The notes: generated by a model from the sequence alone, not told the origin. Shown: positions 1 to 64,000, numbered from the stretch's first letter. The stretch: DNA of 64,000 nucleotides from Thermoproteota archaeon (GCA_030550585.1 JAUQPB010000002.1:144001-208000); one strand, 5' to 3'. Translations and numbers: made by a program.

Positions 1-1
1 T

Positions 2-430
2 GGATACATAATATCAAGAGGAATCACATATCCACTAGCTTTAGAGGCAGCGCTAAAAATAAAGGAAGTAGCATACATGCATGCTGAAGGTGTTGAAGCA
101 GGCGAATTTAAACATGGTCCACAGACAATAATTGAGAAAGGAATTTTCACAACGTTTATAATGCCTGTCGAAAAACAGGCTTTGCAGGCAACATATGAAC
201 TTATAGCAATGGCCCAAGAAAAAGGTTCTTCAACAATCATTGTAGGATTTGAGTCAGACATTAAAATTAATGAGGTATCTAATGCTATAAGAATATTGAT
301 TCCATATACATCAAGGTATTTAGCGCCAATAGCATTGATTATCCCACTGCAGTTGACAGCCTATAAACTGGGGCTAATCTTAAACAGACCTATAGACAAT
401 CCGAGATATTTAACAAAAACAGTACACTAA
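2..430 (+). CDS. glmS: Glutamine-fructose-6-phosphate aminotransferase (isomerizing), C-terminal part
   Basis: Partial gene: the reading frame is open from base 2 and the 5' part lies outside the window. About 142 C-terminal residues are visible and form the last part of the second SIS (sugar isomerase) domain. The stretch SRGITYPLALEAALKIKE followed by HAEGVEAGEFKHGP is the classic GlmS isomerase motif, and the protein ends in NPRYLTKTVH, close to the usual PRNLAKSVTVE terminus. The enzyme makes glucosamine-6-phosphate from fructose-6-phosphate and glutamine, the entry to amino-sugar synthesis. The glutaminase domain is not visible, so a SIS-only paralogue cannot be excluded. Confidence 0.9.
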   Translation, partial: GYIISRGITYPLALEAALKIKEVAYMHAEGVEAGEFKHGPQTIIEKGIFTTFIMPVEKQALQATYELIAMAQEKGSSTIIVGFESDIKINEVSNAIRILIPYTSRYLAPIALIIPLQLTAYKLGLILNRPIDNPRYLTKTVH

Positions 431-468
431 CACCAGCATCCCTACAAACAAAGCTATGAAGCCGCAAC

Positions 469-474
469 TTTAAA
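469..474 (+). promoter_or_regulatory. TATA box for the dUTPase gene
   Basis: CTTTAAATG upstream of dut. The expected start site about 26 bp downstream falls near 498, leaving a leader of about 35 nt. Inferred from spacing only. Confidence 0.35.
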
Positions 475-533
475 TGAATTTCTATTACAACTACACTATT
501 TGGATTATCTGATATAGGCAATGGTGGCAAACA

Positions 534-1007
534 GTGGTTGTCCTATCACCAGAAACTATAATGATGCTATTTGGTCTTAAAGAAGAAGATGTAGATTGTA
601 GTGGAATTAAACTACATCTAGATAAGGTTTTTGTCTTCAAAGGAAAGGCGTTGATAGCTAAAAATTCTAGAAAGCTTGCAGAAGTCGAAGAAGTTGAAGC
701 AGATAACGACGTATATCATCTGATGCCTGGGGCATACAAAATCAGATATAGGGAAATTGTGAAAGTGCCAAATAATGCAATAGCTCTTGCAATACCAAGG
801 TCTACCCTACTAAGAAATGGCGCAACAATATACACGGCTGTGTGGGATCCAGGATATGAAGGGAGAGGAGAAGGGCTTCTAACAGTATTCAACTTGAATG
901 GGATAGACATAGAAAAAGGAGCTCAAATAGCTCAACTTGTTTTCATAAGACTTGATAGGGAAACGAAATTTGTCTATAGAGGAATCTATCAAAGAGAAAA
1001 CATATAG
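534..1007 (+). CDS. dut: dUTPase (deoxyuridine 5'-triphosphate nucleotidohydrolase), archaeal type
   Basis: Hydrolyses dUTP to dUMP and pyrophosphate, keeping uracil out of DNA and supplying dUMP for thymidylate. The 157 residues match the trimeric dUTPase/dCTP deaminase fold. PRSTLLRNG (about 88-96) is the motif with the phosphate-contacting serine and arginine, DPGYEGRGEG (105-114) contributes the nucleotide pocket, GAQIAQLVF (129-137) is the strand motif, and YRGIYQREN near the C-terminus resembles the flexible tail that closes the site. The start is GTG with a GGTGG-like sequence just upstream; no ATG is in frame. dCTP deaminase is the main alternative, but length and the DPGYEGRGEG motif favour dUTPase. 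Confidence 0.82.
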   Translation: MVVLSPETIMMLFGLKEEDVDCSGIKLHLDKVFVFKGKALIAKNSRKLAEVEEVEADNDVYHLMPGAYKIRYREIVKVPNNAIALAIPRSTLLRNGATIYTAVWDPGYEGRGEGLLTVFNLNGIDIEKGAQIAQLVFIRLDRETKFVYRGIYQRENI

Positions 1008-1036
1008 TTTTGTATCGCCATATCAATGTATTAAAA

Positions 1037-1396
1037 TCACTTCTTTGATTCTATGCCAAGCTCTTTTAGCACTTGCTCTAGTATCCTTGATCGCAACTCC
1101 TGATCATTAACATTATTCATTAGTTGAACGAGGCTCAAAGTCTTCAAGCTTCTTCTGGTAACAGAAGCTAGCCCATCTACAGAGTCTCTGAGCTCTCTTA
1201 TACTCTGAATCACATGAATAAGAAGCTCTTGTATATGAGCTAACTGATGTGAGATCATGCCAAGATCTGCTGCAGGAGTAGCTTCATGCTCATGTTCATG
1301 CTCTTCTTCAGCACCTTCGCTTTTCATTATCTCCTCACTAATTTTCTGAATGTCCTCCTCACTTTTTGGAATATTCATTCTGCTAAATTTAGACAT
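1037..1396 (-). CDS. Small coiled-coil protein with a His/Glu-rich segment, unknown function
   Basis: I do not recognise a family. The 119-residue protein is highly charged. Residues about 30-40 form an alternating Glu/His run (EEEHEHEHEA) that could bind a divalent metal, which is inference. From about residue 45 to 115 the sequence has heptad-like spacing of hydrophobic residues typical of a long coiled coil. There is no signal peptide or membrane helix. A TATA-like element lies about 60 bp upstream (1455-1462 on the minus strand), supporting independent transcription. Codon use looks like its neighbours. Confidence 0.65.
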   Translation of the reverse strand: MSKFSRMNIPKSEEDIQKISEEIMKSEGAEEEHEHEHEATPAADLGMISHQLAHIQELLIHVIQSIRELRDSVDGLASVTRRSLKTLSLVQLMNNVNDQELRSRILEQVLKELGIESKK

Positions 1397-1454
1397 TTCA
1401 ATAACCTCACATAAGCCTACAAGTGCTATAACTAGAAGGTTTTGGCTAAAGACA

Positions 1455-1462
1455 CTTATAAA
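1455..1462 (-). promoter_or_regulatory. TATA box for the coiled-coil protein gene
   Basis: On the minus strand this reads TTTATAAG in an AT-rich setting. A start site about 26 bp downstream would fall near 1432, about 35 nt ahead of the ATG at 1396. Confidence 0.4.
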
Positions 1463-1543
1463 TTTAATTAGACATTATGATATGCTAACTCACGTTCATG
1501 GCTTCAGAAGTTGATTTAAAGAGGAGATAGTATGTGAATTATT

Positions 1544-2914
1544 CTATAGCACCTCTAAAAGCGCGTAGAAAAATCCGTAGGTTCCATGTCTATGAGGCCA
1601 TGCTCTCATGGTTCCTGGAATGAATCCTTGGTCGAATGGGCCATTGAGAGAAACCAATCTTAGTCTACCGCGATATTTTGTAAGGATTTTTTGGATGACA
1701 TCTTCATTTTCTTCTCTAAAGAGCGAGCATGTTGTATAAAGTATTCGACCACCTTTCTTGGCAAGTTTTATAGCGGTCTCTAGTAGCTCAAATTGAAGCT
1801 GTGTTAACTCATCTATTTTCTCTTGCGTAATTCTCCACCTTAGTTCCTGATTCTTCATTATAGTTCCACTAGATGAACAAGGAGCATCAAGCAGCACCTT
1901 ATCTGCTATTTCCTCGCCTAGGATATCCGGCGCTTTCCTAGCATCTTCCTTAAATATCTTCACGATTTTAATCCCTGTTCTACTTAAGAGTTCTTTCATT
2001 CTTTTTATCCTCAATTCGTCTATGTCAAAAGCATATATGACCCCCTCGTTATTCATTAATTCTCCCATATGCTCTGTTTTACCTCCTGGTGCTGCACATA
2101 AATCAACAACAGTTTCACCAGGTTTTGGACCTAGTACTATTGAGGCCATTGCCGATGCCTCTTCCTGAATAACTATTTTTCCTTCCTTGAAGAGACTAGA
2201 ATTGTCGAAGTCATAGGGACCTTTAAACTTGAGAATTGTTGGAACATATTTACCCCTCTCTGGTTTAACACCATTTTTTCTAAGCTCTTCTTCAACCTCC
2301 TCTACAGAGCTTTTCAGAATATTTACTCTGATGCTTATGGGATACACCTTGTTGAATTCTTTGAGAATTTTCCTAGTCTCATCAACTCCTACAAGATTCA
2401 GTAGCTTATTTATTATCAGCTGTGAAACCATGTATCTATACTCCCATTTCTCACTAAGGGTTTTCGGAATCCATTTGTATGCAGCTATCTTATCTACAAC
2501 CTCCCAGAAATAGGCCCCAACATAGGGGTGGGTGTTATCAGAGAGGACTTTAGCTATTCTTCTCTTAAAATATTTTACAAAAAGATCTTTAGAATCTCTA
2601 TACCTAGCTTCCTTAATAAATCTCTCAAAAACTAGAATCTCTATTGCAACTCTCAATGCCGCTCTTAGCCACGGATCTAGGATAGCTATATTGGGAATGT
2701 TCGTTATCTCAGAAGCTATCCTATCTATTATCCCTATTCTCCTCCAAATATCATAATATATCGCCGTAAGTATTCTATCTTTATAGGTTCCACTAATTCC
2801 ATATTCCTTAAACACATCTCTTTTTGCTTGTTGGCTTGGCTTAATTTCTTCCCCGAGTTTAACTGCTTTAACGAGGGCTTCAATATCCTTCTCTGTGAGT
2901 ACGATGAAGCTCAT
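1544..2914 (-). CDS. RNA (cytosine-C5)-methyltransferase, NOL1/NOP2/Sun family
   Basis: S-adenosylmethionine-dependent m5C methyltransferase acting on tRNA or rRNA. The 456 residues contain an N-terminal helical NusB-like segment (about 1-170) and a C-terminal Rossmann methyltransferase domain. Motif I DLCAAPGGK is near residue 270, motif IV DAPCSSSG near 345 carries one cysteine, and motif VI TTCS near 395 carries the nucleophilic cysteine; both cysteines are present, so the enzyme should be active. The length exceeds the single-domain archaeal Trm4 type because of the N-terminal extension. The substrate (tRNA C48/C49 or rRNA) cannot be decided from sequence. Confidence 0.88.
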   Translation of the reverse strand: MSFIVLTEKDIEALVKAVKLGEEIKPSQQAKRDVFKEYGISGTYKDRILTAIYYDIWRRIGIIDRIASEITNIPNIAILDPWLRAALRVAIEILVFERFIKEARYRDSKDLFVKYFKRRIAKVLSDNTHPYVGAYFWEVVDKIAAYKWIPKTLSEKWEYRYMVSQLIINKLLNLVGVDETRKILKEFNKVYPISIRVNILKSSVEEVEEELRKNGVKPERGKYVPTILKFKGPYDFDNSSLFKEGKIVIQEEASAMASIVLGPKPGETVVDLCAAPGGKTEHMGELMNNEGVIYAFDIDELRIKRMKELLSRTGIKIVKIFKEDARKAPDILGEEIADKVLLDAPCSSSGTIMKNQELRWRITQEKIDELTQLQFELLETAIKLAKKGGRILYTTCSLFREENEDVIQKILTKYRGRLRLVSLNGPFDQGFIPGTMRAWPHRHGTYGFFYALLEVL

Positions 2915-3008
2915 CTATTGGCCCCTTTATTATATTTTTTGACAGAATTTGGTTACTGGTTATGAAGATTCAAATACCCCTATGCAAATTGTTAGCATTG
3001 TGTATTAA

Positions 3009-3716
3009 ATGCTAAAAACACTAAAAAGCGAAACTCCACATATATCTTTGATAGGACTTACTGTTGGACATATGAAGAAGTTAAAGAAGCTATTTAGAGA
3101 TAGCATTTTCTCAGAAAGGTATATAGTTTTCTATGGTTACTCAAAGTCTAAAATAATAGAAAAGGTGCCTACATTTTACATAGATCCACCTCTTATTAGA
3201 GGCTATGCCATGAGAAAAGCTATGGAAATTGCGCGCCAGCCACTAGTTGTATTGGTTAATGCTGATTCTAGGTGCGTTGACAGATCAACTATAAAGAGAG
3301 TTATTGAGGACATAGAGCTGGGCAAATACAAAATGTTTTTAGCCGCACCCCTCACATCCAAAGGCTTTGATAGACTATATAACAACATTGTCATTCCAAT
3401 ACTAAAAAGCGTCTTAGGTACGCAGGAACTAGCCTTTCCATCGTATTCCATTATTGTTGGACCTAGGAAGTACCTCGATGTCAATGAAAATACTCTATGG
3501 AGTTACGAGCATTTAGCGGCGTTGAACATTCTGATCAATGACAAGTCTAGCATTAGAATCGAGAATAACAACTGTATAGATACAGTTCCTGATATTTTTA
3601 ATGGAATGGAGGATCTGTTCATAAAATCTTTAGCAAGAAGCATTATAAGAGTTTCTACTAGATATGGGATTATTGAAAAAGATTTTGGAGAAAAGCTTGT
3701 AGAGGGTTTGCAGTAG
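3009..3716 (+). CDS. Uncharacterised protein with glycosyltransferase-A-like features
   Basis: I do not firmly recognise this 235-residue protein. The segment LVVLVNADSRCVD (about 80-92) resembles the strand plus acidic DxD-like element of GT-A glycosyltransferases, and FLAAPLTSKGFDRLYNN further on is compatible with such a fold. No membrane helix is evident. It is the first gene of a tight run: one base separates its stop from the TTG of the RCK-domain gene, followed at 7 nt by an MscS-like channel. The context suggests a membrane or envelope function, which is inference. Confidence 0.5.
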   Translation: MLKTLKSETPHISLIGLTVGHMKKLKKLFRDSIFSERYIVFYGYSKSKIIEKVPTFYIDPPLIRGYAMRKAMEIARQPLVVLVNADSRCVDRSTIKRVIEDIELGKYKMFLAAPLTSKGFDRLYNNIVIPILKSVLGTQELAFPSYSIIVGPRKYLDVNENTLWSYEHLAALNILINDKSSIRIENNNCIDTVPDIFNGMEDLFIKSLARSIIRVSTRYGIIEKDFGEKLVEGLQ

Positions 3717-3717
3717 A

Positions 3718-4452
3718 TTGAAGGTGTTTATAGCAGTAAGCAAGAAGCATGCAAGACCTGTGCTGGATGTGGTTCATACGCTTAAACCAAGACCTAGGGT
3801 GCTGGTTGTAAGTTATGACGAAGAAGTAGAGGCTTTGAGTAAACATTATGGATACGAATTCAGATACCTAAGGGATAATCTAGAGCAGTTATCATCGATT
3901 CAAGAATTGCAAGAATATGATATGGCCATACTTGCACAAGACGAAGACTCTAAAAATGTGGCTATACTGAAAGCCATAAAACAGTTTGCAATACCAGTAA
4001 TAATTGTTTTGCTTCATAATACCAATAACAGAGATTTTCTAGCAAATGAAGGTGCTACATACATCATAAACGTTGATGAGTTTCTCTATAACAACTTATA
4101 TACACTCATATATCCAGATACATGGATTGAACTATCGCCTATAGCGGCTCTACCCAAATTTAGAATAGCCATGTATAGAGTACTTAGAAGAGCATTGTTT
4201 AACATACCTGTCAGCGAGATTATGAAAGTGACTGGGGAACACGAGCCAGGAGTTGCAGTGTTTTGTTTTAGCAGATTTGGAAATAGGATTTCCAATGATT
4301 CTGCACTTGAAACTGGTAGCTACATAGTTTTAGCAGGTTTTGAAGAAGATGTTGAAAAAGCTTTGAAGGAAATTGAAAAGCTTTTTAGAAAGTATGAAGA
4401 GGTTTATGCGAGAAGGTACTCAGACATAATTAGATTGAGAGAATATGGTTAG
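3718..4452 (+). CDS. TrkA-like (RCK) regulatory protein
   Basis: The 244 residues resemble RCK/TrkA proteins that bind nucleotides or ions and gate potassium channels or transporters. The N-terminal half (about 1-125) shows alternating strands and helices of a Rossmann-type RCK_N domain, for example PRVLVVSYDEEV and DMAILAQDEDSKN, although the usual GxGxxG loop is not intact. Residues about 150-235 look like a TrkA-C domain, with VAVFCFSRFGN and a strand-rich VLAGFEEDV segment. The start is TTG, one base after the previous stop. The channel-like gene that follows may be its partner. Confidence 0.6.
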   Translation: MKVFIAVSKKHARPVLDVVHTLKPRPRVLVVSYDEEVEALSKHYGYEFRYLRDNLEQLSSIQELQEYDMAILAQDEDSKNVAILKAIKQFAIPVIIVLLHNTNNRDFLANEGATYIINVDEFLYNNLYTLIYPDTWIELSPIAALPKFRIAMYRVLRRALFNIPVSEIMKVTGEHEPGVAVFCFSRFGNRISNDSALETGSYIVLAGFEEDVEKALKEIEKLFRKYEEVYARRYSDIIRLREYG

Positions 4453-4459
4453 GTAAACC

Positions 4460-5212
4460 ATGAACGAATTACTCAACGCGCTATTACCACTAATCTACAG
4501 GATTATTGCAGCTACAATAGTAATTGTGGCTGTCTACGCCATCGCAAGATTCTTAACCAAACTACTACAAATGTTCTTTAAAGGGGCTGAGGCCGAATAT
4601 ATTGCTCGCCTTACCGAGCTTCTAAAACTATTTCTATACTTAGTTGCCGCAATAGTTGCTGCCAGTATAATTGCTCCAGAGATCCAAATATTTTCCGCAT
4701 TGCTTCTAGTAATAGGAATAGCAATAGTGGTTATGTTAAACGATGTGCTTAGAAACATTGGTGCAGAGATTTATGTAAGACACCATGGTGTTGTGCGAAG
4801 GGGTGATTGGATTGAGATAGAGGGGCAAAACATTCGTGTGCTAGACTTTGGCGCTCTTGGGATTTGGGGTGAAACAGCAAAATCTGAGAAGGTCTTTGTC
4901 CCATATTCAAAGATTTTGAATAGTATTGTAACAAATAGACTTACAATACTTGGGCTCTTAACAAGAATTCAAATACTGATACCATCATCATACAGTGTTG
5001 AATATGCGGAAAAGGTTGTTAGGCAAGCAATAGAGAAAATCAAAGAAGATTTGGTTACAGAACCAGAAATTAATTATGCTGGAACAGTAGGAGAGTCATC
5101 TGTGTTCCTAGTAGAGATTCGCATTATTAACTATAGAAAACTGGAAAAAATTATCGCATTGCTAGAAAAAGAAATTCAGACTAGAATTCCTGAGGTAAGA
5201 ATCAAGGCGTAA
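4460..5212 (+). CDS. MscS-family mechanosensitive channel
   Basis: Small-conductance mechanosensitive channel homologue in the cytoplasmic membrane, releasing solutes on hypo-osmotic shock. About three N-terminal membrane helices (about residues 8-35, 50-75, 78-100) are followed by the MscS beta domain, with RRGDWIEIEG (about 113-122) and SEKVFVPYSKILNSIVTNR, the hallmark NxxIxN region. The alpha/beta C-terminal domain follows. At 250 residues it has the core MscS architecture. It sits 7 nt after an RCK-type regulator, an unusual pairing that hints at ligand or ion gating (inference). Confidence 0.8.
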   Translation: MNELLNALLPLIYRIIAATIVIVAVYAIARFLTKLLQMFFKGAEAEYIARLTELLKLFLYLVAAIVAASIIAPEIQIFSALLLVIGIAIVVMLNDVLRNIGAEIYVRHHGVVRRGDWIEIEGQNIRVLDFGALGIWGETAKSEKVFVPYSKILNSIVTNRLTILGLLTRIQILIPSSYSVEYAEKVVRQAIEKIKEDLVTEPEINYAGTVGESSVFLVEIRIINYRKLEKIIALLEKEIQTRIPEVRIKA

Positions 5213-5250
5213 AATAGCATTAATAAGAATTGTGATAGTGAGGATTTGAA

Positions 5251-6444
5251 TTGGATAGAGAGTGGATTAAATACTACAGAATTTGGGTTGTACACTCCAT
5301 CTTCTACAGTTTTTCAACAACAATTTCTATTACATATTACCAGCCATATGCAATAAAAGTTCTAGGATTTGATACCAACAGCTTAGGAAATATAACTTTG
5401 TTCAATCTGCTAATGGTTTCTCTAGGAAATGTTCTGGGATCATACATTGTTAATAAATTTAGAGCTCGAAGAGTAACCGTGTGGAAGATATTCACATCAA
5501 TGAACCTTCTTTTTTGGGCGTTAACAGGATTTTCTGATACCGTCAATGAGAATTTCATATATCTTTTCATCTCATTTGCACAGCTTGCAGGAGCCGTAGG
5601 CAATCTAGCATATGTTGACACCATTGGCGATATGATACCAGTGCAAGAAGCTGTCAAGACTTTTGGTAAAGTCAATTTCTATACACTAGCATCGTCCGTC
5701 TTAGCGCTGTCCATCTCTCTAGCTATATTCAATTTTTATGATATTCACCATGCATATAGAATTGCATATGCAATAGCCCTTATTACAGCAATAGTTTCAG
5801 CAACGTTCTTATTTCTCATGAAGGACTTGAGTAGGAAGGAAAACAAAAATTTGTCTATCTCTATACTATTTAGAGAATTCAAGGAGCTCCTTAACAGTGA
5901 TGCTATCAAAGGGTATATAGTATTCATGACCATCTTCACATTTTTTGTCAACCTGCCTAACGCTATATGGAACTTTTACATAATAAAAGTATTTAATGGC
6001 AACGAAAATTGGATATCCTTAAACACAATCTCAAGCACATTAGCTAATGCTCTAGGAAACTACATATTGGGTAGGGTATCGCATAAGATCTCTAGGAAGA
6101 AGGTAATAACATTCAGCACAATTCCAATTTCTCTTGTTCCAGCATTTTTCTTGGTATCATCGACTATGGATAAGCAAATTGCACTAAATATATTCTCAGG
6201 ATTTAGCTGGTCAGCTTTTAACCTCGTAACAGGCGTTTACAACATATACCTTGGTAGAGAACGTAGAATATTCATGGTTTCGTTACTTGGTATTTTAACA
6301 AACATTTCTGCAGGAATAGCATCAAAAGTTGGTGCCTCAGTTGCGTCAATAAGCCTCATGATGATGAACCTAGTGTTCATATTATCCTTCATTGGAAGAT
6401 TGGTCATGTACTTCTACGCTAAAAAGAATATAGTTGAACTTTAA
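5251..6444 (+). CDS. MFS-type transporter (first of a tandem pair)
   Basis: A 397-residue integral membrane protein with about 12 hydrophobic segments, a central charged loop (about residues 190-210) and the basic loop between helices 2 and 3 (NKFRARRVTVWK) expected of major facilitator proteins. Substrate unknown. The start is TTG at 5251, preceded by GTGATAGTGAGG. The following gene at 6554 encodes a second MFS-like protein of similar length, so the two may be paralogues or act together. No neighbouring enzyme identifies the substrate. Confidence 0.7.
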   Translation: MDREWIKYYRIWVVHSIFYSFSTTISITYYQPYAIKVLGFDTNSLGNITLFNLLMVSLGNVLGSYIVNKFRARRVTVWKIFTSMNLLFWALTGFSDTVNENFIYLFISFAQLAGAVGNLAYVDTIGDMIPVQEAVKTFGKVNFYTLASSVLALSISLAIFNFYDIHHAYRIAYAIALITAIVSATFLFLMKDLSRKENKNLSISILFREFKELLNSDAIKGYIVFMTIFTFFVNLPNAIWNFYIIKVFNGNENWISLNTISSTLANALGNYILGRVSHKISRKKVITFSTIPISLVPAFFLVSSTMDKQIALNIFSGFSWSAFNLVTGVYNIYLGRERRIFMVSLLGILTNISAGIASKVGASVASISLMMMNLVFILSFIGRLVMYFYAKKNIVEL

Positions 6445-6553
6445 AGCAATATGGTAATTGATGTACTTTACATTTTGAATTATTTTATGTGTCAAGCACC
6501 TTTTTACTATTTCACTATTATAATGCTAGAAAACATGAGAATGGGCTACAACA

Positions 6554-7720
6554 ATGATGTGGTACATCATATCGACAATAGCATACGGAATGCTATCTGC
6601 ATTAGACCCTCTTTTATTTATTTACATAGCATATTCTCTAAATGTTAACGGAGTCTATCTGGGCATTCTAAGTACTATGTGGAGTATTGCATACATAATT
6701 GCTAACAAAGCTTTAGACGCATTTGCTGATCGTGGATCAAATAGAATGCTCTGTGCATTAACACTGCTTTGCGTGTTTCTCATAACATACTTCTTCAATA
6801 ACATTAACTTCGTTATAGGCTTTCTTCTCTACATATTACATGCGGTTGCCATAGCTTCTTTAAATTTAGCCATAAGTGTTACAACATTGGAAAGTTTTGA
6901 CAGCGATTCATGGAACAGAATGACATTGTACAATAAAGTGATAAGTAATATTGCTAGAGGTTCAACCCTAATCATCGCATCCATGCTTAGTGTAGCATCT
7001 ATTATCAATCTATTTTATGTAGTTTTACTAAACATTGCAATAACAGCTATCTTAATGCCTTCACTGGTCATAGCATTTGAAAGGAGGTTCTTCAAATTGA
7101 ATAAAACATTAGATAGAATAGGATATTATATAAAAGCCTCTTCATCTCTGCTATATATAGATAGACCAAAGACTGCTATGGAAATATTTGCTAGGTTTTG
7201 GGATAGTGTTGAAAACATCTCACCTATAAGGGTATTGATCTCCATAACAGGGGGTGTTGCAGTAGGAGATTATGTATTTACTATAGTACCGTTGGTTGTA
7301 AAATCCAAGATTGTAGTAACCGATATGTGGAAGGTTTATGGGATAGCAGCCATAATATCTGCTTTAATAAGTTTTTTACTGAGGAATGCAGATTTCTCGA
7401 GTAGAATATTCGCATTTACAGTATCCCTTCTGCGCTTAGCAATTCTCACAATAGGTTTTGGTCTCATATCAAATGTGTTGTATCTGTTGTTATACATAGT
7501 GATTACATCAACGCTTTTCATGATGCTAGATATAACCCTTTACAACATTTACATATCTACACAGGCGGGTTATGGAACATCAGCATACTTTATATTTAGA
7601 GAAATAGGATCAGTCATAGGTTCGCTGATCGGAGGTTTTGCGATAGGTCTGGGTCAACACACATTCTTGTCAATAGCAATAGCAATTGGTTTGGCAACTG
7701 CAATTCCTCTTGTATTGTAA
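6554..7720 (+). CDS. MFS-type transporter (second of a tandem pair)
   Basis: A 388-residue protein with about 12 hydrophobic segments and MFS topology, including a helix 2-3 loop with acidic and basic residues (DAFADRGSNR) typical of the family. The ATGATG start at 6554 is chosen; a short frame just upstream (6451-6648) overlaps it and does not look like a gene. It follows the other MFS gene by about 110 nt on the same strand. Substrate unknown. Confidence 0.65.
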   Translation: MMWYIISTIAYGMLSALDPLLFIYIAYSLNVNGVYLGILSTMWSIAYIIANKALDAFADRGSNRMLCALTLLCVFLITYFFNNINFVIGFLLYILHAVAIASLNLAISVTTLESFDSDSWNRMTLYNKVISNIARGSTLIIASMLSVASIINLFYVVLLNIAITAILMPSLVIAFERRFFKLNKTLDRIGYYIKASSSLLYIDRPKTAMEIFARFWDSVENISPIRVLISITGGVAVGDYVFTIVPLVVKSKIVVTDMWKVYGIAAIISALISFLLRNADFSSRIFAFTVSLLRLAILTIGFGLISNVLYLLLYIVITSTLFMMLDITLYNIYISTQAGYGTSAYFIFREIGSVIGSLIGGFAIGLGQHTFLSIAIAIGLATAIPLVL

Positions 7721-7730
7721 TATCTTGAGG

Positions 7731-8588
7731 CTAAGGTGGTGAAACATTATAAAACCTAGCAATATTGTCAACATTCAATCTCCACAAATAACTTTCATCG
7801 ACGACATTTTCATGTAATAGCTTCAACTGGTTTTCAACTATTTGCCACGGATACGAAGATACACCAGGCCTTTTTGGATCATCAATGAAATCGCTTTCAA
7901 CAATATAGTCTGGTGAAAGTCTTCTAAATGCTTCTTTTAAGACTTGGTATTTTCCAGGAATTGTAAAGATAAAGCCTCTTTTCAAAGCTTCTTCCGATGT
8001 TGGAATGTCGGAATGGTGAAGCACTATCTTATATCTGTTAATATTGTAATCCTTCACAATGCTCTCAATATCTAAGACTGTTAGATATCCTCCCTGCTCA
8101 AGATGAAGATGTACAAAACAATTTAGATCTCTGGCTAGGGCTAGTGCATATCTTAAAATAATTGAATTTGCTATGAAAGATTCTGGGATTGTCTTATAAT
8201 GCGGTCTTCCAATTTCTCCAATGCCATCTATTAAACCATTCTTGACGAGCTTGCCAATGTGGTTCAGTATATTTTGAGCCATGTCCAAGATCTTTTCTCC
8301 ACCTCTTGGATTCCTAACAATCAAGTCATCTATATCAGCAGGGTGTATACCCGATAAACAAATAACCTTTAACCCCTCTTCCCTAGCCGCTTCGCACTCC
8401 TTAAGCAGCACATCAATGCTTTTTACATATCCATCAAAATTCATATCAAAACCTAGATGCTTTGGCGACAGACCTACTAATACCATGAACCATCCATTAA
8501 CCTCTTTGAACTTCTTTGCAACGGTTCTAGCGCCCAGACCTTTAACAGGGTTTGTATGTAGGTGTCCATCTGCAAAAAGCATCTTCAA
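7731..8588 (-). CDS. TatD-like metal-dependent hydrolase (amidohydrolase superfamily)
   Basis: A 285-residue TIM-barrel hydrolase. Metal-binding features visible in order are DGHLH (about 7-11), SGIHPAD (near 100), GIGEIGRPHY with its bridging glutamate (near 125), HLH (near 160), LHHSD (near 190) and ESDF (near 235). These fit archaeal predicted metal-dependent hydrolases of the TatD/urease superfamily. Substrate unknown: nuclease activity is known for some TatD proteins, but this archaeal branch is divergent. It is convergent with the MFS gene, with ten bases between the stops. Confidence 0.75.
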   Translation of the reverse strand: MKMLFADGHLHTNPVKGLGARTVAKKFKEVNGWFMVLVGLSPKHLGFDMNFDGYVKSIDVLLKECEAAREEGLKVICLSGIHPADIDDLIVRNPRGGEKILDMAQNILNHIGKLVKNGLIDGIGEIGRPHYKTIPESFIANSIILRYALALARDLNCFVHLHLEQGGYLTVLDIESIVKDYNINRYKIVLHHSDIPTSEEALKRGFIFTIPGKYQVLKEAFRRLSPDYIVESDFIDDPKRPGVSSYPWQIVENQLKLLHENVVDESYLWRLNVDNIARFYNVSPP

Positions 8589-8639
8589 GATATCACCATC
8601 TCAGAAAATTCATTTCATAGAAAATAAAAATATAATGTT

Positions 8640-8706
8640 TTGCTATATTCAGCTGAGGATAATGCAATCATCGATCATGTCGGCTCTTCTTCATCATTTT
8701 TCTAAG
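8640..8706 (-). ncRNA. Candidate C/D box guide sRNA (23S rRNA, peptidyl-transferase region)
   Basis: Reading the minus strand: C box ATGATGA (8691-8697), 12-nt guide AGAAGAGCCGAC, D' ATGA, C' GATGAT, a second guide of about 13-14 nt, then D box CTGA (8649-8652). Flanks TGCTATA and TATAGCA can pair. The D' guide is the complement of GTCGGCTCTTCT, which matches the conserved 23S sequence just 3' of E. coli A2503 as I remember it. The RNA lies directly behind the ATP-cone gene on the same strand and may be processed from its transcript. The D' and C' boxes are degenerate. Confidence 0.68.
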
Positions 8707-8722
8707 CTATAGCAGTAAAATT

Positions 8723-9013
8723 CTACTGTTTTCCAAGCTCTTCTTCAGTTTTCCTCCTCTTAACAGCTCTATCAAACAATATCCAGTTCCTATACCACTC
8801 TTCATTTTCTTTTCGTAGCAACTCTAAAATCATCTTGGTCAGATCTTTAGCGCTGACCTCATTAATATTTTGCTCCAAGAGTTTTGCCTCAACGATTTTA
8901 GCTATTTTTCTTGCAGCCTCTACCGTTGCGCCGGCCTTTAGGCAACTAACAACTATTTTCTCAGGTATAAACTCCTCTTTAGATCCATCCCTTTTCACAA
9001 CTATTATACCCAA
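8723..9013 (-). CDS. Stand-alone ATP-cone domain protein
   Basis: The 96 residues are essentially one ATP-cone, the nucleotide-sensing domain of ribonucleotide reductases and NrdR. KRDGSKEEFIPEKIVVSCLK at the N-terminus is the typical beta-hairpin and helix start, with ARKIAKIVEAKL and the closing helices after it. There is no zinc ribbon, so it is not NrdR, and no reductase domain. It may regulate another protein in trans by ATP/dATP binding (inference). It shares a divergent promoter with the BioD-like gene. Confidence 0.75.
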   Translation of the reverse strand: MGIIVVKRDGSKEEFIPEKIVVSCLKAGATVEAARKIAKIVEAKLLEQNINEVSAKDLTKMILELLRKENEEWYRNWILFDRAVKRRKTEEELGKQ

Positions 9014-9040
9014 CTTTTCACCCCGAAGACACTTAGAGAA

Positions 9041-9060
9041 TTTTTATAAGCATTATAAAC
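9041..9060. promoter_or_regulatory. Divergent TATA boxes between the ATP-cone and BioD-like genes
   Basis: The plus strand shows TTTTTATAAG at 9041-9050, with a predicted start near 9073 for the TTG at 9082. The minus strand reads GTTTATAATG at 9060-9051, with a predicted start near 9029 for the ATG at 9013. The two elements abut. Confidence 0.5.
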
Positions 9061-9081
9061 TTTTCAAAAAATGGTGAGAAA

Positions 9082-9957
9082 TTGAACAATGCGAGCATAG
9101 CGTTGGTCTCTGGTCTTTTAACCTATGATTCGGGAAAGACATGGTTTGTAATAGGCTTAGCCAAGAGTATTATAGAGAAGGGTTATAGTGTAGCAGTTTT
9201 CAAGCCTGTTGCAGGCCACAATCTATGGAGCCAATACAAAGCCTTTCAATATAGTGTAAAGGCTGGGATGCTTCTAGGCGAAGACGTTGGCAAATACATA
9301 TCGTATTTAAAGCTAAGTGATCAGCCGCAGATTATGAACCCCATTGATATATTGTTGGCTCCTCCTGATCCAGTGAGATACATATCGAATAGAGATTTGA
9401 TCAGCTATCTAGAGGATCTGGAAAACCAGTTTAAGCAAATGGTACTGGCAAGATATAGCGATTGTGAACATAGTACATCAAAACACTATGTTTTCAGCTC
9501 TAACATAGCAAAGTTATCGCCTCACATCAAGAGAATTGTAGAAAAGCTTTCATTTGCTGTTGAGGCGGAGGATGCAAGTGCTGAAGACTTTATCGCAAGG
9601 TTGAAATCCGCTAGCGCCGAAGAGAATATTGATAAGTGTTTGTCAAAACTGATGCAGGGAAAGGATTTGGTCATAGTGGAATCTTTTAACGATGCTATAA
9701 CACCATACATTAGATTATTAGACAAGGTGGCAAACATCTTTGTTGTTATGCCAGCGGCTGTTGCTATTTATAGTGACATCGTAAAGGTGAAGAATGTTGT
9801 TATAGAAAATGTCAAGAGATTTGGTGAACTAGGTCTGAAAGCATATAATCTTCTCCAATATTTACCTCCTGATAACGTTATGAGTTTAATGCCTAGAACA
9901 AGCGAAATAGAGTATGATAGTGTATTCGAAGAATTGATAAAAATATTGTTTAGTTAG
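9082..9957 (+). CDS. BioD/CobB-like P-loop NTPase, function unknown
   Basis: A 291-residue protein beginning with a variant Walker A loop (SGLLTYDSGKT, about 10-20) followed by a helix and FKPVAGH, the arrangement seen in dethiobiotin synthetase and cobyrinic-acid synthase-type NTPases. DLVIVESFND (near 200) is a plausible Walker B/switch region. The middle is helical and not typical of BioD. The loop has one residue more than the usual BioD GTDTEVGKT, so nucleotide binding is likely but the substrate is open. The TTG start is supported by GGTGAG upstream. Confidence 0.6.
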   Translation: MNNASIALVSGLLTYDSGKTWFVIGLAKSIIEKGYSVAVFKPVAGHNLWSQYKAFQYSVKAGMLLGEDVGKYISYLKLSDQPQIMNPIDILLAPPDPVRYISNRDLISYLEDLENQFKQMVLARYSDCEHSTSKHYVFSSNIAKLSPHIKRIVEKLSFAVEAEDASAEDFIARLKSASAEENIDKCLSKLMQGKDLVIVESFNDAITPYIRLLDKVANIFVVMPAAVAIYSDIVKVKNVVIENVKRFGELGLKAYNLLQYLPPDNVMSLMPRTSEIEYDSVFEELIKILFS

Positions 9958-9967
9958 TTTTCCACTA

Positions 9968-10594
9968 TCAATGGATTTCATGCAAAAATTTAACTAACTT
10001 GGATAGAAATTGAGCATATGCTAAATCCTCTAGAGATTCTACAATCATTTCAGCCTCGTATATGTCTCTTCCCATACCAATAACGCCATGCTTTTCAAGA
10101 ACTATTGCATTGCAACCAGTAGCGGCTTTCTCACCTACAAGCCTTGCAAGCGCTTCTGTACCTGGCTCCACATAGGGAATATATTCAATCCTTTTTATGA
10201 ATATCATGACTTCAGAAAGCAGAGATTCATCAAGTCTTAGACCAGCAATAGAATATGCCACAGTTATGGGGTTATGAGCATGGATAACAGCGTTTACATC
10301 AGGTCTAGCCTTGTATATGGCTACATGAAACCTCCACTCACTCGATGGTTTTCTAGAACCTTCAACAACATTTCCATTCAAATCGATTTTAACAAGATCA
10401 TCTACCTTAAGACCACCTTTGAACACCCCTGATGGAGTAATCCAGACATAGTTTGTCCCAGCAACTCTAATACTTGCATTGCCAGACAAGGCAGATACTA
10501 GACCCCTTCTATACAAATTTCTCATAACATTGACTATATCCTCCTTAATCTTCTCCTCACTATAGACAAGGCTTGACATAGATAGGACAACCAA
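9968..10594 (-). CDS. Class II aldolase/adducin family protein
   Basis: A 208-residue zinc-dependent aldolase-fold protein. LSGNASIRV (near 37-45) is the phosphate-binding loop, SSEWRFHVAIY positions the catalytic-site glutamate region, HAHNPITVA (near 103) supplies two metal-ligand histidines, and EKHGVIGMG (near 165) supplies the third. Family members include L-fuculose-1-phosphate aldolase, used by archaea for coenzyme or pentose metabolism, and methylthioribulose-phosphate dehydratase. Sequence alone does not choose between them. The start could also be the internal ATG at residue 6. Confidence 0.78.
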   Translation of the reverse strand: MVVLSMSSLVYSEEKIKEDIVNVMRNLYRRGLVSALSGNASIRVAGTNYVWITPSGVFKGGLKVDDLVKIDLNGNVVEGSRKPSSEWRFHVAIYKARPDVNAVIHAHNPITVAYSIAGLRLDESLLSEVMIFIKRIEYIPYVEPGTEALARLVGEKAATGCNAIVLEKHGVIGMGRDIYEAEMIVESLEDLAYAQFLSKLVKFLHEIH

Positions 10595-10824
10595 GATGAT
10601 AGGACTTTCCTAAAATATAAAAATTTTGGTATATAAAATTATTATCAAACACACTCTTACAACATATAAATATAGCAATTATTACAATAAACAACTTTAT
10701 TATTATTTGCCTATTATTTGGTTTAAGTTTTCAGAACGTATTATCGGGCTATTAGATACATTGAATTGCCTTGTGTAGAAAATGAAGCAACATCTCATTT
10801 AGCCTTGGAGAATCTTCGATAGGT

Positions 10825-10886
10825 GTCTTCAGATGGGTAACCGCTACATCACCTTTCATTGCTCCCCGAAAAGCTCATCATCGTAA
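10825..10886 (-). ncRNA. Candidate C/D box guide sRNA (23S rRNA domain II)
   Basis: On the minus strand: C box ATGATGA (10875-10881), guide GCTTTTCGGGGAG, a degenerate D' (CAATGA), short spacer, C' TGATGT, guide AGCGGTTACCCAT and D box CTGA (10829-10832). The spacing matches the compact archaeal form of about 50-60 nt. The first guide is the complement of CTCCCCGAAAAGC, close to the conserved 23S stretch CUCCCCGAAAGC in domain II. A TATA box lies about 30 bp upstream of the C box. I did not recognise a target for the D guide. Confidence 0.72.
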
Positions 10887-10910
10887 AGATGTAGTAGAAG
10901 TAATATTGCA

Positions 10911-10920
10911 TTATAAGCTT
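10911..10920 (-). promoter_or_regulatory. TATA box of the C/D box sRNA
   Basis: The minus strand reads AAGCTTATAA. Its spacing places the start near 10887, immediately 5' of the C box, as expected for an independently transcribed archaeal sRNA. Confidence 0.5.
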
Positions 10921-10941
10921 TTGCATTTAATTAGAGATTTT

Positions 10942-12204
10942 TTAGTAGGTGCCGGCTCTTTTCCTTTGTATAAGCGAAAGTCTTATTCCTGTTATCACTA
11001 TGTCACTGTTAAATATACGCGTTGTTATAGCAATAATAACAATACATGTTATTATCGAGGATGCAAGTGATGTTATCACAAGTTGTATTGCGTTAGACAG
11101 TTTCGCTATGGCAAGAACATATATCGTTGGCGCAACTAAAACTCCATATAAAATTGATGTTGCTATATTGAGTGGCATGGAAATGAATAGAGCTGCAATA
11201 CCAAATCCAAAATAGAGAAGCGTTATCGGCATTGCTAAAATACTAGCCGTTCTTTCATCAGATGATATAGAACCTATTAAGACTCCTACAGCGCCGCTGT
11301 ATATCAATCCTATGATAAGCGATGTTATTACGAAAACTATGAAATCAGGTGTGAATATTGTCAGGTTAAATGATGCTTCAACTAGATTTGGTTCGCTAGT
11401 CACGGGTTGTGAGATTTGGGCTATCATAAAGAACATTGCTAGGAAATATATAAAACCTGTTATAAAAGCCATGATGACAGAGCTAATGATTTTCGCGATT
11501 ACGATATCTCTTCTTGGGATTGGCTGAGAAAGAAGCATTTCAAATGCCTTTTCAACCTTCTCTATAGCTGTGATGCTGGTAGCAGAAGATGTTGTGAGTC
11601 CCATCATAAAAGACAGGATGAAAATTAGTGCTGTGACTACCTGGATATAGCTATTTAGTTGTTGCGAGTTCAGCACCTTCCCGAACGCAACCATATTTTG
11701 GTTTATGATAACAGGCCTTTCTTGGGGTATTGAAATATTGTTTAAAATGCTTATTGTTTGTGTAATAGTCTTTGACAATATTGATGCAATTGTTTGAAGG
11801 ACTCCGGTCTTTGTTTGTATGCTTATTTGAGAAAAATCATTTATTTTGGCATAGCCCCATATCATAGCAGGTCTTCCCACAGTTGCATTATCTGTGAAAC
11901 CTCTTGGAAGTACTATAACGTACAAACTCTTGTTCAATGCAAGGTCAATAGACGGGTAAACCTTAACACCGCCACCTAAAGACGTATTCAGCCTATTTAT
12001 TAGAAGTTTCACAAATTGGTTATTCTCCTCAGCCACAACCCCAACATCTAGTCTCATTGTTTCCTGCACAGCTTGCGAAATACCTGCTCTAGTAATCCCT
12101 CCAATGAATCCGTAAAAGAAGAATATGAATATTAACGATACTATAAAAGCAGGGTTTCTAATCATCGCCTTAACTTCTCTTATAATGAGTTGTCCAAGAG
12201 GCAT
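10942..12204 (-). CDS. ABC-2 type transporter permease
   Basis: A 420-residue membrane protein with an N-terminal helix (about 18-38), a long extracytoplasmic domain (about 40-190) and five or six C-terminal helices with the ABC-2 signature region EKAFEMLLSQPIPRRDIVIAK (near 225). This is the architecture of NatB/YhaP-type export permeases. No ABC ATPase gene is adjacent on this strand except sufC, which belongs to another system, so the partner ATPase must be elsewhere. The substrate is unknown. A candidate sRNA lies just downstream. Confidence 0.75.
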   Translation of the reverse strand: MPLGQLIIREVKAMIRNPAFIVSLIFIFFFYGFIGGITRAGISQAVQETMRLDVGVVAEENNQFVKLLINRLNTSLGGGVKVYPSIDLALNKSLYVIVLPRGFTDNATVGRPAMIWGYAKINDFSQISIQTKTGVLQTIASILSKTITQTISILNNISIPQERPVIINQNMVAFGKVLNSQQLNSYIQVVTALIFILSFMMGLTTSSATSITAIEKVEKAFEMLLSQPIPRRDIVIAKIISSVIMAFITGFIYFLAMFFMIAQISQPVTSEPNLVEASFNLTIFTPDFIVFVITSLIIGLIYSGAVGVLIGSISSDERTASILAMPITLLYFGFGIAALFISMPLNIATSILYGVLVAPTIYVLAIAKLSNAIQLVITSLASSIITCIVIIAITTRIFNSDIVITGIRLSLIQRKRAGTY

Positions 12205-12333
12205 AAACCACTCCTTAGCGATACTAATCTATAGAATTATAAAATTGCTGGACTAATAAAATAAATCTATATGAGTTTTGTGAAGCTGTTCCTTATCGAA
12301 TAAAATGAATATAAAATTAATTAATTGAATATG

Positions 12334-13536
12334 TTATAGAGCTTTTTCTGAAACAATCTTTTCTATAGTTTCTATATAGTTTCTTACCTTTTCAGGCAAG
12401 CCACTTATATCTATGGTTGCAAACCCTCTTACCAATGCTGAAATAGCTTCGTCTCTAGAAAAACCTTTGCTAATCAGATAGTTTATCTCGTCTTCTGCAA
12501 GCCTCCCTATAGATGCTTCATGAGTTAAGATTACATCGGGGTGTTTAGCTATGAGCTCTGGGACTGTTTGTATAAGTGAGTTATTTGACATCATAAGACC
12601 TCTACAGTCAATATGGCCTTTGCCCATTCTTCCACCAGTGATTTGGGCCCTCATAACGATTTTTGACTCATCCCTTGCAATAGCTCTTGAAACAAGTTCT
12701 GCTGATGCTCCATCTCCCTCTATATATGCTGCACTACCAACATCTATATCAGAATCCTCCAAGCCAAGTATAATAGATGCTAAGAACGCCCTTGAATTGC
12801 TTGAGAGATAAACCTTTGGGTAGGTCTGAAGTGTTTTAACTTTTGATATATTGACATAGTATGAAACATACTCTCCCTCTTCATCAACACTAACAACAGT
12901 TCTTGGCCTTACATGCGCAACTTTATTCCATGAATGGACCATCACAAATCTGAGCTTGGCCTTTCTACCAACAAAGAATTCTGATATCCCAACATGGAGT
13001 CCTAGAACCTCTGGTGCAATTGTACAGCCAGTATAGACAGTTGCTTCAGCACCATCTTCAACAACAACTATGTTATGTGGTGCTTGAAGACCCTTATAGC
13101 TCATATACAAGCAAGCCATTATAGGCTCGTCAACTTTACTGCCTTTCTTAACTCTTATGAAATACCCTCCCCTACCTCTAAGATAAGCCAAAGCTGTAAA
13201 TTTATCTGTAGATGGGTCAATAAGCCTCCATGCAAATTCCATTGCCTCATCAGGTTTCTGCTCAATGAAATCCTCAATCCTATACACCTCAACGCCAGGG
13301 ATCCTACTCAAATACTTAAAGTAGCTTTGATCAACCTGTATGTACAAGGCATTCGCATTCAGGTTGACTCCAACTTCCTCGGCTTTAGATACATCAAGAA
13401 GACCCTTAGATCTATTCCCAACTTCCTCGGCTTCCAGATACTGAGATATATCTATGTCTAAACCATATGGAGATGGCTTATCCAGCGCCTTTACTGCCTT
13501 TTCTCTTAATTCGCTATGCCAATCCTTTAAACCCAT
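12334..13536 (-). CDS. sufB: Fe-S cluster assembly scaffold SufB/SufD family
   Basis: A 400-residue SufBD-type protein. The C-terminal half shows the right-handed beta-helix pattern and the typical ending HEASIGRLAEDEINYLISKG with the GxxxDEA helix. With SufC it forms the scaffold on which Fe-S clusters are built in the cytoplasm. Only one SufBD protein is present next to SufC and no SufS, SufE or SufU, which is the minimal two-gene SufBC/SmsCB arrangement known in archaea. Its GTG/ATG start overlaps the end of sufC by 23 nt, implying translational coupling. Confidence 0.88.
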   Translation of the reverse strand: MGLKDWHSELREKAVKALDKPSPYGLDIDISQYLEAEEVGNRSKGLLDVSKAEEVGVNLNANALYIQVDQSYFKYLSRIPGVEVYRIEDFIEQKPDEAMEFAWRLIDPSTDKFTALAYLRGRGGYFIRVKKGSKVDEPIMACLYMSYKGLQAPHNIVVVEDGAEATVYTGCTIAPEVLGLHVGISEFFVGRKAKLRFVMVHSWNKVAHVRPRTVVSVDEEGEYVSYYVNISKVKTLQTYPKVYLSSNSRAFLASIILGLEDSDIDVGSAAYIEGDGASAELVSRAIARDESKIVMRAQITGGRMGKGHIDCRGLMMSNNSLIQTVPELIAKHPDVILTHEASIGRLAEDEINYLISKGFSRDEAISALVRGFATIDISGLPEKVRNYIETIEKIVSEKAL

Positions 13537-14221
13537 ACTTCATCACCTTGTATAACAAGTTTTCATCTCCACAGGTAGAAATGGTTCCATTGATCATTAT
13601 GCACACCCTACTGGGCTCTATAAATCTGGTTATAAAGGCTGAGTGAGTGACTATAATAATTGATCTAAATGGAGACTCTTCAACCAATTTTTTCAAACCT
13701 TTTGCAATAATTTCTATAGAATCCACATCAACACCTGTGTCAGGCTCATCAACTAATGCAATCTTGGGCTTTTGTGCAAGAAGTGTGGCAATCTCAACTC
13801 TTTTTAACTCACCTCCAGAAAAGCCCTTACCAAATTCTCGATGAAGCAAATGCTCTATAGACATTTCCCTCGCTATTTCATATACATCGCATTTATTCTT
13901 CTTACAAAGCATTGATAACATATCGAAAACCTTTATCCCTAAGAGCTTTGGAGGTATCTGATGACCTATTGCAATACCCTTAGCAACCCTATACTCAATT
14001 GGCTTGTCAGTTAAATCTTCACTTTCGAAAATAATCTTACCAGAAGATATGTTGTATCCAGGATAGCCAACAACAGCCCTTAAAAAAGTTGTTTTTCCCG
14101 CGCCATTAGGACCTAAAAGAAATACTATGTCATTTTCATAGACATCTAAATTAGCACCTCTAACAACAAGCCTTCCTCCAGATACCACGTCCAAGTCTTT
14201 AACGCTAAGCACAATACTCAT
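13514..14221 (-). CDS. sufC: Fe-S cluster assembly ATPase SufC
   Basis: The 235-residue ABC-type ATPase energises Fe-S scaffold assembly with SufB. Walker A GPNGAGKTT is near residues 38-46, the ABC signature reads FSGGELKR (near 137) with the SufC-typical ELKR ending, and Walker B LVDEPDTGVD follows near 160. The size fits SufC. It is the first gene of the sufCB operon. A GGTGATC site lies directly before the ATG and a TATA-like element at about 14254-14262. Confidence 0.9.
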   Translation of the reverse strand: MSIVLSVKDLDVVSGGRLVVRGANLDVYENDIVFLLGPNGAGKTTFLRAVVGYPGYNISSGKIIFESEDLTDKPIEYRVAKGIAIGHQIPPKLLGIKVFDMLSMLCKKNKCDVYEIAREMSIEHLLHREFGKGFSGGELKRVEIATLLAQKPKIALVDEPDTGVDVDSIEIIAKGLKKLVEESPFRSIIIVTHSAFITRFIEPSRVCIMINGTISTCGDENLLYKVMKYGFKGLA

Positions 14222-14253
14222 ATGATCACCTGCCTCTAGAGAGTGGTTGATAC

Positions 14254-14262
14254 CTTAAATAT
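14254..14262 (-). promoter_or_regulatory. TATA box of the sufCB operon
   Basis: The minus strand reads ATATTTAAG. Predicted start near 14231 gives a short leader containing the GGTGATC ribosome site. Confidence 0.45.
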
Positions 14263-14511
14263 GCATTTTATGGAAAAATTTAGCCATTCCGCACATGAAG
14301 TTATTTCTACGGAGTATAAATAAGCTCATCATAAAAATAGATTTAAACCAGAAAATGCTGGGCAACAGAAATCAATGATAATAAGAAACACTAGGAAGGT
14401 AAATCAAGGTGTTGTAGAATTAACAATATAAAAAATTTATTTTTGGGCTAGATATGCAAATAATGAATTAAAGGCTATGTTCAAAACATCTTGCTACATA
14501 GGTGGTAATTG

Positions 14512-14874
14512 ATGGCTACTGCAAAACAGGTTTATTTAGCTAAAAAACTTGAGGAAAAATATGGTGCTATAGGCAAAGTTGCAGGAAGGTACTTAGAAGC
14601 TGGGCTATCGATAGAGATAAACCATCCAACGAGATATGGGCCAATACATATCGTGGCTAGAGGAGGTAAAAATATTTATGCGATAGAAGTTGTGGATAAG
14701 CCGGGAAAGCTAAGTTTAGACGTAGTAAGAAATTTGGTTGAAAAGGCAAAGATAGTAAAAGCAAAGCCTATACTGGTCTTGTGCTCCAATGCTATTAGCG
14801 TTGGCGATGAGGTATACAAGTTCTGCATTGAGAATGGTGTAAAAATTAAATTGTTTAGAAGTGGTGAGAAATAG
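14512..14874 (+). CDS. Small protein with degenerate PD-(D/E)XK nuclease-like fold
   Basis: About 120 residues, not a family I can name. The order strand-strand-YAIEVVDK-helix-PILVLCSN resembles the core of restriction-endonuclease-like folds and parallels the intact protein at 44561-45346 (WGVEIKAG-helix-PMVVCKGF). Here the expected ExK is EVV, so the catalytic lysine is missing. I chose the ATG at 14512 over the adjoining TTG because GGTGG at 14501-14505 is then well spaced. It precedes the DUF2148 gene by 14 nt. Confidence 0.55.
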   Translation: MATAKQVYLAKKLEEKYGAIGKVAGRYLEAGLSIEINHPTRYGPIHIVARGGKNIYAIEVVDKPGKLSLDVVRNLVEKAKIVKAKPILVLCSNAISVGDEVYKFCIENGVKIKLFRSGEK

Positions 14875-14888
14875 CAGGTGGCAAAACT

Positions 14889-15410
14889 ATGGCACATGGG
14901 ATCAATGATGGTCTAATTCGCGATTCTATACTAAATGTTGCAAATCTAATGGCGATATCTGCTATAACAGCTCCCAAGGCAAGAGGGGTAGACAATATTA
15001 TAGTCAAGGTTATAAGTGATGAGAAGGAGATTGAACAACTAGCTAAGAAAATGGAGGAGTTGTCTAAAGAATATGGCGAGTTCTTTTCAAGAGATGCGAA
15101 TAATGTTAGGAGAAGTGTGGCTGTGGTTTTGATAGGTTGTAAGAATGTTAAAATGGGGCTGAAAACGCCATTGAAATGGGCATTGGATGCAGATACTGTG
15201 TGTAGCTTGGTTAATCTTGGTATAGCCATAGGATCAGCTGTAAAAACAGCGTCTATGCTGAATGTTGATAATAGGATAATGTTTAGCGTTGGTGTCGCGG
15301 CTCAAGAGCTTGGTCTTATAGAGGCGGATTATGTGTTCGGGATACCACTTTCTGCATACTCAAAGAACATATATTTTGATAGAGTATGGCCCCAGCCAAA
15401 AAGCTCATAG
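14889..15410 (+). CDS. DUF2148 (ferredoxin-like domain) protein lacking the usual cysteine motif
   Basis: The 173 residues match archaeal/bacterial DUF2148 proteins: an N-terminal helix ANLMAISAITAPKARG, the central VVLIGCK, and a characteristic C-terminal half with NLGIAIGSAVKTASMLNVDNR and GIPLSAYSKN. Normally the residues after VLIG...GL form a Cys-rich cluster-binding motif; here they read KTPLKWALDADTV, with only isolated cysteines left. It probably does not bind a cluster. Function of the family is unknown. ATG at 14889 has GGTGG upstream. Confidence 0.7.
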   Translation: MAHGINDGLIRDSILNVANLMAISAITAPKARGVDNIIVKVISDEKEIEQLAKKMEELSKEYGEFFSRDANNVRRSVAVVLIGCKNVKMGLKTPLKWALDADTVCSLVNLGIAIGSAVKTASMLNVDNRIMFSVGVAAQELGLIEADYVFGIPLSAYSKNIYFDRVWPQPKSS

Positions 15411-15421
15411 AGATAGGGAAA

Positions 15422-15931
15422 ATGGACTCCGCAACAATAATTCAATATGCTATGATATTTGTATTGTCTTTTCTACCCATATCTGAAGTGAGAGGGGGTA
15501 TACCATTAGCATTCTTTTATTTTCATGAAGACTTCGGCAAACTAGCACTTGGGATTGTAGTTTCAGTTATAGGAAATCTTCTTGTAGCCCCCTTTGTTCT
15601 ATATCTATTGAAATACATTGATAATTTTATCAGAAATTATAGATTAGTTCCAGAGAAGATCAGAAGGGCATACATATGGGTTATGGACTATGTCAAGAGG
15701 AAAAGCAAGAGCTTTGAAAAATATGAGATGTTGGGACTTGCAATATTTGTTGCCATACCCCTTCCAGCAACAGGTGCTTGGACAGCATCGCTCATAGCAT
15801 TCTTGATAGGAATGAATAGGAAAAAAGCCTTGATATCGATAGAAGCAGGGGTTATTGGGGCGTCAGCAATAGTGGCAATAGTGTGTTTATTGGGCTTAGA
15901 AATACTTAAAAAATTGTTTCTCATACAATAA
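15422..15931 (+). CDS. Small multidrug export (COG2426-like) membrane protein
   Basis: A polytopic membrane protein of about 169 residues with four to five hydrophobic helices. The N-terminal LSFLPISEVRGGIPLAF and the later AIPLPATGAWTASLIAFLIG are the two hallmark repeats of this DedA-related family, often labelled small multidrug export protein. True substrates are unknown. An upstream ATG at 15386 would add 12 residues and overlap the previous gene; I prefer 15422, which follows AGGGAAA and does not overlap. A candidate sRNA follows the stop. Confidence 0.7.
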   Translation: MDSATIIQYAMIFVLSFLPISEVRGGIPLAFFYFHEDFGKLALGIVVSVIGNLLVAPFVLYLLKYIDNFIRNYRLVPEKIRRAYIWVMDYVKRKSKSFEKYEMLGLAIFVAIPLPATGAWTASLIAFLIGMNRKKALISIEAGVIGASAIVAIVCLLGLEILKKLFLIQ

Positions 15932-15933
15932 AA

Positions 15934-15990
15934 ATGGATGATGAGTCCTAGACCAAGCCAAAAGGTGACGAATCTCCGTTTTCTGATCAA
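15934..15990 (+). ncRNA. Candidate C/D box guide sRNA, target not recognised
   Basis: Plus strand: C box ATGATGA (15938-15944), 21 nt containing the first guide and a poorly conserved D', C'-like TGACGA (15966-15971), an 11-nt guide ATCTCCGTTTT, and D box CTGA (15983-15986). The C-to-D length of 49 nt is exactly the compact archaeal size. It begins a few bases after the preceding stop and could be processed from that mRNA. No D' box is clear and I did not recognise a target, so this is weaker than the others. Confidence 0.42.
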
Positions 15991-16080
15991 GATACTGATT
16001 TCTTTTTATTCTCTATCTAAGTAAATTTAAGAAATCATGACGAGAATTTATTTGCTGTGTATAAATTCAATAGTTTAAAC

Positions 16081-16086
16081 TTTAAA
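16081..16086 (+). promoter_or_regulatory. TATA box of thi4
   Basis: ACTTTAAATAG, with a predicted start near 16110, only a few bases before the GTG at 16116, suggesting a nearly leaderless mRNA. Confidence 0.4.
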
Positions 16087-16115
16087 TAGTGGAATAAAAT
16101 GAGGTATCTTAACTG

Positions 16116-16910
16116 GTGTTTTCAATGATTGAGGGCAAGATGTTTGAAGAAAGAATATCGAGAAGCATAATAAGGAATACAATGCTTGATCTGCTTAGAT
16201 TAACAAATGTTGATGTGGTGATTGTTGGTGCAGGCCCTTCCGGCATGGTTGCTGCAAAGTATATTGCTGATAAGGGTTACAAGGTGGTGGTTCTAGAACG
16301 AAGGCTTAGCTTTGGTGGTGGTATAGGTGGTGGGGGCATGCTATTCCATAAAATAGTTGTTGATGAGTCTGCTATTCCAATTCTAAAGGACTTTAATATT
16401 AGGTTTCAAAAAGATGAAGAAGAGAATCTATATGTTTTAGATTCATCAGAACTAATGGCTAAGCTGGCTACTGGTGCTATTGATGCTGGTGCAAAGATTA
16501 TTAATGGTGTGCATGTGGAGGACGTTATTTATAGGGAGAATCCTCTGAGGATAACCGGAGTTGTAATTCAATGGAGCGCAGTAGTGTTATCAGGTCTTCA
16601 TGTAGACCCTCTATTCATAAGATCGAAGGCTGTAGTTGATGCCACAGGACACGATGCTGAGGTTATTAAGATTGTGGCTAAGAAGATTCCCGAGTCTAAC
16701 ATTGTTCTACGTGGGGAGAAGTCAGCATATTCAGAGCTGTCGGAGAGAATAGTTGTTGAAAAGACGGGCGCAGTTTTGCCAGGGCTCTATGCAACAGGGA
16801 TGTCTGTAGCAGCGCTATATGGTTTGCCTAGGATGGGACCAGTATTCAGCTCAATGTTGTTGTCTGGCAAGAAGGTGGCCGAAATTATTGTAAGCGATCT
16901 AAAATCGTAA
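16116..16910 (+). CDS. thi4: Sulfide-dependent thiazole synthase (Thi4 family)
   Basis: Forms the ADP-thiazole moiety of thiamin from NAD, glycine and sulfur. The 264 residues show the FAD/NAD Rossmann motif VGAGPSGM (about 36-43), the glycine-rich [10 protein letters not shown], and the C-terminal [17 protein letters not shown] loop. At the position of the sacrificial cysteine of yeast Thi4 this protein has histidine (GLHVDP, near residue 161), the signature of archaeal enzymes that use free sulfide catalytically instead of self-sulfur donation. The start is GTG at 16116; an ATG three codons in is the alternative. Confidence 0.88.
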
Positions 16911-16957
16911 CATAGTAGAAAAGTAGAAAAATTTTTAGCGTATTTGTAACAGTGTCT

Positions 16958-17446
16958 CTAAACCTTTCTAATCTTTTTGAGGTACTCTATAATTCCACCT
17001 GACATTAGTATCTCTAGTGCCATTCCACTTAAACCTTTGCATGCAACTTTTTTAGAATTGTTTATTGTAACCTCGCCAGACACTAGATCGATTTTTATAG
17101 AATCCCCATCTCTAACCTCTTTTGATATTCCTGGGCATATGATGACTGGCAAACCATTGTTTATTGCATTTCTATAGAATATCCTTGCAAAGGACTCTGC
17201 TACAACAGCCTTTACACCTGCAGCCTTAATAGCTATGGCTGCCTGCTCCCTTGAAGACCCCATTCCAAATACCTTACCAGCAACTATTATAGCGCCATTG
17301 GCTTTCTTATAGAATTCGGGGTCTATAGACTCAAAGACGTGTTGTGCAAGGTATTGTGGATCTGTATACTTTAGATGTTTAGCTGGTATAATGACATCTG
17401 TGTCTATCTTATCGCCAAGTTTTATAACCCTTCCCTCGATTATCAC
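16958..17446 (-). CDS. 3-isopropylmalate dehydratase / homoaconitase small subunit
   Basis: The 162-residue swivel subunit of a LeuCD-type hydro-lyase. [15 protein letters not shown] (about 11-25) is the typical IPMI-family N-terminus, and [21 protein letters not shown] (near 62) the serine-arginine substrate-binding motif. The substrate-specificity loop reads AKHLKYTD, neither the canonical homoaconitase YLRT nor the usual IPMI form. It overlaps the large subunit gene by 4 nt. It may serve leucine, lysine (homoaconitate) or both pathways; contrast with the second pair at 54680-56467. Confidence 0.82.
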
Positions 17447-18693
17447 ATTACATCACCTGGTTCAACAATCTTGCCGCTCACAGCTGTTGTAGCAGCTATA
17501 GCAGGGCCTGAGAGATATATTTTTGCTTGGGGGCTACCCATTCTACCAACAAAATTCCTATTTGACGTTGAAACAACAACTTCGCCGGGAGCTGCAATAC
17601 CGAAGTGTCCTCCTATGCAAGGACCACATGTTCCATATGTTACTATACAACCTGCTTCCACAAGGGTTTGTATGTAGCCTAGCTCCATAGCTTTTCTAAA
17701 CACATTCCAAGATGCTGGAACGGCTATGCATCTTGACTTCACCTTTTTCCCTTTCATTATTTTTGCAGCTATCTCAAAATCTGATAGTCTGCCATTGGTG
17801 CAGGAGCCTATGAATACATAGTCAACCTCTGTACCCCACACATCTCTAACACTTTTAACATTATCAACGCTGTGTGGGGCGGCTACAAGGAAATCAACTT
17901 TATCGAGTTCTATAGTGTATTCATCTACGTACTCAGCATCTGGATCAGGGGTTATAGTTTTGGGTTCGAAACCTCTTTCTGTCTTCACATAGTTTACGGT
18001 TACAGAGTCTGGCACAAACATTAGTGTATCGGCATTCATCTCTATACCCATATTAGCTACAGTCACTCTATAGTCCATTGGAAAGCTCTGTGGGTTGTCG
18101 ACAAATACCTCTATCGACATACCATTGAAATAGTCGGCTTTGAAAACCCTCAGAATCTCTAGTGCCACCTCCTTGCCCGTGCGCCACTCTTTAAGAGCTC
18201 CTGTAAGCTTTATCTTGAATGGCTGCGGAACAGTAAGCCAGGTTCTACCAGTTAAGACAATCGCTGCAATATCGCTTGCCCCAAGGCCTTGGGCAAACGC
18301 CCCTAGTGCACCAGATGTTGTTGTGTGGCTATCAGCCGCCATAACAACTTGTCCAGGTAAAACATACCTTTCTATCAAAACCTGGTGAAGAATTCCAAAG
18401 CCTACGTCATGAAAGTTTTTAATCCCGTGTTTCCTAGCAAACAATCTTATGTGTTGCTGAATTTCAGCGCTTCTAACATCTGGTGGTGGAACAAGGTGGT
18501 CAAAAGCTATGACAAGCGAATCAATATTGTGTATTTTTACATTGCCTGTTTTTTCCATAACTTCTATAACATGATATCCTGTTAGATCATGAAAAGCTAC
18601 AACATCTACGGCAACCTCTATAACATCACCAGGAGATACTACTCTTCCTGATGCCCTCTCTAAGATTTTTTCTGTGAGGGTCTTACCCACCAT
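17443..18693 (-). CDS. 3-isopropylmalate dehydratase / homoaconitase large subunit
   Basis: The 416-residue catalytic subunit holding a [4Fe-4S] cluster. The three cluster cysteines are visible in GSCTNGR (near 298) and GTCGPCIGG (near 357), with [15 protein letters not shown] (near 120) and [10 protein letters not shown] (near 382) also conserved. It isomerises 2-isopropylmalate and/or homocitrate. The gene is separate from other leucine or lysine genes, preceded by a TATA-like ATTTTAAGC region near 18730. Together with the small subunit it is the more standard LeuCD pair of the two in the window. Confidence 0.85.
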
Positions 18694-18897
18694 CTATGCA
18701 CCAAGCAAAGTATCTTGAACACAAAATAAAAGCTTAAAATATTATTGTACACAATAAACATTTTTAATCACATCCAAAATGACCAGAGACAATATTTAGA
18801 CGCATGCTGGCATGATAATGGTTTCTATAAGCAGAAAGCATGTTGAGACAAGAAAACTATATGCATCTCAGCATCTTCCTTATCGAAAATGCAAACT

Positions 18898-19899
18898 TCA
18901 CAGCCTGAACCTCTTTGGCTGTTTTAAACTCTTCTTTTCCCAGTCAACAGTGACTTTTCTCTTTGCACCTTTAACCATATTGACATAGTTTATTGCAGAT
19001 AATGCTGCTATAACTCCTGAGGCAGCAGATATTATGGCTTGCTTGTATGGGGTGTTGCTTGCAATGTCTCCCGCGGCGAAGAGACCAGGTGTTTTGGTCG
19101 CCCCTAGGCTATCCACAATAATCTCGCCTTTTTCTGTAATGTCTACATATTGCTTTAGGAAGTCTATTCTTGTTTCAAAGCCTATTTCAACGAATAGCGC
19201 ATCTACCAAGAGCTCTACTTTTTCAGCACCTCTTTTAATAACAACCTTTTCTAGTTTTTTATCACCGTTTATCTCCTCAACAGTGTAACCCTCAAAGACC
19301 TTTACGTTGCTAAACTTCTTTGCATAGTCTATGCTGTGGTCACTATGATAGGGCACAATGTAATACACCTCTCTAGCTAGTGGTGCAAGCAACCCAAGGT
19401 TTTCAACACCTTTCTCACCGAAGCTCACTAATGCAACGGTCTTTCCCTTATATAGTGGGGCATCACAGATAACACAGTAGCTCAGCCCCTTACCAACGAA
19501 AGAATCTTCTTTGCTTAGACCAAGCTTCCTGGGGGCCTTACCACATGCTGCGATAACAGCTATAGACCTTATGACCAAGCCTTTCTTGGTTCTCGCTACA
19601 AAGAACCCATTAGCTTTCTCTAAGCTGACAACCTCATCAACTATGATCTCGGCATTAAATGACATAGCTTGTTGCTGTATCTTCAGAACCAACTCTATGC
19701 CTGGGGCTGGATCGAAACCAGGGTAATTCTCTATTATACTTGCATATGAGAGCTGGCCGCCAATGTCAAGAGCGACAACAGTTACCTTCAAGTTTTGCCT
19801 AGCGATGTAAAGAGCGGCTGAAAGCCCCGCTACACCGCCGCCAATCACTAAAACATCTGTGTTTATTTCCCTCTCCTCAACACCGAAATCTCTTTCCAT
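18898..19899 (-). CDS. trxB: Thioredoxin reductase-like NAD(P)H:disulfide oxidoreductase
   Basis: A 333-residue FAD flavoprotein. The FAD motif VIGGGVAGLSAAL is at about 20-32, the redox-active pair is CVIC (near 142), and the second FAD-binding motif TKTPGLFAAGDIAS lies near 265. GGQLSYASIIENYPGF is typical of thioredoxin reductases. It reduces thioredoxin or glutaredoxin-like proteins using NAD(P)H. The usual GxGxxA of the NADPH domain is altered (VSFGEKGVENLGLLA), so cofactor preference may differ. The C-terminus (KSLKQPKRFRL) is basic. Confidence 0.85.
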   Translation of the reverse strand: MERDFGVEEREINTDVLVIGGGVAGLSAALYIARQNLKVTVVALDIGGQLSYASIIENYPGFDPAPGIELVLKIQQQAMSFNAEIIVDEVVSLEKANGFFVARTKKGLVIRSIAVIAACGKAPRKLGLSKEDSFVGKGLSYCVICDAPLYKGKTVALVSFGEKGVENLGLLAPLAREVYYIVPYHSDHSIDYAKKFSNVKVFEGYTVEEINGDKKLEKVVIKRGAEKVELLVDALFVEIGFETRIDFLKQYVDITEKGEIIVDSLGATKTPGLFAAGDIASNTPYKQAIISAASGVIAALSAINYVNMVKGAKRKVTVDWEKKSLKQPKRFRL

Positions 19900-19942
19900 A
19901 AACTACACCTGTGCTGAATCGACTAGATATTGCGGCAATGAG

Positions 19943-19952
19943 GCTTATAAGC
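19943..19952 (-). promoter_or_regulatory. TATA box of the thioredoxin reductase gene
   Basis: The palindromic GCTTATAAGC places a start near 19920, about 20 nt before the ATG at 19899. Confidence 0.45.
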
Positions 19953-20033
19953 ATACCCATGTTTAAAGACAGCGTCAACCCCTCTTAATGTTCATAAAAA
20001 TTTATTTTAAGGCAAAGCACAATATATTTTAGA

Positions 20034-21947
20034 TTGGAAATGATTGGCATAATTCTTGCAGCTGGCTATGGAACTAGATTGCATCCTATAACACTCGAAA
20101 TGCCTAAGACGATGATTGAGTTGGAACCCGGTGTCTCTATTCTAGATTATATAGTAAGTGCATTTAAAGATGTTGAGATTTCTGAGATATATGTTGCTAC
20201 AAGAGAAGATGTTTCGCATTTCTTTTTGAAGAGAGGCGATGTAAAGGTTCTTGTTGTAGACGTTAAGGAGGGTGATGGAAATCTCTGGACACTCTACCAA
20301 GCAATTTCTAGTCTGAAGTCCATGGGCATAGAAGATGATGTTGTGCTTTCTATGTCTGATCATGTATATGAATACGCTATTATTAGAAAACTTGTTAAGG
20401 CAGCTAGAAACTCCTCAAAGCTCTATATATGCTTAGATAAGCTGATTCGTGGAAGAGATGCTGTTGAAGGCCTTAAAATAGTTGTTGATGGCAATACAGT
20501 TGTTTTATCAGGTAAAAATATACCGCCTTATAGCGGGATAGATACTGGGCTATTTTTTATACCTAAATCCATTTTTCCATATATAGAAAAGATTGTTTTG
20601 GAGAAGGGTAGAAAAGCATCGTTATCTGACATGATCAATGCTTTGGCTAAGGAGAACCTCGTTGGATATGTTGATGTCTCAGGCTATCTCTGGCAAGATG
20701 TAGACACTCTCGAAGATGTTGAAAGGGTTAGGAAACTCTATTGGAAGATACTGTCGAGAAACCTTGTAAAGGATAGTGACGGTGTTGTGTCAAGGTATAT
20801 CAACAGGAGGATATCTACAGCAATAAGTATCAGTATGTATAAAGCCAGGGTTTTCATACATCCAAACATATTAACAGTTATAGTGTTTATTATAGGTGTT
20901 GTGGCGTCGATATTGCTGTTTACTGGACATGATATTGTCGGAGCTCTTCTAGCTTTGCTATCATCTATACTGGATGGCGTGGATGGTGAAGTCGCTCGTT
21001 TATACAATGCTAAATCTAGATTTGGCGCAATGTTGGATACATTGCTTGATAGAATAGTTGATGTGTTGCTACTATCCGCGATATTTTATCAGATGGTGCA
21101 AGGCTCTATCCAGCTAGGCAACACAATACTTACTGTGTATGTACTATTGTATGCCTTGTCATTACTAGGCTCAATATATGTTAGCTATATCAGCAATGTC
21201 ATAGAAGATAAAGAGTATGTGGCTAGTCTTAGAAGTCAGTTCCCATGGGCAACAAGAGATGTAAGAATATTTGTTCTAGCACTTGCCACAGTTTTTAAAG
21301 CCTATGAATATGGCTTAATGTATATAGCTTTTTCGAGCTGGGTCTTCATAGCTAGGTCGTTAGCGCACAGTTTCAAAAGTGAAGCAAAGACAAGGTCAAA
21401 GCTGTTTACATTGCTCACTAGTAGACGTCAGATTAAGCCCTATATAGAGAAGCCATTTGCAGTATTAATTGAGGAAACAATATTCTATCTGTTGCTTCTA
21501 GCAATTCTGATACCCTTAACAAATACTGCTTTAGCCAAAATCAACAGCTATGTTGATCTTGATGTAAAAAGTCCATACCCTCTTCTATGGGAATTTATAG
21601 CATCTATAGAGATAGCTACAATAGTTTATCTATTCTACAGATTCATGAAAGGGTTTATCACAATTCTAACAACACTCAAAAATAAGGTGGTTGAGAAGTT
21701 ATGGATTACCCCAACTGTTTATCAAAGAATCATTAAAAGAGGTCTTATACTAGCTCTAATTATGTTATCTACATATCCGATAAACTACGTCATGGCATTA
21801 GCCGGTGTAGAAAAAGAGATCAAGGATCTTGGCAACTACATACTTATGATAATAACATTTGTTGCTATAGTAATGCTCTTACTAGATATTGCCAAAGCAT
21901 TTGAACATATAATTAGAGGCTATATTCTAAAGAAGAATAGAGATTGA
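20034..21947 (+). CDS. Bifunctional inositol-1-phosphate cytidylyltransferase / DIPP synthase
   Basis: Makes CDP-inositol and then condenses it with inositol-1-phosphate to di-myo-inositol-phosphate-phosphate, precursor of the hyperthermophile solute di-myo-inositol phosphate. Residues 1-240 are a nucleotidyltransferase domain (LAAGYGTRL at about 8-16). Residues about 255-420 are a membrane CDP-alcohol phosphatidyltransferase with the full motif DGVDGEVAR...G...D...D near 315. At 637 residues it is about 200 longer than typical fused enzymes; the extra C-terminus has several membrane helices. TTG at 20034 or the ATG at 20040 could start it. Confidence 0.82.
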   Translation: MEMIGIILAAGYGTRLHPITLEMPKTMIELEPGVSILDYIVSAFKDVEISEIYVATREDVSHFFLKRGDVKVLVVDVKEGDGNLWTLYQAISSLKSMGIEDDVVLSMSDHVYEYAIIRKLVKAARNSSKLYICLDKLIRGRDAVEGLKIVVDGNTVVLSGKNIPPYSGIDTGLFFIPKSIFPYIEKIVLEKGRKASLSDMINALAKENLVGYVDVSGYLWQDVDTLEDVERVRKLYWKILSRNLVKDSDGVVSRYINRRISTAISISMYKARVFIHPNILTVIVFIIGVVASILLFTGHDIVGALLALLSSILDGVDGEVARLYNAKSRFGAMLDTLLDRIVDVLLLSAIFYQMVQGSIQLGNTILTVYVLLYALSLLGSIYVSYISNVIEDKEYVASLRSQFPWATRDVRIFVLALATVFKAYEYGLMYIAFSSWVFIARSLAHSFKSEAKTRSKLFTLLTSRRQIKPYIEKPFAVLIEETIFYLLLLAILIPLTNTALAKINSYVDLDVKSPYPLLWEFIASIEIATIVYLFYRFMKGFITILTTLKNKVVEKLWITPTVYQRIIKRGLILALIMLSTYPINYVMALAGVEKEIKDLGNYILMIITFVAIVMLLLDIAKAFEHIIRGYILKKNRD

Positions 21948-21983
21948 CTATATTTAACCTACATCCTTAATAAATTTGTTATT

Positions 21984-24900
21984 TTATGAGATAGGCACTG
22001 TTATGTCTTCTATGCTGCTCCAGAACATCTTCATATCTTTTATGTCGTTAATGTCTATAGAGAACTTTGATAGACTTTTGGCAAATTCTAGTCCAAGTCT
22101 GTGATCTAGTATGAGCGGTATGACTAGGTCTGCTGCATATCTTCTAATCCTATAGTCTTTTTCTGGTGCATAGCCTGTTGTTATCACCAAGTCGATTCTA
22201 TTGTTTATCATATATTCAATGACCGTGGACTCTGGAACTGTGTCAGCATTTTTAACAGGCATGGTATCTACTGTAATGGTTTTGTATCCCATATCACTAA
22301 AGATTTTAGCGGCATCTTCAAGTTCCTTAAACAGTTTTTGAAGCGGATTATATATCAAAACCATATTGCTTTTTGAGGGTAGCCTATTTCCAGATACGCT
22401 AAGCCAACTCAATATAAGCGCATTTTCAAAGTTTCTAGAAATTGTAGCAACTTCGCCAACACTTCTCATTTCAGGCCCCAAAAATGGGTATGCACCTCTT
22501 AGCCTCGCCCACGAGAATTGAGGAGATTTAACTCCAAACCATTTTGGCACGAGCAAATTGAACTTATTTTCATGTACAGCAGACTCGATTCTGCCTAGTA
22601 GAGACGCCTCAACAGCAGCTTTCATTAGGTTGTAGCCTGTGACCTTGCTTGTAAATGGCATTGATCTGCTTGCTCTCAAATTCAATTCGATTACATATAT
22701 GTTTCCATCTTTATAGAGCATCTGTAAATTGTATGGACCTTTAATATTTAGAACCTCGTTTAATCTCATAGCTATTTTACAAGCCTCTACAACAACGTTC
22801 TCAGGGAGCGTTCTATATGGTATAGACATTGTGGCGTCGCCACTATGAACACCAGCATATTCTACATGCTCTATAACAGTTCCTATAGCCGTCTTCCCAT
22901 CTCCGACAGCATCAACCTCAAATTCTATTGCACCATCTATAAACTTTGACACGACAACAGGGTATTTCGGCGATATCTTTGCAGCCCTTGTTATATAGTC
23001 TATAAGCTCCTTTCTATTCCATGCAATATTCATTGCAGATCCACTTAGCACGTAACTCGGCCTTACAAGAACCGGGTAGCCAACGTCCTCAGCAAACTTG
23101 ATAACCTCATTAACATTTGACGCCTCTATCCATGGAGGCTGCTTAATGTTCAGTTCATCAAGTAGCTTACTAAACAAGGCTCTATTCTCGGCTCTATGAA
23201 CACTATAGCCAGCTGTGCCAAGTAGTGGCAAACCTCTTTTCTCTAATTCCCATGCAATATTATTAGATATTTGCCCTCCTAGAAATGCTACAATACCCTT
23301 TGGCTTTTCAACATCATATATATCCATAACCCTTTCAACAGTTATTTCATCAAAGTATAGCTTTTCATTCATATCCCAGTCTGTTGAAACAGTCTCTGGG
23401 TTATAGTTAACCACTATAACCTCATAGCCAAGCTTTCTAGCCTCATCAGCATAAGATACGATACTCCAATCAAACTCGACACTAACACCTATCCTGAATC
23501 CTCCAGCACCGAGAACCATTATCTTAGGCTTTGAACTGTCAAATGAGATGTCGTGCTCCCATCCATTATACGTTACATACAGATAATTGGTCTGCGCAGG
23601 CCACTCAGCAGCGAGAGTGTCTATCTGTTTCACAACAGGTTCTACACCAAACATCTTTCTAAGCTTTCTAACCTCATCTAGATCCATATTCAATGCTTTT
23701 GCAAGTTGCTCGTCACTGAAGCCTAACCTCTTACCCTCTGCTATTATACTTGCAAGAGTTTTTTCGTTGATGTTAGACGAATTTCTAAGTTTCTTTAAAT
23801 TCTCGTAAAACTCTACAACAATTTTTATTTGCTTCAAGAAGTGTTTGTCTATTCCGGTCAGCTCATATATTGTATCGACATCAACGCCATGTTTAAATGC
23901 TTTTGCAACCCATATAGGCCAGTATGGCTCTCTCCTCCTAATTCTCTCCAATACATAGCTAAGCGATATAGTATCATCCTCGTATATCCTCCCACCAACA
24001 AGACCAGGCTCGCCGATGTCAAGCATTCTCAATGCTTTCTGCAATGCCTCTAGAAACGTTCTTCCAATTGACATAACCTCTCCAACGCTCTTCATTTCTG
24101 TTCCAAGCGACCTTTCCACATATGGAAACTTGTCCAAATCCCATCTCGGGATCTTTATCACAACATAGTCTAGGCTTGGCTCAAAACATGCCGAAGTCTT
24201 GCCTGTAACCTTGTTCAGAACCTCGTATAGTCTATATCCAAGTGCGAGTTTCGCGGCTATATATGCTAGTGGATACCCGGTTGCCTTGCTGGCTAGGGCA
24301 CTGCTCCTCGACATTCTTGGATTGGTTTCTATAACATAGGCTTCTTCACTGTTCCAAGGATTTAGAGCGACTTGAACATTCCCCTCGCCCACAAGCATAA
24401 TAGCCCTTTCAGTGGCTATAGATAGGTTTCTAGATAGCTGGTACTCAAAATCTGTGAGTGTTTGACAGGGTGCTACAACAATTGACTCTCCTGTGTGCAC
24501 ACCCATTGGATCGAGATTCTCTAGACACGCCACAGCAGCTACATTGTCATAAGCATCTCTAACAACCTCAAACTCGATTTCTTTCCAATGATGGAGATAC
24601 TTTTCAATAAGCACTTCACCGATTTCTGATTGTGCAAAAGCTGCTCTAAGTTTCTTCACAAGCTCTTCTTTTCTCCAGGCAACAAAGCTCCCGGCTCCTC
24701 CAAGATTGAAACTCACTCTAACCATGACTGGGTATCCCATCTCCTCCGCTATTTTTGTGGCCTCCTCTATGGATGTTGTAGCTTTGCTTGGTGGAACAGG
24801 TATGCCGTGTCTAAGCATGGTTTCTCTAAATAATGATCTAGACAAAGCTCTTCTAACACCCTCTATTGGGGTTCCCAAAACCTTCACGCCATATTTCTCG

Positions 24901-25214
24901 AGAACCCCATCATCATGCAGTTTTACGCCAATGCTCAGAGCTGTTTGGCCTCCAAAACCTATGAGAATTCCATCGGGTCTCTCAATCTCTATAACCTTTG
25001 CAACGTACTCTGGTTTTAGGGGGAGCAGATAAACCTTGTCAGCAAACTTATAGCTTGTCTGGATTGTTGCTATGTTTGGATTGATCAAGATGGTTTCTAT
25101 ACCCTCCTCTTTCAATGCCTTTAAAGCTTGGTTACCACTATAATCGAATTCAGCAGCCTCTGCAATCTTGATGGCGCCAGAGCCTATCACGAGAACCTTC
25201 TTAGCCACCTCCAT
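21984..25214 (-). CDS. carB: Carbamoyl-phosphate synthase large subunit
   Basis: The 1076-residue synthetase subunit makes carbamoyl phosphate from ammonia, bicarbonate and two ATP for arginine and pyrimidines. Two homologous ATP-grasp halves are visible: the first begins [21 protein letters not shown], the second [21 protein letters not shown] near residue 555, each followed by glycine-rich loops and [11 protein letters not shown] / [12 protein letters not shown] signatures. The last 130 residues form the regulatory MGS-like domain. It overlaps carA by 14 nt and is the last gene of argG-argH-carA-carB. Confidence 0.95.
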
Positions 25215-26370
25215 GATTCAACACCATCTTTTTGAATTTTTCAAAAACCCATGTAGTGTCGTGGGGGCCTGGGCCACCCTCTGGATGAAACTGTGTTGCA
25301 ATTACAGGCAACTTCTTATGTATGACTCCCTCAACTGATTTGTCATCTATATTCTTGAACCATACAATCAAATCTGACTCTTCTAAGCTCTTCTCGTCAA
25401 CTGCATAGCCATGATTCTGCGTAGTTATATAACTTCTACCAGTTAGAACATCGACAACGCCTTTGTTTGGCCCTCTATGACCATATCTAAGCTTATATAT
25501 CTTAGCTCCGAGTGATAAGGATATGAGTTGAAGACCAAGGCATATTCCAAGAACAGGCTTACCAGATTCAACAAGTTCTCTAACAGTTTTGATCTGGTCA
25601 CTTAGAACAGCTGGGTTTCCAGGCCCATTACTAACAACAATTCCATCGGCATTGTCAAGCAATTCGTCTGCCTTGGACCAGCATGGATATCTAACAACCT
25701 TGAAGCCATATCTTAGCAACCATCTCAAAATACCATATTTTAAGCCACAGTCAAGAATGGCTATCTTTGCTACGGGTTTGGTAAGAGGCTCATACTCAAT
25801 TACTGTTTTGGGTGAAACAGCATAGGCAAAGTTCTTTATATCGTATCTTTCAGCTGTTTTCAGTTTTCTTTCTAGCTCCTCCCACGAAACCTCTTCGCCC
25901 TCTGGGAAAGTTGCTATAACACCCATCATAACACCCTGCTCTCTAATCTCCTTGACCAAGGCTCTTGTATCAACTTTGTACATGCCAGGGACACCGCTCT
26001 TCAAAAGCCATGTATGTAAATCGTATATGCTTAGATAGTGGTTTGGTGGAGGCAATTCAGAGACTATGAACCCCTCAACCTGTATTCTATCAGATTCGTA
26101 GTTTAGCGGAACACCGCAGTAGCTATGCGCTTTTGTTGGAACTCCATAGCATCCAACCATTGGATGTGTCCACAGAAGGATTTGCCCAGCATAGCTTGGA
26201 TCCGTCAAAGCCTCTACATAACCTGTCATGCTTGTTGAAAATACAACCTCTCCTACTCTAGTTTCTTCAGCACCAAAGCCACATCCTTCCACAGCATCAC
26301 CATTTTCAAGTAGCAAACGGCTACGTAGTCCTGTATCGCATTTCAGATGCTTAATTGTCTTAATCTGCAA
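25201..26370 (-). CDS. carA: Carbamoyl-phosphate synthase small subunit (glutaminase)
   Basis: The 389-residue subunit hydrolyses glutamine and channels ammonia to CarB. The N-terminal CPSase domain ([20 protein letters not shown]) is followed by a class I glutamine amidotransferase domain with [10 protein letters not shown], the nucleophile loop [10 protein letters not shown] (near 272) and the HPEGGPGP histidine-glutamate pair near 363. It is preceded by argH (25-nt gap) and overlaps carB, consistent with arginine-linked expression. Confidence 0.94.
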
Positions 26371-26395
26371 TGACCCTCACCTACATTTTTCAAAA

Positions 26396-27802
26396 TTAGC
26401 TTAAAAGTGTTGAGGTACACTTCTCAATTGCTAGTGAAACGTTCTTAACATTACTTCTGTCTCTTTCAAGTCTTGTCCAAGCATCTTCAAGCACTCTCTT
26501 CATGTTTATTTCCATAGGCCTATTCTTAACCATGTTCCAAATATCTTCGGGCGTCAAGTTGAAATGTGATAGAACTTTTGATATGCATGCAGAGTCTATT
26601 GCTCCACAATCTTTAAACAATTTAGCGAGATTCAAATAAACTTCTCGTGCCGGTCTCCCGCTGGTTAAAGCAATGTATTCAACTAGATCACTGCTCCAAC
26701 AGGGCTTGTCCTCGATAAACTTCTGAACAAGGTTTTCGTCTATGGATAAACCATTTATAAAATCTTTGATAATATTCAATGTTTTTTGAACGATGTCGAT
26801 AGACTGCATCGCCACATTGTTTATTTCTTGAAGGTCTAGGTTATAGCCATAGGGAAGACCCTTGTATATCGACTGCGCTCCAAATGCCAGACCACAAACT
26901 TTTGCTGCGTTAGCTCTCACAATTTCCATTGTAACGAGATTTCTTTTGTGAGGCATAATGCTACTAGTTGCAATGTGTTCAACTGGAACCTTCAACGCGT
27001 TTGGTATAAGACTATTTAGAAATATCATATCCTCTGCCAACCTGCTCAACTCAAGCATTAGAAGCGATAGTGCGTTTAGATAATGGAGTATGAAAAGCCT
27101 TGATCCAGTTGAATAGTATGGCGGAATCGGGGAGGGATCGAGGCAGAGCATGGCTCCAACACTTTCCCTATCTAGGTTTATGATACTTCCACTGGCAGCG
27201 CCAGAGCCAAGTGGGTTTTCTCTCAACAGATCTAGACCTTGGTAAAGAAGCCTCCAGATATTGGCAAGGGTATGTTCATAAGATATGAAGTATGTGGAGG
27301 CCGAACCACATTGCGCGACCTGTCCATGGGTAAAGAAAGGTATTATAACATTTCTTAGCTCCGTCGCTTTACGTAGTAGAGACTCTCTAACATCTAAAAG
27401 CGTATTGAGAATCTCAATTATGGAATCTCTCAAATACATTCTTAGAACAGTTGCGATATGGTCGTTTCGGCTTCTACCAATAGCTATGTAACCGGCGTCA
27501 GCCTCCGCAAATTCGTAGAGATATGCTTCAAGAGCCTCAAAAGCATCTTCATACGAAGCTTTTGACTGCTCAATCCATTTGTATAACTGTTCTCCATCAG
27601 ATTTTGCCAAGTCCTTTAATATCCTAACAATCTCTTCGCCATGGCTCGTAGGGATTATACCTTGCCTCATTAGCGTTTTTACATGGGCTAACATGACCAT
27701 GATTATATATTTAACGATTCTTTTGTCGCTTTCTAAACTAGAAAAATACTTCTCAATAAAGTCTTTGGTTTGGCCAATAAAAATTCTGTATCGAAGAGTC
27801 AT
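26396..27802 (-). CDS. argH: Argininosuccinate lyase
   Basis: Last step of arginine synthesis: argininosuccinate to arginine and fumarate. The 468-residue protein carries the fumarase/lyase superfamily signature SSIMPHKRNLVTMEI (near 287), the GRSRNDHIATVLR segment with substrate-binding residues near 110, and THGQVAQCGSAS near 160. The usual flexible signature is GSSAMPHKRN or GSSMMPQKKNP; here it is TSSIMPHKRN, within family range. It is the second gene of the arg-car operon, 29 nt behind argG. Confidence 0.92.
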   Translation of the reverse strand: MTLRYRIFIGQTKDFIEKYFSSLESDKRIVKYIIMVMLAHVKTLMRQGIIPTSHGEEIVRILKDLAKSDGEQLYKWIEQSKASYEDAFEALEAYLYEFAEADAGYIAIGRSRNDHIATVLRMYLRDSIIEILNTLLDVRESLLRKATELRNVIIPFFTHGQVAQCGSASTYFISYEHTLANIWRLLYQGLDLLRENPLGSGAASGSIINLDRESVGAMLCLDPSPIPPYYSTGSRLFILHYLNALSLLMLELSRLAEDMIFLNSLIPNALKVPVEHIATSSIMPHKRNLVTMEIVRANAAKVCGLAFGAQSIYKGLPYGYNLDLQEINNVAMQSIDIVQKTLNIIKDFINGLSIDENLVQKFIEDKPCWSSDLVEYIALTSGRPAREVYLNLAKLFKDCGAIDSACISKVLSHFNLTPEDIWNMVKNRPMEINMKRVLEDAWTRLERDRSNVKNVSLAIEKCTSTLLS

Positions 27803-27831
27803 ATCATCAAAACCTTATTAAAGGATGGTTT

Positions 27832-29022
27832 TCATTTAGAGTTTCGAACCTTGAGAGCAGTTAATGCATATAATCCATGGATTGTTATAAAACCTCTCGC
27901 CTCCTCATCTGTTGGATACCATCCAGTGTTATAGTCTATGACCTCTCTTGAGTATAGAGAGAATGGGCTATCTCTGCCGACTACTGCGAGACTGCCTTTA
28001 AATACCTTTAATCTGACGGTTCCACTAACGTATTTATTCATCGAATTTATGACAGACTCTAGATGTTTTTTCATGGGATCTATCCAAAGGCCTTGGTATA
28101 CAAGATCACTCCACATTTCGTCAACAAGTCTCTTGAATCTCAGCTCCTTTGGTGTTAGAACCATTCTCTCTAAATCTTGGTGGCTCTCTATCAATGCTAG
28201 TGCTGCTGGCGCCTCATACACTTCTCTGCTCTTTAAACCAACAACTCTACTCTCTATTAAATCTATTCTTCCAAATCCATGCGAGCCAAGTAGCTTGTTT
28301 AGATATTTTATCATATCAACAGAATTCATTTTCTCTCCATCTACCTTTACTGGGATCCCCTCCTCAAACTCTATTGTTATATATGCTGGCTTGTCAGGTG
28401 CCTTTTCAGGGGGTACAGTCCACGCAAACGCATCTTCAGGCGGCTCTTGATATGGGTTATCCAGTTCTCCCCCCTCTATACTCCTTGACCAGAGGTTCTC
28501 ATCTACACTATACTTTTTATGTGTCTCGGATACGCTGTAGCCATATTCATTCAAAATTTTTATATTCATACTTCTCGTAAGCTTCAATTCTCTTACAGGA
28601 GCCATTATCTTTATATTCGGCTTTAGAAAAGCCTTCAAGGTGATGTCGAATCTGACCTGGTCATTGCCCTTGCCTGTACATCCATGGGCAACAGCATCAG
28701 CGTTCTCTTCTATAGCTATCTCTGCAATTTTCTTCGCTATTAATGGTCTTGCTAATGCTGTTCCAAGTGGGTATTTACCCTCGTAGAGAGCATTAGCCTT
28801 AATCGCATTGAATACATACTCCTCTACAAATTCTTTCTTAGCATCTATCGTATAGTGTTTGATTGCCCCAAGCTCATATGCCCTCTCCTCTACACCTTTC
28901 ATATCATCCTCTTGACCAACATCAACAGTTACTGTAACTACATCAGCATTGTATTTTTTCCTCAATAGCACAAGGATTGTTGAGGTATCCAATCCACCTG
29001 AGTAGGCTAGCACTACCTTCAT
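27832..29022 (-). CDS. argG: Argininosuccinate synthase
   Basis: Joins citrulline and aspartate using ATP. The PP-loop AYSGGLDTS is within the first 20 residues, and the sequence continues with HGCTGKGNDQVRFD near 115 and EFEEGIPVKV near 225, all typical. I use the ATG at 29022, which has GGTG nine bases upstream; an upstream GTG at 29034 would add four residues. It is the first gene of argG-argH-carA-carB. No ornithine transcarbamoylase gene is present in the window. Confidence 0.94.
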   Translation of the reverse strand: MKVVLAYSGGLDTSTILVLLRKKYNADVVTVTVDVGQEDDMKGVEERAYELGAIKHYTIDAKKEFVEEYVFNAIKANALYEGKYPLGTALARPLIAKKIAEIAIEENADAVAHGCTGKGNDQVRFDITLKAFLKPNIKIMAPVRELKLTRSMNIKILNEYGYSVSETHKKYSVDENLWSRSIEGGELDNPYQEPPEDAFAWTVPPEKAPDKPAYITIEFEEGIPVKVDGEKMNSVDMIKYLNKLLGSHGFGRIDLIESRVVGLKSREVYEAPAALALIESHQDLERMVLTPKELRFKRLVDEMWSDLVYQGLWIDPMKKHLESVINSMNKYVSGTVRLKVFKGSLAVVGRDSPFSLYSREVIDYNTGWYPTDEEARGFITIHGLYALTALKVRNSK

Positions 29023-29055
29023 TTTGTTGAGCACCTACAGCGATCAAATAGAAGA

Positions 29056-29072
29056 GAACTTGTTGGAACACA
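29056..29072. promoter_or_regulatory. Palindromic operator over the argG start site
   Basis: TGTTGGAACA (29061-29070), with AAC/GTT half sites extending to 29054, covers the predicted argG start (near 29070). It is placed symmetrically with the second site at 29117-29132 about the shared TATA element. Confidence 0.5.
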
Positions 29073-29090
29073 TTTTTCCAGTTGGCGAAA

Positions 29091-29100
29091 CATTTATAAC
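29091..29100. promoter_or_regulatory. Shared TATA element of the divergent argG and ACT-regulator promoters
   Basis: CATTTATAAC reads as a good TATA box on both strands. Predicted starts are near 29123 (plus) and 29070 (minus). No other TATA-like element is as well placed for either gene. Confidence 0.5.
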
Positions 29101-29116
29101 TAAGTGTACTAATAAT

Positions 29117-29132
29117 TGTTCTGGGTAGAACA
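29117..29132. promoter_or_regulatory. 16-bp palindrome over the ACT-regulator start site
   Basis: TGTTCT-GGGT-AGAACA is a perfect inverted repeat of 6-bp arms ending one base before the ATG at 29134. A protein bound here would block transcription or translation start. Confidence 0.55.
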
Positions 29133-29133
29133 C

Positions 29134-29823
29134 ATGCCATCAATTTCAGATGTTGTTGCAGATGTAGTTTCAGGTGATCCTATAATTCAGCAGTGTATGG
29201 CAAGAGGCTTTATTAATTATAGTAAATTGGCGAAGAATATACAGCCGCTGGTATCGCAATTGCTTGGAAAAGAGGTTTCTACAGACTCGATAAAAATGGC
29301 GCTGATAAGATATTCAAATAAAATTGGTAGAGAGACTCAAATTAGAAGAGATGTGTTAGAGGTTTTAGCAAAGTCCTCTATCGAGATAAGAACAGATATA
29401 GTTATCATAACATTGAAGTTGCATGCCCTTAGCTACGTAGCAAGCCTTTTCAGCAAGGTTATGACCAAGGCAAGGTTTGTAGCTATAATGCAAAGTGTTA
29501 AAACAATAACCATTGTACTCGACAACGAGACCGCCAACGAGTATCTACCTATGTTGAAAAGCGAGGATATAGTTGATATCCAGAGAAACCAGGCGGCAAT
29601 AGTTATTGTAAGTCCTGTTGAGATTATGAGTACGCCAGGTGTCTTAGCTTACATCGCAAATGTTTTGGCTCAAAACAATGTGAACATCACACATATAGAG
29701 TCTTGCTACACAGACACAATAATTATTATCGCTAGAGAGGAACTAGAAAAGGCATTTACGGTTATAATGAGGCATATAGATAGTGCTAGAAAGAGATTGA
29801 ATAAAGAGCCTAAACATTTCTAG
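29134..29823 (+). CDS. ACT-domain amino-acid metabolism regulator (COG2150-like)
   Basis: About 229 residues. The N-terminal part (GFINYSKLAKNIQPLVSQL, STDSIKMALIRYSNK) looks like a winged-helix DNA-binding region, and the C-terminal part has ACT-type strands (TPGVLAYIANVLAQNNVNITHIE). This fits predicted archaeal amino-acid-sensing regulators. An in-frame TTG at 29116 lies upstream of the predicted transcription start, so I use the ATG at 29134. It diverges from the arginine operon with paired operator-like palindromes, suggesting it senses arginine or a related amino acid and represses both genes (inference). Confidence 0.72.
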   Translation: MPSISDVVADVVSGDPIIQQCMARGFINYSKLAKNIQPLVSQLLGKEVSTDSIKMALIRYSNKIGRETQIRRDVLEVLAKSSIEIRTDIVIITLKLHALSYVASLFSKVMTKARFVAIMQSVKTITIVLDNETANEYLPMLKSEDIVDIQRNQAAIVIVSPVEIMSTPGVLAYIANVLAQNNVNITHIESCYTDTIIIIAREELEKAFTVIMRHIDSARKRLNKEPKHF

Positions 29824-29845
29824 CAAGGGGTAAGGCTGGTACATG

Positions 29846-30913
29846 CTATTGCTTTGCAGGTTGCAAAACCTCTTTTCTAATCTTTTCAAGCTCTTTTTTG
29901 GATATTGTTGCTACTGGCTTTTCTGGCAATAGACCCTGGGGTCTGAACAGCGTCAGCAATATTATTACCATGCCAATCAGTATATACTCTAGCCAGACAG
30001 GGTCAACGGGGATTACCTGTGAAATCTCGTATTTGTATACAGATATGATGCTCCTAGCACTAGACAGTATTAAGACTCCTAGGGCGACACCAAGATTGTT
30101 TCCAACCCCGCCAAGCATCATATAAGCCCACGGCAAGAACGTCCAGCTGTATCTTGTAAACACATCTGCTCTAACACTTTTTGTATATATTGAATATAGA
30201 GCGCCGGCCAATGCCGCCATAGCCGAACCTATCATAATTGCATATACTCTAACAATCATTATATCTCTTCCATAAACCTGCGAAGCGAGTTCAGAATCTC
30301 TAACAGCCTTCATAACCCTTCCCAACGGCGATCTGCTTATCCTCTCAGCAATGAAATAGCAGAACAAGGCCATCAAAAATATGAATGACAATGAGATGAT
30401 ATTTTCATAGGATCCTGCAAAGCCAAAGAATGACGGAGCGGCTATGCCTAATGTACCCCCAATCACATCTGGATAGTTATACATTATTGTTCTAAGGATT
30501 TCGCCAAAAGATAGTAGCGTTATACCCAAGTAAGATTCCCTCAGTCTTATTGCCGGCAATGCTGTGAGCAAACCTATTAAAGCACCTAGCAAGGCGGCTG
30601 TCAATATTGATAGTATTAGAAGGGCTATCGAAATAATTGCATGGGAAGATAAATAAGCATTTATCTGTGTTGTTATAGGGGCATTGTAGCTTATGAATTC
30701 GTTTCCTGTGGGGAGGCCGGCCAAGGCAGCAGCAACTCTTCCAATTATAGCGCCAACAGCTATAGAGCCTACTAAAGCCGCTGTTAGCCTACCAAATTCT
30801 GGGATCCCCGTAAAACCAACCTCTATATTCAAACTAAGCGTCAATATGAGGTATATGCCAAAGTTTAGCGCTATATTCAAGAGTATATATTGCAATCCTG
30901 TCTCTAGCGCCAT
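29846..30913 (-). CDS. livM: Branched-chain amino acid ABC transporter permease LivM
   Basis: A 355-residue membrane protein with about nine to ten helices. The family-typical segment RLRESYLGITLLSFGEILR (near 125) and ERISRSPLGRVMKAVRDSELASQVYG (near 190), the cytoplasmic loop contacting the ATPase, identify LivM. FRPQGLLPEK near the C-terminus is also typical. It overlaps livH by ten bases. It belongs to the split livHM / livJGF import system for branched-chain or related amino acids. Confidence 0.88.
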   Translation of the reverse strand: MALETGLQYILLNIALNFGIYLILTLSLNIEVGFTGIPEFGRLTAALVGSIAVGAIIGRVAAALAGLPTGNEFISYNAPITTQINAYLSSHAIISIALLILSILTAALLGALIGLLTALPAIRLRESYLGITLLSFGEILRTIMYNYPDVIGGTLGIAAPSFFGFAGSYENIISLSFIFLMALFCYFIAERISRSPLGRVMKAVRDSELASQVYGRDIMIVRVYAIMIGSAMAALAGALYSIYTKSVRADVFTRYSWTFLPWAYMMLGGVGNNLGVALGVLILSSARSIISVYKYEISQVIPVDPVWLEYILIGMVIILLTLFRPQGLLPEKPVATISKKELEKIRKEVLQPAKQ

Positions 30914-31818
30914 CTCCTCTCCACCAGTCCTGCGAGACCTTTTGGATACAAAAGCAGTGTGGCTACAAGCATCACTAGGGGTATAGCAAATCTATAGGAG
31001 TAGATCCATGGAAAAACGGATGATAGATAGTATGGGATGAGCCTCTCACTCAAACCAACTAAAAGACCTCCAAATAATCCGCCAAGTATGCTTTGCAAAC
31101 CTCCAACTATTGACCCAGCAAAATAGAGTACAATTAGATCAGAGCCTATGGAGCTTGTTCCTTGCATTACCATGGTCAGCAACCCTCCTGAAAGGCCTGC
31201 TAGCGCTCCTCCTATCATCCAAGCTAGTGTATATATTTTATCGATATCTATACCTAGGATTGATGCGAGCTCAGGGTTCTCTATAGATGCTCTCATTGCT
31301 ATTCCGATATTTGTTTTATTCAAAAACATGTGAATGGAGACTAGAAAGAGAAGAGCTGTTAATGGTGCCACTATATGGACTCCTTTTATAGGTGTGTTAG
31401 CTACGGTGAGTATTGTAGGATCCGTTAAAACGATATTAACATTCTTTATATCCCATTTGTATACATTTGCAAAATAGTCTATGACCATATTTAGAAAAGC
31501 AAACAATATGAAATCAACACCTAAAGTGACCATCATCAACGTTATTTCGGATGCCTTGGCACGTATTAGCCTCCTTATTACAGACACATATATGGCAATA
31601 CCGATCAAACCGGTCGCTATTGTGGCTATGGGCATGAATAGATACGGCGATAGGCCAAACAATTTGTAAAATATGTAGGTTATGTAGAACCCCCAGCTGA
31701 CTAGAGAGGCGTGGGCAAAGTTAAATACGCGTGTAGATGCGTACCACAAGGTTATTGCAGCACAGCCGAGGGCTAGTATAGATGCATATGCTATCGATGT
31801 AAAAACTATTGTCAGCAT
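30904..31818 (-). CDS. livH: Branched-chain amino acid ABC transporter permease LivH
   Basis: A 304-residue permease with about eight helices. ALGCAAITLWYASTRVFNFAHASLVSWG at the N-terminus and MRASIENPELASILGIDIDKIYTLAWMIGGALAGLSG near 175 are diagnostic of LivH. It is transcribed divergently from livJ across a 213-nt AT-rich intergenic region and is followed by livM, with which it forms the membrane channel. Confidence 0.88.
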   Translation of the reverse strand: MLTIVFTSIAYASILALGCAAITLWYASTRVFNFAHASLVSWGFYITYIFYKLFGLSPYLFMPIATIATGLIGIAIYVSVIRRLIRAKASEITLMMVTLGVDFILFAFLNMVIDYFANVYKWDIKNVNIVLTDPTILTVANTPIKGVHIVAPLTALLFLVSIHMFLNKTNIGIAMRASIENPELASILGIDIDKIYTLAWMIGGALAGLSGGLLTMVMQGTSSIGSDLIVLYFAGSIVGGLQSILGGLFGGLLVGLSERLIPYYLSSVFPWIYSYRFAIPLVMLVATLLLYPKGLAGLVERRWR

Positions 31819-31988
31819 TCATCTCACACCATTAGTTTTATTGTCGAGTAGTTGTATAGGCAATCGATTAGCTTTAGGTTGTTTATAGTATTTAGATATT
31901 TAGATTGTAGTATTAGCAGGGTATAAAATACTTTTATGTTTACTTTTATATTTGTAGGCTGAAAAGAGATTTATGGATTTTTAAGCGC

Positions 31989-32005
31989 GATATAAGTATT
32001 TATAT
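31989..32005 (+). promoter_or_regulatory. TATA-like elements upstream of livJ
   Basis: GATATAAG (31989-31996) and TTTATATC (31999-32006) are both suitable. The second would give an almost leaderless mRNA starting at the ATG at 32032; the first would leave room to use GGTG at 32034 and the ATG at 32044. Confidence 0.4.
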
Positions 32006-32031
32006 CCCTATAGTTTGAAATAAGTAGATTT

Positions 32032-33351
32032 ATGGTGAGCCACATGAAAAATGTCTTGGCAATAGTGCTAGCCATAGTAATGCTGATTATAGGCTATGTC
32101 ATAGGCTATGCAACATATCCATTAATATCAAAGCAAGGTGCAGGAACAGTCCAAACAGTAACATATACACCTGGCTCTGCAACATCAGCACTCTCTGGCG
32201 ATATACCAATCGGTGCGCTTTTGCCATTGTCAGGTGCTCTCGCTACATATGGTGCACAATGCAAGGAAGCATTTCTCCTAGCTGTTGACGATGTTAATGC
32301 GTGGTTACAGCAACTTGGGAAGCCGTGGAGGTTAAAGGCATATGTTGAAGATACTGCTGTAGATCCTGCAACAGCTCTGAATAAGTTAATGGATCTTGCA
32401 GCAAGAGGTGTAAAAGTCGTTGTGGGGCCTATGGCTAGTAGCGAGGTCAAGAACATAAAGAGTTTTGCAGATTCAAACAAGATATTGATAATTTCTCAGA
32501 GCTCAACATCAATGGAGCTTGCTATACCCAATGACTACATATATAGGTTTGTACCTCCTGACAAGTACCAAGGGATTGCAATAGCACATATACTATGGGA
32601 AAGAGGAATAAGATATGTAGTGCCTATCTGGAGAGGGGACACATGGGGTGACGGATTAGTTAACTACGCAAAGACGGAGTTCATGAAAATATGCAATACT
32701 GTCGGCGGCGGAAACTGCGGTTTTGCAGATGGTGTAAGATATGATCCCAAGGCACAAGAATTTTCCACAGAAGTTGCAAAACTAAATGACATTGTCACAA
32801 GCTATGTGAATAAATATGGCAAGGACAAGGTTGGAGTGTTGGCAGTATCATTTGAGGAAATAGCAAACATATTTACAGAAGCTCTGAACTACCCCATATT
32901 ATCCGAGGTTAAGTGGCAGGGTTCGGACGGAACCTATGGCACAGCCAAGCTAGTTGAGAATAGAGAGCTGGCAGATTTTGCAGTAAAGGTAGGTTTCTGG
33001 AACACGATGGCGGCTCCCGGCCAATCACCTTTGAGGGATTCGGTTAGACAAAGACTTATCCAGAAATTGGGTCAGGAACCTATAGCATATGCTTACTTCA
33101 CATATGATGCTGTATGGGCTGTTGCACTAGCTATAGACCATGTCGGTAAATATGATGGAGAGGCAATCAAGAATGCCATTCCACTAGTGCTAAAAACATT
33201 CATCGGAGCGTCAGGCCACTTCGAGCTCGATGAAAATGGTGATAGAGCGACAACAGATTATAGCATTGGAGCTGTAGTTAAAGAGGGAGATACATACAAA
33301 TGGAAAGACATTGGAGGATTTATAAATGGTCAACTAGTATTATATAGCTAG
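32032..33351 (+). CDS. livJ: Branched-chain amino acid ABC transporter substrate-binding protein
   Basis: The extracellular receptor of the Liv system, 439 residues. An N-terminal hydrophobic helix (MKNVLAIVLAIVMLIIG onward) anchors or secretes it, followed by a Thr/Ser-rich linker and a type I periplasmic-binding fold: IGALLPLSGALATYG, VVGPMASSEV, YVVPIWRGDTWGDGL, YFTYDAVWAVALAID. Start may be the ATG at 32032 or 32044. It is followed after about 200 nt by the two ATPase genes. The ligand could be leucine-type or another amino acid or amide. Confidence 0.85.
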   Translation: MVSHMKNVLAIVLAIVMLIIGYVIGYATYPLISKQGAGTVQTVTYTPGSATSALSGDIPIGALLPLSGALATYGAQCKEAFLLAVDDVNAWLQQLGKPWRLKAYVEDTAVDPATALNKLMDLAARGVKVVVGPMASSEVKNIKSFADSNKILIISQSSTSMELAIPNDYIYRFVPPDKYQGIAIAHILWERGIRYVVPIWRGDTWGDGLVNYAKTEFMKICNTVGGGNCGFADGVRYDPKAQEFSTEVAKLNDIVTSYVNKYGKDKVGVLAVSFEEIANIFTEALNYPILSEVKWQGSDGTYGTAKLVENRELADFAVKVGFWNTMAAPGQSPLRDSVRQRLIQKLGQEPIAYAYFTYDAVWAVALAIDHVGKYDGEAIKNAIPLVLKTFIGASGHFELDENGDRATTDYSIGAVVKEGDTYKWKDIGGFINGQLVLYS

Positions 33352-33385
33352 AACCTAAAATAGACTAGCTATATAGAATAGACAA

Positions 33386-33410
33386 TTTTTATTTTATATA
33401 ACAATTTTTT
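33386..33410 (+). terminator. T-rich probable terminator after livJ
   Basis: Runs of five and six T residues on the plus strand (33386-33390 and 33405-33410) within AT-rich sequence shortly after the livJ stop, as for archaeal oligo-T termination. Weak evidence by composition only. Confidence 0.35.
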
Positions 33411-33548
33411 ATAAATGCTTTGATTTAATTAATGTGTATAGTTGTGTATAAAACATGCATAAAATTCTTAAAAACAATAGCTTAACAATACAGAGAGTGT
33501 TGTTGTGTAATATTGTGTAATTGCACATATATAGCAGGTGTAAATGTC

Positions 33549-34319
33549 ATGGCTCAGACCAGCCTGAATGGAACAATATTGTTGACGAGAAACCTCACAA
33601 AGAGATTTGGTGGTGTTGTTGCATTAGATTCCGTGTCAATTGATGTGAAGAGAAATAGCATCACATTGTTGATAGGCCCTAATGGTGCTGGCAAAACAAC
33701 ATTTATAAATGTTTGTACAGGTGTTTTGAAACCAGATCATGGAAAGGTTATATTCGATTCGATAGACATCACAGGATGGCCTCCTTACAAAGTTTATAGC
33801 ATTGGATTTGCAAGAACATTTCAGATACCCCAGCCTTTCAGAAGCCTAACAGTTTTGGACAATGTTCTTGTGGCAATGAAGAGCAGAGGCGAGAATCCTA
33901 TAAGGGCTTTATTTAAGAGGAGCTGGATCAGAGAAGAGAAAGAAAATATAGAGAAGGCGTTTAAAATACTAGACCTAGTTGGACTTGACTCCTTCTGGGA
34001 TTGGGAGGCCTATAAGCTGGGGGCGGGGCAACTGAAAATGCTTGAGGTTGCAAGAGCTCTTGCATCTGGGGCAAAGCTTTTAGCACTCGATGAGCCAATT
34101 GGAGGCACAGACCCTGGCTATGCCTCAAGGATTTTCGAGAGACTGAGCAAGATTAGGAGTGCTTTAGATGTCTCGTTTATTGTCATAGAGCATAGAATAG
34201 ATATTGCATTAAAGTACGCAGATAAAGTATATGTTATGGATAGAGGAAGAATAGTTGCTAATGGAGCTCCATCTGAGATTTTGAAGAATCCAAAAGTGGC
34301 AGAAATCTATCTAGGGTAA
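33549..34319 (+). CDS. livG: Branched-chain amino acid ABC transporter ATPase LivG
   Basis: About 256 residues. Walker A GPNGAGKTTF lies near residue 40, the LivG-typical FARTFQIPQPFRSLTVLDNVLVAM near 85, a variant signature LGAGQLKMLEVARAL near 150 and Walker B LLALDEPIGG near 170. The ABC signature is GAGQ instead of the common SGGQ. I choose the ATG at 33549 because GGTG at 33537-33540 is correctly spaced; an upstream in-frame TTG at 33513 would add 12 residues. It precedes livF by 6 nt. Confidence 0.88.
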   Translation: MAQTSLNGTILLTRNLTKRFGGVVALDSVSIDVKRNSITLLIGPNGAGKTTFINVCTGVLKPDHGKVIFDSIDITGWPPYKVYSIGFARTFQIPQPFRSLTVLDNVLVAMKSRGENPIRALFKRSWIREEKENIEKAFKILDLVGLDSFWDWEAYKLGAGQLKMLEVARALASGAKLLALDEPIGGTDPGYASRIFERLSKIRSALDVSFIVIEHRIDIALKYADKVYVMDRGRIVANGAPSEILKNPKVAEIYLG

Positions 34320-34325
34320 TCATGA

Positions 34326-35069
34326 TTGTCGCTATTATATGTTAAAAATCTGTACTCTGGTTATGGAAAGATAAGGGTTTTATTTAATGTGAATGTGGAA
34401 GTTGTAGAAGGATCCATAACAGCTATTATAGGCCCTAATGGTGCCGGCAAAACAACTCTTCTCAATAGCATATATGGTTTGGCTGATGTATACAGTGGCG
34501 AGGTTATATTCGATAAGCGTAACATTGTTGGCTTAAAGCCGCATCAGATCTCGGCGCTTGGAATAGGTTATGTTCCGCAATCAAATAATGTATTCTCCAG
34601 TTTGACAGTGTATGAGAATTTAAGATTGGCTTCAACTGGCTTATCCAAAACAGAGTTTGTTAAGAAAGTTAACGAGGTTTTGGAGATCTTTCCAAAACTA
34701 AAGGAGTTGTTGGACAGAAGAGCTGGTACACTGAGTGGTGGCGAGAGGAGGATGCTAGCCATAGCACTAGCGTTAATGAAGAAGCCAAGACTTCTTCTAT
34801 TAGATGAAATAACAACAGACTTGGCACCGATAATGGTTAAGAGAGTTTTGGAGAAGGTTGTCGAGCTAAAGAAAATGGGTATAACCATTCTACTTGTTGA
34901 ACAATATGCACACAGAGCATTAGAGATAGCGGATAGGGTCTATCTACTCGCTAGCGGAGAGATAAGATTTGCTGGCGAGCCCCAGGAACTTCTAAGTAAG
35001 AAAGAACTTCTCGAGATCTATTTAGGAGTTCAAAAAAGTTTTGGAGAAGGTTCTAGCCAATTATCTTAA
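34326..35069 (+). CDS. livF: Branched-chain amino acid ABC transporter ATPase LivF
   Basis: A 247-residue ATPase. Walker A GPNGAGKTT is near 37, YVPQSNNVFSSLTVYENL near 82 is the LivF-type Q-loop region, the signature is LSGGERRMLAIA near 137 and Walker B LLLLDEITTDLAP near 158. The start is TTG at 34326. It ends 17 bases inside the 3' end of the convergent lysK gene, so the two coding regions overlap tail to tail. Confidence 0.88.
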   Translation: MSLLYVKNLYSGYGKIRVLFNVNVEVVEGSITAIIGPNGAGKTTLLNSIYGLADVYSGEVIFDKRNIVGLKPHQISALGIGYVPQSNNVFSSLTVYENLRLASTGLSKTEFVKKVNEVLEIFPKLKELLDRRAGTLSGGERRMLAIALALMKKPRLLLLDEITTDLAPIMVKRVLEKVVELKKMGITILLVEQYAHRALEIADRVYLLASGEIRFAGEPQELLSKKELLEIYLGVQKSFGEGSSQLS

Positions 35070-36141
35070 AGAATTCCTCAACTGTCTTCATATAAGTTTC
35101 AGCGCCTTGAACGACCTCATCTATGCTTATCTCTTCTTCATCTGTGTGCGAAAGCTCTGATCTGCCGGGTCCATACGCAACAATGTTGTTATTGTATGTA
35201 CAAACATAGAGTATATTCATGTCGCTTGTCCCAAGTTTGTAAACAAATCTTGGTTTGATACCCGATCTTATCAATGCTCTTGTCAAAGATCTTACAATTG
35301 TGTTGTTTACAGAGACTTTGATTGGCAATGTGAAATCTATGACTCTATAGCTGCATTTGCTATAGTTTCTAACTATGCCGGCTATATCTCTTTCGACAGC
35401 ATCTATGCTACCGTCTACAGAGACTCTGATGTCCAACAGAAGATTGCCTTGCGTTGGATAAACATTGTATCTTTCTCTCTTTCCGCAGCCTATGTACAGT
35501 ACCACAGCAGAGTTTGACTGTGCATTAAATGAGCTGTAACCATTTCTAATCCTTGTCCATATATCGACAATCTTGTCACATGCCGAAGGCTCTTGAGAAG
35601 GTGATGAGGTATGCCAAGGCTTTGATTCACATACTATCTCTATTTTCATACTTCCTCTATATCCTAATACAATAGAGTTGTTACTGGGCTCTCCAATTAC
35701 TATTCCATCAGCTTTAAAATTGTTTTTTATAAGTTCCTTAGCGCCTCTGCTATCCCCTTCCTCGCCAACAACCGCTACTGCAGCAACTCTATACTTATCC
35801 AAGTTTATGACCTTTTTTGCTAGAGAGGCTCCTACAAACATTGCAACGAGCGGGCCCTTAGCATCAACAGCGCCTCTACCTCTAACGCTATGTCCATTGA
35901 ACTCTACTGGAATCTCCCCAGGTACAGTATCTATATGTCCCACTAGAGCAATGCTCTTTTTTCCATATCCTATTTCCGCAATTAGATTGCCAACACCATC
36001 TATATTAATGTTGTCAAATCCAAGGCTTCTAGCATATTCATACAGTATCTTTGTAGCCCTTTCCTCAGAACCTGTAGGGCTATAAGCCTTGACAATGTCT
36101 AGAAGCATATCAGCTACTAGCTTCTTCAATGCATTTGCCAA
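35053..36141 (-). CDS. lysK: [LysW]-lysine hydrolase
   Basis: The M20-family metallopeptidase releases lysine (and possibly ornithine) from the LysW carrier protein. In 362 residues, VGHIDTVPG (near 67), GRGAVDAKGP (near 90) and VVGEEGDSRGA (near 118) hold the zinc ligands and catalytic glutamate, and SDMNILYV near 305 is also typical of LysK/ArgE-like enzymes. It is the last gene of lysW-lysX-lysJ-lysK and overlaps lysJ by 32 nt. Confidence 0.88.
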   Translation of the reverse strand: MANALKKLVADMLLDIVKAYSPTGSEERATKILYEYARSLGFDNINIDGVGNLIAEIGYGKKSIALVGHIDTVPGEIPVEFNGHSVRGRGAVDAKGPLVAMFVGASLAKKVINLDKYRVAAVAVVGEEGDSRGAKELIKNNFKADGIVIGEPSNNSIVLGYRGSMKIEIVCESKPWHTSSPSQEPSACDKIVDIWTRIRNGYSSFNAQSNSAVVLYIGCGKRERYNVYPTQGNLLLDIRVSVDGSIDAVERDIAGIVRNYSKCSYRVIDFTLPIKVSVNNTIVRSLTRALIRSGIKPRFVYKLGTSDMNILYVCTYNNNIVAYGPGRSELSHTDEEEISIDEVVQGAETYMKTVEEFFKIIG

Positions 36142-37264
36142 TAGAGTTCACCGCATATACAATATCATCCCCGTTTATTACATATGGTGGCAGCAGCCTT
36201 AACACTGTTACACCTGCTTTTAAGGCAAGCAATCCACTGTTTTGCAAACATTTTATAATCTTCGTAGGCTCTATTCTAAGATCAATACCTATCATAAGAC
36301 CAGAGCCCCTAACCTCTCTGACAATTCTATATCCACTCAGTTTCTTTCTAAGCATATCAATCAGCTGAGACCCTTTTTCAGCAGCCTTCAATGGTACAGA
36401 ATCTTGGATAAGCACTTCTGTTGCAGCCTTTACAGCAGCGCAGGCTAGTGGGTTTCCTCCATATGTTGATCCATGGGTTCCCGACTCTAGTTTGGAGGTA
36501 ATATCAGATGGTAAAAACGCTACACTAACCGGAAATCCGCCACCAATTGCCTTGCCTGCCAACAGGATGTCGGGTACTATATTATATTGTTCAAATGTCC
36601 ATGTAGAGCCTGTTCTACCAAAACCGGTCTGGATCTCATCTACTATGAGAATAGAGCCTGTTTCAAGGGTTCTTCTCCTAACCTCTTTAGCGAATTCTTT
36701 TGATGCTATGTTTACTCCACCCTCTCCCTGAATTAGCTCAACTATTACAGCAGCAGTCTCATTATCTACAATCTTCTCTAGACCCTCTACATCATTAAAC
36801 TTAGCCTGTACAGCATCTGCAAGTAACGGCTCTACACCTCTCCTATACTTAGCATTTGATGTAACTGACAACGCGCCGAATGTCCTTCCATGAAACGAGT
36901 TAGTGAAATAAACAATCTTTTTTCTTCCAGTAGCCTTTCTAGCGACTTTTAACGAAAAGTCTACGATCTCGCTACCACTATTCAGTAGATAGACATACTC
37001 AAATTTTTCTGGAACAATCTTTGATAGGACATCGAGCATCTCATCTCTTATCTTTATTCTAAAGGAAGTTGATAGGGTGTAGACCTTGTTTAACTGTTCT
37101 ATCAATGCATTGACTATATGTGGATTTCTATGCCCTAGAAACGCCACGCCATGCCCTGTATGCATATCTAGATATCTCTTGCCATTGACATCCCATAGGT
37201 ATTGGCCCTCTGCATAGGCTATTTCCAAGCCTCTATCTTCATAGAACATAAGGTATTTTAGCAA
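36110..37264 (-). CDS. lysJ: [LysW]-aminoadipate semialdehyde aminotransferase
   Basis: A class III PLP-dependent aminotransferase converting LysW-bound aminoadipate semialdehyde to LysW-lysine, using glutamate; in crenarchaea it may also act on LysW-glutamate semialdehyde for ornithine. Visible are GSEIVDFSLKVARKATGR (near 97), FHGRTFGALSVT (near 125), VDEIQTGFGRTG (near 203) and the PLP lysine in LLAGKAIGGGFPVS (near 233). 384 residues is normal. It sits between lysX and lysK. Confidence 0.9.
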   Translation of the reverse strand: MLKYLMFYEDRGLEIAYAEGQYLWDVNGKRYLDMHTGHGVAFLGHRNPHIVNALIEQLNKVYTLSTSFRIKIRDEMLDVLSKIVPEKFEYVYLLNSGSEIVDFSLKVARKATGRKKIVYFTNSFHGRTFGALSVTSNAKYRRGVEPLLADAVQAKFNDVEGLEKIVDNETAAVIVELIQGEGGVNIASKEFAKEVRRRTLETGSILIVDEIQTGFGRTGSTWTFEQYNIVPDILLAGKAIGGGFPVSVAFLPSDITSKLESGTHGSTYGGNPLACAAVKAATEVLIQDSVPLKAAEKGSQLIDMLRKKLSGYRIVREVRGSGLMIGIDLRIEPTKIIKCLQNSGLLALKAGVTVLRLLPPYVINGDDIVYAVNSIGKCIEEASS

Positions 37265-37302
37265 CTAGCTTTCACCATATCATTTCATAGTTTATAATTG
37301 CC

Positions 37303-38175
37303 TCACTTCTTTAACTGGCTTTTAACATATTCCATGATCTTCAAATGTAGTTTATAGCCAGTGGCGGCCACAGTATTCTTGAATTCTGGCACAGCATTAA
37401 TTTCATTGACTATGTAGCCTCTGTCCCTATCCTCAAAAACGTCTATACCAGCAATCTCTATACCAATGAGTTTGGCTACTTTCAAAACAAGCTCCCGGAG
37501 CTCATCATCTATCTTAGCAGGCTCTGCTTTGCCACCTCTCGCAGTATTTGTTATCCAGTGGCTACTCACTCTATAAATAGCTACGGGAACCTCATCACCA
37601 ACGACAAAAACTCTTATATCTCTATTGGGTTTATTAACAAATTCTTGTAGCATGTGAACCTTCATCGACGGGTTGGGTATGTAGCTCCTATGCTCAAGTA
37701 TTGCTCTAAGCTCTTCCTCATCTCTTGCCATAGCTATTAATCTTCCCCAACTACCGTCAATGGGCTTTAAAACTATTGGATATCCTAGTATCTGAGCATA
37801 CTTAAAACATGCTTCATCGCTAAACGCAACCAAAGTTCTTGGTGTTTTTATCCCGTATCTAGAGAGAATTGACAGTGTCCACAGTTTATTCATTGCAATG
37901 GACGTTGACATGGAGTTGTTTATCACTCTAACCCCGAGGGATTCTAGAGCAATAGTAGAGTTTAATGCAATTGTATGGCTTATAGCTCTTTGTAATGCAA
38001 TTTCAGCATTTGTTTTTAGAACATCTTTTAGTCCGTTAGATCCAACTTGAATAGCTGTGCTATATAAGTGAACGGGCTCCACATCCAAATCAATTTCTTT
38101 GGCTACATCAAGAAGGGCTTTTTCTTCCCACCTAATAACTTCATAAACTAGTAGAACTCTGGCAATAAACCCCAC
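37303..38175 (-). CDS. lysX: LysW-alpha-aminoadipate ligase LysX
   Basis: An ATP-grasp ligase attaching alpha-aminoadipate to the C-terminal glutamate of LysW. In 290 residues, VLKPIDGSWGRLIA (near 137) is the ATP-grasp core, RDIRVFVVGDE (near 195) the acidic/basic strand, and VNEINAVPEFKNTVA (near 258) carries the metal ligands. It begins 5 nt after lysW. No second copy (ArgX) is in the window, so whether it also uses glutamate for arginine cannot be told. Confidence 0.9.
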   Translation of the reverse strand: MGFIARVLLVYEVIRWEEKALLDVAKEIDLDVEPVHLYSTAIQVGSNGLKDVLKTNAEIALQRAISHTIALNSTIALESLGVRVINNSMSTSIAMNKLWTLSILSRYGIKTPRTLVAFSDEACFKYAQILGYPIVLKPIDGSWGRLIAMARDEEELRAILEHRSYIPNPSMKVHMLQEFVNKPNRDIRVFVVGDEVPVAIYRVSSHWITNTARGGKAEPAKIDDELRELVLKVAKLIGIEIAGIDVFEDRDRGYIVNEINAVPEFKNTVAATGYKLHLKIMEYVKSQLKK

Positions 38176-38180
38176 CCTTG

Positions 38181-38351
38181 TTACTCTCCCCAGTCCTCAC
38201 CTACGCCTTCTAAAGGCTTCACTTTTATAGTTTCTCCGTCTTTGACAACCTCTAAAGTCACTCCGCAGTCGTGTTCTACAACCTCGCCGGGCATAACGTC
38301 GTCTGGCAAGGTTACTTCACCACCGCATACAGGACATTTTGCTTTTATCAT
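38181..38351 (-). CDS. lysW: Amino-group carrier protein LysW
   Basis: A 56-residue acidic carrier protein to which aminoadipate is bound. The zinc-binding CPVCGG and HDCG elements and the C-terminal EDWGE tail, whose last glutamate carries the substrate, are unmistakable. I use the ATG at 38351, preceded by GGTGG; a GTG at 38363 in the same frame would add four residues. It is the first gene of the lysWXJK operon. Confidence 0.95.
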   Translation of the reverse strand: MIKAKCPVCGGEVTLPDDVMPGEVVEHDCGVTLEVVKDGETIKVKPLEGVGEDWGE

Positions 38352-38432
38352 GTTTTTAACCACCTATCAAATATTTTTGCTGAAACCCAGCTTATGGGTT
38401 GCAGGGAATATATACAGTATGCTAATGTCTAT

Positions 38433-38470
38433 GTGCGGACTCATATAAAGATCTATTTTAGGGTCCGCAC
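38433..38470. promoter_or_regulatory. Inverted repeat between lysW and lysY, probable operator
   Basis: GTGCGGAC (38433-38440) and GTCCGCAC (38463-38470) are perfect 8-bp inverted arms, 30 bp centre to centre (about three helical turns). They stand out in AT-rich sequence and lie midway between TATA-like elements for lysW (about 38407-38416, minus) and lysY (about 38488-38497, plus). The Lrp-type regulator encoded after lysZ is the obvious candidate to bind here, by analogy with Sulfolobus LysM. Confidence 0.55.
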
Positions 38471-38559
38471 TTACATCATATCTTAACAGTATAAAAACTG
38501 CTCTACAAAGATAAGTTAGCAGGTTCAATATTATGTAATGCAATGTGGGTTGATAAGCA

Positions 38560-39624
38560 ATGTCGTCAAATAAAAAGAGGGTATGTGTAATAGGTGCGTC
38601 AGGATATACTGGTGGGGAGCTGCTAAGGCTGCTAGCATATCATCCAAATGTAGAGGTAACTATGGCAACATCTAGAGAGTATGTGGGTAAGCCTGTTCAC
38701 TATGTTCACTTTAATCTAAGAGGTATCTATAGAAATCTGAAATTTGTTGAACTCAATCTCGATTTGGTGTCGAAAAACTGTGATGCAGTATTTCTCTCTC
38801 TTCCACATGGGGTATCGCTAAACTATGTACCAAAGATATTGGAAATGGGGATAACAGTCATTGATTTGAGTGCTGACTTTAGGTTGAAGAATCCTGAGCT
38901 ATACAAGATTTGGTATGGTTTTGAGCATCCATATCCAGATCTGCTTAACAAAGCTGTTTATGGTTTGCCAGAGATTCATAGAGATGAGCTTAGAAATGCA
39001 AAGCTTGTGGCTTCTCCTGGATGCAATGCAACGGCAGGGATACTATCTCTATTGCCACTAGTCAAAAACAATATAATATTTTTGGATAGGATAGTTATAG
39101 ACGTTAAAGTTGGTAGTAGTGAGGCTGGTTCAAAACCATCTATATCTGATCATCATCCAGAAAGAGAAGGATGTATAAGACCGTACGACGCAGATGGGCA
39201 TAGACACGCTGCTGAGGTTGAGCAAGAGCTTTCATTAGTGTCCAACAAACGTGTGGTTGTTTCAATGGTTCCACATGCCGTGGGAAGCATAAGAGGTGCA
39301 CTAGCCTCTTCCCATGCTTGGCTTACACAAAACCTAGATGATATGGAGTTGTTGAAGGTTTATGTAGCTACGTACAGAAATGAACCATTCATTAGAATAG
39401 TCTACAAGGTGCCGCCAGGCTATCCCGATCCAAAGTATGTTATAGGTAGTAACTATGCTGATGTAGGATTTGCTGTAGAGAGAAGGGTTGGAAGAATAAC
39501 ATCGTTTGCAGCAATAGATAACCTTGTTAAGGGTGCAGCAGGCCAGGCTATACAAGCATTTAACATCGCTATGGGATTTGAAGAAACAGCTGGATTGCTT
39601 ATAGTGCCACCAAAGCCCGCTTAG
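38560..39624 (+). CDS. lysY: [LysW]-aminoadipate 6-phosphate reductase
   Basis: NADPH-dependent reductase related to ArgC, making LysW-aminoadipate semialdehyde. The 354 residues begin with the Rossmann motif VIGASGYTGGELLRLL, contain the catalytic cysteine in ASPGCNATAG (near 150), and the histidine region MVPHAVGSIRGAL (near 233). GGTTGAT precedes the ATG at 38560. It heads the plus-strand half of the lysine cluster and is followed at 4 nt by lysZ. Confidence 0.92.
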   Translation: MSSNKKRVCVIGASGYTGGELLRLLAYHPNVEVTMATSREYVGKPVHYVHFNLRGIYRNLKFVELNLDLVSKNCDAVFLSLPHGVSLNYVPKILEMGITVIDLSADFRLKNPELYKIWYGFEHPYPDLLNKAVYGLPEIHRDELRNAKLVASPGCNATAGILSLLPLVKNNIIFLDRIVIDVKVGSSEAGSKPSISDHHPEREGCIRPYDADGHRHAAEVEQELSLVSNKRVVVSMVPHAVGSIRGALASSHAWLTQNLDDMELLKVYVATYRNEPFIRIVYKVPPGYPDPKYVIGSNYADVGFAVERRVGRITSFAAIDNLVKGAAGQAIQAFNIAMGFEETAGLLIVPPKPA

Positions 39625-39628
39625 GTGA

Positions 39629-40438
39629 ATGCCGATGGTCATAGTAGTCAAAGTTGGTGGCAGAGCCCTCAATAAAAATCTAGATGGGATTGTCAAGGAT
39701 TTGGCAGAGGTGAGTAAGAAGGAAAAGGTGGTCTTTGTTCATGGAGGTGGGGATATAGTTACAGAATACAGTAAGAGGCTTGGAATAGAGCCAAAGTTTG
39801 TTATATCTCCAGAGGGGATTAGAAGCAGGTATACGGATGAGAAGGAGCTCGAGGTATACGTAATGGTTATGGCGGGAAAAATAAACAAGACTATAGTGTC
39901 AAAATTGCAAGCTTTAAACGTTTCAGCAATAGGTATAACAGGAGCTGATGGACCGACGTTAATAGCGGAGAGAAAGAAAAGGATAATAATCGTTGATGAA
40001 CGGGGTAGGAAAAGGGTTATAGATGGAGGATATACAGGGAGGATAATAAGAGCCGAGACAAAGCTTCTGCAAACACTATTGGATAGTGGATTCACGGTAG
40101 TTGTGGCGCCAATAGCTATAGACAATGAGGGCACACTTCTAAATGTAGATGGAGATCAAGCTGCATATGCTATTGCAACAGCTTTAAAGGCCACGGATTT
40201 GATCATTCTATCAGATGTCGAGGGCGTAATAATAGACAACAATGTTGTAAAGGAGATAAAATCTTCTCTTGTAGAGAAGATTATTGAGAAAATAGGTCCT
40301 GGAATGAATAGAAAGGTTATGCTAGCTGGCAAAGCTGTAGATGAGGGAGTTGGAAGAGCAATAATAGCCTCTGGCGTCGTCGAGAACCCAATAGTAAATG
40401 CGTTGAATGGGGGAGGGACTGTGATAATTAAGGGATAA
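39629..40438 (+). CDS. lysZ: [LysW]-aminoadipate kinase
   Basis: An amino-acid kinase related to N-acetylglutamate kinase, phosphorylating LysW-bound aminoadipate. Typical features in 269 residues are KVGGRALNKN near the start, VHGGGDIVTEYSKRLGI (near 35), SDVEGVI (near 192) and GPGMNRKVMLAGKAVDEGV (near 222). It is tightly spaced with lysY before and the Lrp-type regulator (5 nt) after. Confidence 0.92.
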   Translation: MPMVIVVKVGGRALNKNLDGIVKDLAEVSKKEKVVFVHGGGDIVTEYSKRLGIEPKFVISPEGIRSRYTDEKELEVYVMVMAGKINKTIVSKLQALNVSAIGITGADGPTLIAERKKRIIIVDERGRKRVIDGGYTGRIIRAETKLLQTLLDSGFTVVVAPIAIDNEGTLLNVDGDQAAYAIATALKATDLIILSDVEGVIIDNNVVKEIKSSLVEKIIEKIGPGMNRKVMLAGKAVDEGVGRAIIASGVVENPIVNALNGGGTVIIKG

Positions 40439-40443
40439 AATAG

Positions 40444-40863
40444 ATGCCTCTAGATGAACTAGATCTAAAGCTATTAAGACTACTTAAAGAAAATGCACGT
40501 ACACCATATTCAAAACTAGCAAAAGAACTTGGAATAAGCGAGTCGGCTGTTAGAAAAAGAATTTCGAGACTTATAAAAACCGGTATAATAAAAAAGATGA
40601 CTATTGAATACGAGCTTGAAAACGAGGTTAAAGCAATTATTTTAGTGAAGACCCAGCCTCCAATCCCAGTGCCCGAAGTGTCAAAAAATATTCTGAAAAT
40701 ACCTGGGGTCGAGGCTGTATATGAACTAACAGGCGAATATGATATTCTTGCTATAATTAGAGCCTCAGGTGTAGATATGATCAACAAGTTCATAGACGAA
40801 ATCCGCACCATTCCAGGAGTCATAAGCACGTATACAATGATAGTATTACGTACATGGGTCTAG
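40444..40863 (+). CDS. lysM: Lrp/AsnC-family transcriptional regulator, LysM-like
   Basis: The 139 residues comprise an N-terminal winged helix (DELDLKLLRLLKENARTPYSKLA, ESAVRKRISRL) and a C-terminal RAM/ACT-like effector domain (VYELTGEYDILAIIRASGVD). Position directly behind lysZ, as in Sulfolobus lysYZM, suggests it is LysM, which responds to lysine and controls the lysW promoter. The inverted repeat at 38433-38470 is a possible site. ATG at 40444. Confidence 0.85.
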   Translation: MPLDELDLKLLRLLKENARTPYSKLAKELGISESAVRKRISRLIKTGIIKKMTIEYELENEVKAIILVKTQPPIPVPEVSKNILKIPGVEAVYELTGEYDILAIIRASGVDMINKFIDEIRTIPGVISTYTMIVLRTWV

Positions 40864-41309
40864 ACCGCCCCAGCTTCCATAAAGCTTTTAAACTTGTACA
40901 AACAGATTTAAGACAAGCTTTACACCCGATCAACATAAAGTTAGGGGTGTTATGATGCGCCAAACAGGTTAGTATTTTATGAAGCAATGGATTTGGATAT
41001 CAGATCAGATTGTAGAGAATTGAGTATATGGGGGAATAGAAAGAAGCTCTTATTCTCCTCCTGTCTAAATTGGGTTAAACGCATATATGCGCTACCACAT
41101 ACCAATATTGTTTTAGATAACTATTTAAGAAAGTTAGAAAAGGTTTTGCTAACAAAAGATAGTGTGCGGAGGTGGGGCAAGATGTTACCATTGAGAACGC
41201 TGACAAATATGTTATTACATAGAGAAAAGACATTTTATTTACAAGCTTGGTGTAAGCCCATCTTTCATTTATTGATGTTTGAAATAGGAGGTTGGTAGGG
41301 GGTGAGATT
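40864..41309. other. Long non-coding region upstream of hom
   Basis: A 446-base gap. It holds TATA-like elements near 40885-40895, a perfect 12-bp palindrome CGCATATATGCG (41080-41091) and one GTGCGGA element (41164-41170) like those near lysW. An open frame at 40987-41298 overlaps the hom start and has no convincing protein features. No tRNA or sRNA boxes were found. GGTGAG lies before the hom ATG. Confidence 0.5.
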
Positions 41310-42344
41310 ATGAGAAATGTGAATGTTGTTGTTATGGGTTTTGGTAATGTGGGAAGAGCATTTGTTAAAGTAGTGTCTCTAAAGAGGAAGATGATTGCTG
41401 AAAAGTATGGGATAAACATAAATATTGTGGCTGTTGGTGATTCGAAGGGTGTTGCGATAAAGAAGGAGGGGTTTGATGAATATGAGCTACTTAAGATGAG
41501 TGAATTGCCGAGATCCAGTCTCCATATGTTTGCTCCCTATGGTAGGCAAGAAGTGGATATTAAAGAAGTTTACAGGGAGACAGAACCGCATATACATGTC
41601 GAGCTGACACCTGCAAACTATCTTACTGGAGAACCCGGCTATTCAAACATATTATTTGCATTGAGAAACAATGCACATGTCGTGACAGCCAACAAGGCAC
41701 CTCTGGTGCTTCACTATAGCGAAATTATGAATGAGGCTAGGTCTAGGGGATTATCAGTAAGGTTTAGAGCGACTGTTATGGGTGGGACACCCTTCTTAGA
41801 AATGTTAAGCAGTATGAAGAGTCATGATATTGAAAGGGTTGAGGGGATATTAAATGCAACCACAAACTACATATTAACGGAGATGCACGAGAATCTGGTA
41901 GACTTTGAACAAGCTCTTAAAAAGGCTCAGGCAATAGGTGTGGCTGAAGCTGATCCAACACTAGATATCGAAGGATTTGATGCAGCAGCAAAGCTGTGCA
42001 TAATCTCTCATGTCATAGGCAAGCCAATCAATATGAATAGTGTATATAGAGAAAGCTTGTCGAAAGTTACATTAAAAGATGTATTGGATGCTGTTAGGCA
42101 AGGGCAAGTCATCAAATATGTTGCACTTCTTGATACACAAAATAAAGTGGCTTCGGTAAAAATTGTGCGGTTGCCTAAAGACAATATACTGGCTCAGGTT
42201 GGTGGAGTTCTAAATGCAGTAAGGGTGAAAACTGATGCCACAGAGCTATTCTTTGTTGGTAAAGGTGGAGGAAGGATTGAGACAGCACACTCTGTTTTCG
42301 ACGATGTGTTATCAATAGTTCTGGAGAAGGTGATTGGCAAATGA
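41310..42344 (+). CDS. hom: Homoserine dehydrogenase
   Basis: NAD(P)H-dependent reduction of aspartate semialdehyde to homoserine for threonine, methionine and isoleucine. About 344 residues: the nucleotide-binding MGFGNVGRAFVKV near the start, HVVTANKAPLVLHY (near 125) with the catalytic lysine region, and GVAEADPTLDIEGFDAAAKL (near 208), the homoserine dehydrogenase signature. No ACT domain is present. I use the ATG at 41310 with GGGGTGAG upstream; an in-frame TTG at 41292 is less likely. It overlaps lysC by 4 nt. Confidence 0.93.
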   Translation: MRNVNVVVMGFGNVGRAFVKVVSLKRKMIAEKYGININIVAVGDSKGVAIKKEGFDEYELLKMSELPRSSLHMFAPYGRQEVDIKEVYRETEPHIHVELTPANYLTGEPGYSNILFALRNNAHVVTANKAPLVLHYSEIMNEARSRGLSVRFRATVMGGTPFLEMLSSMKSHDIERVEGILNATTNYILTEMHENLVDFEQALKKAQAIGVAEADPTLDIEGFDAAAKLCIISHVIGKPINMNSVYRESLSKVTLKDVLDAVRQGQVIKYVALLDTQNKVASVKIVRLPKDNILAQVGGVLNAVRVKTDATELFFVGKGGGRIETAHSVFDDVLSIVLEKVIGK

Positions 42345-43480
42345 AAGAGAGAAGAAGCTTATGTGTTGTTAAAGTTGGTGGGTCGCTACTTAGGGATGGA
42401 AGATCATACATAGAATCAGCTGAAAACATTAAAAAGACATTCGTCGACGCAGATAGGTTGCCCATAGTAGTTGTTAGTGCTGCTAAGGGTGTTACAGATC
42501 TTTTAATTGAGGTTGCAAAAGGCTCTAAGAAGCATCTAGAGGCTGTAACCGAAAAATACTTATCCATTGCAAGCGAATTTTCATCCCCCAAATTGTCTAG
42601 GCGTGTTCACGAGGAGCTTGAACATTTGAAAAGAGTGGCTAATACCATATCTGGAAGCTTCGATGCCGCATTACAAGACCTTATAGTCTCTTTCGGTGAG
42701 AGGATCAGTAAAATACTCATGGTGGAGGCTCTTGAACATGTCAACGTTAGGGCAGTAGAGTTGAATGCGAGGGAACTTATAATAACAAATAATATTCATG
42801 GAGATGCATCCATAGATTATGTTGCAACAGCAAACAATTTAGAGAAAATAGTTAAACCAATCTTAGAAACCTCGGCAACGCCTGTCATAGAGGGTTTCAT
42901 AGGGGCTACCGAAGATGGTGCAGTAACTACTCTAGGCAGGGGAGGATCCGACTATACAGCAACGGCAATAGCATCTCTTCTAGGCATAGACGATGTTTAC
43001 CTGGTTACAGAGGTTGACGGCATTATGACGGCTGATCCAGCGCTAATACCGTCTGCCAAAATAATTAAGGTGCTGAGTTATAGAGAGGCTATGGAGGCAG
43101 CGTTACACGGTGCAAAAAGAATCAATCCAAAGGCTTTCGAACCTCTTGAAAAGTTCTATGGTTCAACGGTTTTCATAGGGAGCTGGAGAACATTTGGTAC
43201 AAAAATCCAACGGGAGTTGCCCGCGGATTTAGCAGGGCCCAAACTGGTTATGCATAAAACTTCTGGCGATATACCATACATTGCTATTATTGGCGAAGGT
43301 GTTGGAAACACAAAGTTTTTGAAGATGATAATCGATATATTCTATGAAAAGGCTTTTAGCATTCTCGGTATACAGTCATACTATTATAGACCATCTATAT
43401 TGGTATATGTGCAAAAAACCGAGGAACTAAAAATTTTAAGAGAGCTTCACAAAAGTTTGTTTGAGGGAGCCAAACCATGA
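42341..43480 (+). CDS. lysC: Aspartate kinase
   Basis: First enzyme of the aspartate family. The 379 residues start with CVVKVGGSLLRDG, contain ISFGERISKIL-type motif LIVSFGERISKI (near 115), the GRGGSDYTATAIA loop (near 203) and VDGIMTADPALIPSAK (near 226). The C-terminal regulatory part (about 300-379) is short, enough for one incomplete ACT unit, so feedback control may be simple. Because lysine is made via LysW here, this enzyme probably serves threonine, methionine and isoleucine. It overlaps hom and asd by 4 nt each. Confidence 0.92.
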   Translation: MKERRSLCVVKVGGSLLRDGRSYIESAENIKKTFVDADRLPIVVVSAAKGVTDLLIEVAKGSKKHLEAVTEKYLSIASEFSSPKLSRRVHEELEHLKRVANTISGSFDAALQDLIVSFGERISKILMVEALEHVNVRAVELNARELIITNNIHGDASIDYVATANNLEKIVKPILETSATPVIEGFIGATEDGAVTTLGRGGSDYTATAIASLLGIDDVYLVTEVDGIMTADPALIPSAKIIKVLSYREAMEAALHGAKRINPKAFEPLEKFYGSTVFIGSWRTFGTKIQRELPADLAGPKLVMHKTSGDIPYIAIIGEGVGNTKFLKMIIDIFYEKAFSILGIQSYYYRPSILVYVQKTEELKILRELHKSLFEGAKP

Positions 43481-44541
43481 AGAGGAGGGTAGCCGTTTTA
43501 GGAGCCACAGGCATTGTTGGGCAAAGATTTGTTCAATTGCTAGCTGAACATCCATGGTTTGACCTCGAACTCTTAATGGCTTCAGAGAGAAGTGCGGGTA
43601 AGAGGTATGCAGAGGCTGTTCACTGGGTCTTGGAAAAGCCTATGCCAAGGATAGCATACGAATTGCAATTGCATCCAATCGATATAGAGATGCTAAGCAA
43701 GGAGAAGATAGACATTGTTTTTACAGCGCTTCCAGCTGACGTTGCAAGAGATTTAGAGCCTCAGATTGCTAGAAAAGGAATTGTTGTGGTGTCTAATGCA
43801 AGTTCAATGAGGCTTGAGCCAGACATTCCACTTCTGAATCCAGAAGTTAATGCTGATCATGTTGAGGTCTTAGAGGCCCAGAAAAGGGTTAGGGGGTGGA
43901 GCGGGGTAATAGCGAAGGTGCCAAATTGTACTACAGCAATACTCACACTAACGCTCAAACCATTGGTAGACGAATTTGGGATCAGAAGAGTTGTGGTTTC
44001 GACAATGCAGGCACTTTCTGGCGCTGGATTGACAGGAGTACCATCTATGTTCATTTTAGATAATCTAATTCCATATATAGAAGGTGAGGAAGAAAAGGTT
44101 GAAAATGAGTCTAAAAAGATTTTGGGATCTGTAAAAAGTGGTAGAATAGAGTTTAACAATAATGTAGAGGTTACAGCCAGTTGCCACAGGGTGATGGTTC
44201 TAGATGGCCATACAGAGGCCGTGTTTGTTGAACTGAATAGAAAAGCATCTGTAGATGAGGTGGCAAAGGCTTTGGAGGAATTCAAAGGGAACAAGATCCG
44301 CGGTCTAGATCTTCCAACAGCACCTTCGAAACCTGTTGTAGTGAGAAAAGAAGTTGATAGGCCACAGCCAAGACTGGACAGAATGGAGGGAAATGGCATG
44401 AGTGTTGTTGTCGGTAGAATAAGAGAGGATAAAGTATTAAATGGGGTAAAATATGTTGTTGTTGGCAACAATACGATTAGAGGGGCTGCAGGCAACGGCG
44501 TTCTAATCGCAGAACTTTTAGTGAGGAAGGGATACGCGTAA
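43477..44541 (+). CDS. asd: Aspartate-semialdehyde dehydrogenase
   Basis: Reduces aspartyl phosphate to the semialdehyde. The 354 residues begin VAVLGATGIVGQRFVQLL, have the catalytic cysteine in KVPNCTTAILTL (near 152), STMQALSGAGLTG (near 178) and the substrate/base region VEVTASCHRVMVLDGHTEAVFVEL (near 230), with the histidine. These match the archaeal/fungal class of the enzyme. It is the last gene of hom-lysC-asd. Confidence 0.93.
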   Translation: MKRRVAVLGATGIVGQRFVQLLAEHPWFDLELLMASERSAGKRYAEAVHWVLEKPMPRIAYELQLHPIDIEMLSKEKIDIVFTALPADVARDLEPQIARKGIVVVSNASSMRLEPDIPLLNPEVNADHVEVLEAQKRVRGWSGVIAKVPNCTTAILTLTLKPLVDEFGIRRVVVSTMQALSGAGLTGVPSMFILDNLIPYIEGEEEKVENESKKILGSVKSGRIEFNNNVEVTASCHRVMVLDGHTEAVFVELNRKASVDEVAKALEEFKGNKIRGLDLPTAPSKPVVVRKEVDRPQPRLDRMEGNGMSVVVGRIREDKVLNGVKYVVVGNNTIRGAAGNGVLIAELLVRKGYA

Positions 44542-44560
44542 ATAGCAATAGCAAGTGTAT

Positions 44561-45346
44561 TTACTGTTTCTCTTCAATGCTCTTCAAACTCTTTTGAATG
44601 GATGGTAATAATTGGCTTAGCTGATGTAACTGCACATTCAAGTTTTTCAATGTTTCAGCAATTTTGCGACTTTCTTCAATTGCATGAATCATGGTTTGCC
44701 TATGGACAATCATTTGAGCGATTCTTTTTATTGATGCGAATTTTTTGGCCCACTTGGGTATTACACCAGCCCCCCTCATTTCATCTAAACGCCTGGCAAG
44801 GGTATTGACATCGATGCCCAGCTTCTCACATGCTTCGTCAATTGTCTGTGAATTTGCTATAGCTTTTAAAACCTCGAGCCACTCTTGCTTAATGTTTATA
44901 GGCATTGTGAAGAGCAGCTCTAGAAAATCTGCAAAAGCGTTTTCAATAACCTCTCTAACAATTGTTTCTAGCTCTTCGCTATCGACTAAAAATACATCTG
45001 ACAACTCGATAACCTTGATCCCCAGTTTCTCAGCCAGCTCTTTTGCAGCATCGTCAGCAAAGCCTTTGCATACAACCATTGGTTTAACATTTTCAATAAT
45101 CGAATTCACGTAAACCTGTCTAATCCCACTAACATCAATTCTGCCAGCCTTTATTTCAACACCCCATTTATCGCCATTGGAATCCTCCACTATGGCATCG
45201 ATCTCTCCAACTTCAATACCGTTCACCAAAACCTTTTTCCTTGTCTCCAATATTCTAAACCCCAGCTCCTCGAGAACTCTCAGAGCGATTCTTTCACTGC
45301 TTAGCCATTTCCTCGATGGTGAAAGGGCTCCTCCTTTGTTACTCAA
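44561..45346 (-). CDS. PD-(D/E)XK nuclease-fold protein with C-terminal helical/coiled-coil region
   Basis: A 261-residue protein. Residues about 15-110 form a RecB/restriction-like nuclease core: a helix SSERIALRVLEELG, then GEIDAIVED with the catalytic aspartate, KWGVEIKAG with the ExK pair, and PMVVCKGFADDAAKELAEKLG. Residues about 155-200 look like a helix-turn-helix (TIDEACEKLGIDVNTLARRL), and the last 50 residues form a coiled coil. All catalytic residues are present, so it is probably an active nuclease of unknown role. It is convergent with asd. Confidence 0.72.
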   Translation of the reverse strand: MSNKGGALSPSRKWLSSERIALRVLEELGFRILETRKKVLVNGIEVGEIDAIVEDSNGDKWGVEIKAGRIDVSGIRQVYVNSIIENVKPMVVCKGFADDAAKELAEKLGIKVIELSDVFLVDSEELETIVREVIENAFADFLELLFTMPINIKQEWLEVLKAIANSQTIDEACEKLGIDVNTLARRLDEMRGAGVIPKWAKKFASIKRIAQMIVHRQTMIHAIEESRKIAETLKNLNVQLHQLSQLLPSIQKSLKSIEEKQ

Positions 45347-45416
45347 CGCAACATCCCTTTGCTCTACCTTTTTGCTTTGCTCTATCTAATTAATAAGTGT
45401 TTGAGTATAAATATAG

Positions 45417-46352
45417 CTACCTTTGTGTATAGTCAAGATAGTACCAGCAACGAACAATTGATCCATTAAGTGCTGTGGGTGGCGGCATATGCTTTTTGCA
45501 TATATCTCTTGCCCATGGACATATTGGATTTATGGGACATCCAATTGTAGAGTACATCGGCTCTGCCACGGATTTGAATTTAGAGCTCTCAACAAGGATT
45601 TTTGTATATGGATGCAAGGGTTTTTCAACAATATTTTTTGTTGGCCCCTCTTCTATGAGGTAGCCGTTTAGCAGAACACCTATCCTATTGGAGATATACG
45701 AAACAACATTTAAATCATGAGAAACCATTATATAGGAGTACCCGAACATCTCCTTTAAATCCTTTAAAAGAGCCAGTATCTCAGACTGTGTAACTACATC
45801 TAGGTGAGATGTTGGCTCATCTAACAGCATAAGCCTAGGCTTTGTTATCAAAGCTCTTGCTATGGCAACTCTTTGCAACATTCCTCCGCTGAGTTGATGA
45901 GGATACTTGTTTGCAATCTGTTTATCTAGTCGAACCAATTCGAGTACATTTTCAACAGCTTGCTGAACAACTCTTTTAGATAAACCTTTTATTATAAGAG
46001 GCTCGCCGATTATATCCATTATCTTCATTCGTGGATCGACAGATGAAAAGGGGTCTTGAGGAACAAAACCGATTTTCCTAAGTACATCAACCTTTATCTT
46101 CCCATCATAATATAATTTTTCACCTTCAATATAGATTTCTCCTCTAAACGGTTTTACCAATCCTAGCAAGGCCTTCAATATAGTTGTCTTCCCGGAACCA
46201 CTAGCTCCGATCAATCCAAAGGACTCATTTCGATTAACACTAAATGAAACACCTTTAACTACAACATGTTTTGTTTTTCCCAAAAAACCAAACAGGCTTT
46301 CCTCATACGATACCCACAAATCTTCTACACGTACAATTTCTCTGCCCTCCAA
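45417..46352 (-). CDS. dppF: Peptide ABC transporter ATPase (DppF/OppF type)
   Basis: The 311-residue ATPase has Walker A GASGSGKTT near 42, signature LSGGMLQRVAIARAL near 148, Walker B LMLLDEPTSHLD near 170 and an oligopeptide-type C-terminal extension. Four cysteines there (GCPINPICPWARDIC and a later RCW) match the cluster-binding motif known in this family. It is the last gene of the binding protein-permease-permease-ATPase-ATPase operon and overlaps dppD by 28 nt. Confidence 0.88.
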   Translation of the reverse strand: MEGREIVRVEDLWVSYEESLFGFLGKTKHVVVKGVSFSVNRNESFGLIGASGSGKTTILKALLGLVKPFRGEIYIEGEKLYYDGKIKVDVLRKIGFVPQDPFSSVDPRMKIMDIIGEPLIIKGLSKRVVQQAVENVLELVRLDKQIANKYPHQLSGGMLQRVAIARALITKPRLMLLDEPTSHLDVVTQSEILALLKDLKEMFGYSYIMVSHDLNVVSYISNRIGVLLNGYLIEEGPTKNIVEKPLHPYTKILVESSKFKSVAEPMYSTIGCPINPICPWARDICKKHMPPPTALNGSIVRCWYYLDYTQR

Positions 46353-47290
46353 CAGGCAACACCATGACCATTCTTAATAAACACAATGTTTGGCTCTTCA
46401 TAGCATTTGCTGAAGGCAAACGGACATCTATTGATATATACACATCCTTTACTGGAAGAGTGTGTGGCTATAGAGGCCTTTTTCGGTCCATTGCCTTTCT
46501 GAAGTGTTGCAGCCTCTATAAGCTCTATGGTATATGGATGAATAGGATTTGATAAAATATCCTCAACTCTACCAATTTCAATAATCTTGCCTCTATACAT
46601 TACAGCGATATTCCTACAGACATGAGATGCGAATAAAATGTCGTGTGTTATCACAATGAGTGTAATACCGCTGTTTACAAGCTCCCTCAATATGTTTCCT
46701 ATTGCGCCACGTAGATACGCATCCAAGTTGCTTGTAGGCTCATCGGCTACTATAATCTTAGGGTTAATCGAAAGAGATAGTGCTATGGCAACTCTCTGAG
46801 CCATTCCCCCAGATAGTTGGTGGGGATACATATTGAGAACATCTTCAGGAAGGTTAACCATTTGCAAGTATTTCCTTATGAGTTCTACGGCCTGCTCTTT
46901 GTTTATTCTGTTATAAGCGTTTCTAACAACATCCATAAACAAATCAGATATTTTCGTATATGGACTGAGAGCAGCTGATGGATTTTGAGGTATTCTTACA
47001 ACGGTGCCTCTAACAGATCTAAAGTCTGTTTTATCTTCATTTACCACATACTTGTTGTTAACAATAAGGACGCCTTTTGTTATAGAATACGGTGGAAGAA
47101 GCCCTGAAATGGCGTTTCCGATAGATGTTTTTCCAGAGCCGCTTTCGCCAACTAAACAAAAAGATGTTTTCTCAATAACATCGAAGGAAACTCCCTTAAC
47201 AGCCCAGACAACACCATCATCTGTTTCATATCCTATTTTCAAATTCTTCGCTGTAATAATGAATCGGTTGCTCATATCCATGGCTTCCAT
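46325..47290 (-). CDS. dppD: Peptide ABC transporter ATPase (DppD/OppD type)
   Basis: A 321-residue ATPase with Walker A GESGSGKTS near 51, signature LSGGMAQRVAIALSL near 160 and Walker B IIVADEPTSNLD near 182. The C-terminal extension contains GCVYINRCPFAFSKC and a final cysteine, the four-cysteine element described for DppD-type proteins that binds an Fe-S cluster. It overlaps both neighbours. Substrate may be oligopeptides or, as in several hyperthermophiles, oligosaccharides. Confidence 0.88.
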   Translation of the reverse strand: MEAMDMSNRFIITAKNLKIGYETDDGVVWAVKGVSFDVIEKTSFCLVGESGSGKTSIGNAISGLLPPYSITKGVLIVNNKYVVNEDKTDFRSVRGTVVRIPQNPSAALSPYTKISDLFMDVVRNAYNRINKEQAVELIRKYLQMVNLPEDVLNMYPHQLSGGMAQRVAIALSLSINPKIIVADEPTSNLDAYLRGAIGNILRELVNSGITLIVITHDILFASHVCRNIAVMYRGKIIEIGRVEDILSNPIHPYTIELIEAATLQKGNGPKKASIATHSSSKGCVYINRCPFAFSKCYEEPNIVFIKNGHGVACWRAEKLYV

Positions 47291-48201
47291 CTCCTCCTTA
47301 TAACAGGGCTAAGATACTCGTTGAGTCCATCGCCAAGCAGGACCAGGCCCAGGGTTGTAGCCAGTAGAAAGATGCCTGGATAAACTACTATCCACCAATA
47401 GGTTCTAATGTATCTGAGACCAAAACCTATTATCATTCCCCAATCAGGCAAATCTATGGATTGCATGGATGCTGTACCAATTAGGAAATTTATTGATGAA
47501 ATTTCTATAAGTATAGACCCAGCATCTGTGATGGCTTGAACCAATACTATTGGAAAGGTGTTGGGTATCAGATGCCTCATTATAACGTACATTCTAGAGG
47601 CTCCCATAACTCTACAAAGCTTAACGAAATCAAGTTCTCTCAGCTCTCTAACGACAACATAAGCTGTTCTAGCGTACCACGGCCACCAAGTAGCTATTAT
47701 TGCAATAACAACTGATGTGAGGCCCCTGCCAAAGACTATTACAAGTGCTGCTGCCAAAACAAATGAGGGTATGATTAAGAACACCTCAGTCAAGTAGCCC
47801 AATAATCTTTCCAAGACAGGGCCACCATAACCAGTAAAAACGCCTATGAGAAGACCTAGAAAGAGGCTTGCCAGCAATGTAATAGATATTTGGAGCAGTG
47901 CGATATGGGCACCTATAAGAACTCTGCTTAGAAGATCTCTCCCCATTTCATCGGTTCCAAATGGGTGGTATATAGATGGGCAGGAAAACGGCAAGCATGG
48001 AGGCATACCTTGTCTGTGCATCGCCTCTTGTGTTACTATTCCCCAGCCTTCTTCTTTGTAAGGAGCGGCAACTAGACCGACAAAGCTTAGAAAGACAATA
48101 GAGACTGTTATTATCAAGCCAATTCTAAATTTAATGTTTTTAGATGCAACATTTATCGGATATAAAAGTGCAAGGCGAAGTGCATTGCCAATTCTATTCA
48201 T
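47272..48201 (-). CDS. dppC: Peptide ABC transporter permease (DppC/OppC type)
   Basis: A 309-residue membrane protein with an N-terminal helix, a loop containing HPFGTDEMGRDLLSRVLIGAH (near 80), diagnostic of DppC/OppC, and about five further helices with the ATPase-contact motif CRVMGASRMYVIMRHLIPNT (near 203). It overlaps dppB by 4 nt. Works with DppB as the membrane channel. Confidence 0.88.
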   Translation of the reverse strand: MNRIGNALRLALLYPINVASKNIKFRIGLIITVSIVFLSFVGLVAAPYKEEGWGIVTQEAMHRQGMPPCLPFSCPSIYHPFGTDEMGRDLLSRVLIGAHIALLQISITLLASLFLGLLIGVFTGYGGPVLERLLGYLTEVFLIIPSFVLAAALVIVFGRGLTSVVIAIIATWWPWYARTAYVVVRELRELDFVKLCRVMGASRMYVIMRHLIPNTFPIVLVQAITDAGSILIEISSINFLIGTASMQSIDLPDWGMIIGFGLRYIRTYWWIVVYPGIFLLATTLGLVLLGDGLNEYLSPVIRRRWKPWI

Positions 48202-49217
48202 ACCCTCACCCTAGGGTCTATTACTATATGGATAATGTCAGCAATTGTTATCGCTACAACAAATAATATTGAGACCATTGCTAGAAGGCCGATGATCAAT
48301 GGGTAATCATTTGCTAGAATAGCTTTTGATAGTGTAACCCCTATACCCTCTCTACCAAACACATTTTCAATTGTTGCAACATCTATGACACTATAGGCAA
48401 AGGAGATGCCTTGGATTTGAGCAAGTACTGGTATAACCCCCCTCAAGACATACCTTCTTATAACATGTCTGCCCCGCAGTCCATAGGATAGTAATTGTCT
48501 CACATATTCTTTATGAAGCTCCTCTGAAAGTGTATGACGAACAATTCTAGTTGTTAGTGCAAATGGGTAAAGAGATGCTAGAAAAACTGGTGGCATAGCC
48601 CTTAAGACTGCATCTATAAAAGCATCCATTCTACCATTCAATAAGCTGTCTATGATGTATGACCCAGTATAAACATTTATTGAAATAGCATAGCTTGTGC
48701 CCACTCTGCCAAAAATGTTTATATTTAACATTTGCAACAAAAGAATGGTGATAGCTGCTATCCAGAATCTTGGTGAGGAAGCAAGCAGTGATGCTAAACC
48801 ATATATAGTTTTATCAGCTATAGAATTTCTGTGAAGAGAAGCATATACCCCTCCCAAAATTCCAAGAGGTAATGCAATGATGTATGCCAGTACAACAAGC
48901 TCTAGTGTTGCGGCTAAACTTCTCATGGCAATGACTGAGACTGGCTGTTTAAATCTAATTGAAATGCCCCAATCAAAGGAGAAGAACCTTTTGATGAAGT
49001 TATATAGCTGTATATAAAATGGTTTATCGAGTCCAAGATCCTTCTCAGCAAGTTTAATAGCTTCAGCAGCCTTTGGCCCTGTAGGTTTGCCTACCCAAGT
49101 ATAAGCAGGGTTTCCAGGAGCTATGTAGACAAGAACATAGGATACAACAATAATTCCGAGGATAACCAGAATACTTAGACTAATCCTCTTCAATATGTAG
49201 TAGAATAATTTAACCAT
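48198..49217 (-). CDS. dppB: Peptide ABC transporter permease (DppB/OppB type)
   Basis: A 339-residue membrane protein. An N-terminal helix (LSILVILGIIVVSYVLVYIAPG) is followed by KDLGLDKPFYIQLYNFIKRF, typical of DppB/OppB, and about five more helices with RQLLSYGLRGRHVIRRYVLRG (near 240), the ATPase-contact loop in which the usual ARAKGL is replaced by RQLLSYGL. It lies 14 nt behind the binding-protein gene. Confidence 0.87.
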   Translation of the reverse strand: MVKLFYYILKRISLSILVILGIIVVSYVLVYIAPGNPAYTWVGKPTGPKAAEAIKLAEKDLGLDKPFYIQLYNFIKRFFSFDWGISIRFKQPVSVIAMRSLAATLELVVLAYIIALPLGILGGVYASLHRNSIADKTIYGLASLLASSPRFWIAAITILLLQMLNINIFGRVGTSYAISINVYTGSYIIDSLLNGRMDAFIDAVLRAMPPVFLASLYPFALTTRIVRHTLSEELHKEYVRQLLSYGLRGRHVIRRYVLRGVIPVLAQIQGISFAYSVIDVATIENVFGREGIGVTLSKAILANDYPLIIGLLAMVSILFVVAITIADIIHIVIDPRVRV

Positions 49218-49231
49218 CCTTCAACTCCTAT

Positions 49232-50902
49232 CTACTTCAACACCTCGATATACTGGAAAAATATTACATACATGTACATGGGGTTGAAAGCATCTTCGCT
49301 CAACCTGATTTTGTCTGGGTCGTAGAGGTATGGTTGAACGGAATCGCAGAGATTAATTGCAACAACATTATCAAATACTATTCTTTGTGCTTGCTCATAC
49401 ATCTCAAGAGCTTTCTCAAAATCTTTGCCTTCAAGACTTAGAGCAGAGTCTATAAGCGAATCATAGTCGCTGTTGACAAATCCGCTCCAATTCCATATTG
49501 TATTATTGCTGTGTAGCATATACAGATAGTCGTATGGTGTTGGATATGTCGGCCACCAATCATTTATTATTAGATGCGGAGCACTCTCAGCGTTTGTCCA
49601 TACACTAGCCCCTCTTTCCTTAACTTGTTCCCATGGAAGTGCTATAATATCTAGATCTATCCCTAGCTGTCTAAGCGACGATTTTAATAATGATGCAAAT
49701 CTCTTTTCTTCCTCGTACCCCGCTGTTATAACAATCTCTAGCTCTAGTTTGACATCTTTGATTCCGAGCCTATCCAAAATCTCTTTTGCTTTTGTCAAGT
49801 TGTATTCGTATCTTAGGTTAGGAACATATCCTGGGTAGCCATGGGGCACCAACCCACTTCCCAATAATCCGTAGCCTTGAAAAGCGAAATCCACTATCTC
49901 GTTCCATGGAGTTGCATATGCAATTGCAAGTCTAAATTCTGTTATATTTGTCGGCCACCTCCTAGTATTAAACATTAGTATGTAGTTGTGGAAAGTTGTT
50001 TGATTGTAGACAGCATATCCTAGCTTTGCTAGATTTGGAATACTGCTTTTGGCAACCCCAGTAGCAATATCTATGTCGCCAGAGAGCAACCCAGATTCTT
50101 GTTGAGCAGGTTCTTCAACTATTCTAATTACTACAACATCTGGTGCATTAGGATTGTTTATCTCCTTCCATCCCCACCACTCATCAAATTTCCTTAAAAC
50201 AACCTCTGACTCTGGTTTATAGGAAGCAATTTTGTAGGGGCCAGTTCCACAATCATTTCCGCTTTCAAACCAAAGCCTAACTCTCTCGTCTGTTAGGTTA
50301 GATGCCTTTGAGTAGTTTAGTACATTGGGACAGTATATGTAGCTACTATATGAGGCTGCTGAAATGAGATCTATGGGGGCAGGATATTTGAGCTTAAATA
50401 ATATCGCTGTATCATTTAAAACCACAACATCTTCAACAGCATCCCATATCCAGCCAGCTCCAATACCCTTCTCTTCATAAAGAGCCTTGTTTCTCAATAT
50501 GCTAAATCTCACAGACTCTGCTGTGAGTAGTGAACCATCATGAAATCTTACATTAGGTCTTAACTTAAAAATCCAGCTTGTTTCATTAACTCTCGACCAA
50601 GAGATTGCAAGAGCTGGTTTAAACTCTTTTTTAATTGGATCATAGTAAAGCAGGGGTTCATAGACAGCGCCCAAAACAACAATACCAGTATCATCCTCTG
50701 CCCCAGGATCTATCCCGGTAATGGCATCTCTATAGGCGTATACAACGATTTTTTCTTTCTTTGCATATGTGGATTGTGTTGTTTGACCAATATTTTGTTG
50801 TGTTGGGGGAGCAAACAATATTTGATAGACAATTATGCCAGCTATTACGATAGCTGCTATGGCAATTGCTATTAATGTTTTTTGTTTTCTGTTGCCAGTC
50901 AT
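49232..50902 (-). CDS. dppA: Peptide ABC transporter substrate-binding protein (family 5)
   Basis: About 556 residues. A membrane helix (about 8-28) anchors a large extracellular SBP_bac_5 domain: ITGIDPGAEDDTG, WIFKLRPNVRFHDGSLLTAESVRFS (near 125), FESGNDCGTGPYKI (near 215), then NPNAPDVVVIRI. A TATA-like CTAATAAACT read on the minus strand near 50934-50943 puts the start close to 50911, so I prefer the ATG at 50902; an in-frame GTG at 50920 would add six residues. First gene of the dppABCDF operon. Confidence 0.87.
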   Translation of the reverse strand: MTGNRKQKTLIAIAIAAIVIAGIIVYQILFAPPTQQNIGQTTQSTYAKKEKIVVYAYRDAITGIDPGAEDDTGIVVLGAVYEPLLYYDPIKKEFKPALAISWSRVNETSWIFKLRPNVRFHDGSLLTAESVRFSILRNKALYEEKGIGAGWIWDAVEDVVVLNDTAILFKLKYPAPIDLISAASYSSYIYCPNVLNYSKASNLTDERVRLWFESGNDCGTGPYKIASYKPESEVVLRKFDEWWGWKEINNPNAPDVVVIRIVEEPAQQESGLLSGDIDIATGVAKSSIPNLAKLGYAVYNQTTFHNYILMFNTRRWPTNITEFRLAIAYATPWNEIVDFAFQGYGLLGSGLVPHGYPGYVPNLRYEYNLTKAKEILDRLGIKDVKLELEIVITAGYEEEKRFASLLKSSLRQLGIDLDIIALPWEQVKERGASVWTNAESAPHLIINDWWPTYPTPYDYLYMLHSNNTIWNWSGFVNSDYDSLIDSALSLEGKDFEKALEMYEQAQRIVFDNVVAINLCDSVQPYLYDPDKIRLSEDAFNPMYMYVIFFQYIEVLK

Positions 50903-50950
50903 TTTAAATTCTGTAGACACAGCACAGAAAAGACTAATAAACTTTAATTA

Positions 50951-51005
50951 GAATCAGTGTGTAGGGGGTCATCACATTATCAGTAACCGGATTAAACATC
51001 ATTAC
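50951..51005 (-). ncRNA. Candidate C/D box guide sRNA (16S rRNA), overlapping the ppcA stop codon
   Basis: The minus strand reads C box ATGATGT (50996-51002), 12-nt guide TTAATCCGGTTA, D' CTGA, spacer TAATG, C' TGATGA, 11-nt guide CCCCCTACACA and D box CTGA (50954-50957). All four boxes are well formed. The D' guide is the complement of AACCGGATTA, part of the conserved archaeal 16S stretch preceding AGATACCC (E. coli about 785-800). The C box shares bases with the ppcA stop codon, so the RNA is likely processed from that operon transcript. Confidence 0.78.
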
Positions 51006-52408
51006 CCTAGAAATCCTCTTATCTTAGCTAGTGCGGCTATATGGGGCTCCACAGGATTTAGCTCTAAGATATTCTTGTATGGTTCGTTCGGCTCTGGCTT
51101 TATGCCCATGTAGTCTAGAACTTCATTAACAGTCTTAACTATTGTTTCATCGAGTCTCTGCTTTGCTATGGATGGTACATAGAATTGTGATTCATACTCC
51201 CACTCATCTATAAGATAAGGCATATAGTTTAATATCTCGTCAATTTCGTTGTTCTTATATGCATTTAGTAGATATTCTGCATCTAGGTATGTGGGTGGGA
51301 GGCCTAGCACATACCAGGTAGCTGTATAGACTATAGCTCGTGGCACATTAATCGTTTTATCCTCTGTTGGGAATATTCTACCATACTCCTTCCAAGTGAT
51401 CCTATCCCTCGTTGATGGTATACTTGCTGCGTATTTTACTACGGTTTCTAGGTATCTTGTTACAGTCTTTTTATAGCTTTCACTTGCACTTCTTATAATC
51501 CTGAGGACAGTTGATGGAATGCTTTTCGGTTTTTTGCCAAGCCACTGGATAATAGTTGATGAAACCTTTCTATAGTCTGTGAAAGGAACATCGTATCTCA
51601 CAGCAGACTGTATTGTAGCTGTGCAGTAACCTTGGTAGTGCCTAACCTCGTATTCTACAAGTTTTGGATTGTTTATTCCTCCTCTAAACGAGGGCGAGCC
51701 CATACCTATTATTGGCTTGATATCCAAGTCCAGCTCCTCATCTATTTTCTGCAACTCGCTCAACGCATACATTAAACCCAAGGCTGATGCTATATGCCCT
51801 GCTCTCACAGCTGCATCGCTTTTTCCTAGGAAGACCCTTAAGTGATTCAGTTCAACGCCAAACTCCTTCACAGTGTTATACAATATAGTTATATATCTGT
51901 GGATCTCCAGAAAGCGACTTGTATCTTCCACTAGCGGAACTAGCTGTACATCCATTTTCGGAAGCCCGAGCTCTTCTTGAAATATTCTAGCCTTCTTTAT
52001 AACAAGTTTCTGAACAAGCCTTACGCTATTAGGATCCTCGACCATTGGCATTATAACCCATTTAACTGCCTGGGCATTTACATAGTGATGCGAATAGTAG
52101 TTGGCTATGAGTGATGCCTCAAGAGATAATGCAACTCTGTCGATATCCTCGAGTTTTGGATTGGGTATCCTAGGGGTAACAAAGTATTTCTCTCCAATTG
52201 GAATACCTAGTTTCACAGCTTTTGTGACAATATCCTTTGGCTGTGCATAGGGTGTTAGCTTACCCTCATAATCACTCATAACCTCGTCGCATTCATACAT
52301 TGTATAACCTTGGAGAGCTTCGTCGACTTCTTCTTGTGCTGTTATCTTCACTGAGGCATCTGGATGCTGAGTGCACATAAGCCTAGGTATAAACTCCATT
52401 AAGATCAC
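51002..52408 (-). CDS. ppcA: Phosphoenolpyruvate carboxylase, archaeal type
   Basis: Forms oxaloacetate from PEP and bicarbonate. The 468 residues belong to the short archaeal PpcA class: PRLMCTQHPDAS at the N-terminus, ECDEVMSDYEGKLTPYAQ (near 40), LGKSDAAVRAGHIAS (near 203) and GMGSPSFRGGINNP (near 245). Bacterial-type PEPC is about twice as long. It ends the operon that contains citrate-forming enzymes, to which it could supply oxaloacetate, and lies 6 nt behind threonine synthase. The start may be the second ATG, three codons in. Confidence 0.92.
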   Translation of the reverse strand: MILMEFIPRLMCTQHPDASVKITAQEEVDEALQGYTMYECDEVMSDYEGKLTPYAQPKDIVTKAVKLGIPIGEKYFVTPRIPNPKLEDIDRVALSLEASLIANYYSHHYVNAQAVKWVIMPMVEDPNSVRLVQKLVIKKARIFQEELGLPKMDVQLVPLVEDTSRFLEIHRYITILYNTVKEFGVELNHLRVFLGKSDAAVRAGHIASALGLMYALSELQKIDEELDLDIKPIIGMGSPSFRGGINNPKLVEYEVRHYQGYCTATIQSAVRYDVPFTDYRKVSSTIIQWLGKKPKSIPSTVLRIIRSASESYKKTVTRYLETVVKYAASIPSTRDRITWKEYGRIFPTEDKTINVPRAIVYTATWYVLGLPPTYLDAEYLLNAYKNNEIDEILNYMPYLIDEWEYESQFYVPSIAKQRLDETIVKTVNEVLDYMGIKPEPNEPYKNILELNPVEPHIAALAKIRGFLG

Positions 52409-52414
52409 CTTACA

Positions 52415-53614
52415 CTAATAGCTAAAATATTTTGTGATGGTGTCCGGATCTTTAAGCGCATGACCAGTTGCAATAAGTACAGCAAGACCATTCCTGTCTA
52501 TGAGCCCCATCTCAACAGCCTTTCTATAACCAGCAAGCGAAGCTGCACTAGCAGGCTCAACCCCAATGCCCTCATATCGAGCCAAATCCTTTACACCCTC
52601 CAAAATCTCATTGTCAGATACTGTAATGAATACTCCACCAGATTCTTTAACAGCGTTCAGAGCCTTTAACCAGTTGACTGGCTTGCCAATTCTAATAGCA
52701 GATGCTATTGTCTGCGGTTTTTCAACTTCGATTAGAGCATTGCTTCCGGTTTTCCATGTAGCAACAAGTGGGGCTGCACCTTCAGCTTGAACTCCGATCA
52801 TTTTAGGCAACTTATTTATTAGGCCATAGTTGTAGAGCTCTTTGAACCCCTTCCAAATAGCTGATATATTACCTGCATTTCCAACAGGAACAACAACTGC
52901 TTCTGGCACCTCAGAAAGCTCATCAACAATCTCAAAAGCTATTGTCTTCTGCCCCTCTAGCCTCCATGGATTGTAAGAGTTTAGCGGATACAAATCTCTT
53001 TTACCATTTATAACAGCCTCGGTGAAAACCTCTTCCAACGCATCATCAAATACCCCATCAACCTCGACAATTTTCGCACCATGTAGAAGTGACTGAGCGA
53101 GCTTTCCTCTCGCAACACCACCACGCGGCAACACAACAACGCATTTAAGACCTGCTCTCGCAGCATAAGCCGCTGCTGAAGCAGCAGTATTGCCGGTGCT
53201 TGCAACAACAACACCCTCAACACCTAGATGCTTGGCTATTGTCACACCAACTGTCATTCCCCTATCCTTAAAGCTCCCAGTTGGGTTCCCACCCTCGAAC
53301 TTCACATACACATTTCCATTGACAGCTCTATTAACTCTGATAAGCGGTGTGCCACCTTCGCACATTGTAACAGGCTCTATATCATCATTTATAGGTAGTA
53401 GCTCTCTATATCTCCAAACGCCAAACCTTCTTCTTCTTGCTTTATCCCAGCTAAAACTTGTTTTAGCAGGCATTACAACTTCCAATAGGTTTTTACATCT
53501 TGGGCATATGAATAGCCATGGATCTGGATCGTAGACAGCTCCACATTTTATGCATCTAAGTTTTACTCCGTCTTTGAATATTTTCTTGTGTGGAGAACTT
53601 TCTATGTTTCCAAG
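52415..53614 (-). CDS. thrC: Threonine synthase with N-terminal zinc ribbon; start codon unclear
   Basis: PLP enzyme converting O-phosphohomoserine to threonine. The PLP lysine lies in GSFKDRGMTVG and the glycine-rich loop in VGNAGNISA. The first standard start in frame is TTG at 53485, but the frame is open back to 53614 and encodes RCIKCG and ICPRCKN, the four-cysteine zinc ribbon normal for archaeal ThrC, running straight into LLEV. No ATG, GTG or TTG exists in that extension. An ATG at 53625 in another frame hits a stop after seven codons; one inserted base would join it. Confidence 0.88.
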   Translation of the reverse strand, partial: LGNIESSPHKKIFKDGVKLRCIKCGAVYDPDPWLFICPRCKNLLEVVMPAKTSFSWDKARRRRFGVWRYRELLPINDDIEPVTMCEGGTPLIRVNRAVNGNVYVKFEGGNPTGSFKDRGMTVGVTIAKHLGVEGVVVASTGNTAASAAAYAARAGLKCVVVLPRGGVARGKLAQSLLHGAKIVEVDGVFDDALEEVFTEAVINGKRDLYPLNSYNPWRLEGQKTIAFEIVDELSEVPEAVVVPVGNAGNISAIWKGFKELYNYGLINKLPKMIGVQAEGAAPLVATWKTGSNALIEVEKPQTIASAIRIGKPVNWLKALNAVKESGGVFITVSDNEILEGVKDLARYEGIGVEPASAASLAGYRKAVEMGLIDRNGLAVLIATGHALKDPDTITKYFSY

Positions 53615-53663
53615 TCATCCACCATAGTCTAAATATACTTTGGGACAGGGGTTAAAAAACTTT

Positions 53664-54701
53664 CTATGAATGTATTTCAGAGTTTAGAACCTTCACAAGA
53701 GCATTAACAACATCAACTGTTTTGTAGGTTCCCCCTAGATCTGGTGTCAAAATTTTTAGATCTTCCACCACGGTATGTATAGCCTTATCCAAGTTTTTTG
53801 CCTTTACATGGAGATCAGCATCATCGAATTTTTCATATAGGTAGTAGAGCATCAACTTAGCAGCCTCTATCTCTCCAATAGGGTTGGCTATACCCTTTCC
53901 AGCTATATCGGGGGCTGTCCCATGAACAGGCTCAAAAACAGCTATGTCACTGCCTATTTGTGCAGAGCCGCATAGTCCAAGGCTACCAACCATAGCTGCG
54001 GCAAGATCAGATAGGATATCTCCATATAGATTTGGTGTAACCATAACCCCTAATCGTTCGGGGTTTCTAACAATTGTGTAAGCAGCTGTATCAACAATAA
54101 TCTCTTCTGCAGTTATATCAGGATATCTCTTAGCTACTTCAAAGAAAACATCTCTGAAGAGTCCATCGGATATCTTCAAAACATTGGCTTTGTGAACAAC
54201 TGTGACTTTTTTAAACCCGTTTTTCTTAGCATAGCTAAATGCATATTCTGCTATCCTTTTAGCACCTTCATAGGTAATGATCCTAAGAGATATGGCCGTT
54301 CCTTTAAATAGCCCCTCGATACCTACATAGACATCCTCGCTATTCTCTCTAACTATAACAAAGTTGAAATCCTTTAGTGAAAAGCCCTTGAAGCTCTTAA
54401 AAGGTCTCACATTGGCATACAAGTCAAGTTCTTTTCTAATCAAAATATTGATGCTTTTGAACTCTTTTTCATGTGGGGGTGTATAGAGAGGACCCTTCAA
54501 GATGGCATCCATCTTCTTGGCAACGTCAAAAAAGCCCTCCTCTAGTGGCTTTCCAAAACGCTTGTAGTATTCGTATCCAGCCCTCAGCTCAACAAATTCA
54601 GCATCTATTCCAAGGGCATTCAACACATGAAGTGCGGCATCAACTATTTCTGGCCCTATACCATCTCCCTTCAAAACCCCTATCTTGTACCTCTTGACCA
54701 T
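53664..54701 (-). CDS. Isocitrate/isopropylmalate dehydrogenase family, probably NAD-isocitrate dehydrogenase
   Basis: A 345-residue beta-decarboxylating dehydrogenase. The substrate loop has S83-I-N85-x3-R89, with LDLYANVRP following, matching the Ser/Asn/Arg pattern of isocitrate dehydrogenases rather than the Glu/Leu of isopropylmalate dehydrogenases. RENSEDVYVGIEG (about 118-130) is nearly the E. coli isocitrate dehydrogenase motif. HKANVLK holds the catalytic lysine and GTAPDIAGKG (261-270) has Asp-Ile where NADP enzymes have Lys-Tyr, predicting NAD. It would usually be labelled leuB. Overlaps the small-subunit gene by 22 nt. Homoisocitrate dehydrogenase remains possible. Confidence 0.8.
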   Translation of the reverse strand: MVKRYKIGVLKGDGIGPEIVDAALHVLNALGIDAEFVELRAGYEYYKRFGKPLEEGFFDVAKKMDAILKGPLYTPPHEKEFKSINILIRKELDLYANVRPFKSFKGFSLKDFNFVIVRENSEDVYVGIEGLFKGTAISLRIITYEGAKRIAEYAFSYAKKNGFKKVTVVHKANVLKISDGLFRDVFFEVAKRYPDITAEEIIVDTAAYTIVRNPERLGVMVTPNLYGDILSDLAAAMVGSLGLCGSAQIGSDIAVFEPVHGTAPDIAGKGIANPIGEIEAAKLMLYYLYEKFDDADLHVKAKNLDKAIHTVVEDLKILTPDLGGTYKTVDVVNALVKVLNSEIHS

Positions 54702-55201
54702 GGAAGTCCACCATATCTCTTGATGTATTCTACAACTCCGCCAACCTCAAGAATGTCAAGAATTTCCTTGGGGAAGGGGGTAAACCTCTCTTCAACGCCT
54801 TTTGTAATGTTCCTTACAATGCCATTTGATATATCAACCTCTACCACATCTCCTGTCTCGCTAACATCTGGAATGATCTTTGCAACAATCACCGGCAGCC
54901 CAATGTTTATAGCATTTCTGTAGAATATGTGTGCAAAGCTCTTAGCAACAATAGCTCCAACTCCAACAAGCTTTAGTAGTCTTGGTGCCTGCTCTCTGCT
55001 AGAGCCTTTCCCAAAGTTTCTGCCACCAACAATTATATCGCCTTTTGAAACCAGTTTGTAGAATCCAGGTATAACGTCTTCAAGTACGTGAACAGCCATC
55101 TTATTCATATCATTTATGGCTTCGAATTTGTATTTCCCAGATATTATATGGTCTGTACTTATATTGTCTCCAAGCTTCCAACACTTTCCACGGACAATCA
55201 C
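54680..55201 (-). CDS. Aconitase/isopropylmalate dehydratase family small subunit (aconitase-like)
   Basis: A 173-residue swivel subunit. GDNISTDHIISGKYKF (about 12-27) has TDHI as in aconitases (TTDHISPAG) instead of the TDVIIP of the other small subunit at 16958-17446. FGKGSSREQAPRLLK (near 63) and FYRNAINIGLPVIV follow. The specificity loop GKYKF differs from the YLRT and YLxM types. The start is GTG at 55201, with GGGGTGGG upstream. In this operon it is probably one half of a split aconitase, but homoaconitase or isopropylmalate dehydratase cannot be excluded. Confidence 0.78.
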   Translation of the reverse strand: MIVRGKCWKLGDNISTDHIISGKYKFEAINDMNKMAVHVLEDVIPGFYKLVSKGDIIVGGRNFGKGSSREQAPRLLKLVGVGAIVAKSFAHIFYRNAINIGLPVIVAKIIPDVSETGDVVEVDISNGIVRNITKGVEERFTPFPKEILDILEVGGVVEYIKRYGGLPWSRGTR

Positions 55202-55213
55202 ATTGGCCCACCC

Positions 55214-56467
55214 CTAAGAAAGGTATTTCCTGGGATCAGCTATTCTACCCTCTATAGCTGTAGCAGCGGCTACAGCGGGTGATGAGAGGTACACCTTGCT
55301 ATCTCTATGTCCCATTCTACCCGGGAAGTTTCTGTTTGTTGTTGCCACAGCAACTTCGCCAGCTGCTAAAAGACCCATGTGAGCACCTACACATGGTCCG
55401 CATGTTGGGGGTGCTATAGTGCATCCTGCACTAGCAAGAATGTCTATATAGCCTCTTTTCAGAGCCTCCATATAGACCTTTCTAGAAGCTGGTGATACTA
55501 TACATCTTACACCATCTTTTACCTTTCTCCCATGCAATATTCGTGCAGCTATCTCTATGTCCTCCAACCTGCCATTTGTACACGAGCCTATGAAAACCTG
55601 GTCAACCTCTACGTTGCTTACTTCACCAACACCTTTAACATTGTCAACATCCGGTGGAGCAGCTACCACAGGCTCCAATTTAGAGACTTCAACAATAAGC
55701 TCATCAACATAGCCATCTTCTTTTTCCCAATCAACATCCCTGTAAATGGTATACCCTCTTTCATTTAGCCACTTCCTAGCAACCTCATCAACTGGCATAA
55801 TAGCCGACTCAGCGCTCATCTCTGTGCACATATTTGTTAACGTCATTCTAGAGTCTACACTTAGATACTTCAGTGTATCACCTCTAAACTCAACAGCTCT
55901 ACCAAGCATACCGTCAGTACCTATACTACCTATTATGTGAAGCGCTATATCCTTGCTCATAACACCTTTCGGCATGGCCCCTGTTAAAACAACCTTAGCC
56001 GTTTCAGGCACCTTAAGCCACAGCATCCCAAACATCATGGCAATAGCTGCATCGGTACTTCCAACCCCAGTAGCATAAACACCTATGGCACCAATTGTTG
56101 GTGTATGGCTATCTGCTCCAACAACAACCATGCCAGGTCTAACAAGACCATCTTCAACAACAACTTGGTGGCTAATACCATAACCCACATCGAATAGTTT
56201 CACCCCATACTCTTTTGCAAATCTCCTCATCTCCTTGTGAACAGTAGCAGCAGCAACGTGTGGGGCTGGAGAAGAGTGGTCAATGAAGAAAAATGCTCTT
56301 TCTACAGCAACTCTTCTCTTTAATTCGAGCTCTTTTTCAACAACATCTATTACAAGCGGCGCTGTGCCATCTTGTGCATAGACAGCATCAATGTTTATGA
56401 CAACTATCTCTCCTGGTGAGACATTTCTGCCAATTGCTTTAGACACTATCCTATCTATCAAGCCCAT
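55214..56467 (-). CDS. Aconitase/isopropylmalate dehydratase family large subunit
   Basis: A 417-residue catalytic subunit with [4Fe-4S] ligands in GSCTNGR (near 297) and PTCGPCVGAHMG (near 353), ADSHTPTIGAIG (near 120) and TNRNFPGRMG (near 380). It is a paralogue of 17443-18693; unlike that copy its substrate-contacting N-terminal segment reads IDHSSPAPHVAAA. It lies 12 nt before its small subunit and 36 nt behind the citrate-synthase-like gene. Likely citrate to isocitrate given its neighbours; homocitrate or isopropylmalate are alternatives. Confidence 0.82.
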   Translation of the reverse strand: MGLIDRIVSKAIGRNVSPGEIVVINIDAVYAQDGTAPLVIDVVEKELELKRRVAVERAFFFIDHSSPAPHVAAATVHKEMRRFAKEYGVKLFDVGYGISHQVVVEDGLVRPGMVVVGADSHTPTIGAIGVYATGVGSTDAAIAMMFGMLWLKVPETAKVVLTGAMPKGVMSKDIALHIIGSIGTDGMLGRAVEFRGDTLKYLSVDSRMTLTNMCTEMSAESAIMPVDEVARKWLNERGYTIYRDVDWEKEDGYVDELIVEVSKLEPVVAAPPDVDNVKGVGEVSNVEVDQVFIGSCTNGRLEDIEIAARILHGRKVKDGVRCIVSPASRKVYMEALKRGYIDILASAGCTIAPPTCGPCVGAHMGLLAAGEVAVATTNRNFPGRMGHRDSKVYLSSPAVAAATAIEGRIADPRKYLS

Positions 56468-56503
56468 TCAAGGAACACCTCAAGAAAATCTTCGAATATC
56501 TTT

Positions 56504-57808
56504 TTACCGTGTCTTTCTCTCGACCTCGGGAAAATGCTTCTTCACGATTTCAAGCATTTCACTATCTGATAGTGGCTCAACTCTATTGGTCTTATTGAAC
56601 AGCTCTACAATTTCGTTGTATATTGCAACAACTCTTGGATCATCTTTTGATATATGGTTATATCCGAGATAGTTCTTAAGCCAGATTACAATAGCCGACC
56701 TTCCAGAGTATGGGGTTATTGCGACAGAGTATGGTAGTCCCAGAACCTTCACTGGATCGAATGGCAAGTAAACCTCCGGGTTCTTTAAAAGACCGTCGGC
56801 ATGTATACCTGCTTTTGTTCTAAAAGCATTCTTACCTACAATTGGGTAGTGCTCAATTATTTTGAGCCCCATCCTCTCAAAGAGTTCAGGTAGCTTTGAC
56901 AAAGCCTTCAAATTTATTCTGTTGTCACCTCTTATAGAAGCATAGTGAATAGCCATAATTTCTAGTGGGCAGTTACCAGCTCTTTCACCAATGCCTAGAA
57001 GAGTGCAGTTGCCAGCTGCTGCACCATAAATCCATGCCGCAAGTTGATTAGCTACAACAAGCCCAAAGTCGTTATGACCATGAAACTCTATATACTCTTG
57101 TGGAATGCCAGTAGCCCTCCTAATTGCTTGTATAATTGCTGGTATCCCTCTTGGAAGTGGCACCTCTGGAAATGGTAGTCCGAGCCCCAGAGTATCTGGG
57201 AGCTTTATCTTTACAGGTGTTCTGTACTTCTCGCTTAACTCGAGAAGCCTCTTTACAAAGGGTATCACAGCTCCGAAAATATCAGCTCTTGTAATATCCT
57301 CTAGAGACGCTCTAATTGTTATCCCATGACTAAGAGCCTTCTCAGCAACCTCTAAATATTTTCTAAAAGCCTCTTCCCTTGTCGCATTAAACTTGTACTT
57401 TATGTGATAATCAGATATAGACATGAGCATAACAGTCTCGTCAAGCTTCGCATCTATAACAAGCTGGAGATCTGTATGGGTGGCTCTTATCCAGCCTATT
57501 ACCTTTGGATACCTATATCCATATGATAAAAGCCTCTTCACAGCTTCCCTATCCTTTTCTGTATACAGAAATACTTCTGTGCTTTCAATACCTCCCCTAC
57601 CACCAATATCGGCTAAAAGCTCGTAGATCTCCTCACATTCTTCAACAGTGAAAACCCTCCAACCCTGTTGGCCATCTCTAAGTGTAGTATCGGTAAGAAA
57701 AATCTTACTTAGATTTTCCCTAAGCTCAGCATCTGTAACAACAAGTCTTGGCACACTATCAAATGGATAGAGATCTCTGAAAAACTTCATATCCCCATCT
57801 AATCCCAT
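56504..57808 (-). CDS. DRE-TIM metallolyase, Re-citrate synthase-like (isopropylmalate/homocitrate synthase superfamily)
   Basis: A 434-residue TIM-barrel enzyme. TDTTLRDGQQGWR (near 38) carries the DRE-type Arg-Asp-Gly metal/substrate motif, and EFHGHNDFGLVVANQ (near 233) the metal histidines. STEVFLYTEKDREAV, MSISDYHIKYKF, HADGLLKN and the C-terminal SGRSAIVIWLKNYLG recall Re-citrate synthase of Clostridium kluyveri and relatives rather than standard LeuA, which reads DTTLRDGEQ. It heads the operon with the aconitase-like and isocitrate dehydrogenase-like genes. Homocitrate or isopropylmalate synthase activity is the alternative. GGTGATG precedes the ATG. Confidence 0.72.
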   Translation of the reverse strand: MGLDGDMKFFRDLYPFDSVPRLVVTDAELRENLSKIFLTDTTLRDGQQGWRVFTVEECEEIYELLADIGGRGGIESTEVFLYTEKDREAVKRLLSYGYRYPKVIGWIRATHTDLQLVIDAKLDETVMLMSISDYHIKYKFNATREEAFRKYLEVAEKALSHGITIRASLEDITRADIFGAVIPFVKRLLELSEKYRTPVKIKLPDTLGLGLPFPEVPLPRGIPAIIQAIRRATGIPQEYIEFHGHNDFGLVVANQLAAWIYGAAAGNCTLLGIGERAGNCPLEIMAIHYASIRGDNRINLKALSKLPELFERMGLKIIEHYPIVGKNAFRTKAGIHADGLLKNPEVYLPFDPVKVLGLPYSVAITPYSGRSAIVIWLKNYLGYNHISKDDPRVVAIYNEIVELFNKTNRVEPLSDSEMLEIVKKHFPEVERKTR

Positions 57809-57869
57809 GGAAACATCACCAGATATCGCTTAAGTTATACAAGTTTCGTGCAAACCTAAAATAATTGTC

Positions 57870-57879
57870 TTATAATGCT
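57870..57879 (-). promoter_or_regulatory. TATA box of the citrate-synthase-like operon
   Basis: The minus strand reads GCATTATAAG. Predicted start near 57848, about 40 nt ahead of the ATG at 57808. Confidence 0.45.
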
Positions 57880-57912
57880 ATGGTGCGTGTTTATGGACAT
57901 CAGTCTAAAGAA

Positions 57913-57945
57913 CTCCGCACTATTAGTAAATAGTTTAATGCGGAT
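57913..57945. promoter_or_regulatory. Imperfect inverted repeat between the citrate operon and serA
   Basis: TCCGCAC (57914-57920) and TGCGGA (57939-57944) are inverted arms 25 bp apart and resemble the GTGCGGAC/GTCCGCAC pair in the lysW-lysY region, but in the opposite arrangement. A shared amino-acid regulator is possible. Confidence 0.35.
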
Positions 57946-58032
57946 TCTATAACATGAAAGTGCCGTGACAAAGAACCAAACCCTGTAATTGTTATATACC
58001 TTTTAAAATTGCTTAAACACGTTTTAGCCGAT

Positions 58033-58045
58033 AAATTTATATACC
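58033..58045 (+). promoter_or_regulatory. TATA box of serA
   Basis: AAATTTATATACC, predicted start near 58066, just before a GGTG site at 58073-58076. Confidence 0.45.
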
Positions 58046-58077
58046 GATAGGCTTGAACAGAGATTAAGATTTGGTGA

Positions 58078-59013
58078 ACACCTTTTGTCGACAAATACAA
58101 AGTTCTAATAGTTGATAGGGTATCAGAGAAGTTCTTGGATAGCTTGAAGAAGCACGGATTCGAGGTTCATTATAAACCAGGGCTATCAAGGGAAGAGTTG
58201 CTTAGCATTGTAGAGAATTATAATATCCTTGTTTTCAGGGGTAGGCTGAAAATAGATAGGGGGGTTATTGATAGAGGTGCCAATTTGAAGGTCTTAGCTA
58301 GGTATGGTATAGGATTAGATAATGTAGATGTAGAACATGCCGTGAAAAGAGGTATAGCTGTTGTGAATGCCCCCTCAGCCTCAGCTATAAGTGTAGCTGA
58401 ACTGACGATAGCATTGATGTTGACAGTCTATAGAAGACTCTACGACTTTATACACAGTGTTAAATGTGGTGAGTGGTCCAAGGGTAAGCATCTTGGTAGG
58501 GAACTGCATGGTAAAAAACTTGGTGTGATAGGCTTTGGCAGAATTGGTAGCAGGGTTGCTTACTACGCTAAAGCATTTGGCATGGATATAATGGTCTATG
58601 ATATTAGAGATGTTTCTGAAGAGGTCTCAAAACTTGGTGGTGTACAAGTGGATTTGGAGAGGCTTTTAAGCGGAGCAGACGTTGTGACACTTCATGTCCC
58701 TCTAACTCCTTTGACATGGCATATGATAAACGATAAGACGCTGTCTATGATGAGAGACGGCACGGTGTTGGTTAATACCAGTAGGGGCGAGGTCATAGAT
58801 ACAGATGCTTTGCTGAAGCATGTTGATAGACTCGGTGGTGTGGCTCTGGACGTTCTTGAGCAGGAGCCTCCAAAAGATGAGAAGATCTGGAGACTGGTTA
58901 AACATCCAAATGTTGTTGTAACGCCTCATATAGGGGCTGAAACAGTCGAGGCGATGGATAGGATAGCAGATGAGCTTGTGAAAAACATTTTGGAGGCGGT
59001 GAACTGGCTTTGA
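58078..59013 (+). CDS. serA: D-3-phosphoglycerate dehydrogenase; start codon unclear
   Basis: First step of serine synthesis, NAD-dependent. The Rossmann motif GFGRIGSRVAYYAK, the catalytic arginine in NTSRGEVIDTDAL, glutamate in DVLEQEPP and histidine in TPHIGAET are all present; no C-terminal ACT domain. The first standard start in frame is TTG at 58135, but the frame is open from 58078 and encodes KYKVLIVDRVSEKFL, the normal first strand and helix. No ATG/GTG/TTG precedes it in frame. A well-placed TTG at 58085 (8 nt after GGTG) is out of frame by one base. Overlaps the next gene by 4 nt. Confidence 0.9.
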   Translation, partial: TPFVDKYKVLIVDRVSEKFLDSLKKHGFEVHYKPGLSREELLSIVENYNILVFRGRLKIDRGVIDRGANLKVLARYGIGLDNVDVEHAVKRGIAVVNAPSASAISVAELTIALMLTVYRRLYDFIHSVKCGEWSKGKHLGRELHGKKLGVIGFGRIGSRVAYYAKAFGMDIMVYDIRDVSEEVSKLGGVQVDLERLLSGADVVTLHVPLTPLTWHMINDKTLSMMRDGTVLVNTSRGEVIDTDALLKHVDRLGGVALDVLEQEPPKDEKIWRLVKHPNVVVTPHIGAETVEAMDRIADELVKNILEAVNWL

Positions 59014-60032
59014 AATATCTAACACCAGGACCTGTTCAAATACCTAAGCAGGTAGTTGATGCCATTGCAAGACAGCCGCAGTTCCACAGAACAGAAGAGT
59101 TTAGGGCGGTGTTCAAGAGGGTTATCGAAAAGCTTTCAGCAGTGTACAAAACAATTCCTGTGATAATACCTGGAACAGGCACGCTTGCTGTTGATGTGAT
59201 GGTCTATAACTATGTTAATCCAGGAGAGAAGGTAGTTGCAATAACAAATGGAGAGTTTGGGGATAGGCTTATAGAGTCTATAGAGTCTAGGGGTGGGGTT
59301 GTACACAAAATAGAGTGGAGGTATGGAGATGCACCTCCACCAGACATAGTCGAAGACACTGTTAGAAAAGTTGGTGATGTAAAGGCGATTGCAGTTGTTC
59401 ACAACGAGACTAGCACGGGAACCACAAATAGGTTTATCGAGAAATACCAGGATGTTGCAAGCTCATATGGCGCAGTACTTCTCGTTGATAGTGTTTCCCT
59501 CTACCCGGCAGAGGTTTTCAAGAAAGAGATAGACGTTATCGCAACAGCATCTCAAAAAGCATTCATATCACCTCCTGGAGCAGCCATATTATATATAGCT
59601 AAGGAACCTAGGGCAAAGGTTTCTGTACCGCCGTCAATGAACTTAGAGAAGTTTCTTCAAAGCCTTAAGAAGTGGGAGACGCCATATACACCACCAATAA
59701 ACGTTATATATGGTCTCGATGCAGCGCTCGACTATATTCTTGGTATGGGTGTTGACAAGTACCATGAGATGCATAGAGAAAGAGCTGAATATCTATACAA
59801 CAACATTAAATTAACACCAATTGCAAAGCAGGAATTGAGAAGCTATACAGTAACAGCCTTCTATACCAACAGAGCTAAAGACATTATAACAGAGCTGAAG
59901 AAACACGGATATGTTATAGCAGGTGGAATGGGCAAGCTAAAGGACAGCACCATCAGAATAGGTGTAATGGGGGACATAACAATAGAGGATCTTAGAAAGG
60001 TCGTTGAGATAGTGAATAGATATGTGGATTGA
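59010..60032 (+). CDS. Class V aminotransferase, probable phosphoserine aminotransferase (SerC-like)
   Basis: A 340-residue PLP enzyme of the alanine-glyoxylate/serine-pyruvate/phosphoserine group. YLTPGPVQIPKQV at the N-terminus, the PLP-binding GTGTLAVDVMV (near 55), VLLVDSVSLYPAE (near 158) and the lysine in ATASQKAFISPPGAA (near 188) are typical. In archaea such proteins often replace SerC, and the 4-nt overlap with serA supports 3-phosphohydroxypyruvate as substrate. The TTG at 59010 overlaps the serA stop. It overlaps the DUF89 gene by 11 nt. Confidence 0.85.
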   Translation: MKYLTPGPVQIPKQVVDAIARQPQFHRTEEFRAVFKRVIEKLSAVYKTIPVIIPGTGTLAVDVMVYNYVNPGEKVVAITNGEFGDRLIESIESRGGVVHKIEWRYGDAPPPDIVEDTVRKVGDVKAIAVVHNETSTGTTNRFIEKYQDVASSYGAVLLVDSVSLYPAEVFKKEIDVIATASQKAFISPPGAAILYIAKEPRAKVSVPPSMNLEKFLQSLKKWETPYTPPINVIYGLDAALDYILGMGVDKYHEMHRERAEYLYNNIKLTPIAKQELRSYTVTAFYTNRAKDIITELKKHGYVIAGGMGKLKDSTIRIGVMGDITIEDLRKVVEIVNRYVD

Positions 60033-60834
60033 CGATAGCTACTGCAAACTCTGTCTAATCTACTCCAGATCCAAAGACCTTGTAGAGCTTGGCCATGGAG
60101 ACAAGCTACCAAAGCTTTTGAAGAGGCTTGCAAAAATAGTTGAGGAAGAGGATAGCAGGTCAGAGGCGTTTGCAAAATCATTTGAATATATCAAGAAATT
60201 GACGAGGTCTAAAGATCCTTATCAAGAGAGGAAGAAAATGCTAAAAGAAATTGGAAAGAGGATAGCAGAGAAGGTCGAAAAGTATCTGGAGAGTGTTGAC
60301 TGGGATATCAGAGAAGCTATTAGGATATCTGCAGCTGCAAACATTATAGATACTAGTGTTCTTGGGTATGAAAATACGAGAAGCTTGGATGAGGCCATAT
60401 GGGATAAGCCAGTAATAGAGGATGGTTTTGAGATTCCAAAGGATGAGGATATATATGTTGTTTTAGACAATGCGGGTGAGGCAGAGATAGACAAGGTTTT
60501 AGCGAAGGCGCTTACACAAAATGGTTATAGAACCTTCATAGTTGTTAGGAACAAGGCATACGAAATAGATGAGATAGAACACGACTTTGAAGAAAAAAGC
60601 TTTAACGTTATATCAACCCCTGGTAGCATATCTCCTGTGGCATACATAGACAGAGGCTTCATAATAGCTAAAGGGATTGCAAATGCCGAAGCCTACGCAG
60701 AATTTGGAAAAACTAGGTCTCTTCACCTTCTGAGAGCTAAATGCGATGTAATAGCGAAGAGGTTTGGTGTGCCAAAGAATTCGGTGCTTATAGTATCAGG
60801 GGATAGAATAAAGAGTATTTTAACAGGGAGGTAG
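60022..60834 (+). CDS. DUF89 metal-dependent phosphatase; candidate phosphoserine phosphatase
   Basis: A 270-residue archaeal DUF89 protein. The N-terminal CKLCLIYSRS, the helical domain, and the conserved VVLDNAGEAEIDKVLA (near 155) with the metal-binding Asp-Asn are family hallmarks; AKGIANAEAYAEFG near 213 corresponds to the later conserved segment. Characterised DUF89 proteins are metal-dependent phosphatases of sugar phosphates and damaged metabolites. Here the gene overlaps the SerC-like gene by 11 nt and no other phosphatase is in the operon, so hydrolysis of phosphoserine is a reasonable but unproven assignment. Confidence 0.78.
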   Translation: MWIDDSYCKLCLIYSRSKDLVELGHGDKLPKLLKRLAKIVEEEDSRSEAFAKSFEYIKKLTRSKDPYQERKKMLKEIGKRIAEKVEKYLESVDWDIREAIRISAAANIIDTSVLGYENTRSLDEAIWDKPVIEDGFEIPKDEDIYVVLDNAGEAEIDKVLAKALTQNGYRTFIVVRNKAYEIDEIEHDFEEKSFNVISTPGSISPVAYIDRGFIIAKGIANAEAYAEFGKTRSLHLLRAKCDVIAKRFGVPKNSVLIVSGDRIKSILTGR

Positions 60835-60866
60835 CCAAAATATTTTAAACTATGCCCAACCTTTTT

Positions 60867-60969
60867 GCACGATCTGTGCATGATATTGTATTGTTGTAGA
60901 AGGCACGATCTTAGAGTCTGCTAGACTATTCTAGAGTTTTGATGTTCGAATACAATGTTTGTATTGTTG
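60867..60969. promoter_or_regulatory. Direct and inverted repeats upstream of the PhoU-like gene
   Basis: GCACGATCT occurs at 60867-60875 and 60903-60911 (36 bp apart). TTGTATTGTTG occurs at 60886-60896 and 60959-60969 (73 bp apart). AATACAA-TGT-TTGTATT (60949-60965) is a perfect inverted repeat overlapping the second copy. The cluster lies between 50 and 160 bp upstream of the TATA box and looks like a multi-site operator. Confidence 0.45.
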
Positions 60970-61020
60970 ATGGAATGTATTATTAAATATATGTATAGAT
61001 TTCTGAGACCCATTATAGCT

Positions 61021-61028
61021 TATAAATC
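61021..61028 (+). promoter_or_regulatory. TATA box of the PhoU-like regulator gene
   Basis: CTTATAAATC, predicted start near 61050, which would place the GTG at 61051 at the very 5' end and favours the GTG at 61060. Confidence 0.45.
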
Positions 61029-61059
61029 TGGACAACTATAGCTATGGCTGGTGTGTATA

Positions 61060-62094
61060 GTGGCTGTTTATAGAAGGCGTGTGCAGAGGATAGGCAAGTC
61101 AACATATATAGTGTCCTTGCCCAACTCGTGGGCCAAGGAAATTGGTCTAGAACCCAAAATGAATGTTATTATGGAGGTTCTACCCGATCTATCTCTAAGG
61201 ATATATGTTCCCTATAAACAGGAGAGAGGTAGCATATCAGAGCATACAGTCTATGTAGATCCTAACTACTCAGACGAAGATATTGTTAGGGAGATCATAG
61301 GCGGATATGTTGCTGGGGCTTCGACGGTTAAGCTTGTTTATAAGGGTGTTAAGAGGGAGTTTATTGAGAAAGCTGTTTCTGTTGCTAAAGAGAAGCTAAT
61401 GGGACTTGAGGTAATAGATGAGGATGCAACTAGTGTAACGCTTCAGATTGTTGTTGACCCAAATCTAAGTAACCTAAATAGTGTTACAAAGAGGATGACA
61501 AGGTTAGCTATAAGTATGCACGAAGATATAATATCATATTTGACTGGGACAACAGATAAAAGCATATTAGAAGCTGTTATAGCTCGCGATAATCTTGTTG
61601 ACAAATTATATCTACTCGCTTTGAGGCAGTTAATAGCTATTCTAAGTGACCCCTATGAAATGGGTAGAAAGGGGCTCAAATACTACGACGCTATATACAT
61701 GACAATGTTTCTAAAAAGTGTTGAGAGGGTAGGAGATCATGCAGTGAATATATCAAAATCATTGCAAGCATTAGAAACACCGCCAAAGTTCATATCAAAT
61801 CTATATGCAAATGCTATAGAGATATTCAAGGGTATATGCGAAGCATATTTGGTGCCTGACAAGAACATGGCTATAAACATAACGAAGAAAATAGAAGAGC
61901 TGAAGCAACTAGAAGAGGAGATTAGAAAAAGCTATAGAGAAGAGTTAGCAAAACAGACAGTAGTAACAAGAATATTGGATGCCATATCAAGGATAATAGC
62001 TAGAAGCGTAGACATAGCAGAAGAGGTTATAGACATATATGCTCTCAAGAAAATGGATAAGATACCGTCGAAAGCAGAGGAAAATGAAGAGTAA
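61060..62094 (+). CDS. PhoU-domain protein with N-terminal SpoVT/AbrB-like domain
   Basis: About 344 residues. The N-terminus (VQRIGKSTYIVSLPNSWAKEIGL) is an AbrB/SpoVT-type swapped-hairpin DNA-binding or dimerisation domain. Residues about 150-330 contain PhoU-like helices, with RVGDHAVNISKSL (near 230) and RSVDIAEEVIDIY near the end marking the metal-binding three-helix repeats. In archaea this fusion is regarded as a phosphate-uptake regulator. No pst transporter is adjacent. GTG at 61060 is preferred over GTG at 61051 because of the TATA spacing. Confidence 0.8.
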   Translation: MAVYRRRVQRIGKSTYIVSLPNSWAKEIGLEPKMNVIMEVLPDLSLRIYVPYKQERGSISEHTVYVDPNYSDEDIVREIIGGYVAGASTVKLVYKGVKREFIEKAVSVAKEKLMGLEVIDEDATSVTLQIVVDPNLSNLNSVTKRMTRLAISMHEDIISYLTGTTDKSILEAVIARDNLVDKLYLLALRQLIAILSDPYEMGRKGLKYYDAIYMTMFLKSVERVGDHAVNISKSLQALETPPKFISNLYANAIEIFKGICEAYLVPDKNMAINITKKIEELKQLEEEIRKSYREELAKQTVVTRILDAISRIIARSVDIAEEVIDIYALKKMDKIPSKAEENEE

Positions 62095-62297
62095 TAGGAA
62101 ATAATATGCCAAGTAAAAATATGATGCTGTAATCTCAGTTTCAAGTTCAATATGACCATGTATGCATAACGCAGATTTTCAATATCTGTCAACAAAGATT
62201 TTACATAGATATGTTTTTATGTTTTTGTAGAGTTTTTCAGAATGAGTTGTTGAACCACTAGTAATGTGGATATAGTCAAATGTTTCATTAGAATTTT

Positions 62298-62576
62298 CTA
62301 CAACGTAAGGTCTTTATACATAACTATTCTTTTAGCATCGAATCCCAGAACAACTGTAGCAAGCTTAATAATATTTTCAAGTGTAGGCTCTTTTCTAACA
62401 CTCTTCACAAGTTTTTTATCGTCAAAGCCACTTGAAAGCAAAGCGAAGATTATTTTGTTGAGTAGTCTTCTACCATCGGAATTAAGAACAAGTCTCTTAT
62501 CAAAATACTTGTCAACATTTGTCAAAAGCTCAAATAAAAGGCTCTTCACATATTCCAATGTTGTACACCGAAACAT
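62298..62576 (-). CDS. Small helical protein of unknown function
   Basis: The 92 residues are unrecognised. Composition is normal for a soluble helical protein: YVKSLLFELLTNVDKYFDKRL, then RRLLNKIIFALLSSGFDDKKLVKSV and ENIIKLATVVLGFDAKRI. It starts 12 nt after the stop of the deacetylase gene on the same strand, which suggests co-transcription. An opposite-strand frame across the same bases (62266-62583) has a low-complexity hydrophobic translation and is taken as its shadow. Confidence 0.55.
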   Translation of the reverse strand: MFRCTTLEYVKSLLFELLTNVDKYFDKRLVLNSDGRRLLNKIIFALLSSGFDDKKLVKSVRKEPTLENIIKLATVVLGFDAKRIVMYKDLTL

Positions 62577-62588
62577 GCAATAAATATT

Positions 62589-63614
62589 CTATGAGCTAAT
62601 GTGGCTTAGCACCAATTCATACACCTTTTTAGCATTACTGAGATTCATATTTAAAGTCTCCGGTGAATCTCTATAAATGGTGTAGACCCTTTCAATGCCT
62701 TGAAGCCCTTCTACAAAAGCTTTGAATCCATGTTCTAAACCAGTGCTATAACCACCCTCAAGAACGATTGCAGTTGGCAAACCAAATCTCTTAATATTCG
62801 AGCCAAGTATATAGAAAGAGGAGCTTGTTAGAGCTAGGTCTGTTAAACCATCGTTTTTATAGCCATCGAAACCAGCGGATATCACAAGAGCTTCGGGGGT
62901 GTAGGAACTGATCAAAGTCTCGATAAATGTTGTGATATGGGTCAGAGATTCATCTGTTGTTTTGGGCCTCAAAACAAAATTCGCCTTGTATCCATATCCA
63001 TCACCTTCGCCAACGTCTGTTGGGTAGCCTGTGAAGGGATATAGTGTCGAGGGGTCTTGATGAATGTCTATATGGAGTATCTTCTCTTTGTAGAAAATTT
63101 CCATAGTGCCGTTACCGTGGTGAGCATCGAAATCTATTATAGCAATTCTTCTAAAGCCTCTATCCCTAAATCCAAGAACACTAGCGGCAGCATTATTAAA
63201 AATGCAGAACCCATTTGTTGGTGCACCCATGGCTCTTCCAACTAATCCAGCATGATGACCTGGCGGTCTACCTAGAACCATGAATATGTCATTTATCGTA
63301 TTAGCCAATTTATATGAGTAGTATAGAGTCTCTAGCGCAAGTTCGCATGTATTACTAGTTACATAGGTATCTGGATCAAGTTCATAGAAATCCTTTTTGC
63401 AGTTATCGAGAATATAGTCCACATAACTTTTGGCATGCACTCTAGATGCTATTTTCATAGCCTCTTTCTCATCAAATCTATCGACCCAAAAATCTGCAGA
63501 AATGCTGAGTTTTTCAATTGCTTGTAGCAGTATATTTATTCTTAGCGGGTTTTCAGGATGGTAGTAAGGAGGGATATGCTTATTCAAAGCATTTTTAACA
63601 ACAACAATCAACAT
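62589..63614 (-). CDS. Histone deacetylase family protein (zinc-dependent deacetylase)
   Basis: A 341-residue arginase/deacetylase-fold enzyme. RPPGHHAGLVGRAMGAPTNGFCIFNN (near 115) contains the His-His catalytic pair, IIDFDAHHGNGTMEIFY (near 155) the zinc-binding Asp and His, and VISAGFDGYKND (near 245) the second zinc-binding aspartate. All ligands are present. Family members remove acetyl groups from lysines, polyamines or acetoin-related compounds. Crenarchaea lack eukaryotic-type acetylated histone tails, so chromatin protein Alba or polyamines are possible substrates (inference). Confidence 0.82.
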   Translation of the reverse strand: MLIVVVKNALNKHIPPYYHPENPLRINILLQAIEKLSISADFWVDRFDEKEAMKIASRVHAKSYVDYILDNCKKDFYELDPDTYVTSNTCELALETLYYSYKLANTINDIFMVLGRPPGHHAGLVGRAMGAPTNGFCIFNNAAASVLGFRDRGFRRIAIIDFDAHHGNGTMEIFYKEKILHIDIHQDPSTLYPFTGYPTDVGEGDGYGYKANFVLRPKTTDESLTHITTFIETLISSYTPEALVISAGFDGYKNDGLTDLALTSSSFYILGSNIKRFGLPTAIVLEGGYSTGLEHGFKAFVEGLQGIERVYTIYRDSPETLNMNLSNAKKVYELVLSHISS

Positions 63615-63703
63615 ATAATTGTTACCATTGGCAATCTAAATCTGAAGCTTATTAGGTTTAGAGATAAAAACCCTTTTAAATACTTCTCCTTTGGTGAAAA
63701 TCT

Positions 63704-64000
63704 TTGGGTAATTTAAAGAGCTTTAAGATTAGGGTAGCAAGAACAATAGTACATTTTGGAGTTGGTGTTGCTAAGAACATTACAGATGTTTTGCAGAGAT
63801 TTAGAAGAGTCTATGTGGTTACAAGCAGGTCAGCAGCCAAGGTTAGCGGAGCTCTTGCTGATGTTGAAAATATTTTGAAGTCTCTTGGGATACGATACGA
63901 AGTTTTCGATGGCGTTACACCAAACCCTCTAGCATCTATGGTTAACAGCATCTCTGAAAAGGTTTGGAGGTTTGGAGCAGAGGCTATTGTGGCTGTAGGT
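63704..64000 (+). CDS. Iron-containing alcohol dehydrogenase family, N-terminal part
   Basis: The gene runs off the window; about 99 residues are visible. The segment VHFGVGVAKNITDVLQRF, then VYVVTSRSAAKVSG and YEVFDGVTPNPLASMVN is the typical nucleotide-binding N-terminus of family III (Fe-ADH) dehydrogenases, and the translation ends in AEAIVAVG, just before the expected GGGS loop. I start at TTG 63704, 8 nt after GGTG. It is transcribed divergently from the deacetylase. The substrate cannot be judged. Confidence 0.78.
   Translation, partial: MGNLKSFKIRVARTIVHFGVGVAKNITDVLQRFRRVYVVTSRSAAKVSGALADVENILKSLGIRYEVFDGVTPNPLASMVNSISEKVWRFGAEAIVAVG

Follow-up and report, generated by a model that had tools for sequence, protein, structure and literature searches.

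A DUF89 protein encoded with SerA and an AGAT-like aminotransferase is a candidate phosphoserine phosphatase in Ignisphaera and other Thermoproteota, and its operon opens with a serA gene of unusual start

Which enzyme would release serine from O-phosphoserine in an archaeon without SerB, a step that is among the known gaps in some bacteria according to GapMind (PMC7311316)? The question is raised by the genome of an Ignisphaera sp. (1.76 Mb, 99.9% complete), and here by a stretch of 64,000 nucleotides of it (G000:C7:144001-208000, referred to as the window). An earlier note, made from that sequence alone, had drawn attention to a serA gene, an aminotransferase gene and a DUF89 gene that overlap one another, and had put forward the DUF89 protein as a candidate phosphoserine phosphatase. 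The same locus poses another question, namely how its first gene, which has no canonical start codon in frame before the conserved core, is expressed.

The features of the locus are listed in Table 1. Both gene overlaps described in the note were confirmed: the TGA stop of serA (59011-59013) and the TTG start of the aminotransferase gene (59010) give an overlap of 4 nt, and the TGA stop of the latter (60030-60032) and the ATG of the DUF89 gene (60022) give one of 11 nt. The Pfam scores of the three products were 190 bits (2-Hacid_dh_C), 70 bits (Aminotran_5) and 76.8 bits (ARMT1-like_dom, that is DUF89, with a cut-off of 25). The best solved relatives of SerA are the D-3-phosphoglycerate dehydrogenases (PGDHs) 1wwk and 2ekl. 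Against TIGR01327 it remained below the cut-off (317.8/454 bits), with profile positions 1-301 of 525 covered and the C-terminal portion of the profile absent. The second gene had been called SerC-like; an aminotransferase is indeed present, but its family is not that of SerC (serC_1, 34 bits vs a cut-off of 443.6), and it belongs instead to the AGAT-like class-V enzymes, its best solved relatives being archaeal and other AGAT-like proteins. This protein, AT5, is presumed from its family to convert 3-phosphohydroxypyruvate to phosphoserine. The operon is adjoined by a divergent leuA/leuC/leuD/leuB-like set (window 53664-57808), which neighbours it in most Ignisphaera genomes examined. A gene for a PhoU-domain protein with an AbrB/MazE-like N-terminus lies at window 61051-62094; in G067 and G047, the closest relatives, it likewise comes after the operon, and it is also nearby in L091 and L092.

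Table 1. Features of the serA-AT5-DUF89 locus, in window coordinates
Feature	Position	Strand	Basis or remark
TATA-box-like sequence TTTATATA	58036..58043	+	Sequence; putative operon promoter, with activity presumed
Conserved element GGTG AACACC TTT T GTC G	58073..58090	+	Matches to GGTG-(6-9 nt)-TTG-(GAT)-TC[GA]
Short ORF from GTG (VNTFCRQIQSSNS, then stop)	58074..58115	+	SerA frame is +1 of this ORF
Short ORF from TTG (MSTNTKF, then stop)	58085..58108	+	Ser is codon 2; SerA frame is -1 of this ORF
SerA-like D-3-phosphoglycerate dehydrogenase	58087..59013	+	308 codons, counted from the first conserved codon, GTC
Class-V (AGAT-like) aminotransferase AT5	59010..60032	+	Aminotran_5; best solved relative 2dr1
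DUF89 (ARMT1-like), serA-linked clade; candidate phosphoserine phosphatase	60022..60834	+	PF01937, AlphaFold, 2g8l fold match, residues, tree

The lack of a HAD-type SerB, claimed by the note for this stretch, was found to hold for the whole genome, in which nothing exceeded the NCBIfam cut-off of TIGR00338. Matches below that cut-off were three P-type ATPases (807-896 aa), a 254-aa HAD, a 244-aa HAD-IA protein and two very weak fragments. The gene of the 254-aa HAD adjoins that of the RuBisCO large subunit (RbcL), and its product scores over the archaeal phosphoglycolate phosphatase cut-off. With PF12710, one HAD was above the cut-off in the whole genome, the generic HAD-IA protein. For the metal-independent phosphatase, iPSP, a PF00300 search found no full-length iPSP in the genome, its sole histidine phosphatase being a SixA-like protein of 153 aa, which is too short to be one. 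A gene for SHMT is present, so serine could also derive from glycine.

The note had further proposed to look for the triad in relatives, and the three genes were found together in about 40 genomes, in two orders. The order serA-AT5-DUF89 (about 31 genomes) occurs in Ignisphaera, in G159 of a second family, in the Acidilobaceae (G131, G098), Caldisphaera (G058, G068, G114), G169 and the Fervidicoccaceae (G034, G050, G127, G190), and a phylum-wide search added all 10 of the 10 Thermoproteaceae genomes examined as well as G321. The order DUF89-serA-AT5 was found in 9 more (G157, G149, G094, G100, G180, G124, G171, G006, G162), and AT5-DUF89 alone in G147, G126 and G155. Within the class, 19 further genomes encode a DUF89 close to that of the window (43-87% identity); all 19 genomes with a close AT5 (at least 53% identity, the window's included) are among the 20 with a close DUF89. 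The triad stays together while the flanking genes change between families. With some 1,900 genes to a genome, the chance of a random neighbour is roughly 0.1%, a rough figure, as related genomes are not independent. Sulfolobaceae (L268, L269, L270) have serA-AT5 without this DUF89 and without a clear SerB, which suggests that a third solution exists; no phosphatase was seen next to serA-AT5 in these three neighbourhoods.

The operon DUF89 scores above the PF01937 gathering threshold. Its AlphaFold model (pLDDT 93.8, pTM 0.91) has the DUF89 fold, with 2g8l (PH1575) as the top match in the PDB (E 1.2e-12). A canonical archaeal DUF89 is encoded by a separate gene of the same genome, and in a tree of 69 proteins the canonical clade (23) and a deep sister clade (46) were split with 100/100 support. 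Not one of the 23 canonical proteins, which comprise this second DUF89 and those of other archaea and bacteria, is encoded beside serA (0/23), and the sister clade holds all 29 of the serA/AT5-linked DUF89s tested. Within it, a branch divides the proteins linked in the order serA-AT5-DUF89 from those linked in the order DUF89-serA-AT5. The clade also contains unlinked members, for instance from Pyrodictiaceae and Thermofilaceae-like genomes, and may therefore have more than one function. Four unlinked DUF89s of the same clade were noted in L112, L113, L114 and L115, those of L112-L114 in a fixed neighbourhood of unnamed genes.

The catalytic residues D149, N150, D183 and K217 are invariant in DUF89. 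In those DUF89 phosphatases that have been characterised, two conserved Asp residues are essential (PMC9352595). Residues shared with the canonical proteins are C8, C11, D149, N150, G152, E153, D157, D183, K217, G218, E223, K240 and C241, and those specific to the clade are R46, F50, Y180 and E181. The residue preceding D183 also differs between the canonical and the serA-linked clades. We propose that R46, Y180 and E181 may read the amino-acid end of phosphoserine.

An alternative reading follows from family precedent, as DUF89 proteins have been described as damage-control phosphatases (PMC8669784): the operon protein would clear side products or excess phospho-intermediates of SerA and AT5, and another enzyme would make serine. 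A possible such enzyme is a HAD-IB SerB-like protein of 210-240 aa, below the cut-off, which is present in most genomes of the class and is kept, unlinked, in most triad genomes outside Ignisphaera and in several within. The absence of SerB as a general rule among triad genomes was accordingly rejected. In the Ignisphaera relatives the HAD-IB gene sits away from the serine genes, by pyrF/pyrE-like genes (named from ORF reading). In G107 it is present although serA and AT5 were not detected, so it is not tied to the serine pathway. Moreover, the triad is kept where HAD-IB was not seen (the window genome, G067), where it gave just one match of 23 bits (G047), and where the SerB-like gene is broken by five in-frame stop codons (G071:C10:54422-54850). 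Provided that this route is their source of serine, these four genomes are natural cases in which DUF89 would have to be enough. The canonical protein of damage-control type is a different gene of the same genome, and the operon DUF89 lies far under the NCBIfam damage-control equivalog cut-off (NF040824, 64.1 bits vs 440). We therefore regard a damage-control role as improbable.

Still less probable is a non-phosphorylated route, in which DUF89 would dephosphorylate 3-phosphoglycerate, the SerA-like protein would be a glycerate dehydrogenase and AT5 a serine:glyoxylate/pyruvate aminotransferase. The SerA and AT5 families do contain glycerate dehydrogenases and AGAT/SPT enzymes, but SerA scores higher as PGDH than as glyoxylate reductase, both against solved structures (256 vs 196 bits) and against NCBIfam (318 vs 232 bits). 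It also retains the arginines of FRGR and LARYG, which align with those of VRS and (A/G)RAG in 1wwk, 2ekl and human PGDH and which we take to be PGDH-type substrate-site arginines. The unlinked HAD-IB proteins, SHMT, the serA-AT5 pair of Sulfolobaceae and the clade members away from serA all count against the DUF89 role, and so does the generic HAD-IA protein of the genome, which could have phosphoserine phosphatase activity. If it, or another promiscuous phosphatase, were the real enzyme, the operon might mainly supply phosphoserine for cysteine, of which it is a precursor in archaea (PMC5120207), and DUF89 might tune the pool. The 244-aa protein is, however, a generic PGMB-like hydrolase under every equivalog cut-off shown, and this arrangement, too, is considered highly unlikely.

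The reading offered by the note thus gains support from the missing SerB and iPSP, the conserved triad and the separate DUF89 clade, and we consider it very likely that the serA-linked DUF89 is a phosphoserine phosphatase that replaces SerB or iPSP. This candidate role is drawn from genomic context. With the same strong likelihood, the three overlapping genes constitute a complete phosphorylated serine pathway, which is their joint best explanation. By family, SerA would oxidise 3-phosphoglycerate to 3-phosphohydroxypyruvate, the AGAT-like AT5 would form O-phosphoserine from it, and DUF89, presumably as a metal-dependent phosphatase, would hydrolyse O-phosphoserine to serine. In open-licence papers, no link between DUF89 and phosphoserine was found. 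If the reading is true, it would assign a role to an entire clade of DUF89 phosphatases and would close the gap at the end of serine synthesis in several crenarchaeal families, among them the Thermoproteaceae, for which complete genomes exist. It would also mean that members of the DUF89 family can serve core biosynthesis, beyond damage control.

The start of serA is less ordinary than the placement of the three genes, which stands as the note gave it. Position 58078, with which the range given in the note begins, is only the point at which a TGA ends and the SerA frame becomes open; the first ATG, GTG or TTG in this frame is at 58135, already within the conserved N-terminal domain. Ten genomes lack an in-frame serA start before the conserved core (the window genome, G067, G047, G063, G097, G039, G121, G159, G034 and G190), and a possible one is present in four others (G071, G042, G127, G050). 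A sequencing or assembly error was rejected, as ten independent genomes are alike and the finished I. aggregans type-strain chromosome is one of them. A truncated SerA from TTG 58135 is unlikely, since the codons upstream of it are constrained in the SerA frame and code for the first strand of the conserved domain. Synonymous and non-synonymous differences were 70:53 in the SerA frame vs 38:122 and 20:148 in the other frames; the constraint begins right after GTC, and from this codon onward third codon positions vary like those of the rest of serA. This frame-specific constraint indicates that the SerA frame is translated across the stretch without a canonical start. Conserved loss of an in-frame start is combined here with coding constraint in the new frame, a pattern expected of a programmed ribosomal frameshift.

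Just upstream lies a short conserved element, which contains a GTG (58074-58076), a T-run (58083-58086) and a TTG (58085-58087) with the Ser codon TCG directly after it. The TATA-box-like sequence is 30 nt upstream of this GTG here and 23-30 nt in the relatives measured by eye. In Ignisphaera and G159 the element is an invariant GGTG-N6-NTTT-GTC, in which N6, like everything further upstream, is unconserved. The broader motif given in Table 1, the form shared once Pyrodictiaceae are included, matched 26 loci in five families, three of them loci that have lost serA. Elsewhere in the genomes it occurs at chance level (4 matches in its own genome vs 7 for the reversed control), and a general initiation signal was rejected on this ground. 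At all 26 loci a short ORF of 5-20 codons starts from the TTG; it begins MS.. or MDS.., its second or third codon being serine, and the gene downstream lies without exception in the -1 frame of this ORF. All 9 Ignisphaera genomes tested, as well as G159 and the Fervidicoccaceae, have a start codon followed by codons in its frame, NTT-TGT-C and an early stop. In Caldisphaera and Acidilobaceae the GTG is in frame with SerA; G131/G098 and Caldisphaera have GTG-N6-TTT-GTC and GTG-N6-ATT-GTC, one base shorter than the form of Ignisphaera.

The element can outlast serA. In G147 (L042) and G126 (L043) serA is gone and the element remains upstream of AT5, with a SerA-equivalent frame of 38 and 35 codons that ends at the AT5 start (TAATG in G147); the GTG-started frame stops about 80-90 nt before it. 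In G079 (L041), likewise without serA, the element and a 92-codon ORF in the SerA-equivalent frame stand before an orphan DUF89. At all three loci this ORF runs up to the next gene or stops just short of it. The serA loci of Pyrodictiaceae (L255, L257, L259, L252, L254, L258) share the conserved leader GAGGTGGTGCC[GC]TTGGATTCG and a short ORF MDS.., with SerA in the -1 frame of that ORF, and G046 and G183 are without an obvious SerA start. The serA of Thermoproteaceae has a plain ATG and the element is absent.

Some non-standard event at the serA start, either frameshifting or non-canonical initiation, is considered probable from these sequence patterns, and the first gene of the operon may thus be expressed by such an event at the 5' element, a proposal separate from that of the pathway. 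Three candidate mechanisms were considered. A start at GTG with a +1 slip at NTT-T, the Cys codon UGU being in the A site, is supported by the near-leaderless position and the in-frame relatives, and fits Ignisphaera, G159 and Fervidicoccaceae. It does not cover every case: Pyrodictiaceae do not fit it, and TTG-TC[GA] is also conserved at loci that require no shift. Its UGU is also partly implied by the conserved Val codon GTC; in Fervidicoccaceae GTC is kept and the residues after it are not. Alternatively, GGTG would be a Shine-Dalgarno sequence for a start at TTG, with a -1 slip at the Ser codon. This fits all 26 matched loci, but there is no clear slip heptamer, the slip pairing is poor, and the pattern is partly forced by the conservation of SerA codons. 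The remaining candidate is initiation at a non-canonical codon.

More tentatively, and with somewhat less than even confidence, SerA might be made only upon a frame change or abnormal start, the waiting codon (UGU for Cys or UCG for Ser) sensing end products of the pathway. If true, Archaea would have an amino-acid sensor based on recoding, acting on an operon with a DUF89 phosphoserine phosphatase as third enzyme. The serA 5' element, if it works as a recoding switch, would be one of few such examples in archaea. For archaeal recoding, a review from 2021 gives one -1 frameshift (fucA1), a single +1 candidate from a virus and a suspected case in magnesium chelatase (PMC8211752), and no link between archaeal serA and frameshifting was found in open-licence papers.

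Compared with known systems, the operon DUF89 has the same fold as PH1575 (2g8l; TM 0.77) and AF1104 (2ffj; TM 0.69-0.70) and shares with them a CxxC near the N-terminus, the DN-x-GE motif and the KG-x-x-N motif. It differs from both in its low identity (18-24%), its place in the sister clade, the Tyr-Glu before the catalytic Asp in place of Phe-Gln, and Arg46 and Phe50, which are specific to its clade. SerB (a HAD) and iPSP (a histidine phosphatase) have the reaction and pathway position proposed for DUF89, but their folds and families are unrelated to it, and neither is found over the cut-off in this genome. In the serA-AT-serK clusters of Desulfurococcales (PMC5120207), serA and an aminotransferase gene are likewise clustered with that of a phosphoserine/serine enzyme; SerK phosphorylates serine, whereas the operon described here has a phosphatase instead. 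For the start of serA, the nearest parallels are two programmed frameshifts, +1 in bacterial prfB and -1 in Saccharolobus fucA1 (the sole archaeal -1 example given in PMC8211752), in which the frame is likewise disrupted near the start and which, like serA, have a conserved short signal and in-frame orthologues in relatives. Unlike them, serA is a metabolic gene in which UGU (Cys) or UCG (Ser), not a stop, would come after the putative slip site.
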